Positions 1 to 32,450 of a stretch of 32,450 nt of DNA are shown here, in pieces (position 1 is the stretch's first letter; every line of letters starts with the position of its first letter). The stretch is taken from positions 16,329-48,778 of the forward strand of contig PMWW01000148.1 in NCBI GenBank assembly GCA_003165795.1, read 5' to 3'. Origin of the DNA: Acidobacteriaceae bacterium. Its GTDB lineage: Bacteria; Acidobacteriota; Terriglobia; Terriglobales; Acidobacteriaceae. Below the pieces are notes generated by a model, which was not told where the DNA came from, did no database searches, and saw nothing but the letters and a program-made list of their open reading frames with translations. The translations under genes were made by a program, and so were the position numbers.

Positions 1-203
1 ATCTGGTCGGAAAGATCAACCAGACGGCTGGTGTGCATTTTGTGGTCGGTCCCAAACCCTGCGATGCCGCGAGTGACGGTTGCGTCAGAGATGCCGCGGA
101 AGAACAAATAATCGAGAATCGCAGCGTAGCAAGCCGCCCCGTGATACGTCTGCCCCTCAATTACGTAGACGGTCACTTTCTTAGCTGGTCCAGTGGTTAG
201 CAC
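1..203 (-). CDS. DUF190 family protein (5' part; runs off the window edge)
   Basis: The visible part reads KVTVYVIEGQTYHGAACYAA at its start, followed by a RGIAGFGTDHKMHTSRLVDL-type segment. This is the conserved core of DUF190 (PF02641), a PII-like fold of about 110 residues often found beside CrcB fluoride channels. The C-terminal part lies beyond the window. I chose a GTG start at 203 because a strong Shine-Dalgarno (AAGGGGGA) precedes it and overlaps the stop of the upstream gene only 10 bases away, so it is the last visible gene of the minus-strand operon. Its biochemical role is unknown; a ligand-sensing or regulatory role for the channel is inference from fold and neighbourhood. Confidence 0.82.
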   Translation of the reverse strand, partial: MLTTGPAKKVTVYVIEGQTYHGAACYAAILDYLFFRGISDATVTRGIAGFGTDHKMHTSRLVDLSDQ

Positions 204-213
204 TTATTCCCCC

Positions 214-795
214 TTAGCGTGTAATGCCTCGCTGAGACACCAGGAACTCCGCGATGTGGCCGAGAACGCCACCACCACCTTTTTCCCCTTTTCTCACTCG
301 CACGTCGAATTCCGACAGTTGTTTTTCCAGCTCTTCCTGATTGTTCGCCAGGATCCGCCGGACAACCTCAGCTTCGGCCTCGGGAAGAATCTTAATAAGT
401 TTGCGGCCGTGGAAAAGACATACGGTTCCATACTGAGCTATCCAGCTACGAAAGTTCTCGCGTTTCATTTCCCGGGCAAACTCGGACAACTTCTCATCCT
501 CGTGCTCGCGTAGCGCAACACACCAATCGCAGGGGTGCAGTTCTACAGGGCTAGTAGCAGATTTGACTGCCGAGTCTCCGAGCATGGACCGGAAGATCGG
601 CACAGCCTCGACTGCCGGAGACGAACCTGCCAGTGCCCAGGCATGAAAGTTGCAAACGCTGGTGGCGGGGAAGCGGTGCGGAGCCTCAATTACCGTGTTC
701 TGAAAAACGCGCATCAATGTGCAAATTGGGCAAACACCCCGAGCCAGTGCCTGAATTACAGGTGCTTCCGGAGAAAGATCAGCTTGAGGTTTCAT
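214..795 (-). CDS. DUF6062-like Cys/His-rich protein
   Basis: A 193-residue soluble protein with four regularly spaced metal-ligand-like pairs: C22-P-I-C25, C48-N-F-H51 (followed by AW), C89-D-W-C92 and C126-L-F-H129. The CxxC / CxxHxW / CxxC / CxxH layout matches the DUF6062 family as I know it, and suggests one or two zinc or Fe-S sites. The C-terminal third is a charged helical segment with an EEELEKQ-type heptad character. The ATG at 795 overlaps the CrcB stop in an ATGA arrangement, so translation is probably coupled to the channel; a start at 828 would lie inside crcB and has no better ribosome site. Its function is unknown. The context is fluoride export. Confidence 0.7.
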   Translation of the reverse strand: MKPQADLSPEAPVIQALARGVCPICTLMRVFQNTVIEAPHRFPATSVCNFHAWALAGSSPAVEAVPIFRSMLGDSAVKSATSPVELHPCDWCVALREHEDEKLSEFAREMKRENFRSWIAQYGTVCLFHGRKLIKILPEAEAEVVRRILANNQEELEKQLSEFDVRVRKGEKGGGGVLGHIAEFLVSQRGITR

Positions 796-1226
796 ACGAA
801 CACCCGTCCTATAACAGCGCCAGCCCATACAGCCGCGAAACCAACAATCACGCTGAGGGCTACATTCAACAGCCCCGTAATAACCTGGCCGTCCTGCACG
901 GCCCGGAGGGTCTCATACTCGAACGTTGAGAACGTTGTATACGCGCCGATGAACCCAATGGGAATCAGGTAGCGCCAATACTGGCTCGCCGTCGTTCTCG
1001 AAAGTATGGTTAGAATGAATCCAATCAGCAATGCCCCGCTCACATTGATCACAAACGTGCCGTACGGGAAGCGAACTCCGTAGCGGCTTCCAAGGTAAGT
1101 TCCGAGCATGTACCGGGCGATTGCGCCAAGGAAACCTCCGATACCGACCACCAGATATTTGAGCAAACTCTTACGATCCCCTCTCTTCTTTGTATGTGTG
1201 CCGTGATCATGAAGCAATTGCTTCAT
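792..1226 (-). CDS. crcB: Fluoride channel CrcB/Fluc
   Basis: A small four-helix membrane protein of the Fluc family, which exports fluoride passively as a dual-topology dimer. Seen here are GGFLGAIARY near the N-terminus, the GTFVINVSGALLIG segment with the conserved Asn, and GAYTTFSTF, the polar/Phe track motif of the pore. Length is 144 residues from the ATG at 1226, somewhat longer than the usual 125. A TTG at 1166 preceded by AGAGGGG would give MLKYLVVGIGG, which fits family N-termini better and is a serious alternative. The ATG overlaps the end of the dynamin-like gene by 20 bases. No fluoride riboswitch is recognisable next to it. The family call is firm; the start is not. Confidence 0.9.
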   Translation of the reverse strand: MKQLLHDHGTHTKKRGDRKSLLKYLVVGIGGFLGAIARYMLGTYLGSRYGVRFPYGTFVINVSGALLIGFILTILSRTTASQYWRYLIPIGFIGAYTTFSTFEYETLRAVQDGQVITGLLNVALSVIVGFAAVWAGAVIGRVFV

Positions 1227-2139
1227 TGTTTGTCGTCGGGGCATCCGCAACAAACAGGTTTGCCAGAGCTTCAAGATCGGATTTCACTCTGGCTGCGTCG
1301 GTCGTGGGTTGCTTTCTGTCCAGCAGCAATCGCTCCAACTGGGCACGGTAGCGATTGGCAAAACCATCGAACTGACGCTCCAAATCGGTGCTGGCGTCCA
1401 GGCCCCATGCATAAAGCAAACGGGAATAGCTTTCCAGCGCCAACTTGATGATGTCTTCATAAGCCTCTAACCGATGCTTGGCCGACTGAATTCGGAACCA
1501 CCTGCCGAGTCTGCGCGAGATCGGCCGTTTTGCCAAACCATCTTGCCGATTCATATGGAACGCAGGCATCTCGGCAAGGACCTGAAAGTCCTCTGAGCTT
1601 GGCATGTCCGCGGACCGCAACAAGGTTGCCGTTCTCAATAGTTCCCGCTGAAGCATCTCTCCCAGCTTCAACAATTTGGCTCGGACCTGGCTGGAAATCT
1701 CACCCGCAACTTCCGCCGCCGTTCCTCGCAACACCTCGGCGCAATCTACCTCTTGATTCTCCGTGTGCCAGATATCTGCGATCGAGGCTGCTGCCCGGTT
1801 GACGATGAATGGCGCCAGCAGCGTAATCTCTTCTGTTGTGCGCCGAAGCTCCGATTGAAACTTTTGCAGATCACCGGCACTCCGGCGCAGTGCGAGATCG
1901 ACTTCCTCGAATTGCAACCGATCTTCCCCTTCGATGCGGGCGTAGGAGAAGCCCATTTCCAAAGCGGAGCGGACAGCGCCCACCAGCCCCAGCGTCTTTC
2001 TCGCCAGAGACTCCTGTAGCATGCGCTGTTTGCGTTCGTAGAGGGGCACAAGCTCTTCGGCGAACCATCGGGACTGTCGTGGCTGTCGATGCCTGGTTGA
2101 CGCTGGTTCAACGCTCACGCCCGATGATCTGAAGATCAT
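1207..2139 (-). CDS. Dynamin-family helical (stalk) region without GTPase domain
   Basis: A 310-residue, mostly helical protein. The segment with LAEMPAFHMNR, the basic stretch around RLGRWFR, and the end pattern SYSRLLYAWGLDAS...RYRAQLERLL resembles the C-terminal stalk of bacterial dynamin-like GTPases. No P-loop, DxPG or TKxD motif is present, and the frame is closed by a TGA five codons upstream of the ATG at 2139, so the GTPase half is absent here. A GTG at 2118 is an alternative start. It overlaps the HEAT-like gene upstream (stop at 2108) and crcB downstream, so it is embedded in the operon and could still be expressed. It may be a gene remnant, or a stand-alone stalk protein. A GTPase fragment of the same family lies on the other strand at 5163-5510. 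Confidence 0.6.
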   Translation of the reverse strand: MIFRSSGVSVEPASTRHRQPRQSRWFAEELVPLYERKQRMLQESLARKTLGLVGAVRSALEMGFSYARIEGEDRLQFEEVDLALRRSAGDLQKFQSELRRTTEEITLLAPFIVNRAAASIADIWHTENQEVDCAEVLRGTAAEVAGEISSQVRAKLLKLGEMLQRELLRTATLLRSADMPSSEDFQVLAEMPAFHMNRQDGLAKRPISRRLGRWFRIQSAKHRLEAYEDIIKLALESYSRLLYAWGLDASTDLERQFDGFANRYRAQLERLLLDRKQPTTDAARVKSDLEALANLFVADAPTTNNEAIAS

Positions 2140-2871
2140 TGGAGCCTTGAATCAGGATCTCGAACAGCAGACGGCCTACGTCAAGCGCCAACTTCATACG
2201 GAGTTCGGAACTGACTCCCCAATGCTTGAAGTCCAGTTCGTCCTCTGCAAGTAAAGCCAGGGCAGCGCGACGGTGGCGCAGACTGCTAGGCGTCTCTTCG
2301 GCGTGTGACGGCTCGGGCGAACGAACCTTCTCGATGAGATAAGGGATGGCTGCTGCGCGGACAAGGCGGATACCATCAGCCGCCGTACTGCGACAGAAAT
2401 CGCTCTCGAGCGCCGCCACAAGCACGGGAGCTGCCGCGTCGCGATGGAACCCCGCAAGCGCTTCGACTGCGCCAGGCAACTTTCGTGCGGCTGCAACCGC
2501 ACGCAGTACATAAAAGGCCTCGTCTGACTGGCTTCGACCCACCTCTCGCGCAGCGGTGTTCTCCACTGCCTCTTCTGCCAGACGAAGCACTGGATCCTGA
2601 ATACCTTTCTCGCGAAGTAAGTAATCAGTCAATGCAAAAAATGCCCGCAATTCACCTAGTACGCGCACGACGCGCTGTCGCGGGAGATACACAGTGCTCG
2701 GCTTGCCTTCCAGCAGAACCCGGCGCAAAGCCGGAATCGAAGCTTCGCCCACTCCGACCAGGGCCGCCATGCTCAGCTCACCATCGGTAAGCGAGAACAG
2801 TCCCTGAACCAGCCGTTCGATTCCCGCCTCGTCGTTATCCAACTGTGCGCCACGTTCAACGACTCCCGCCA

Positions 2872-2872
<1 letters not shown>
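2108..2872 (-). CDS. HEAT-repeat-like helical protein
   Basis: A 254-residue Ala/Leu/Arg-rich alpha-helical protein. Several helix pairs of HEAT character are visible: ASIPALRRVLLEG then RQRVVRVLGELRAF, later DAAAPVLVAALES and RAAAIPYLIEKVRS. No signal peptide or membrane segment is seen. The ATG at 2872 shares one base with the enolase stop (TGATG), so translation is coupled, and the end overlaps the dynamin-stalk ORF. HEAT proteins are scaffolds or adaptors; the partner is unknown, but the placement suggests the enolase or the dynamin-like protein. I do not recognise a named family. Confidence 0.65.
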
Positions 2873-4184
<1,312 letters not shown>

Positions 4185-4892
4185 TCACCTCTGTAGCTGC
4201 TGAGGAAGGGATCCCGACACCAAAACGGTTTCGAGATCGCGTTTGACTTGCTGTGAGACCGGCAACTGCTCCAGCTTCTGTATGGTCTCGTTGTATGGAT
4301 ACCTAAACTGTTTCAGTTCGAAATGATCGTCATCCCAGACGGCATAACATGCGTCGGGCTTGCCAGTCTTGGGTTGACCCAGGCTGCCGGGATTGACCAC
4401 CGTCGTCGATCCCACTTTGCGGATGAATGGAGTATGGGTGTGTCCGACCAGCAGATAGTCGGCATGTATCTCCTTAACTTCCTGCACCCATCGGTCGGAG
4501 TCTTCAGGACAATATTCGTACAGGGGATTTGAGGGTACGGCGTGGCACAGGTAGAACTTCTTTCCGTCGCGCTCGACGGTTTTGTGCAAGGGAAGCTGCT
4601 GTAAATATCTCGTTAAGTCGCCATTCATTGATTGAATGGTGAAGTCCCGAGTTTCAAGAGCCAGTTGTCGGTATCGCGGGCTGCATCGCGTATCCTCTTC
4701 AAACCCCACGGCCTGGTCGTGGTTGCCACGAATGACAATTTCCGCGCGAGATCGTAGGAGGGCGACAACCTCGCGCGGGTCCGGGCCGTAGTCGACGAGG
4801 TCGCCGAGCACCCAGAGGTCATCACCCCACTCGGGCAATGCCATCAATGCGTCAAGATTTGCGTGGATGTCAGAGATCACCACAATCTTCAT
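4185..4892 (-). CDS. Calcineurin-like metallophosphoesterase (YfcE/MJ0936-like)
   Basis: A 235-residue cytosolic phosphoesterase with the full dinuclear-metal motif set: D8-x-H10 in ISDIHANLDA, GD31 in LGDLVDYG, GN57-H58-D, the His of LCHAVPS and the GHTHTP motif. Length and single-domain layout fit the YfcE/MJ0936 group, which hydrolyse phosphodiesters or phosphomonoesters of unassigned substrates. It ends 6 bases before the enolase start, and its ATG overlaps the preceding small ORF stop (ATGA), so it is the first large gene of the operon. The substrate is unknown. Confidence 0.87.
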   Translation of the reverse strand: MKIVVISDIHANLDALMALPEWGDDLWVLGDLVDYGPDPREVVALLRSRAEIVIRGNHDQAVGFEEDTRCSPRYRQLALETRDFTIQSMNGDLTRYLQQLPLHKTVERDGKKFYLCHAVPSNPLYEYCPEDSDRWVQEVKEIHADYLLVGHTHTPFIRKVGSTTVVNPGSLGQPKTGKPDACYAVWDDDHFELKQFRYPYNETIQKLEQLPVSQQVKRDLETVLVSGSLPQQLQR

Positions 4893-5179
4893 TGCCGGGC
4901 TGCCTCGTCTTGAGAAGACCGACGGTCGGAACCAACCAACATCCGCATCGCGCGCTGCACTGCATCGTCGTCCTTGACGGCTAACTCGCCCTTACGTTGA
5001 TAATCATGTTTGTCGATAAACTTCCTAACCTCTTCTGCAAGAACGACCGTGCGCCTGTGAACAGCGGAAGCGATCCATCGGCGGTTCTCTTCGATCTTCC
5101 AATTCGTCACGGCAATCTGACCGTGAGTCACACACAGGCGATCGTCTCCCAAGGGCCGCCTAGATGGAGCGGAAATCAT
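4889..5179 (-). CDS. Small hypothetical protein coupled to the phosphoesterase
   Basis: A 96-residue basic, charged ORF with no recognised family. Its C-terminal half (EEVRKFIDKHDYQRKGELAV...) looks like plausible protein. Its stop overlaps the ATG of the phosphoesterase in an ATGA arrangement, typical of real coupled genes. The start is unsure: ATG at 5179 has a poor ribosome site, and the first residues lie antisense to the dynamin GTPase fragment, so the N-terminus may have been changed by rearrangement. In-frame TTG or GTG codons further in are alternatives. Confidence 0.35.
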   Translation of the reverse strand: MISAPSRRPLGDDRLCVTHGQIAVTNWKIEENRRWIASAVHRRTVVLAEEVRKFIDKHDYQRKGELAVKDDDAVQRAMRMLVGSDRRSSQDEAARQ

Positions 5180-5510
5180 CCGCTTTGCCAGCGCCATCGA
5201 TTTCGAGCACGATAAGGGCTCTGAACTGCGGTGGCGCGAACTATTAGCCCGGCTGGCTGAGGATAGATTCAATGTCGTGGTCGCGGGACGGTTCAACCGT
5301 GGCAAATCAACGCTGATGAACGCCCTGCTTGGCATGGATCGCCTCCCCACTGGCATCGTTCCGCTCACCTCGGTCATTACTACGGTCCGTTACGGCACCA
5401 GCGAGCGTGTGCTACTTGACTACGAAGGCAGCGGATTGCGAGGCGAAGCGTCTTTAGACAATCTTGCCGATTACGTGACCGAAAAAGGGGACCCGGGCAA
5501 TCTGCATGTC
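5163..5510 (+). pseudogene. Truncated dynamin-like GTPase, N-terminal GTPase fragment
   Basis: The frame reads ASAIDFEHDKG..., then RFNVVVAGRFNRGKSTLMNA, a clear G1/P-loop (GRFNRGKS, 5286-5309), then PLTSVITTVRYGT (G2 region) and LADYVTEKGDPGN. This is the start of a bacterial dynamin GTPase domain. The frame opens after a TGA at 5124 and has no ATG, GTG or TTG before the P-loop beta strand. Family similarity is lost at about 5508, before the G3 (DxPG) and G4 (TKxD) motifs. It therefore lacks a start, the catalytic second half and the stalk, and cannot make a working GTPase. The stalk of a dynamin protein is on the other strand at 1207-2139. Confidence 0.72.
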
Positions 5511-5673
5511 CCCTCGTCGGGTCGTTCTTCTGAATCATAGTGACGATGCGTCGGCGTTCACGGTAACTGAAACCCGCGGGAGCTAAGACGTGCACCTTGT
5601 AGCCGTTTTCTTCGAGGGTTTTAATGCGGAAGTCCTGCCGTGCTCGCATACTCGTTGCTACATAGACATCCAA
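5511..5673 (-). pseudogene. Unidentified ORF remnant
   Basis: From a TTG at 5673 the minus strand reads LDVYVATSMRARQDFR, then KTLEENGYKVHVLAPAGFS and RRRIVTMIQKNDP, with good protein character. After about 5511 the frame runs antisense through the dynamin fragment, so the true end is lost. A TGA lies a few codons upstream of the TTG, so the beginning is also missing. I do not recognise the family. It is most simply a gene scrap left at a rearrangement junction. Confidence 0.35.
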
Positions 5674-5713
5674 GGACGAATGAGCGAGACATCAAGCGCG
5701 AAGGTCATCGCAA

Positions 5714-7468
5714 CTACTGCAACAAGCCGAATACCGCCACTCCGGTCTGTGTTCCCACAAATACTTTGCCATTGGCGACCATCGGGGTGATGAACTTATT
5801 GCCCGGGCCGAACTGATCGCGCGAGCCGGCCTGATTGCTGTTGTACAACTGATTCGCCAGATTTGTCGCCTGGAAGGCATACAGAACGGCCGGATTGCTG
5901 TTGGAAACCACCCAGACGATGGCATTGGAAGTCTGATTGGCCGAGACAGTAGGCGTCGTCCCGGGATAGGGAAAGTTCATGCCGGTTTGCGAAGTTGGCG
6001 TAATGGAAAGCATCGCATTGGAGATGCTGAAAGCTTTCAGATTGTCGCCCACATCGCCGTAGTAAACCGTATTGTTCCAATAAGCGGGGCTTGACCAGAC
6101 GCCGCCCGGCAGCGCGCCATCGATCTCCTGATAAATCTGATTATCGTTGTTGGGATTCCACTTGCCCATGTTGTCGCGATTCACGACGTAGATGTTGGTG
6201 TCCTTACCGGCACCGACGGCGAGATGATGCACCTGGCCGTTGTTGTCGGTGAGATCGGGCAACACGATCGCTCCGCCCGAGCCGAGGTCCTCCTCGTTAT
6301 CGGATTCTTCCACCGTGTCGTACATGTTGAAGTAGTCGGCCACGGCCAGCGTGCCGCCGGAGGTCGAGACTTTCATAAAGGCGTTTCCGTAGTCGCCGTT
6401 GATGGGAAAGCCGCCTGAGTTCAGCGTGGTGTCGAAGAGGCCGTTGGCGTCCAGGAAGTAGATGTTGCCGGAGGAATCCGCCGCCAGTCCTTCGCCCGTC
6501 ATCCAGACAGAGCCTGCATAGCCGTTGGGCGTCACGTCGATCACCGAGGTTTGCGCCAGGGTGCGAGAGTTATAGGCCATGATCCAGCCGGTGTAGGGAC
6601 GGTTATCGCAATGGGAGGTGAAAGAGATGTAGAGCGTGCCGCCATATTCCAGAATCGCAGCGCGCTCGGCATACTGCGCCGCATTGAAGATGACATATCC
6701 GTTCTGGCTGCCATCGCCCGTGCCCGGGTACATGGCATTGATTTCGACCGGACCACCGAATAGCTCGGCGCCGGTCGAGAGGTCGAGCGCATGCAGCCGC
6801 TGATGGTAATTGCCGGAGGAATCCTTGCTCATGGCCACAAAGTAGATCGCGCCGTTGGGACCGTTGCCCTTGTCGATGACGGGAGTGTCCGTGATGCCAA
6901 TCTCCGGCGAGATCGAGTCGCAGCCGCGATCGTCGCTGGGGGACTCGCCCGGTAGAAGCGCGGAGACTCGCCAGAACTGGCGGCCGGAATTGGCGCTGAA
7001 GGCAAATGCGCTGTCGTTCTCGGTGACGACATAAACCGTATCGTTCAAACCGCCGCCGATGGATTGCTTGTTGACAAACAGCGGCTGGGCATCGACTTTG
7101 CCGTCGAGGGTGAAGAAGTTGATCTTGCCGAAGGTATTTAAGTTGACGTTGCTGGGCGTCAGCGTGGTCTCCTGCAGCGTCGCGCCCTGACGAAAAGCGT
7201 TGTAGTGATAGGTGAGAACGTCGGTGGGGTACTGAATGGGCAAAGGCTGGTTCGCTGGAGTCGATGGCGATGACGCCGAGTTGGCGGCAGAGGCGTTTCC
7301 GCCGCAGCACAATGTTCCGAAGCACACAAACAGGGCGGCGCGGGCAACCCGCTGCGAAAAAATCAACGAATTTCTCCGCAGCCTGTGAAGCCGTGCCCCG
7401 ATATAAAGCATTGATGCGATGGTTTCGAGTTTCAAAGTTTCGTGCAACAAATCTATCATCGTAAGCAC
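5714..7468 (-). CDS. Secreted PQQ-like beta-propeller protein
   Basis: A 584-residue protein. After an Arg-rich stretch (RLHRLRRN) comes a hydrophobic segment ARAALFVCFGTLCC and a likely signal-peptidase site at GNASA-A. The mature part has repeated propeller blades of the type DTVYVVTENDSAFAFSANSG, GTLYISFTSHC, GNIYFLDANG and TNIYVVNRDNMG, as in outer-membrane or periplasmic PQQ-like propellers. No PQQ-dehydrogenase active-site set is seen, so it is more likely a structural or binding propeller than a dehydrogenase. I use GTG 7468 because GAGGGAGG lies 10 bases upstream; ATG at 7459 or 7411 would shorten the long n-region. It follows the GloVer gene by 21 bases, probably in one transcript. 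Confidence 0.72.
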   Translation of the reverse strand: MLTMIDLLHETLKLETIASMLYIGARLHRLRRNSLIFSQRVARAALFVCFGTLCCGGNASAANSASSPSTPANQPLPIQYPTDVLTYHYNAFRQGATLQETTLTPSNVNLNTFGKINFFTLDGKVDAQPLFVNKQSIGGGLNDTVYVVTENDSAFAFSANSGRQFWRVSALLPGESPSDDRGCDSISPEIGITDTPVIDKGNGPNGAIYFVAMSKDSSGNYHQRLHALDLSTGAELFGGPVEINAMYPGTGDGSQNGYVIFNAAQYAERAAILEYGGTLYISFTSHCDNRPYTGWIMAYNSRTLAQTSVIDVTPNGYAGSVWMTGEGLAADSSGNIYFLDANGLFDTTLNSGGFPINGDYGNAFMKVSTSGGTLAVADYFNMYDTVEESDNEEDLGSGGAIVLPDLTDNNGQVHHLAVGAGKDTNIYVVNRDNMGKWNPNNDNQIYQEIDGALPGGVWSSPAYWNNTVYYGDVGDNLKAFSISNAMLSITPTSQTGMNFPYPGTTPTVSANQTSNAIVWVVSNSNPAVLYAFQATNLANQLYNSNQAGSRDQFGPGNKFITPMVANGKVFVGTQTGVAVFGLLQ

Positions 7469-7489
7469 CAGGAAGCGCCCTCCCTCAAT

Positions 7490-8794
7490 TCAGTTCTTAT
7501 GCGGAGCACCTGCGCCCGCGATCTCCCACACCACGCCGCAGTTGGGGCCGCCGTTGCAGGTCCCCGTACCTCCAAAATACGTTGTGCCGTAGAGATTGCC
7601 GTTCGCGTCGAGCACCGGGCCCCCGTAAGGGTTTGCGCCGTCACTGACGCTGAAGTCGTGGAGATCGATCACGCTACAACCTTGGCTGCAATTCGTCAGC
7701 TCGAATATCCAGCCGTCATTATGGGCGCCGCCAGCAGAACAGACCCCAAAAAAATTACCGGCTGTGTCTATGGCGACGCCTCCGTAGGAGTCGCAGTACT
7801 CGCTAAAGGTGTAAAGCGCAGAGTAGGTGAACCCTCCGTCTGAGGGCACCAGTTTGTAGACTACGCCGCCCCCATTTTGTCCACCGCCATACGTTGTGCC
7901 ATAGAGCGTACCGGAAGCATCGATGATTAGGTTACTGTACGGGTCATCCCCATCCGCCCCGCCGAAGTCAAAGAGAACATTCTCCAGCCAGCCTCCGTTG
8001 GAAGGCATGAGCTGGTAAACCGTTCCGGCTGCTCCGGTTCCTCCGGCATAGGTGGTTCCGTACACATTTCCGGCGGTATCGATGACCACACCCGAATATG
8101 GGTACAGGCCGTCACTCCCGCCGCCGAAGTTATGAAGGATGCTCTCCGCGTATCCTCCGCCTGAGGGGGTTAGTTCGAACACTGTCCCGTCGTCATACAT
8201 ACCTCCCTCCTCCGTCGTGCCGTAGATGTTTCCCGCCTGATCGAAGACTAAATTCTCGACTTGCGGTCCGGCACCGTCCGCCGGATATCCCGTAAAACCT
8301 TGAAGTACGATTTCGCTCCAATAGCACAGTATTTCCTTGCACACTGTGAGCGAAGGTCTCAGTTCAAACACTGTCCCGTCGCTTCTTACACCGCCGGTTT
8401 CGGCCGTGCCATACAAAGCACCATTTAGGCCGATCGCTACCCCGCCGTATGGGACGCCTCCATCGAAGCCCCCGATGAATTCGTACAAGGGACTGAAAAC
8501 CCAACTTGAATTAACCTGGCTTAGCTTGAAAACTGTCCCATAGTTGTTGTGGGTCCCGCCGTAGGCCGCCGTTCCATACAGAACTCCTGAGGGTCCGACG
8601 GTAACCCCAGCTTCAGGATTTGCCCCGCCCGCTCCTCCCGTGAAGTTGTGAAGCACGCTGAACGTCTGCGCCTGCATGGGGTGGGTTGTAAGGAGTGTGA
8701 GCGCGAAAACCATCGCGAGGGCCATCGTGAACGTGCTCACGCGCGAGCTGACCTTGCAGCGAAATTTGCCAAGAGATACTGTTTGCCCGTTCAT
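7490..8794 (-). CDS. GloVer tandem-repeat secreted protein
   Basis: A 434-residue protein with an N-terminal signal peptide (Lys/Arg n-region, MALAMVFALTLL core, cleavage likely after MQA). The rest is about seven repeats of roughly 50 residues carrying G-x-LYGTT-x-x-GG-x-x-x-x-GTVF-x-L, for example NIYGTTEEGG...GTVFEL and TLYGTTYGGG...GVVYKL. This is the Gloeobacter/Verrucomicrobia (GloVer, TIGR03803) repeat, common in acidobacteria and probably a propeller. The ATG at 8794 is supported by AAGGAAAGCT just upstream; the longer open frame to 8977 has no such site. Many relatives end in a sorting or secretion domain. This one stops right after the last repeat (GAGAPHKN) with no anchor. Confidence 0.85.
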   Translation of the reverse strand: MNGQTVSLGKFRCKVSSRVSTFTMALAMVFALTLLTTHPMQAQTFSVLHNFTGGAGGANPEAGVTVGPSGVLYGTAAYGGTHNNYGTVFKLSQVNSSWVFSPLYEFIGGFDGGVPYGGVAIGLNGALYGTAETGGVRSDGTVFELRPSLTVCKEILCYWSEIVLQGFTGYPADGAGPQVENLVFDQAGNIYGTTEEGGMYDDGTVFELTPSGGGYAESILHNFGGGSDGLYPYSGVVIDTAGNVYGTTYAGGTGAAGTVYQLMPSNGGWLENVLFDFGGADGDDPYSNLIIDASGTLYGTTYGGGQNGGGVVYKLVPSDGGFTYSALYTFSEYCDSYGGVAIDTAGNFFGVCSAGGAHNDGWIFELTNCSQGCSVIDLHDFSVSDGANPYGGPVLDANGNLYGTTYFGGTGTCNGGPNCGVVWEIAGAGAPHKN

Positions 8795-8831
8795 AGCTTT
8801 CCTTGGCTGGAATCTAGCCGGGGAACGGCCC

Positions 8832-8862
8832 CGATGCGGCGCATTATACCCCGCCCGCATCG
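8832..8862. repeat. 8-bp inverted repeat framing the -10 box (possible operator)
   Basis: CGATGCGG (8832-8839) and CCGCATCG (8855-8862) are perfect inverted copies separated by 15 bases that contain the TATAAT. A dimeric repressor bound here would block the promoter. There is no U-run, so a terminator is unlikely. Confidence 0.4.
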
Positions 8863-8869
8863 CTGTTAA
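8843..8869 (-). promoter_or_regulatory. Sigma-70-type promoter for the GloVer/propeller genes
   Basis: On the minus strand a perfect TATAAT (8843-8848) lies 15 bases below TTAACA (8864-8869; 5 of 6 matches to TTGACA). The spacer is 2 bases shorter than ideal. The start codon at 8794 lies about 48 bases downstream of the -10 box. No competing promoter was noticed. Confidence 0.5.
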
Positions 8870-9476
8870 CAGGGATCTCGGAAAACGGCTAACATTTTGT
8901 GCCATTTCGCTCGCTCCGCGACGTTGTGAAACAATTTTCATCTGGAGCGCCTTGAAGCGATATGCGATCAGTGGCACGATGGCCTCCGAAGCTCATCGTG
9001 CGAAGTTCATACTCGTTTGGACATGAGTCGGGGAGCAGTCCATCACCTCGCCGATTGGAGTCAGGAAGTCAAGTCGGCTTTCGCGTTACGTTCGGATTGT
9101 GATCGCCAAACATTCGCCGTTTGCGATTCTTGAAAGCGGACTGTGAATCTGCGCTCTGGAGAAAATCGGTGGATTGGGAGCAAGGTGCTCCGGCGGCGCT
9201 TTTTCTCTGGTCCGGTTTGCGTAGCAAATGTCGCGAAAGTCCGGCCTTTTTCGCGTATTTCACGGACAAGGTAGCAAAATTTCTCTGCACTTGAGACTAC
9301 GTGGCGGAGGGAAGTAATTCGAACTCTGGATACTGCGTAGCGCCGCAACCTCGCCCACAGTCCGACTCAAGAGATCCGAGCCAATCTCATATTCAGTGAA
9401 AGCGGGCGCTCACGCAGCCGTTTGTTGCTCTAGATAAGCCCTCGCCAACACGGGGGCTTATCTATCTAATCAGATC
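8870..9476. other. Gene-poor stretch
   Basis: No convincing coding region. A minus-strand open frame at 9061-9348 has an unconvincing composition, no ribosome site and no recognisable motif. A short perfect hairpin GGAGCA-AGG-TGCTCC (9177-9191), followed by a CTTTTTC run 8 bases on, and a larger hairpin at 9433-9462 are the only structures noticed. Confidence 0.5.
9433..9462. terminator. Hairpin, possible terminator
   Basis: GATAAGCCC (9433-9441) and GGGCTTATC (9454-9462) form a perfect 9-bp stem with a 12-base loop. No T-run follows on either strand, so an intrinsic terminator is only possible. It could also be an operator or a structured leader of the small ORF at 9503. Confidence 0.35.
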
Positions 9477-9502
9477 ATGAACAACCAACTTCAAGCGCCA
9501 TC

Positions 9503-9688
9503 ATGAACCGAGAACATCCACACGATTATTACGACAGGTTGCGGCGAGAGGACGAGGAACGTCAGCAAAATCGGCACCGCCACCATACTGAAAATCAGTC
9601 GAGAGACTGCGTTCACGATATGCAGTATTCGAGCACTACTGGCGTAGTGGGTGGTATTTGCCGAAAGTGCGGATATAGAACTTGCTAG
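9503..9688 (+). CDS. Small zinc-ribbon-like protein
   Basis: A 61-residue, very hydrophilic ORF: an Asp/Glu/Arg/His-rich N-terminal half (HPHDYYDRLRREDEERQQ) and a C-terminal C-VH...G-ICRKCGYRTC segment. CxxC followed by a final Cys, with an earlier Cys-x-His, looks like a small zinc-ribbon knuckle. There is no clear Shine-Dalgarno. A 9-codon ORF from ATG 9477 ends in a TGA that overlaps this ATG (ATGA), so translation may be coupled to that leader. I do not recognise a named family. It could be a DNA- or RNA-binding accessory protein, or a chance ORF. Confidence 0.4.
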   Translation: MNREHPHDYYDRLRREDEERQQNRHRHHTENQSRDCVHDMQYSSTTGVVGGICRKCGYRTC

Positions 9689-9722
9689 GCCGATTCCTGA
9701 AATCAAACTTCTGATATGAGCA

Positions 9723-9749
9723 TTTTCAATTAGCTGTTCTAATTGAAAA
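9723..9749. terminator. AT-rich perfect hairpin between convergent genes
   Basis: TTTTCAATTAG (9723-9733) and CTAATTGAAAA (9739-9749) form an 11-bp perfect stem with a CTGTT loop. It lies between the plus-strand zinc-ribbon ORF (ends 9688) and the 3' end of the minus-strand tmRNA (9819). It therefore sits where a bidirectional terminator is expected, with a T-tract in the left arm and an A-tract in the right, although the stem is poor in GC. Confidence 0.4.
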
Positions 9750-9818
9750 CGAGTACATCCGAGGTACACGGGTATTCAAGAAAACGCACCTAAATGATGC
9801 GTAATCAGTAGCTTACAT

Positions 9819-10185
9819 TGGTGGAGGCGGCGGGAGTTGAACCCGCGTCCGAAAATGTTGTCAGCAAAGAGCCTACATACTTAGTCACGTTCATGCGCCG
9901 GGGTTAGACGGCACTCTCGCCGGCCACGCTCAGAGCGGACAAGAAACGCGGCCTGCCAACCTGATGATCTCGCCGTCAACTCACAGGTGGAGAGTTGGTA
10001 GCCAGCTCACTGTGCGACGCCCTTTCCCAGCCCATGAGCAAAGCCGAGGAGGACGGCAACTTAATTAATTAAGCTGCGTATGCCAGGTTTTGATTGGCAA
10101 TTGTGTTTTTGCACACGATTACGGATGCGTGCACTCCGGTATGCCTCTTTACCGCAATCACTTCCGTCGAAGCCGTGACGCCCCC
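9819..10185 (-). ncRNA. ssrA: tmRNA (transfer-messenger RNA)
   Basis: About 367 nt, one-piece tmRNA that rescues stalled ribosomes and tags the nascent chain for proteolysis. The 5' end GGGGGCG followed by TCACGGCTTCGAC pairs with the 3' strand CGCCTCC before ACCA, giving the 7-bp acceptor stem. The T-arm GCGGG-TTCAACT-CCCGC and the encoded CCA are intact at 9819. The tag reading frame lies at 10069-10098 on the minus strand: GCC AAT CAA AAC CTG GCA TAC GCA GCT TAA, giving ANQNLAYAA, if GCC is the resume codon. A second in-frame stop follows (TAATTAATTAA). The hydrophobic -AA end fits ClpXP recognition. The pseudoknot region was not folded by hand. Confidence 0.96.
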
Positions 10186-10209
10186 GTTAGTGAAGCGCGA
10201 TCAACTTCA

Positions 10210-10237
10210 ACTCTACCAGTCAGGGCAGGGAAGTCAA
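10210..10237 (-). promoter_or_regulatory. Probable ssrA promoter
   Basis: On the minus strand TTGACT (10232-10237) and TAGAGT (10210-10215) are separated by 16 bases. The predicted transcription start would be about 17-18 bases before the mature 5' end at 10185, consistent with a leader removed by RNase P. Confidence 0.4.
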
Positions 10238-10323
10238 CCGCTTCTGATATATAGATGTTGCGGAGACGCAACGCGACTCTGCGCCTCCTTCACCGTTGAG
10301 TCGCGCAAGGCAACCTTGGTGGC

Positions 10324-10947
10324 ATGGTGACGATAAGCGTTCAAGAACAGTTCGGGCAGATCGATATTTATGTGTTCGACCAGATCCTGCGGGGGAACAT
10401 CGCCGCTGGTATGCGGGTGCTTGACGCGGGATGTGGGTATGGTCGCAACCTGGTCCATCTGCTGCGCGAAGGGTGCGAAGTATTTGCGCTGGACGAGGAT
10501 GCGGATGGAATTCAGCACGTCCGCCTGTTGTCTGAGTCGTTGCAGACCGGATTGCCGGCAGACAACTTCCAGGTCGGATCCATTGAGCGGATGCCGTTTC
10601 CCGACGATTTTGCGGATGTCGTGATCTGTAGTTCCGTGCTTCATTTTGCGCGTGACTATGGGCATTTCCGCACGATGTTGACGGAGCTCTGGCGGATGGT
10701 AAAGCCAGGCGGAATGCTTTTCTGCCGGTTGGGATCGAGGATCGGGATGGACTTCGAACGAGTGCGGGATAACGTGTTCAGGATTGGAGACGGTTCCGAG
10801 TGGTTTCTCGTAGATCAACCAATGCTGCTGGGATTGACTGAGGAGATGAACGCAATATTGGTAGATCCACTGAAAACAACGATCGTGCAGGATTATCGCT
10901 GCATGACGACTTGGGTCGCAAGAAAGCGAAGATCCAGGAACGGGTAG
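10324..10947 (+). CDS. Class I SAM-dependent methyltransferase
   Basis: A 207-residue cytosolic methyltransferase of the UbiE/TehB-like fold. Motif I is RVLDAGCGYGRNL (about residues 31-43), the acidic end of beta2 is FALDEDAD, motif post-II is GSIERMPFPDDFADVV, and CSSVLHFARD plus LTELWRMVKPGGMLF give motifs IV and VI. No substrate-specific domain is visible, so the acceptor is unknown. The ATG at 10324 has only a weak GGTGG site. The gene is divergent from ssrA. The next gene, bshC, starts 244 bases downstream, and I see nothing definite in that gap. Confidence 0.85.
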   Translation: MVTISVQEQFGQIDIYVFDQILRGNIAAGMRVLDAGCGYGRNLVHLLREGCEVFALDEDADGIQHVRLLSESLQTGLPADNFQVGSIERMPFPDDFADVVICSSVLHFARDYGHFRTMLTELWRMVKPGGMLFCRLGSRIGMDFERVRDNVFRIGDGSEWFLVDQPMLLGLTEEMNAILVDPLKTTIVQDYRCMTTWVARKRRSRNG

Positions 10948-11191
10948 GTTCGAGAACAACCTCCCGGCTGTGGCGGCGATTGGGCCAGCGGGACTTCGTA
11001 CCGCGCAGATGCGGATTCGTGCATCCCACGGCCTGCGGAATCATCCAAACCTCTTGCCTGCCTGTTAGTCTGATACCCGTGGCACGAATGGCCGAATTCA
11101 TGAAAAGATTGGCTGCGATTGACCGCATTGTTTTTTTCGGGGTTGACCTAATGTGCCGGGTTGGCCGGCGCAATTGTCGGGAGACCGTCTC

Positions 11192-12805
11192 GTGATTCCC
11201 GATTGCATCTCCTTCAACGCCATTCCCCACACCACCCGCATCTTCAGCGATTTCCTTTCGTACTCTCCCGATGTCCGCAAATTTTTTCCGACCCAACCGG
11301 ATGCCGCGCATATAGCTGCGTGGGCAAAATCCGTTCCCCGCGATCTGACCCGCCAGGCCCGTGTAGCGGATGCGTTGGTGAAACAGAATCGCGCCTGGGG
11401 GGCCTCGGAGGCGACGCTGCGCAACCTTCGGCGGCTTCGCGACGGCGCATTCGCCGTGGTCACCGGCCAGCAGGTGGGACTGTTCGGCGGTCCGTTGCTC
11501 TCGCTGTTGAAAGCGGCGTCGGTACTTGCGCTGGCGAAGCAGGTTGAAGAGCTGGGTGTGGAATGCGTGCCGGTGTTCTGGCTGGCCACGGAAGATCACG
11601 ACCTCGCCGAGGTCAACCAAGCACTGCTGCTGACCCACGATTTTCAACTCGCTGCCTTCACTGCCCAGACTAACGGGGCCGCAGGCGCTCCCGTTTCGAC
11701 CATCCGATTCGCCGCAGGCACCAACGACTTGGTCGCGCAGGCCGCGCAGTTACTGGGCGAATCGCTGGCTGCTGACTACCTGCGCGAGAGCTACGTCGAG
11801 GGCGAAACCTTCTCTAACGCCTACGCAAGGCTTTACACTCGCATCTTTAATGGACGCGATCACGGCCTTATTTTTTTCGATCCTGCTGACCCCGAGCTCC
11901 ACCGTATTGCCACTCCGCTATTCGTGGAAGCCGTCAGCCGCTCGGCCGAGCTGGATGACGCTCTGCTGGCCCGCAATCGCGAGTTGCACGCAGCTCAATA
12001 TCACGAGCAGGTGAAAGTCACTCCGCAATCGACTCCTCTGTTCGCGCTGGCCGAAGGGGTGCGCGTCCCCATCCATCGCGCCAATGGTCAGTTCGCCGTC
12101 GCCCGCGAGCGCCTTTCGAGCGCCCAATTGCAGCGTCGCATCGAAGTCGCTCCGGAGAACTTCAGCGCCAACGTGCTGCTGCGTCCGGTGCTGCAGGACT
12201 ACTGGCTCCCCACGCTGGGCTACATCGGCGGGCCGGCCGAAATCGCCTACTTCGCGCAAGCCGGCGTGGTTTATGAAAAGTTGCTCGGCCGGATTACGCC
12301 CATTCTTCCGCGATTGAGTGCGACGCTGATCGAGCCGCGCATCGAGCGCCTGCTCACCAAGTATGAAATCGAGCTGCCGGAACTCTTCCACGGCGAATGC
12401 CAGCTACGCGAGTGCCTAGCAGCGCGTTCGCTGCCGGCCGATCTCAGACAAAATTTCGAAAACGCGAGGCGAAGTGTGGACGACGTCATGCAACACGTCA
12501 GCAGCTCTCTGCAAACCCTTGATCCCACGCTGGTCGAAGCCGCTGGACGCGCCGCCGGCAAGATGCAATACCAGGTCAATCGCCTGCAGAAACGCGCTGC
12601 CCAGGCTGAGCTCCGCCGCACTGAGATCCTGACGCGGCACGCCATGCAGATCGAGAACGCTTTGTATCCCAAGAAATCGTTGCCGGAGCGCGAGCTCGCG
12701 GGACTGTATTTCTACGCGAACCATGGGCCGGAGTTGATCGACCGCCTCATCGAGTTAGCTGCTGCCCGTTGCCCCGAACACAAAGTGCTGTTGCTAGGCG
12801 CTTAG
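11192..12805 (+). CDS. bshC: Bacillithiol biosynthesis cysteine-adding enzyme BshC
   Basis: BshC adds L-cysteine to glucosamine-malate, the last step of bacillithiol synthesis. The 537-residue product carries VTGQQVGLFGGPLLSLLKAA (N-terminal Rossmann-like core), PVFWLATEDHDLAEVNQ (family hallmark EDHD-EVN) and GYIGGPAEIAYFAQ. A long helical coiled-coil segment precedes the C-terminus. I chose the GTG at 11192 (GGGAG 8 bases upstream), which gives MIPDCISFNAIPHTTRIF, close to family N-termini; an ATG at 11153 adds 13 residues without a ribosome site. A 31-codon ORF from 11101 ends in TGA overlapping this GTG. No bshA or bshB is in the window. BshC is known in Firmicutes, Bacteroidota and Acidobacteriota, which supports the taxon guess. 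Confidence 0.93.
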   Translation: MIPDCISFNAIPHTTRIFSDFLSYSPDVRKFFPTQPDAAHIAAWAKSVPRDLTRQARVADALVKQNRAWGASEATLRNLRRLRDGAFAVVTGQQVGLFGGPLLSLLKAASVLALAKQVEELGVECVPVFWLATEDHDLAEVNQALLLTHDFQLAAFTAQTNGAAGAPVSTIRFAAGTNDLVAQAAQLLGESLAADYLRESYVEGETFSNAYARLYTRIFNGRDHGLIFFDPADPELHRIATPLFVEAVSRSAELDDALLARNRELHAAQYHEQVKVTPQSTPLFALAEGVRVPIHRANGQFAVARERLSSAQLQRRIEVAPENFSANVLLRPVLQDYWLPTLGYIGGPAEIAYFAQAGVVYEKLLGRITPILPRLSATLIEPRIERLLTKYEIELPELFHGECQLRECLAARSLPADLRQNFENARRSVDDVMQHVSSSLQTLDPTLVEAAGRAAGKMQYQVNRLQKRAAQAELRRTEILTRHAMQIENALYPKKSLPERELAGLYFYANHGPELIDRLIELAAARCPEHKVLLLGA

Positions 12806-12942
12806 GGAAGTTCTGAAGCACCGGAGTTCTGGTGGATCACTCGCACGATTACAGCTGGTCAATCTTTGTCGCTGCCCCCAGCTTCCGTATGGGCCCTGAT
12901 CTTCATGGTCCAGGACGGGTCCCGATTCGTTAGACTAAGAGC

Positions 12943-14058
12943 ATGTATAGCTCGGCTCCTGAACCCGGCGTCCAATCGAGCAAGCACGCCATCCCCGCCA
13001 TCGACCTGCGCAGCGATACGGTTACCAAGCCGTCACCCGAGATGCGGCGCGCTATGTTTGAAGCTGAGGTCGGTGACGATGTTTACGCCGAAGATCCGAC
13101 CATCAATCGCCTGGAGAAACGAGCAGCGGAGATTTTCGGCCGCGAGGCAGCGCTTTTCCTGCCCAGCGGAACCATGGGCAACCAGATCGCGATCAAGCTG
13201 CATACCCATCACGGTCAAGAGGTCATCTGCGAAGAGCGCGGTCACGTCTTCAATTACGAAATGGCGATGATGGCGCACTTCTCTGGCGTGGTGCCGCGCA
13301 CCGTCTGGGCCGAGGACGGCATTGTCACCTGGGAGCACGTCAAGTCGAAGCTTAGAACCAAGAGCTACCACGCCGCCAAGACCGGCTTGGTTTCGCTGGA
13401 AAACACTCACAACATGGCCGGCGGCACCATCACGCCACCTGCGGTATTCAACGAAGTCTGCGACAACCTACACGCCGCCGGACTGCCGGTGCACCTCGAC
13501 GGGGCCCGCGTGTTCAACGCCGCCGTCGCGCTTGGAGTTCCGGTCGGGCAACTGACCGCCAAAGCCGACACTGTGATGTTCTGCTTGTCGAAGGGACTGG
13601 GGGCGCCGGTGGGTTCGCTTCTAGTCGGCAGCGCAGAGCTCATGGATCGCGGGCGCATTTATCGCAAAGCCCTCGGCGGAGGTATGCGCCAAGCTGGGAT
13701 TCTGGCAGCCGCAGGACTCATTGCTTTGGAGCAGGGCCCGCGAAAGCTGACCGAAGACCACGCCAACGCAAGGTTTCTCGCCCAAGGCTTGGCGCAAGTC
13801 CCCGCCATCAAGATCGACCCGGCCAAGGTCCAAACTAACATTTTGATTTGCGACATCTCCGGCACGGGCCTGAGTTCGTCCGAGTTGTCCTGCGAACTTA
13901 GCCGGCGCAACGTTCTGGCCAACGGAGTAGGCCCGCAGTTGATCCGCTTCGTCACTCACCTCGACGTAAGTCGCGATCAATGCGCCCAAGCTATAGAGGC
14001 CCTGACCTCGATCTGCGCGAGCAACGTGCGGTACTTCTACAGGGCTGATGACAAATGA
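12943..14058 (+). CDS. ltaE: Low-specificity L-threonine aldolase (PLP enzyme)
   Basis: Cleaves L-threonine or allo-threonine to glycine and acetaldehyde. The 371-residue fold-type I PLP protein shows IDLRSDTVTKPSPEMRRAM and GDDVYAEDPTINRLE, the aldolase/beta-eliminating lyase signature. SGTMGNQIA (phosphate binding), VHLDGARVFNAAVALG (Asp that pairs with PLP) and FCLSKGLGAPVGS (Schiff-base Lys near residue 215) follow. Length is normal for the family. The ATG at 12943 has only AAGAG nearby, and its first 15 residues are not conserved in character. Glycine output would feed one-carbon metabolism, fitting metH just downstream, but the 379-base gap argues against a single operon. Confidence 0.9.
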   Translation: MYSSAPEPGVQSSKHAIPAIDLRSDTVTKPSPEMRRAMFEAEVGDDVYAEDPTINRLEKRAAEIFGREAALFLPSGTMGNQIAIKLHTHHGQEVICEERGHVFNYEMAMMAHFSGVVPRTVWAEDGIVTWEHVKSKLRTKSYHAAKTGLVSLENTHNMAGGTITPPAVFNEVCDNLHAAGLPVHLDGARVFNAAVALGVPVGQLTAKADTVMFCLSKGLGAPVGSLLVGSAELMDRGRIYRKALGGGMRQAGILAAAGLIALEQGPRKLTEDHANARFLAQGLAQVPAIKIDPAKVQTNILICDISGTGLSSSELSCELSRRNVLANGVGPQLIRFVTHLDVSRDQCAQAIEALTSICASNVRYFYRADDK

Positions 14059-14437
14059 ACCAACCAGGCAATTTCGATCATTTCGGCCAACTGAAGATTC
14101 GCTGGCAAACGCCTCCGGTCCGAAATGAGCGTCAAGAGTACTTTTCCAGCAGCCTGCTAAAGCAAGACATTCGGCCTCAGAGGGTGCGGGCTGAAAGCCC
14201 AGGGTTGACTGCTGACGGTACAGTTTCTGCTCAATGCTGTAATCCGCCAATAGCCTGCGAAGATTGCAGTTAGCTGGTAGCGACTTCGCAATGCCGCGCA
14301 TACCTGCGATACTTATTAATTAAGCTGCGCGTTTCCTTCTCTCCCGTCCGCATCTGTTGTTGTTCGATCGGGTGCCCCTAAAGGCGGTCCAGGCCGACAC
14401 TATAGGAGAGGATTTTCCAGCGCGCGCTAAAAGGCAA
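14059..14437. other. Intergenic region upstream of metH
   Basis: No gene recognised. It holds a GGGCT-GAA-AGCCC mini-hairpin near 14190-14205 and an AT-rich TTAATTAAGCTGCG segment at 14311-14329 that matches the ssrA tag region. I looked for cobalamin (GCCACTG box), SAM-I and SAH riboswitch landmarks and did not find them. An in-frame TTG at 14357 could extend MetH by 27 residues but lacks homology character. Confidence 0.5.
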
Positions 14438-17400
14438 ATGAGCGATTTTCTAAAAGCCGTGCAGGAACGCGTCGTCATCTATGACGGTGCGATGGGCACC
14501 AGCGTCCAGGCCTACGACCTTGGGGTCGACGAGTTCTGGGGCAAAGAAGGCTACAACGATGTGCTGGTGCTGAGCCGTCCCGATATCGTGAAGGAAATCC
14601 ACGCCGCCTACTTCGACGCCGGCTGCGACGTGGTGGAGACCAACACCTTCAGCTCCACCCGGATCGTGATGGCCGAGTACGACATGCAGCACCAAGTCCA
14701 CGAGGTCAACCTGGCCGCGGCCAAGCTGGCGCGCGAGGTTGCCGCGAGCTACTCCTCCAACGGACGCAAGCGCTTTGTGTCGGGATCGATGGGTCCGACC
14801 ACTAAGCTGCCTTCGCTGGGACACATTGGTTTCGACGACATGGCTGCCACCTACACCGAGCAGGCGGTCGCGCTGATCGACGGCGGTGTCGATGTTCTGC
14901 TGCTCGAGACCTGTCAGGACATCCTGCAGGCGAAGGCCGGACTGGTCGGCATCTTCGACGCGCTGAAGAAAACCGGCAAGAACATCCCCGTGCAGGTGCA
15001 GGTCACGCTGGAAGCGACTGGCACCATGCTGCTCGGCACCGAGATTGGCGCCGCGCTGACCACGCTAGAGATGTTCGATGTCGCCATTATCGGCATGAAC
15101 TGCGCCACCGGTCCCAAGGAGATGAACGACGGGGTTCGCTACCTGGGAGCGAATTCTCCGAAGCCGGTTTCGGTTCTGCCCAATGCCGGACTGCCACAGA
15201 ACGTCGGCGGCCGCGCGGTGTATGGCTTGCAGCCGCAGGAGTTGGCGGACTACCAGAAACAGTTCATCACCGAGTACGGTGTGCGCGTGGTGGGCGGCTG
15301 CTGTGGCACGACGCCGCAGCATATCAAGGCAGTTGCCGAGACCTGCGCCAATCTTGAGCCGGCCAAGCGTGACGTGAAAGTCACTGCAGCCGCCGCCAGT
15401 GCGTACTCCATGGTGCCGCTCGATCTCGATCCCAAGCCGCTGGTCGTGGCCGAGGAGATGAACACCACCACGCGCGTCGAGCATTTCAAGAACATGGTCC
15501 GCAGCCAGGACTATGACGGCATCCTCACCCTGGCCAAGAAGCTGGTGAACGAGGGCTCGCACATGCTCGACCTATGCTGCGCCATCGTGGGCGAAGACGA
15601 GAAGGCCTACATCAGCAATATCCTCGAGAAGATTGCCACGCGAGTGCCCGCGCCCATCACCGTCGACTCGACCGAAGCCGACGTTATCGAAGAGGCTCTG
15701 AAGCGCATTCCGGGTAAGGCGATCATTAACTCCATCAATCTGGAGGACGGCGAGACGCGCACCTCGAAGGTCCTGCCGATGGCCAAGCGTTATGGCGCGG
15801 CGGTCATCGCGCTCACCATTGACGAAGACGGCATGGCGCTGACCTGGCAGAAAAAGCTGGCGATTGCCCAACGCATCTTCGATCTGGCGGTGAACAAGTA
15901 CGGCATCCGTCCCTGCGACTTGATTTTCGACGCGCTGACCCTGCCCATCTCTACCGGCCAGGACGACTATCGCACCGCCGGCATCGAAACGCTGAAAGCG
16001 GTGAGGGCGATCAAGACCGAGCTGCCCGAGGTGAAGACCATCCTCGGCGTCAGCAACATTTCCTTCGGACTGAATGTCTACTCGCGTCGCGTTCTGAACA
16101 GTGTCTTCATGCACGAAGCGGTCGACCACGGCCTCGACATGGCCATCGTTAACTACAGCAAAATCTACCCGTTGTACAAGATTCCTGAAGCTGAAGTTGA
16201 TCTTGCGCGCAAGCTGATATATCACGATACGTCGAATGGCGATCCGCTGCAGATTTACATGGCGCACTTCGCCGGGACCAAGGGCAAGGAAGAGACGACC
16301 ACGGCCCACGTCGATACGCTGTCGATCGAAGACAAGCTGAAGTGGGCGATTATCAACGGCGAAAAGTCCGTAGGCGACGGCGCGAATAAGAAGTCGTTAC
16401 ACGAACTGCTGGAAGAGGCGCTGGTCAACTACACGCCACTTGACCTGATCAATAACATTCTGCTCGATGGCATGAGGACGGTCGGCGATTTGTTTGGCGC
16501 GCGCAAGATGCAGTTGCCTTCGGTGCTCGACTCAGCCGGCGTGATGAAGGCCGCGGTCGCCTATCTCGAGCCCAAGATGGAGAAGAAAGCGGGCAGCCAG
16601 AAGGCGACCATCGTGCTCGCTACCGTGAAGGGCGATGTCCACGATATTGGCAAGAACCTGGTGGACATCATCCTCACCAACAACGGCTACCGCGTGGTGA
16701 ACCTGGGCATCAAGCAGCCGTCGGACGTGATTATTAATTCGGCGATTGCCGAGAAGGCCGACGCGATCGGCCTTAGCGGTTTGCTGGTGAAGTCCACGCT
16801 GGAGATGAAATATGTGGTGCAGGATTTGCATCACCAGAAGCTCGACTTCCCGGTGATCTGCGGCGGCGCCGCACTGACCCGCAAGTACGTGGAAGACGAT
16901 CTACGCCGCGAGTACAACGGAGGCATCTTCTACGCCGACGACGCTTTTGCAGGCCTGCACATCATGGAGGACCTTGCCTCGCCGAATGGTGCACGCCAGA
17001 AGCGCATCGCCGAAGGCAAGGTGGTGAAGGAATTCGTGAAGCCGGCGCACACCCTCGGAGGCGTCGACGGCGCGACCAAGCCGAACATCGAAATACCCGC
17101 TGCGCCCAACATTCCGCAGCCGCCGTTCTGGGGCGTGCGCGTGCTGAAGGCCGAAGACTTCGACCTCCGCGAGATCTTCCAGTACATCAACGAAACTGCT
17201 CTCTTCAAGAATCAGTGGCAGTTGAAGACGGTTTCGCAGGAAGATTACGGCCGGCTGGTCGAAACCAAGTATCGCCCGATCCTGAAAGACCTGGAAGGAG
17301 AGGTGATCGCGGCCGGCTGGTTCGAGCCGAAAGTGGTCTACGGCTATTTTGGAGCGCAAGGTGACGGCAACGATGTCGTGATCTACAATTTGCCCGCAGA

Positions 17401-17929
17401 CTGGAAACAGGGCGATGCGGTTCCGCAAGAAGCTTTGCGCTTCACCTTCCCACGCCAGCGCGAAGGCCGCGGCCTGTGCATCTCCGACTTCCTTCTGCCC
17501 AAGAGCGGTAGCAAGATGGACATCCTCGCCATGTCTTGTGTGACCGTCGGCGACAAGGCCTCGCACGAAACCCAGAAGCTGTTCGAAGGCGGCGAGTACA
17601 CCAAGTATCTCTACCTTCATGGACTCAGTGTGGAATCGGCCGAAGCCTTGGCCGAGCTGTCACACAAGATGGTTCGCCAGGAGTTGGGAATTTCCGGTGA
17701 AGACTCGCCGCACATCCGCGACCTCTTCCACCAGAAGTATCGCGGATCGCGCTACTCGTTCGGCTATCCGGCGTGCCCCAATCTGGAAGACCAGACCAAA
17801 CTGTTCGCCCTGCTGCATCCCGACGAGAACATTGGGGTGCACCTCACGACCGGCTTCCTGTTGGAGCCGGAGCAGAGCACCACAGCCATCATCGTGCATC
17901 ATCCGGCGGCAAAGTATTTCGTAGCTTAG
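14438..17929 (+). CDS. metH: Cobalamin-dependent methionine synthase MetH
   Basis: Transfers a methyl group from 5-methyltetrahydrofolate to homocysteine via methylcobalamin. The 1163-residue protein has all modules in order. The homocysteine domain has DGAMGT and zinc ligands C222 (GMNCATG) and C288-C289 (VGGCCGTTP). The pterin domain spans about 350-620 (VDSTEADVIEEAL, INSINLEDG, LIFDALTLPIS). The B12 cap and Rossmann domain has KGDVHDIGKN with axial H735. The C-terminal reactivation domain has RYSFGYPACP in place of the enteric RPAPGYPACP. It is slightly shorter than the E. coli enzyme (1227). The ATG at 14438 has AAAGGC upstream, and MSDFLKAVQERVVIYDGAMG fits family N-termini. Full reactivation domain suggests a flavodoxin/ferredoxin-dependent repair partner, possibly linked to the NfnAB pair next door. 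Confidence 0.96.
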   Translation: MSDFLKAVQERVVIYDGAMGTSVQAYDLGVDEFWGKEGYNDVLVLSRPDIVKEIHAAYFDAGCDVVETNTFSSTRIVMAEYDMQHQVHEVNLAAAKLAREVAASYSSNGRKRFVSGSMGPTTKLPSLGHIGFDDMAATYTEQAVALIDGGVDVLLLETCQDILQAKAGLVGIFDALKKTGKNIPVQVQVTLEATGTMLLGTEIGAALTTLEMFDVAIIGMNCATGPKEMNDGVRYLGANSPKPVSVLPNAGLPQNVGGRAVYGLQPQELADYQKQFITEYGVRVVGGCCGTTPQHIKAVAETCANLEPAKRDVKVTAAAASAYSMVPLDLDPKPLVVAEEMNTTTRVEHFKNMVRSQDYDGILTLAKKLVNEGSHMLDLCCAIVGEDEKAYISNILEKIATRVPAPITVDSTEADVIEEALKRIPGKAIINSINLEDGETRTSKVLPMAKRYGAAVIALTIDEDGMALTWQKKLAIAQRIFDLAVNKYGIRPCDLIFDALTLPISTGQDDYRTAGIETLKAVRAIKTELPEVKTILGVSNISFGLNVYSRRVLNSVFMHEAVDHGLDMAIVNYSKIYPLYKIPEAEVDLARKLIYHDTSNGDPLQIYMAHFAGTKGKEETTTAHVDTLSIEDKLKWAIINGEKSVGDGANKKSLHELLEEALVNYTPLDLINNILLDGMRTVGDLFGARKMQLPSVLDSAGVMKAAVAYLEPKMEKKAGSQKATIVLATVKGDVHDIGKNLVDIILTNNGYRVVNLGIKQPSDVIINSAIAEKADAIGLSGLLVKSTLEMKYVVQDLHHQKLDFPVICGGAALTRKYVEDDLRREYNGGIFYADDAFAGLHIMEDLASPNGARQKRIAEGKVVKEFVKPAHTLGGVDGATKPNIEIPAAPNIPQPPFWGVRVLKAEDFDLREIFQYINETALFKNQWQLKTVSQEDYGRLVETKYRPILKDLEGEVIAAGWFEPKVVYGYFGAQGDGNDVVIYNLPADWKQGDAVPQEALRFTFPRQREGRGLCISDFLLPKSGSKMDILAMSCVTVGDKASHETQKLFEGGEYTKYLYLHGLSVESAEALAELSHKMVRQELGISGEDSPHIRDLFHQKYRGSRYSFGYPACPNLEDQTKLFALLHPDENIGVHLTTGFLLEPEQSTTAIIVHHPAAKYFVA

Positions 17930-18051
17930 GGCAGCAGGCCGCCCAATAAGAACCTGGCCCTCCAACCCAATGTGCGCCATGTCCGCCTGTAATGTGACGT
18001 ACGCCACAGACTCTCGGTACCTGCCCCAGCAGAATCAAGGCGGAGGGTAAT

Positions 18052-18954
18052 GTGTTCGAAATCGTGGAAGCACGCACCTTGGCGCGAGGTATCAAGCTTT
18101 TTGTGATTGAGGCTCCCCGGATTGCCCGCAAACAGAAGCCGGGGCAGTTTGTCATCTTGCGGTTGGACGACCGTGGCGAGCGAATCCCCCTCACCATTGC
18201 CGACGCCGACGCCACCGCTGGCACCGTCACCATTGTCGTGCAGGCCATCGGCAAGACCACCATGCTGCTCAGCATGCTGGAGGCGGGCGACTCCATCCTC
18301 GACATGGTCGGTCCTCTCGGCAAGCCCTCTGAAATCGAAAACTTCGGCACCGCGGTGGTCGTCAGCGGCAGCGTCGGCACGGCGATGGCTTATCCCACGG
18401 CTCGCGAGCTGAAGCGCGCCGGGAACAAGGTCATCTCCATCGTTGGGGCGCGCAGCAAGGACCTGCTGGTGCTGGAAGAGGAGGTCCGCGCGGTCAGCGA
18501 CGAGACCTACGTGGTGACTGACGACGGCAGCTATGGCGACAAGGGCCTGGTCACCGACAAGCTGAAAGAACTGGTCGCCGCCGGCCAGGTCAATTATGTG
18601 CTTGCCGTCGGCCCGGTGCCCATGATGCGTGCCGTGGCGAACCTCACTGCCCCTAGCAAAATCAAGACCATGGTCAGCTTGAATTCCATCATGGTCGACG
18701 GCACCGGAATGTGCGGCGGTTGCCGCGTGCTGGTCAATGACAGCAGCCAATTCGCCTGCGTGGACGGTCCCGAATTCGATGCCACCCAGGTCAACTTCGA
18801 GGTCCTGATGCAGCGTAACAACATGTACCGCGAGCAAGAGCGTGCCAGCATCGAGCGGTTGCAAGCCGATCCTGAAGCCGAGCTAAAACGGATACGCGAC
18901 AGTGTTCACAGCCACGAGTGCGCGGCGGAAGCAGCGGCGGTGAGCCATGAGTAA
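18052..18954 (+). CDS. nfnA: NfnA-like FAD/[2Fe-2S] subunit (sulfide dehydrogenase/NfnA family)
   Basis: A 300-residue ferredoxin-NADP-reductase-fold protein. KPGQFVILRLDD...RIPLTIAD is the FAD domain, and GTAVVVSGSVGTAMAYP with VGARSKDLL the NAD(H) domain. The C-terminal D216-GTGM-C221-GG-C224...C236 ligands match the Asp plus three-Cys [2Fe-2S] site described in NfnA. In complex with the next protein it forms NAD-dependent ferredoxin:NADP+ oxidoreductase (NfnAB), which bifurcates electrons from NADPH to NAD+ and ferredoxin; the same family includes SudB. The GTG at 18052 has a strong GGAGG site. It overlaps nfnB by 8 bases. The C-terminal 40 residues are a charged helical tail. Whether it bifurcates cannot be read from the sequence. 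Confidence 0.87.
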   Translation: MFEIVEARTLARGIKLFVIEAPRIARKQKPGQFVILRLDDRGERIPLTIADADATAGTVTIVVQAIGKTTMLLSMLEAGDSILDMVGPLGKPSEIENFGTAVVVSGSVGTAMAYPTARELKRAGNKVISIVGARSKDLLVLEEEVRAVSDETYVVTDDGSYGDKGLVTDKLKELVAAGQVNYVLAVGPVPMMRAVANLTAPSKIKTMVSLNSIMVDGTGMCGGCRVLVNDSSQFACVDGPEFDATQVNFEVLMQRNNMYREQERASIERLQADPEAELKRIRDSVHSHECAAEAAAVSHE

Positions 18955-20413
18955 TCCTCCAACCAAAGTCCCTAGCCACAATCCTCTCCCGAACAAAGAG
19001 CGCGTCAAACTGCCGCGCCAGCGCGTTCCCGAGCAGGAGCCGCAGGTCCGTGCCCACAACTTCCAGGAAGTGAATCTCGGCTTTCCCGAGGAGCAGGCCC
19101 GGCAGGAATCGCTGCGTTGTATCGAGTGCAGCAAGCCGGGATGCATCGAGAAGTGCCCCGTCTCGGTCGACATCCGCGCAGTCATCGATCTCATCCTGGC
19201 CGGGGACTACCTGGGCGCAGCGTCGAAAGTCCGTGAAGACAATGCGCTGCCCGCGATCACCGGCCGCGTCTGTCCGGTCGACGATCAGTGCGAGTCAGGT
19301 TGCGTGCTGGGTAAGAAGGGCGAACCGGTTGGAATTGCCTACCTGGAGCGGTTTGTCGCCGACTGGGAGCGCGAAACGGGACAATTCGGATCTCCTGTAT
19401 CCGCGCCCGCTACCGGCAAGAAGGTCGGCCTTGTTGGCAGCGGCCCTGCGAGTTTGGCTTGCGCCGGCGATCTCATCCAGATGGGTCACCAGGTGCATGT
19501 TTTTGAAGCTCTCCATGAGCTGGGCGGCGTTCTGGTCTATGGCATTCCAGAGTTTCGCTTGCCGAAGGAGATCGTCCGCCACGAAATTCACGTGCTGCAG
19601 CGTCGCGGGGTGGTCTTCGAGACCAACGTCGTGGTGGGCAAGACAGTCACCATCGACGAACTGATGCAGGACGAAGGCTTCGACGCCATGTTCATCGCTA
19701 CCGGCGCCGGCCTGCCGCGCTTCCTGAAAGTCCCCGGTGAGCATTTCAACGGCGTCTATTCCGCCAATGAATTCCTTACCCGGGTGAACCTGATGCGGGC
19801 TTACCGCTTCCCCGAATTCGACGAGCCCCTTTACCCCTGCACAGACCGCGATGTAATCGTGGTCGGCGGCGGCAACACCGCCATGGATTCGGTGCGTAGC
19901 GCGTTGCGCCTGGGCGCGCGCAGTGCCAGCATCTTCTACCGTCGGACCTTGGTAGAGATGCCTGCCCGCAAGGAAGAAGTACACCATGCCAAAGATGAGG
20001 GTGTTCACTTTGAAATGCTGGTGAACCCGGTGGAGTTTCTCGGCGACGAGAAGGGTAATCTTACCGCCGTGAAGTGCATCCGCCAGGAACTGGGTGAGCC
20101 CGACGACTCCGGCCGTCGCAGTCCCGTCCCGGTCAATGGATCGGAGTTCGTCACGCCGTGTTCAGTTGCGATTATCGCGGCGGGCACGTCGGCGAATCCT
20201 CTCATCCAGTCGACGACGCCGGGATTGGCTACCACCAAGCGCGGCTACATTTCCGCCAACGAAGAAACGCTCGCGACATCGAAGCCGGGCGTCTTCGCCG
20301 GCGGCGACATCGTAACTGGCGGCGCGACGGTAATTCTCGCCATGGGCGCCGGCCGAAAAGCAGCAAAGTCGATCAATGCCTATTTGACTGGGCTGGTAGT
20401 GGTTCCGAACTGA
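18947..20413 (+). CDS. nfnB: NfnB-like subunit (NADPH-dependent, GltD family)
   Basis: A 488-residue flavo-iron-sulfur protein of the glutamate synthase small-subunit family. The N-terminal Fe-S part has C58-C61-C66-C70 (CIECSKPGCIEKC) and C109, C115, C119 (CPVDDQCESGC). The FAD motif is GSGPASLACAGDL, with ELGGVLVYGIPEFRLPK after it, and the NADPH motif is VVGGGNTAMDSVRSALRLGA. The C-terminus has GVFAGGDIVTGGATVILAMGAGR. Alone this family can be GltD, but pairing with an overlapping NfnA gene and no gltB nearby favours NfnB/SudA. It would supply reduced ferredoxin or balance NAD(P)H pools in the cytosol. The start overlaps the nfnA stop (ATGAGTAA). Confidence 0.88.
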   Translation: MSNPPTKVPSHNPLPNKERVKLPRQRVPEQEPQVRAHNFQEVNLGFPEEQARQESLRCIECSKPGCIEKCPVSVDIRAVIDLILAGDYLGAASKVREDNALPAITGRVCPVDDQCESGCVLGKKGEPVGIAYLERFVADWERETGQFGSPVSAPATGKKVGLVGSGPASLACAGDLIQMGHQVHVFEALHELGGVLVYGIPEFRLPKEIVRHEIHVLQRRGVVFETNVVVGKTVTIDELMQDEGFDAMFIATGAGLPRFLKVPGEHFNGVYSANEFLTRVNLMRAYRFPEFDEPLYPCTDRDVIVVGGGNTAMDSVRSALRLGARSASIFYRRTLVEMPARKEEVHHAKDEGVHFEMLVNPVEFLGDEKGNLTAVKCIRQELGEPDDSGRRSPVPVNGSEFVTPCSVAIIAAGTSANPLIQSTTPGLATTKRGYISANEETLATSKPGVFAGGDIVTGGATVILAMGAGRKAAKSINAYLTGLVVVPN

Positions 20414-20712
20414 GGAAAGCAGTCAGCGATCAGCAGTCAGCGATCAGCATTCAGCATTCGACCCGTACGGCCTTATTCGTAGCTGGTTTCTGAAGACGTG
20501 ATAGTCCGCCCGCATTCGCGGGACGGGAGTTTGCCTGGAATCGCGACAGCGTGACACACAGCGCTTGCGATTGTTGTTAAGCGCTGCCCCAGAGCGGAAT
20601 TCCACACGAGTTTGAAACGGCCGCCAGACCCGCGCCCTCCCAGGCCAGGCTGGGGATTCATCCTGGTTGGTTCTGGGCTAGATGATCGGGTCCCGTGGCG
20701 GGACGGGATCGA
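20414..20712. other. Convergent intergenic region
   Basis: Lies between the ends of nfnB (plus) and the ATP-grasp gene (minus). It contains the short tandem repeat at 20421-20460 and a CCCGC-ATTC-GCGGG hairpin near 20508-20522 that may act in termination. No gene is recognised. Confidence 0.45.
20421..20460. repeat. Short tandem repeat, 14-bp unit
   Basis: AGTCAGCGATCAGC occurs twice in tandem (20421-20434 and 20435-20448) and is followed by a partial, diverged copy (ATTCAGCATTC). It lies directly after the nfnB stop. Confidence 0.8.
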
Positions 20713-21903
20713 TCACTCCCACAGCGCCGCCGAGCCGCCTACCCATTCCAGGTTCTTGTTGTGATCGACGCCCATCATGATGCCGCGTCCCATGCGCACC
20801 AGCGGTAGCACTGGCGTTAGCTCGCCGCCTTCGGGCCACACAAACATCATGCGAATTTCCATCTGTGTCGCCCCGTGCGGAGTCTGGATCACCGGCTCGA
20901 ACTGCACCCGCTCCTGCAAGATGTAATTGTGGCGTTGCTCGACCGGGATCGCATCGATGTCGGCTTGCGTCGGCGTAAACTTGATCCCCACTCCAGCAAA
21001 CGAATACAGCGGCTTGAGCAGGTAGTTTTCGTTATCTTTCGGAAGCTCGCGAACCTCATCGAGGAACCACGTCTTGGGCACGCATCGGTGCTTCAAATAC
21101 GGAATCGAAAACTTGCTGATGCGGAAATACCAGTTGGGGTGTCCGGCCCACTCGACGTCAAGCTCGTCGCGCAAATCAAACGGCAGCGTCACTCCCTTGC
21201 GCTCCAGTTCATCCACGATGCAGCGGTTATAAATGCGCCTCACCTCGATCTCGCGACCATCCTTGCTGTAAACAAGCTGTTTCCCACGCTTCTTCAGCGA
21301 CAAAATATCAACCACTGCGATCCCCAGTTCGCGCTGCATGACCAGGAAATCGGGCAGCGTCTTCTGCTGTTCCGGATCAATCTCCATCAGGATCACGTTT
21401 TCGGGATCGTGATCGGCAACGATGAGCTGTCGCATCAGCTTCCAATATGAGTGGTGATCGTGACCGCTGAGGTAGATGCCCAGATCAGGCGACAAACCGT
21501 ATGACTCAACATACTGATGTGCGGCTCTTGGCTGGTATCCATAAAGAGAAGGGAAAGCTTGCAACTCGACGAGCTTCGGCTCCAGTTCTCCACTGGCACT
21601 GCGCACTAACCCGAAATCTATCTGCACGAACATCGGCAGCGGAGATTCTTTCGGGACGTTATATTGTGGGGGGACAGACGCATCGGAGGCGCGCCGGTAT
21701 TCGGGATTGTCTACCAGTTGCGCAACGAGTTCACGCCCATCCTGCGCCATCAGGTCGAGCAGGCTCCTGGGGACGAAACACGGCGTCTCCGACACGCGAA
21801 ATCCGATGTGGGTACCGCAGGCTTTATCCAGGCTCTGCAGGAGTTGCTGGTACTTCCCTGGCGTGTAATTACGGTTGAATTCCTCGCGGAGGGCGGGAAT
21901 CAT
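20713..21903 (-). CDS. ATP-grasp-fold ligase-like protein
   Basis: A 396-residue cytosolic protein. The N-terminal half has PMFVQIDFGLVRSASGELEPKLVELQAFPSLYGYQ, and a Rossmann-like middle (NVILMEIDPEQQKTLPD) leads to an ATP-grasp-type region: NYLLKPLYSFAGVGI (ATP-binding Lys), YILQERVQFEPVI (hinge) and EIRMMFVWPEGG. The end is GRGIMMGVDHNKNLEWVGG. I cannot name the family. ATP-grasp enzymes join a carboxylate to an amine or thiol through an acyl phosphate. Its ATG at 21903 lies 2 bases after the aminopeptidase stop, so it is the last gene of a five-gene operon with two other ligase-type enzymes. Confidence 0.68.
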   Translation of the reverse strand: MIPALREEFNRNYTPGKYQQLLQSLDKACGTHIGFRVSETPCFVPRSLLDLMAQDGRELVAQLVDNPEYRRASDASVPPQYNVPKESPLPMFVQIDFGLVRSASGELEPKLVELQAFPSLYGYQPRAAHQYVESYGLSPDLGIYLSGHDHHSYWKLMRQLIVADHDPENVILMEIDPEQQKTLPDFLVMQRELGIAVVDILSLKKRGKQLVYSKDGREIEVRRIYNRCIVDELERKGVTLPFDLRDELDVEWAGHPNWYFRISKFSIPYLKHRCVPKTWFLDEVRELPKDNENYLLKPLYSFAGVGIKFTPTQADIDAIPVEQRHNYILQERVQFEPVIQTPHGATQMEIRMMFVWPEGGELTPVLPLVRMGRGIMMGVDHNKNLEWVGGSAALWE

Positions 21904-21905
21904 GG

Positions 21906-22943
21906 TCAGGCCTCGATGAGGAAGCGCCCTTTCTCCATGATCTGCCGGCCGTCAACCCAGATGTCGAACTTCGTTCCCACCACGTCGATGTGCGTGCTGG
22001 AATACCACTTCGCCCCGGTATGCTCGCCGTAGGGATTGCCAAAGGCAATGTGGATGCCGGGGAACTTTTCGTCCTGAAGAATCTGTCCGATCACGTGCGT
22101 CAGCTCGATGTTGGTTCCGATAGCAAACTCGCCCACTTGGTCACTATTTTCGTCGGTGTGCGTGTAGGCCCAGAATTCCTGCTCCAACTCTTTGTTGTCG
22201 CTGGAAACTTCGGTGATGCGGTTGTTGCGCATGTGAATCGTCAGCGGCTGCCGCGCCAGGTCCTGATATTTCTCGCACAAGTAGTCGCCCACCACACCGT
22301 CGACGACGCACACGCCATTCACTTCTCCCGGCGCGGTGAAGATTTCGCCGCCGGGAAGATTGCCCCACTTGTCGCGACTGATAATGCCGCTGGTCTTGAT
22401 CCAGTGGTAGTTCGGGTTCAGCGTAGCCGTGAAATCGCTGCCCGCGGGATTGGTGGCGCGAATCTCTTTTGCCTGGGCGACGATGTCCATCACTTTACGA
22501 CTGAGCGCATCGACCTTGTTGTAGTCGGCGCGCATACCTTCCAGCATGATCTGCTTATCGATATTGACCATGTGAGCGTGCCGCATCTTGCGCCGATTCA
22601 CGATGTCGGTCATCTGCATCCGCGACTTCAGCTCATTGCGCTGCACGCGCACGGCGAAGACGCTGACCTGACTGGTCTCCATGTCCTCGGCAATCTCGGG
22701 TGGCAGATCGGTCAGTGGGCGTGGCGCCAGGTCTTCCAACACGAAGGCCTTAAACGGCGACCCCAGCTCGGTCAGTTCCTGCGCCAGGCTGGCCGCGATC
22801 TCCCGGCAGGCGTTGTCGGTAATCAGCGTGACCTTTTCCCCCGGCTGAATGCGCAGACAGGTTTGCACTGCGTTACGAGCGCCCGGAGAAAGTTCGGGAT
22901 CGAATGTTGTATGAGTGAGATCGGTGAGAACTGGTTGAATCAA
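21906..22943 (-). CDS. M29-family (AmpS/COG2309) metallo-aminopeptidase
   Basis: A 345-residue cytosolic peptidase. LPGGEIFTAP carries the first metal Glu, with GVCVVDGVVGDY after it. VGEFAIGTN carries the second Glu, and HIAFGNPYG plus STHIDVV supply the His and Asp ligands, as in M29 aminopeptidases that release N-terminal amino acids. I prefer a TTG start at 22943 (AAAGGA 6 bases before), since an alternative TTG at 22949 sits on top of the ribosome site. It is flanked by the YbdK-like ligase (58-base gap) and the ATP-grasp gene (2-base gap). It may trim or recycle the peptide product of the cluster. It is not related to the window's other peptidase-like folds. Confidence 0.83.
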   Translation of the reverse strand: MIQPVLTDLTHTTFDPELSPGARNAVQTCLRIQPGEKVTLITDNACREIAASLAQELTELGSPFKAFVLEDLAPRPLTDLPPEIAEDMETSQVSVFAVRVQRNELKSRMQMTDIVNRRKMRHAHMVNIDKQIMLEGMRADYNKVDALSRKVMDIVAQAKEIRATNPAGSDFTATLNPNYHWIKTSGIISRDKWGNLPGGEIFTAPGEVNGVCVVDGVVGDYLCEKYQDLARQPLTIHMRNNRITEVSSDNKELEQEFWAYTHTDENSDQVGEFAIGTNIELTHVIGQILQDEKFPGIHIAFGNPYGEHTGAKWYSSTHIDVVGTKFDIWVDGRQIMEKGRFLIEA

Positions 22944-23001
22944 GAACAATCCTTTCTTGCCACTCTTTTTATAATGCTGGCGCTACTTGCTCGGCGCCGT
23001 C

Positions 23002-24114
23002 TTACTCGAATACTCCGACGCGCGTCTCATTCACCATATAATCGACAACTTTCTTCAGATCGCCGGTTTCCTCGAAGACCTTCAGCTGCCGGTCGGCGCC
23101 GGTGCCCATCTTTAACATCTGGTGAATGTAATTGATTTCGTTGCGCGAGCCAAGTTCCTCCGCCGCATCGTCAATCAGTTCCAGGTATTCCAGCATCAGG
23201 TCGCGGACCGGGACCTCTTCCTCTGTTCCGAAATCGATAAGCTTGCCCTGGATCCCGTATCGCGATGCGCGAAACTTGTTCTCCATGAGGAGCGAACGGC
23301 CATAGATGCGATAGCTCTTGTTGGACGCATGCAGCTTATACAGCATGGCGATGGTCGCCTGAATCAGCGCCGCGATTGCCACGGTTTCATCCAGCCGCAT
23401 CGGGATATCGCACACCCGCACCTCCAGCGTGTGAAAAAATGGATGCGGCCGGATGTCCCACCATATCTTCTTGCCGTTGTCGATGCAATTGGTCTTCACC
23501 AGCAGGGCAACAAAGTTCTCATAGTCGGACCAGTTGGCGAAGGTGTCGGGAATTCCGGTGCGGGGAAAGCGCTCAAATACTTTGCAGCGGTATGACTTAA
23601 ATCCGGAATTCATGCCCATCCAAAAGGGCGAGTTGGTGGAGAGCGCCAGGATGTGCGGCAGAAAATACCGCATGGAATTCATGATGTGGATGGCAGTATT
23701 GCGGTCTTCAATGCCGATGTGCACGTGCAGTCCGAAAACTAGGTTGGCGCGCGCAATCAGCTGCATGTCCTCAACCACCCGCGCATAGCGCTCGTCGGGA
23801 TAGATCTCCTGCAACTTCCAGTCGGAGAATGGATGGGTACTACCTGCCGCCAGCAACATACCGTGCTCGCTGGCCAAGCTAATCATTTCGCGGCGCAAAG
23901 ACTGTATGTTCTCCCGCGCTTCCTTGATGTCCTTGCAAACCCGGGTGCCTACCTCGATGACGGACTGGTGCATCTCCGGCTTCACCGCTTCATGCAGTGC
24001 CAGCTTGGCCTTGGGAAGAATCTCCGATTGAATGTGCGAACGGAGATCGCGCGTCTCCGGATCAATCGTCTGATATTCCTCTTCAATCCCGATGCTCAGG
24101 CTTGGCCGGTCCAT
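23002..24114 (-). CDS. Carboxylate-amine ligase of the GCS2/YbdK family
   Basis: A 370-residue enzyme of the glutamine-synthetase-like fold. It begins SLSIGIEEEYQTIDPET, the hallmark Glu cluster of family 2 glutamate-cysteine ligases. It continues with QSVIEVGTRVCKDIKEA, LLAAGSTHPFSDWKLQ, FGLHVHIGIED (His-x-His metal site), PFFHTLEVRVCDIPMRLDET and NKFRASRYGIQGKLIDF. Members ligate glutamate or another carboxylate to an amine using ATP; YbdK has weak glutamate-cysteine ligase activity and the true substrate is unclear. The ATG at 24114 follows the ATP-grasp stop by 5 bases with AAGGAG as ribosome site. With bshC elsewhere in the window, glutathione synthesis is not the expected role. Confidence 0.88.
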   Translation of the reverse strand: MDRPSLSIGIEEEYQTIDPETRDLRSHIQSEILPKAKLALHEAVKPEMHQSVIEVGTRVCKDIKEARENIQSLRREMISLASEHGMLLAAGSTHPFSDWKLQEIYPDERYARVVEDMQLIARANLVFGLHVHIGIEDRNTAIHIMNSMRYFLPHILALSTNSPFWMGMNSGFKSYRCKVFERFPRTGIPDTFANWSDYENFVALLVKTNCIDNGKKIWWDIRPHPFFHTLEVRVCDIPMRLDETVAIAALIQATIAMLYKLHASNKSYRIYGRSLLMENKFRASRYGIQGKLIDFGTEEEVPVRDLMLEYLELIDDAAEELGSRNEINYIHQMLKMGTGADRQLKVFEETGDLKKVVDYMVNETRVGVFE

Positions 24115-24119
24115 CTGGT

Positions 24120-25142
24120 TTACTCCTTGCCTACGCGCTTCCTAACCTGCTTGGATACCACCGCAGGCTTCGATGCTGGGTCCTTCGTCTTGGAATCCGC
24201 TTCCGCCGTGTAGCCGCTTAGAAATGCGCTCCAGCGATACTCTGGAGCCACGCCAGCCTGTTGCTTGGCTTTACGAATCGCTAGTTCCGCCACGGCATTC
24301 ACGATCCAGTCAAAACTTTCCTGACCGACTGAGTTTACATCAGCATCGGGCGCAGGATTCATGAAGTCGATGGCATACGGAATCCCATCCTCGCAGGCGA
24401 ACTCCACGGTGTTCAGATCGTAACCCAGAGCGCGACACAGAGTGAGCGAATCGCGCTCCACCCGCGCGATCAGCTTGGGATCGGTTGGCGGCGGGTCCTT
24501 CACGTAGCGTTCGTGAAACGGCAGCGACGGATCGTAGTGCATAATATGCACCTTCTGCTGGCCGACGACGTAGCAGCGGAAATATTCCTTGAACTTCACA
24601 CCGCGCTGCAGCGTCATGCACAGATCGCGCGACTGATCATAGGCATTGAAGAACTCTTCCGGCGAATTGACCTTGTACACGTTCTTCCAGCCGCCGCCGT
24701 CGAAGGGCTTCAGGAACGCGGGAAAGCCAACGTAGCTGAAGATGCTGTCCCAAGGCATGGGGTATTGCAGGTTGCGCATGGAGCGGTCCGTCGTACCTGC
24801 CGGATGCTCCTTGTGCGGGATCAAGACGGTGGGCGGAATCGCCACGCCCAGCTTTTCGCCAAGTGCATAGTTGAAGAACTTGTCGTCGGCGCTCCACCAG
24901 AAAGGATTGTTGATGACGATGGTGCCTGACAGCGCTGCGTTCTTCAGATAGGCGCGGTAAAACGGAATGTCGTGCGAGATACGATCGATAATCACCTGGT
25001 AGGGAGAAGGCTCGGCCATCCGCACCTCGCCGACGGTAGCCAGCTCGGCCTGGATGTCAGGCTCGCCCATGGAGTTGATCTTGTCGACCAACGCCGGCGG
25101 AAACGTGGTCTCCATACCAAATATGATTCCGATTTTCTTCAC
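24120..25142 (-). CDS. ATP-grasp (RimK/D-Ala-D-Ala-ligase-like) ligase
   Basis: A 340-residue ATP-grasp enzyme. An N-terminal Rossmann-like start (KKIGIIFGMETTFP) is followed by VGFPAFLKPFDGGGWKNVYKV (ATP-binding Lys and Gly loop), EYFRCYVVG (conserved Arg) and TVEFACEDGIPYAIDFMNPAPDAD, the Mg-binding Glu/Asp/Asn end. The C-terminal 20 residues are Lys-rich. The GTG at 25142 has AAGGAG 6 bases upstream and begins VKKIGIIFG; the open frame continues upstream to 25565 but that part is low-complexity antisense to the esterase. Together with the YbdK-like ligase it could build a short gamma-linked or isopeptide product. The substrate is unknown. Confidence 0.8.
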   Translation of the reverse strand: MKKIGIIFGMETTFPPALVDKINSMGEPDIQAELATVGEVRMAEPSPYQVIIDRISHDIPFYRAYLKNAALSGTIVINNPFWWSADDKFFNYALGEKLGVAIPPTVLIPHKEHPAGTTDRSMRNLQYPMPWDSIFSYVGFPAFLKPFDGGGWKNVYKVNSPEEFFNAYDQSRDLCMTLQRGVKFKEYFRCYVVGQQKVHIMHYDPSLPFHERYVKDPPPTDPKLIARVERDSLTLCRALGYDLNTVEFACEDGIPYAIDFMNPAPDADVNSVGQESFDWIVNAVAELAIRKAKQQAGVAPEYRWSAFLSGYTAEADSKTKDPASKPAVVSKQVRKRVGKE

Positions 25143-25290
25143 GACTGCTCCTTGGCGAGCGACACGAGTCCTGTCTTGCCGGTTCGCTGCTTTATGTGGG
25201 AAGGCCCGGGAAACGTGCGAGGGGCGCACTACAACTCCAAATATTGTAGGCGAAACAGCCCGAAATGAGTAGGGGACACGCGCCCTTCGG

Positions 25291-25995
25291 CTATCCCAGG
25301 TAAGCCCGCGCCATGGGCCGCCACCACGGCCAATCGTGATAGCTCTGGTCGCCCCACACGTACATTTCATGCCGGATGCCGCGCGAGCCCAGGATCGCTG
25401 CCATTCGACTATTGTCGTTCCAGCACATGTCCCATTCGCCGGTCGACAGCACGGTGCGCATATGGTTATAGCGCCAGCCATCGGTGCAGTTCGCCAGGTA
25501 GTCCGGCGGGTTGTTGAAGTACGCATCCTCGCTGTACCAGCCGTCGAGAAATTTCTTGATGTCAAAAGCTCCGGCCATGCTAACGCAATCGGTCACTTTG
25601 TCGGGATGGCGGAAGGCGAAGTTCAAGGCGTGGTAGGCGCCAAAACTGCAGCCGGTAACGATGGTCCGTGGGTTCCAGTTCTTGCGCCACATCAGTGGAA
25701 TCACGTCGTTCAGAATGTAGCGTTCGTATTGCAGATGCCGCTGCACCCGCCAGTAAGGATGCGCCCTTTTGTTGTACCAGCTTTCGCTGTCAACGCTATC
25801 GACGCAGTAAATCTGCAGTTGCCCGGCATCCAGCCGGTCAGCCACTGCGGCAACCATCTTGTTGTCTTCGTACTCGTAGAATCTACCTTGAGAAGTGGGG
25901 AAGACGATGACCTTCGGACCATCGTGGCCGAAGACCAGCATGTCCATGTCGCGTTGCAGGTCATTGGACCACCAACGATGATATTCACGATTCAC
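25291..25995 (-). CDS. Esterase-family alpha/beta hydrolase
   Basis: A 234-residue putative esterase. It begins MNREYHRWWSNDLQRDMDML, then VFGHDGPKVIVFPTSQGRFYEYED, a family N-terminal pattern. The nucleophile elbow is G-C-S117-F-G (VTGCSFGAYHAL), and the likely catalytic His is in GDQSYHDWPWW. No signal peptide is seen. I chose the GTG at 25995 (AGGGG 10 bases upstream) over a GTG at 26034, which lacks a site. It is the first gene of the operon, 148 bases before the ATP-grasp gene; that gap has no clear promoter. The divergent gene at 26074 encodes another esterase-type hydrolase. Confidence 0.8.
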   Translation of the reverse strand: MNREYHRWWSNDLQRDMDMLVFGHDGPKVIVFPTSQGRFYEYEDNKMVAAVADRLDAGQLQIYCVDSVDSESWYNKRAHPYWRVQRHLQYERYILNDVIPLMWRKNWNPRTIVTGCSFGAYHALNFAFRHPDKVTDCVSMAGAFDIKKFLDGWYSEDAYFNNPPDYLANCTDGWRYNHMRTVLSTGEWDMCWNDNSRMAAILGSRGIRHEMYVWGDQSYHDWPWWRPMARAYLG

Positions 25996-26024
25996 TTTGT
26001 TTAAGCCCCTGACGGAGAGATTGG

Positions 26025-26052
26025 TTGCAAGCACACCAGCGTTTGGTAATCT
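26025..26052 (+). promoter_or_regulatory. Possible promoter of the divergent esterase gene
   Basis: TTGCAA (26025-26030) and TAATCT (26047-26052) with a 16-base spacer, 21 bases before the ATG at 26074. The match is moderate. It lies in the 78-base divergent interval between the two esterase genes. Confidence 0.3.
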
Positions 26053-26073
26053 GGGAATCCAACATTCTACAGG

Positions 26074-26919
26074 ATGCCACGCGAGGCGATCATAACGAAC
26101 CCCACGACCGACATGAACGATACCCCGGTTGCCGAGCCCGGCAATCTGAAATCCCGTCTACGTCTGCACCAGCAATTCGCCTCCCAGGTCGAAGACGAGA
26201 AACACGACTTCGTCGTCTATCTGCCGCCCCGGTACGATGCCGAGCCCGACCGCCGCTTCCCCGTGCTCTGTATGCAGGACGGGCAAAACCTGTTTGACCC
26301 GGATACTTGTTTTATCCACGGCAATTATTGGCGCATGGGCGAGACCGCCGACGAGTTGATCGGCACCGGCGAGATTGAGCCGCTGATTATCGTCGGCATC
26401 TACAACACCGGGGAACACCGCATCGACGAGTACACCCCGGTCGAGGACAAGCGCCTCGGGGGTGGCCAGGCCGATGCCTACGGCCAGATGCTGGTAGAGG
26501 AGCTGAAACCGTTCGTCGATCAGACCTATCGCACGTTGCCTGGAGAAGCGAACTGCGCCCTGGGCGGATCGTCGCTGGGGGGGCTGGTTACTCTTTACCT
26601 GGGTCTGCGTTACACCTGGGTCTTCAGCAAACTGGTGGTCATGTCGCCGTCGGTTTGGTGGCGCAACCGCGCCATCCTCAAAACTGTGGCGCAGATCAAA
26701 CGCAAGCCCGAGCTCAAGATCTGGCTCGACATCGGGACCAAAGAGGGCCAGCGCGCTCTGCCCGATGCACGCGAACTGGAGCTGGCTTTGGTCAAGAAAG
26801 GCTGGGTGCTCGGCCATGATCTTTCCTACCTGGAAGTCCCGGACGCTGAGCACAATGAAGTCGCTTGGGCGCAGCGCGTCGCCCCCATGCTGAAGTTCCT
26901 GTTCCCGCCGCAGGAATAG
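26074..26919 (+). CDS. Putative esterase (alpha/beta hydrolase, Fes/enterochelin-esterase-like fold)
   Basis: A 281-residue cytosolic hydrolase. DFVVYLPPRYDAEPDRRFPVLCMQDGQNLFDP is typical of the putative-esterase family. The nucleophile elbow is GG-S-S167-LGG (ALGGSSLGGLVTLYLGLRY), and the acid and His candidates are IGTKEG (Asp just before) and DAEHNEVAW (H261). No signal peptide is seen. The ATG at 26074 has little ribosome-site support; an ATG at 26113 is possible. It is divergent from the esterase/ATP-grasp operon and probably shares regulation with it. The substrate is unknown; it may cleave an ester or thioester of the cluster's product. Confidence 0.8.
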   Translation: MPREAIITNPTTDMNDTPVAEPGNLKSRLRLHQQFASQVEDEKHDFVVYLPPRYDAEPDRRFPVLCMQDGQNLFDPDTCFIHGNYWRMGETADELIGTGEIEPLIIVGIYNTGEHRIDEYTPVEDKRLGGGQADAYGQMLVEELKPFVDQTYRTLPGEANCALGGSSLGGLVTLYLGLRYTWVFSKLVVMSPSVWWRNRAILKTVAQIKRKPELKIWLDIGTKEGQRALPDARELELALVKKGWVLGHDLSYLEVPDAEHNEVAWAQRVAPMLKFLFPPQE

Positions 26920-27093
26920 CTGCTATATGGTAGTGAGTGACGGATTCCGTCTTTGCACTGGTCATCCCGACTGTAACGAGGTTGGCATTGTCAAGACACA
27001 TTGCTGCGATGACGCAGGATCTTCTTGTCATGCTTTTCCCGGCCAGGAGGTGCCACCAATTGATACACTCAGCAGAGCATCTCATTACCAAAC

Positions 27094-27963
27094 ATGACTC
27101 CTAGACTTAAGCTTTTCCTGCTAATGTCGGCGACCGTTTCGCTGATCCTGCTCTCTGCCTCTTTATTCGCCCAGGAGCACCCGCTGGTCCCGGCGTCATT
27201 AACGGTTCTTCCCAATGCGCCAAGTGAGGCCGTGGCTCAGCAACAATCGTCCTCGACACAGCAGCCGTCATCTTCTGCGCAGAGCGGCGCGCAAAAGCAG
27301 CAGGAGCCGGGCCCGGATACCAAGCTTCCCGAAACCTCTAAGCTGGAGCAAAGCTCTGCGCAAACCCCGGTCTCGCTGGAGCAGCCTAAACGCATTCTCT
27401 GGGTCATTCCCAACTATCGTGCGGTAAGTGCCGACGCCAAGGTTCCTCCGCTCGATGCGAAGGGCAAGTTCAAGCTCTTTTTCGATGACAGCTTCGACTA
27501 TTCAACGTTCATCTACGTAGGCGCGCTTGCGGGGATTGGCCTGGCAGAGAACAGCACTCCGGAATTTCACCAGGGGGCAGCCGGTTATGGGCGCTACTAC
27601 TGGCACGTGTTTGCCGATCAGGCCGTGGGGAACGCCTTTACGGAGTGGATGGTGCCCGTCGTCCTCAAACAAGACCCGCGATACTTTACCAAAGGACACG
27701 GCGGCTTATTCAATCGCACCGGTTACGCCATTAGCCGACTGGTGGTGACGCGGACCGACAGCGGTGGAACTGCGCCCAACTTCTCCGAGATTGTCGGTAA
27801 CGGCGCTGCCGCTGGAATCTCCTCATTTTATTACCCGTCGCAGGAGCGCACCTGGACCAAGATTGGCCAACGCTGGCTGGATCAAATCGCGCTCGACGGC
27901 GTCTTCAATGTGGTGAAAGAGTTCTGGCCCGACATAGCCCACAGCGTCTTTCACCAAAATTAG
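27094..27963 (+). CDS. Secreted Ala/Gln-rich protein, acidobacterial type
   Basis: A 289-residue exported protein. It has a signal peptide (RLK n-region, LFLLMSATVSLILLSASLFA core, cleavage after SLFA). A low-complexity Gln/Ser/Pro linker follows to about residue 90. The C-terminal 190 residues form a compact domain with ILWVIPNYRAV, DDSFDYSTFIYVGALAGIGL, YYWHVFADQAVGNAFTEWM and RTGYAISRLVVTRTDSGG. I associate this type of domain with acidobacterial outer-envelope proteins but cannot name a function. The 174-base gap upstream holds no clear promoter. It is convergent with glgX. Confidence 0.72.
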   Translation: MTPRLKLFLLMSATVSLILLSASLFAQEHPLVPASLTVLPNAPSEAVAQQQSSSTQQPSSSAQSGAQKQQEPGPDTKLPETSKLEQSSAQTPVSLEQPKRILWVIPNYRAVSADAKVPPLDAKGKFKLFFDDSFDYSTFIYVGALAGIGLAENSTPEFHQGAAGYGRYYWHVFADQAVGNAFTEWMVPVVLKQDPRYFTKGHGGLFNRTGYAISRLVVTRTDSGGTAPNFSEIVGNGAAAGISSFYYPSQERTWTKIGQRWLDQIALDGVFNVVKEFWPDIAHSVFHQN

Positions 27964-28007
27964 CAGCGACCTCTCCGCCTACAAATAGGGGACCTGCGAG
28001 CCGATCT

Positions 28008-30338
28008 CTAATCCTCCGGCAGTGACTCTGCCAGCACAAGCATGGCTTCGGCTGCCGATTCATCCGAAGCCGCATGCGCGTGCTTCGGCTTCTTTGACTC
28101 TTCCGGTTCCGGCTCGGCGAGGGCAAGCACCGGTTCGGCGGGCGGTCCATCGGGCGCGGCCTGCGCAGGTTCAGGAACTTCCGTCGCCCCGGCATTGGCC
28201 CGCTTCGACTCTTCCGCCGCGAGTTCGCGCAGCAGCACTACCGAGCGTCCAGCCACATCGAGAGCTTCATCCATCGGGATATCACGGAAGGGCTGCTCCA
28301 GATCATGGGTATTCATCGCCAGCTTCCAACCGCGGTTTAGGGGAGAGAGCGGCAGGGTGAATGAAACACCTTGGGCGGAGGAGTTCATCAGGATAAGGAA
28401 TGAATCGTCCACCACGGGTTCCCCTAGCTCGTCGGTTTCATTGAGGGTGTTGCCATTGAATAGTAGTGCCAGGCTTCGCATCCATCCCGTGTTCCACTGT
28501 TCCTGAATCATCTCCTGTCCATCCGGCTGGTACCAGGCAATATCTTTCAGCGAAGAGTGATACACCTCGCGGTCCTGATAAAACTTGCGCCGCCGCAGGT
28601 TAGGGTGCGCCCGGCGAAACTCAATGAGCCTGCGGGTAAACTCCAGCAGCTTGGTCTTGCGCTCGTCGAGTTTCCAGTCGTACCAGCTGATCTCGTTGTC
28701 CTGACAATAGGAGTTGTTATTGCCTTTCTGGGTGCGTCCAATCTCGTCACCCCCGCACACCATCGGCACCCCTTGTGATAAGAACAGCGTTGCCAGCAGA
28801 TTGCGCTTTTGCCGCTCGCGGGCGGCGACGATCTCCGGATCGTCGGTCGGTCCATCGGCCCCCATATTCCACGAGTAGTTGTCATTGGCGCCGTCTTGGT
28901 TGTTCTCGCCATTGGCTTCATTATGCTTTTCGTTATAGCTGACCAGATCTTGCAGCGTGAAGCCGTCGTGCGCGGTTGCGAAATTAATGCTGGCGTAAGG
29001 CCGGCGGCCGTCATGTTGGTAGAGATCGCTGCTGCCTGCCAGGCGATAGCCGAGATCAGAAAGCTGGCCTTCGTCACCCTTCCAATAACGTCGGACCGTG
29101 TCGCGATATTTTCCGTTCCACTCCGCCCACAGCACCGGAAAATTGCCGACCTGATAGCCGCCGGTACCAACGTCCCAAGGTTCGGCGATCAGTTTCGTCC
29201 GCGAAATAATCGGGTCCTGGTGGATGATGTCAAAGAATGCTGCGAGCCGGTCCACATCGTGCAGTTCGCGCGCCAGGGCTGCCGCCAGGTCGAAGCGGAA
29301 GCCGTCCACGTGCATTTCAGTGACCCAGTAGCGCAGGCTGTCCATAATGAGCTTGAGCACTTGCGGATGACGCACATTCAAGCTGTTGCCGGTCCCCGTG
29401 TAATCCATGTAGTAGCGCTGATTGTCCGGAACCAGTTTGTAATACGTCGGGTTGTCGATGCCGCGAAAGCTCAGCATCGGGCCCAGCTGATTGCCTTCGG
29501 CGGTATGGTTGTAGACCACGTCGAGGATGACCTCGATGCCCTCGCGATGCAGGGCCTTCACCATGGCCTTGAATTCCGGGACTTGGGCACCGGTGGCGCC
29601 CGATGAGGAGTATTCGGAATGAGGGCTGAAGTAGTTCAACGTATTGTAGCCCCAATAATTACGCAGTCCCCGGTCTACCAGGGCCTTGTCGTGGATAAAA
29701 TGGTGGACCGGCATCAACTCGACGGCCGTGATGCCGAGCTTCTTCAAATACTTCAGCGCCGGTGGCGACGCCAACCCGGCATAAGTCCCGCGCAGGTCTT
29801 GCGGGATGTGCTCGTTCAGCATGCTGAAGCCGCGCACATGCATCTCGTAAATGACCGAGTCGCTAAGCGGAATCTGAGGCGGTCGATCATGCGCCCAGTC
29901 GAAGTACGGGCTCACCACTACTCCCTTGGGCATGCCGGAGGCGCTATCGCGCCGATCGATGTTGAGGTCGGCATTGTCGCCCCCGAATCTGTAGGGATAG
30001 ATTGGCCGCTCCCAGTCGATCTGTCCGCTGACCGCCCGCGCGTAGGGATCGATCAATAGCTTCGCGGGATTAAATCGCAGACCGCGTGCCGGGTCCCAGG
30101 GACCATGCACGCGATAGCCGTAAAGCTGGCCGGGCTGCAGGCCGGCAACATAGCAATGCCACACGAATGCAGTCTGTTCGTGGAGTTGAATGCGCTCAGT
30201 CTCACGCCGGCTGCGGTTATCGTAGAGGCACAACTCCACCTTGGCCGCGTGTTCTGAATAAAGCGCGAAGTTGACGCCCGTCCCATCCCATGTAGCGCCC
30301 AAAGGGTACGGTTTACCTGGCAGACAGCGATGTTCCAT
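28008..30338 (-). CDS. glgX: Glycogen debranching enzyme GlgX (isoamylase type)
   Basis: Hydrolyses alpha-1,6 branches of glycogen limit dextrins. The 776-residue protein has an N-terminal CBM48 domain (PLGATWDGTGVNFALYSEHA) and a GH13 barrel. Conserved regions are VILDVVYNHT (I), DGFRFDLAAALAR (II, nucleophile Asp), LIAEPWDVGTGGY (III, acid/base Glu) and TAHDGFTLQDLVSYNEKHNE (IV, HD). The ATG at 30338 is preceded by GGAGGCGGG. The last 68 residues are an Ala/Glu/Pro-rich tail with an imperfect internal repeat (EPVLALAEPEPEESK and EAMLVLAESLPED). GlgX is normally 650-720 residues, so the tail is extra. No other glycogen genes are in the window. Confidence 0.95.
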   Translation of the reverse strand: MEHRCLPGKPYPLGATWDGTGVNFALYSEHAAKVELCLYDNRSRRETERIQLHEQTAFVWHCYVAGLQPGQLYGYRVHGPWDPARGLRFNPAKLLIDPYARAVSGQIDWERPIYPYRFGGDNADLNIDRRDSASGMPKGVVVSPYFDWAHDRPPQIPLSDSVIYEMHVRGFSMLNEHIPQDLRGTYAGLASPPALKYLKKLGITAVELMPVHHFIHDKALVDRGLRNYWGYNTLNYFSPHSEYSSSGATGAQVPEFKAMVKALHREGIEVILDVVYNHTAEGNQLGPMLSFRGIDNPTYYKLVPDNQRYYMDYTGTGNSLNVRHPQVLKLIMDSLRYWVTEMHVDGFRFDLAAALARELHDVDRLAAFFDIIHQDPIISRTKLIAEPWDVGTGGYQVGNFPVLWAEWNGKYRDTVRRYWKGDEGQLSDLGYRLAGSSDLYQHDGRRPYASINFATAHDGFTLQDLVSYNEKHNEANGENNQDGANDNYSWNMGADGPTDDPEIVAARERQKRNLLATLFLSQGVPMVCGGDEIGRTQKGNNNSYCQDNEISWYDWKLDERKTKLLEFTRRLIEFRRAHPNLRRRKFYQDREVYHSSLKDIAWYQPDGQEMIQEQWNTGWMRSLALLFNGNTLNETDELGEPVVDDSFLILMNSSAQGVSFTLPLSPLNRGWKLAMNTHDLEQPFRDIPMDEALDVAGRSVVLLRELAAEESKRANAGATEVPEPAQAAPDGPPAEPVLALAEPEPEESKKPKHAHAASDESAAEAMLVLAESLPED

Positions 30339-30760
30339 CCCGCCTCCAAATCCAGTTTACGTTGGATGCAAATCCTGGCCTGCGGATCGCTTATTTAGAT
30401 GCTGGGTAAACAGTTTCTTGGATGCTCGATGAGCCTGTCAATGCCGAGTACGAACTGTACGTTTGTGCTCAACTTGGCATCCAAGCCATCAGACATGCGA
30501 CCGCCGCACATTGGAAAGTGCGCGCGGGCACGTCCACGATCACGATGACCGAATTGCTGGTTCAACCGTATCGTGACATCGACCGACACCGTGTCAATAA
30601 GTTCTGCGCGTTGCTCTCCACATATCAGGAGATGTTTGAAACTCTCGTCTTGGATGAGGCGCGCTGAACAGCTTCGACCCGGGATTTTGAACTTTCACCA
30701 AGTCCCGAACAGAGCAGTTATACTTCTGCAACGCCCCTTTAGAGCCGGCATCGAACACCC
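30339..30760. other. Intergenic region between glgX and the Kir channel gene
   Basis: A plus-strand open frame at 30422-30667 (81 codons) has no ribosome site and no recognised motif, so I do not call it as a gene. TTGAAC near 30690 and TTATAC near 30718 are weak promoter elements for the downstream gene, with poor spacing. Confidence 0.4.
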
Positions 30761-31756
30761 ATGGCTGCGCGACCCCAACCCATCCGCGAGCAGGACCTGC
30801 GCGATCTCGGCTTTGGCGCGGTCGTCTCCCGCGAGAGCCACCAGCGCCTGCTGAATCGCGATGGTAGCTTCAACGTGGAGCGCCGCGGTTTGGGCTTTTT
30901 CACTTCCTTGAACTTGTACCACGTGCTGCTCACCATGCCTTGGTGGCAGTTTTTCCTGATCGGTCTTGGCTCGTACATCCTAGCCAATACGATGTTTGCC
31001 GCCGCTTACCTGGCCTGCGGTGCCAATGCCCTCGTCAGCAGCGCTCCCGGTATGGAGCAGCACCCGTTTCTGCGCGCTTTCTTCTTTAGTGTGGAGACCA
31101 TCTCCACCATTGGATACGGCAACGTCGTACCCATCGGCATTGCCGCGAACCTGGTCGTCACCGTCGAAGCGCTGGCCGGGCTGACGGGTTTTGCCATCGT
31201 GACTGGCCTGCTGTTTGCGCGCTTCTCGCGGCCGACAGCCAAGGTCGTATTCAGCAGCCATGCGGTGATTGCGCCTTACCAGAACGTCACGGCATTGGAA
31301 TTTCGCGTCGCCAACGCGCGCTCCAACGAGCTGATCGAGGTTTCCGCTAAGGTCATGTTTAGTCGCTTCGAGCAAGTGGACGGCGTGCGCACCCGGCGAT
31401 ACTACCCACTTTCCCTGGAGCGCGACGGGGTTGTATTCCTTCCTTTGACCTGGACGGTGGTGCATCCCATTGACGAGAACAGCCCTCTGCACGGGGAGAC
31501 CCTGGAATCGATGCACAATTCGCGGACCGAGGTCCTGGTGTTACTGAAAGCTTTCGACGAGACCTTCTCCACCCAGGTCCAGACTCGCACCTCGTACACC
31601 CCGGACGAGATGATCTGGGGAGCGCGCTTCGCCAATGCCTTTATGTCGGACGCCGTCGAGCGATTCGTTAATAATTCTGGAACGGATAAAAAGGTCGCGA
31701 TAGATATGCGGCTGTTCGATAAGATCGAGCGTGCTGGCGACTTATTAATTCATTGA
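30761..31756 (+). CDS. KirBac-type inward-rectifier potassium channel
   Basis: A 331-residue two-helix potassium channel. An N-terminal cytoplasmic slide region (RGLGFFTSLNLYHVLLTMPW) leads to TM1 (about 61-85), the pore helix (FLRAFFFSVETIS), the selectivity filter TIGYG (116-120) and TM2 (about 127-150, LAGLTGFAIVTGLLFARF). The rest is the immunoglobulin-like C-terminal Kir domain, with FSSHAVIAPYQNVTALEFRVANAR and the YYPLSLERDGVVFLPLTWTVVHPIDE block. Length fits KirBac1.1-like channels (about 330). The ATG at 30761 has no strong ribosome site. The channel conducts potassium across the inner membrane and is gated by cytoplasmic ligands and pH. Confidence 0.94.
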   Translation: MAARPQPIREQDLRDLGFGAVVSRESHQRLLNRDGSFNVERRGLGFFTSLNLYHVLLTMPWWQFFLIGLGSYILANTMFAAAYLACGANALVSSAPGMEQHPFLRAFFFSVETISTIGYGNVVPIGIAANLVVTVEALAGLTGFAIVTGLLFARFSRPTAKVVFSSHAVIAPYQNVTALEFRVANARSNELIEVSAKVMFSRFEQVDGVRTRRYYPLSLERDGVVFLPLTWTVVHPIDENSPLHGETLESMHNSRTEVLVLLKAFDETFSTQVQTRTSYTPDEMIWGARFANAFMSDAVERFVNNSGTDKKVAIDMRLFDKIERAGDLLIH

Positions 31757-31895
31757 ATATCCCCCGCCGCTCGCGCACAATGTCCTTAGATCGTTTACCC
31801 TATTCGTTACGAGCGCTCTGTTTCCCGATGTTGTTGTTTCACTGCAATGCCGGCAGTTTTGAGTCTGCCTGCGCCCACACACCAATGGAGGAACT

Positions 31896-32450
31896 ATGGC
31901 TGAAGCAATTCTTGGCGGCATGAAACGGGCTTCTGGCTGGTCCATCGTGCTCGGCATCTTGATGATTATTGTTGGCATCATTGCCATGCTGGCGCCTTGG
32001 GAATCTGGACTGCTGATTACGTTAGTCGTGGGATGGTGCGCCATCTTCAACGGGGTTGCACAGATCATCTATGGCGTTCGTACCCACGGTGGCTGGCACG
32101 TTCTCCTGGAAGTTGTCCTCGGGGTCATTTACATCATCGCCGGAATTTACCTGCTGGTACATCCGCGGGCCGGATTGCTGGCGCTGACCATACTGCTCGC
32201 TTCATTCCTACTGGTGTATGGGATTTTCGCGCTTGTGTTGGCGTTTAAGATGCGTCCGCACAACGGTTGGGGGTGGGTGCTCTTCGATGCCATCGTTACC
32301 CTTCTGCTGGGTATTCTGATTTGGGCCCATTGGCCGTGGAATTCCGCCTGGGTGGTGGGAACGCTGTTTGGCATCAGCATCTTCGTCTCGGGCATAACCC
32401 GTCTCATGATGTCTTTGGCCATCCGGCGAGTGTCCACGCAGGCGGCCTAA
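31896..32450 (+). CDS. HdeD-family membrane protein (DUF308)
   Basis: A 184-residue integral membrane protein of about six hydrophobic helices (SIVLGILMIIVGIIAML, LLITLVVGWCAIFNGVA, VVLGVIYIIAGIYLLV, ALTILLASFLLVYGIFALVLA, FDAIVTLLLGILI, VGTLFGISIFVSGITRLMM). Repeated helix pairs with a GIL-x-IIVGI style are typical of HdeD, an inner-membrane protein linked to acid resistance in enterics. A strong GGAGGAACT site precedes the ATG at 31896. The stop ends exactly at the window edge. The 139-base gap upstream has no clear promoter. Confidence 0.9.
   Translation: MAEAILGGMKRASGWSIVLGILMIIVGIIAMLAPWESGLLITLVVGWCAIFNGVAQIIYGVRTHGGWHVLLEVVLGVIYIIAGIYLLVHPRAGLLALTILLASFLLVYGIFALVLAFKMRPHNGWGWVLFDAIVTLLLGILIWAHWPWNSAWVVGTLFGISIFVSGITRLMMSLAIRRVSTQAA

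Follow-up and report, generated by a model that had tools for sequence, protein, structure and literature searches.

The window, a stretch of 32,450 nucleotides from an Acidobacteriaceae genome, contains five closely spaced genes on the minus strand and a divergent sixth gene, as follows.

25291..25995, minus strand: E1, an alpha/beta hydrolase of the Putative esterase family, with a GTG start at 25995 and an alternative start at 26034
24120..25142, minus strand: GB, an ATP-grasp ligase with a predicted RimK/LysX/D-Ala-D-Ala-ligase-type fold, with a GTG start behind AAGGAG
23002..24114, minus strand: Yb, a predicted YbdK-type GCS2 carboxylate-amine ligase
21906..22949, minus strand: M29, a predicted M29-family metallo-aminopeptidase, with a TTG start at 22949 or 22943
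20713..21903, minus strand: GA, a predicted circularly permuted ATP-grasp ligase of the glutathione-synthetase type
26074..26919, plus strand: E2, a divergent hydrolase of the esterase family and a peripheral member

All six open frames lie where a preliminary description of this DNA had placed them, and its gaps of 2, 5, 58 and 148 bases were recovered with the GTG at 25142 as the start of GB and the TTG at 22943 as that of M29; the TTG at 22949 turns the gap of 58 into 52. Its family assignments were likewise borne out by Pfam/NCBIfam scores for M29, Yb, E1 and E2, and by predicted structures for both ATP-grasp proteins. Scans for promoters and terminators scored no better in the window than in shuffled sequence, the only Rfam match in the window was a tmRNA, and none of the six proteins matched a PADLOC anti-phage model up to E 0.01.

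Yb matched NF010039 over residues 3-368 (535.9 bits, cut-off 371) and PF04107 (216 bits, cut-off 21), and it matched YbdK in the PDB (1r8g, E 1.9e-61). Residues G9-I10-E11-E12-E13, invariant in 16 sequences, form the GhExE signature, which a passage of PMC2588565 gives as the Mg/ATP signature of GCS2-type ligases. Judged by its sequence, Yb is a full member of the YbdK/GCS2 carboxylate-amine ligases, and its product would be a gamma-glutamyl-type amide. Two plasmid records with YbdK-type GCS2 ligases show no annotated ATP-grasp neighbour (their annotation is incomplete), whereas Yb adjoins GB here.

The two ATP-grasp assignments come from structure prediction. Neither GA (best PF14397, 15.4 bits with 31.4 needed) nor GB scored above the cut-off of any Pfam/NCBIfam family, and a 54-sequence profile of GA found no sequence match in the PDB up to E 1. 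The model of GA (pLDDT 91.8) matched YgiC (Z 25.2), YjfC (Z 24.4), and glutathionylspermidine synthetase and human glutathione synthetase (Z about 23), with Z 19-25 for the first 26 entries listed and at most 11.8 thereafter. The model argues for a permuted glutathione-synthetase-type ATP-grasp fold of the YgiC/glutathionylspermidine-synthetase type. GA would have this fold in common with E. coli YgiC and YjfC and with glutathionylspermidine synthetase, but it is only 11-14% identical to them, has no amidase domain and, unlike them, is part of a set with Yb, GB and M29. E113, K297 and the FAGxG loop showed little or no variation across 54 sequences, and we infer functional roles for them. The model of GB (pLDDT 81.4; 21 sequences aligned) matched RimK with Z 22.5 (264 residues at 2.8-3.0 A), LysX with Z 21.5 and Ddl with Z 20.0, and its profile gave weak matches to pyruvate carboxylase, biotin carboxylase and Ddl. 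The predicted fold of GB is an ATP-grasp of the RimK/LysX/Ddl type.

M29 matched PF02073 with 56.8 bits (cut-off 27), at positions 186-356 of 406 only. Six residues, E202, E274, H300, Y307, H320 and D322, were invariant in 34 sequences, and we take them to be metal or catalytic positions of the M29 family. AmpS has the same residue at the first four of these positions, in an alignment that ends before H320; for H320 and D322, only 7cn3 offers an aligned His and Asp. AmpS was the closest PDB chain by profile (5e-5), with 7cn3 second (7.5e-4), and 7cn3 was the closest by phmmer (E 4.9e-4). 7cn3 is a 2,5-dihydroxypyridine dioxygenase, a non-peptidase relative of M29 with F and P in the columns of the two glutamates. 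Both peptidase glutamates are retained in the window protein, and the assignment of M29 as such a dioxygenase was rejected. E1 matched PF00756 with 31.6 bits (cut-off 22); three of its residues that are the same in all 24 sequences compared, Ser117 (in a GCSFG stretch), Asp189 and His220, are read as a putative catalytic triad.

Gene order was compared among related loci, taken as the best 80 from a scan of genome contigs. These were mostly labelled acidobacterial, so that phyla beyond Acidobacteriota are hardly covered. Among the 49 loci with at least 7 kb of DNA upstream of GA, 43 had Yb-M29-GA at minimum, and the genes found followed the window order in all 43; GA was alone in the remaining six. 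The full order E1-GB-Yb-M29-GA, with E1 as its first gene, was present in 30 of the ordered loci and, together with a divergent E2, in five more; five others had no E1, and three had neither E1 nor GB. The order GB-Yb-(M29 or X)-GA, in which X is an unnamed family, was seen again in other families. The arrangement exceeds chance and its order is conserved; the search for the same gene set in other genomes that had been suggested beforehand thus found the order kept in 43 of 49 loci. This does not extend to E2 (PF00756, 108 bits), which the preliminary description had treated as an equal part of the cluster. E2 adjoins E1 in genome G349 and in the two congeners examined (G002 and G005), but tblastn found it in only five of the best 80 loci, corresponding to 5 of the 35 E1-containing loci with at least 7 kb of upstream DNA. 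E2 is peripheral to the gene set.

Open reading frames of at least 80 codons were inserted between the genes of related loci only sporadically. When frames of 20-79 codons were clustered in 45 five-gene loci, between the genes and in 800 bases on each side, the most frequent one between genes occurred in 5 of 45, and the earlier statement that there is no ribosomal precursor holds for these intervals. The largest clusters lay outside the gene set, downstream of GA (15/45) and upstream of E1 (8/45), and are taken as candidate shadow frames of other genes there; a precursor peptide in the gene set was rejected. The same counts speak against a role in tagging proteins or peptides, in which GB would extend a protein end, Yb or GA would cap the tag, and M29 or X would trim it, since no carrier or tag gene appears between the genes. 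Such a role would suit the best structural matches of GB, namely RimK and LysX/ArgX, whose substrates are generally understood to be proteins or carrier proteins. It would also suit those of GA, as YgiC and YjfC are called peptide-spermidine ligases in a title cited in PMC12568646. On balance, we regard tagging as unlikely. A fold says nothing on substrate size, and the target gene of a tagging system could be elsewhere.

Downstream of GA, many related loci carry kinase, PIG-L and permease families, which are absent from that position in the window; none was accepted as a dedicated transporter or regulator. The permease family occurs in 32 of the best 80 loci, and one member is an amino-acid permease by Pfam, but its link to the gene set is doubtful because the kinase and PIG-L gene precede it. 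The claim that no transporter is present holds for the window. A permease could serve a catabolic or salvage route in which an amine is glutamylated for uptake or breakdown and M29 or X later frees the glutamate, and putrescine use is a precedent for glutamylation followed by glutamate release. The make-and-break combination of glutamyl ligase and hydrolase is consistent with this route, and so is the patchy occurrence within one family, where GA is present in 21 sampled genomes and missing from at least 20. However, neither an oxidoreductase nor an aminotransferase was found in the conserved set of related loci, and three ligases exceed the need, which makes salvage improbable.

Co-occurrence was then counted across genomes, regardless of linkage. 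In the window's family, all five genes were present in 21 of 21 sampled GA-positive genomes. M29 was found in none of the sampled GA-negative genomes (at least 20), of which 16 tested for the other genes had Yb in none, GB in four and E1 in six. GA, Yb or M29 was never seen standing alone in a sampled genome of this family. Outside it, 28 GA-positive genomes had Yb in 24, GB in 25 and E1 in 25, against three each in 15 GA-negative genomes. These statistics count related genomes as independent, so the counts are inflated. In 10 of the 21 family positives GA and M29 are separated by 36 kb or more or sit on different contigs (481 kb apart in G349, different contigs in G123), and the five genes are still complete. 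Unlinked relatives, which the preliminary description had named as evidence against a common function, thus exist in the literal sense, but they tell in its favour, as all 21 keep the five genes. The set stays whole even when scattered, and a pathway is therefore probable. E1 was found in all eight congeners searched, on a contig other than that of GA in six of the seven with a GA match; these genomes are fragmented, yet in five named congener loci other genes adjoin GB. Loss of E1 in congeners was rejected, as E1 sits elsewhere in those genomes.

That the genes are unrelated neighbours kept by chance or shared inheritance is highly improbable. The kinship that inflates the counts would favour it, as would the ability of the E1-GB pair to occur alone, seen in four genomes without GA, Yb and M29 (G069, G132, G167 and G237). 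Yet co-occurrence persists after linkage is lost, the order recurs in other families, and M29 and X alternate within genera. Across Acidobacteriota, the same three amide-joining and two cutting enzymes are kept together in many soil members.

The alternation of M29 with X was examined in 49 GA-positive genomes. The close M29 family was present in 28 and X in 15, none had both, and five of the six with neither carry CP, another permuted ATP-grasp. The two alternate inside genera g97 and g132; in g97, the gene between Yb and GA is M29 in G187 and G305, and G127 and G375 have X. A further eight genomes with X, and three with M29, lack GA. Weak partial M29 matches in X genomes G196, G306 and G369 (E 5e-6 to 8e-5, 32-37% identity) and a weak X match in M29 genome G171 (3.6e-4) were counted as other family members. 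Judged by distribution only, X replaces M29 in other lineages. C137, H254, E256 and the GGPG stretch G88-G91 of X were invariant in 22 sequences; C137 with H254/E256 may correspond to the Cys nucleophile and His-x-Glu triad of class I glutamine amidotransferases. Alignment of X to amidotransferase domains by hhalign gave 25% with 22 sequences, where none of five control profiles exceeded 1.1%, and 2.1% with 6 sequences, below an E1 control at 2.8%. A profile of X matched GMP synthase weakly (E 0.023), ranking below an unrelated chain (0.015). No Pfam match was significant; a single member of the 22 reached GATase_5, with E 0.19. At the level of motifs, these data weakly suggest that X is amidotransferase-like. 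In a passage of PMC2588565, a GCS2-sized ligase family adjoins amidotransferase-like thiol peptidases or gamma-glutamyl cyclotransferases.

Because the order is conserved, the genes co-occur without linkage and the three ligases represent three different architectures with conserved signature residues, we infer, with a probability of about one half, that the products of the five minus-strand genes work in a single pathway, which makes a small molecule by forming amides independently of an NRPS. The same three points uphold the earlier proposal that an uncharacterised amide or short peptide is made here non-ribosomally, apart from the equal part it gave to E2 and its unsupported suggestion that the hydrolases act on storage forms. 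In such a pathway, Yb would couple a carboxylate, probably a glutamyl one, with an amine and so yield a gamma-glutamyl-type amide; GB, being RimK- or LysX-like, could add an amino acid onto a carboxylate; and GA, resembling YgiC/YjfC or glutathionylspermidine synthetase, could use an amino acid or a polyamine to form a terminal amide. An amide in an intermediate or in the product may be cleaved by M29, or by X in genomes that lack M29, perhaps to take off a glutamyl protecting group, and E1 may cleave an ester or thioester. Four GA-positive genomes (G118, G196, G233 and G369) lack Yb, so the glutamyl step would be dispensable or performed by other means there. More tentatively, and as a possibility rather than an expectation, the pathway may be widespread in Acidobacteriota and lead to a gamma-glutamyl-type pseudopeptide or polyamine amide, from which M29 or X removes a transient glutamyl group. 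If so, the change from M29 to X would be a non-orthologous replacement of two enzymes sharing one substrate.

The same enzymes could instead make a glutathione-like thiol or cofactor: Yb would form gamma-Glu-Cys, GA would complete a tripeptide or polyamine conjugate, E1 and E2 would hydrolyse S-acyl compounds, and turnover would fall to M29 or X. YbdK has gamma-glutamyl:cysteine ligase activity according to the title of Lehmann 2004, cited in PMC2588565; the predicted fold of GA is that of eukaryotic glutathione synthetase, and the E1 profile weakly matches an S-formylglutathione hydrolase chain (E 5.8e-4). The window, however, also encodes bshC (PF10079, 271 bits), and Acidobacteria are predicted to make bacillithiol in a passage of PMC6282198, which leaves no need for a second thiol. 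M29 is missing too from the sampled family genomes that lack GA, as is Yb from those tested for it. We therefore give a thiol product little credence, and retain the amide-forming pathway as the preferred reading.

Amidoligase clusters combining ATP-grasp and glutamine-synthetase-fold ligases with peptidases of unrelated folds were reportedly surveyed by Iyer et al. in 2009 (Mol Biosyst), and the neighbourhoods surveyed are said to have been predicted to make peptides or amides. These clusters reportedly join an ATP-grasp, another ligase fold and a peptidase, as in the window, and the gene set is a variant of this known class; we know of no mention of M29/X alternation in that survey. In E-64 biosynthesis, a glutathione-synthetase-fold ATP-grasp, Cp1B, and an amide synthetase make a pseudopeptide without an NRPS, according to a passage of PMC12568646. 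Cp1B is among the structural matches of GA (Z 22.5) and both systems use stand-alone ligase partners, but the second E-64 ligase is of ANL type, whereas the window has a GCS2 ligase and a RimK-like ATP-grasp, plus the M29 peptidase. Judged by title or start of abstract, no paper on the five-gene set was found, and none linking a carboxylate-amine ligase with Acidobacteria. Acidobacteriota abound in soil, and only a small number of their metabolites have been described. The gene set gives a shared context to GA and GB, ligase families without a curated name, and to X. Its product should be findable, as some positives are named isolates (Edaphobacter lichenicola, Granulicella), and GA-negative relatives within one genus (g14) provide natural controls.

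Among 72,556 plasmid records, none matched GA, GB or X, and 72 matched Yb and 14 E1. In five plasmid neighbourhoods examined, one of them read as open reading frames, an ATP-grasp lay beside the E1 match only in Peptoclostridium; it was rejected as a relative of GB or GA, being an ATP-grasp_4 protein with no phmmer match to either. CP matched 28 plasmid records, with 22-29% identity among the 15 matches listed.

The open frames and start codons of the cluster were re-examined, and the coordinates and intergenic gaps in the preliminary description proved correct. The cluster consists of the following genes:

20713-21903, minus strand: GA, circularly permuted ATP-grasp protein; no curated family above cut-off
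21906-22949, minus strand: M29, metallo-aminopeptidase family; above Pfam cut-off
23002-24114, minus strand: Yb, YbdK-type GCS2 ligase
24120-25142, minus strand: GB, RimK/LysX-like ATP-grasp protein; no curated family above cut-off
25291-25995, minus strand: E1, Putative esterase family hydrolase
26074-26919, divergent from the other five: E2, Putative esterase family hydrolase

Three separate searches identified Yb as a YbdK-type GCS2 ligase, and neither Pfam nor NCBIfam gave a match above cut-off for GA or GB. M29 passed the Pfam cut-off with a match spanning part of the profile. Searched as a single sequence, it matched dioxygenase 7cn3 best (E 4.9e-4); with a 34-sequence profile, the top match was instead aminopeptidase AmpS (E 5e-5), with 7cn3 in second place. 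Two glutamates at metal-binding positions, missing from 7cn3, are invariant in the M29 sequences, which favours a peptidase-type metal site.

Structures were predicted for both ATP-grasp proteins. The GA model (54 aligned sequences, pLDDT 91.8) matched YgiC with Z 25.2 (3.5 A over 343 residues, VIA-align), followed by YjfC (24.4), human glutathione synthetase (23.3), glutathionylspermidine synthetase (23.2) and Cp1B (22.5), and Z fell to 11.8 and 8.2 past rank 26. By its title, a reference cited in PMC12568646 describes YgiC and YjfC as peptide-spermidine ligases. The GB model (21 sequences, pLDDT 81.4, final 23 residues below 50) matched RimK (Z 22.5) and LysX (21.5), but these scores are nearly equalled by numerous ATP-grasp enzymes, including inositol kinases (Z 20-21), and therefore the fold does not fix the exact reaction of GB.

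A scan of named genomes for GA relatives confirmed at least 588 stretches. Among the best 80 of these, many interrupted by contig ends, tblastn found M29 in 70, Yb in 64, GB in 57, E1 in 45 and E2 in 5. At the 49 loci with at least 7 kb upstream of GA, M29 and Yb were present in 43, GB in 40, E1 in 35 and E2 in 5; GA stood alone in six, and in all the other 43 every gene found had the order and strand of the window. At L107, L113, L115 and L117, GA is followed by a short gene, c23, and a response-regulator-like gene, c16; genes judged by eye to resemble these follow the E1-GB pair at L129 and L130.

Of the 396 genomes sampled from the phylum, 49 carried GA, two of these being doubtful (G152, E 1.2e-4, perhaps another ATP-grasp; G233, a C-terminal fragment). 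The gene set was searched in 80 genomes, namely the 49 positives and 31 hand-picked negatives (16 of at least 20 from the window's own family, and 15 others), with presence counted at E <1e-20 and these related genomes treated as independent. Within the family, M29, GB, Yb and E1 all occurred in 21/21 positives; the 16 negatives had M29 in 0, GB in 4, Yb in 0 and E1 in 6. M29 was also searched in the whole sample, where its matches within the window's family were confined to the 21 positives, with none in the GA-negative members (at least 20). Outside the family, the 28 positives carried Yb in 24 (one partial), GB in 25, E1 in 25 and close M29 in 7; the 15 negatives carried Yb, GB and E1 in 3 each and close M29 in 0, with one distant M29 match (E <1e-20) in G080.

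The set can be complete without linkage. In 10 of the 21 family positives (G114, G123, G159, G175, G183, G253, G261, G301, G349, G357) all five genes were present, although GA was either separated from M29 by 36 kb or more or carried on a different contig; the GA position in G253 agrees with that in the named locus L099 of Edaphobacter lichenicola. E1 was found in all eight congeners searched (one as a fragment), whose contigs are short. Seven of them had a GA match; E1 shares a contig with GA in G004 and lies on a different one in the remaining six. At the congener loci L040-L044 the DNA beside GB holds other genes and no E1. E1 adjoins E2 in G005 and G002.

In G396, a class-mate of the window, the Yb-GA interval holds a 342-residue protein, X, instead of M29. 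X also lies between Yb and GA in G087, G250, G274 and G062, and follows Yb in G306, where GA is about 100 kb off. With thresholds of E <1e-20 for X (four weaker matches dropped) and E <1e-60 for close M29 (which removed 83 of the 114 genomes that gave a match, including a 63%-identical fragment in G154, most others being near 30% identity), X occurred in 23 of the 396 genomes, close M29 in 31 and both in none. Among the 49 GA positives, M29 occurred in 28, X in 15 and both in none; weak partial M29 matches were seen in three of the 15 X genomes, and a weak X match in G171. GA had no match in eight of the genomes with X and three of those with M29. The chance figure for the mutual exclusion of M29 and X is 3e-8, computed as if the genomes were unrelated; better evidence for displacement is the alternation within genera, M29 in G187 and G305 and X in G127 and G375 (genus g97), and M29 in G353 and X in G211 (genus g132). 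X lies 2.5 kb from E1 in G127, 70 kb in G375, and on a separate contig in G211.

X had no significant Pfam match. Its motifs GGPG, CHSFG and NHHPE presumably correspond to those of class I amidotransferases, and C137, H254 and E256 are invariant in 22 sequences. The X profile matched GMP synthase weakly (E 0.023, after an unrelated better match), and hhalign aligned both motifs at 25%, while none of five control profiles exceeded 1.1%; this profile support is weak. From these motifs, X may be amidotransferase-like. Enzymes of the class I amidotransferase type cut gamma-glutamyl amides, the products of GCS2 enzymes. A GCS2-sized ligase family adjoins amidotransferase-like peptidases or gamma-glutamyl cyclotransferases, according to PMC2588565.

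Six GA positives (G094, G152, G233, G255, G295, G311) had neither M29 nor X, and all except G233 carried another permuted ATP-grasp, CP, whose query sequence matches PF14403 at 47.7 bits and which lies between GB and Yb in G152. CP occurred in two GA-negative genomes, between E1 and GB in G145 and near Yb in G095, and may substitute for GA, but G025, G094, G255, G295 and G311 carry both. In G025, Yb has a pair of genes for permuted ATP-grasps nearby (L134; 2290-3639 and about 7025 onwards), a different arrangement of enzymes of this kind.

The five-gene set fits a small-amide pathway, in which the three ligases (Yb, GB, GA) would build the amide, one hydrolase would trim it and E1 would act on an ester or thioester. 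In agreement with the preliminary description, which noted no ribosomal precursor, no recurrent small ORF that might encode one was found between the genes (maximum 5/45 loci). A glutathione-like thiol as the product is possible but less likely, because the bacillithiol cysteine-adding enzyme bshC is encoded in the same window (11153-12805, plus strand, PF10079, 271 bits) and Acidobacteriota are predicted bacillithiol producers (PMC6282198).

On a Peptoclostridium plasmid (L121, 4800-6765), the neighbour of an E1 relative (37.5% identity) is an ATP-grasp from a different family (PF13535), hinting that pairing of E1 with ATP-grasp ligases may be more widespread. Elsewhere in the window, enolase (2872-4178, minus strand) is split across two frames (3738-4178 and 2872-3684), as a result of a frameshift or, the genome being fragmented (208 contigs), of an assembly error. 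The window also holds a tmRNA gene (9819-10185, minus strand; tag ANQNLAYAA; ARAGORN, Rfam), an adjacent pair of oxidoreductase genes (18052-20413, plus strand), one for an iron-sulfur/NAD-binding subunit and the other for a flavin oxidoreductase that carries an iron-sulfur domain, and a potassium channel of the bacterial inward-rectifier type (30761-31756, plus strand; PF17655, PF07885).
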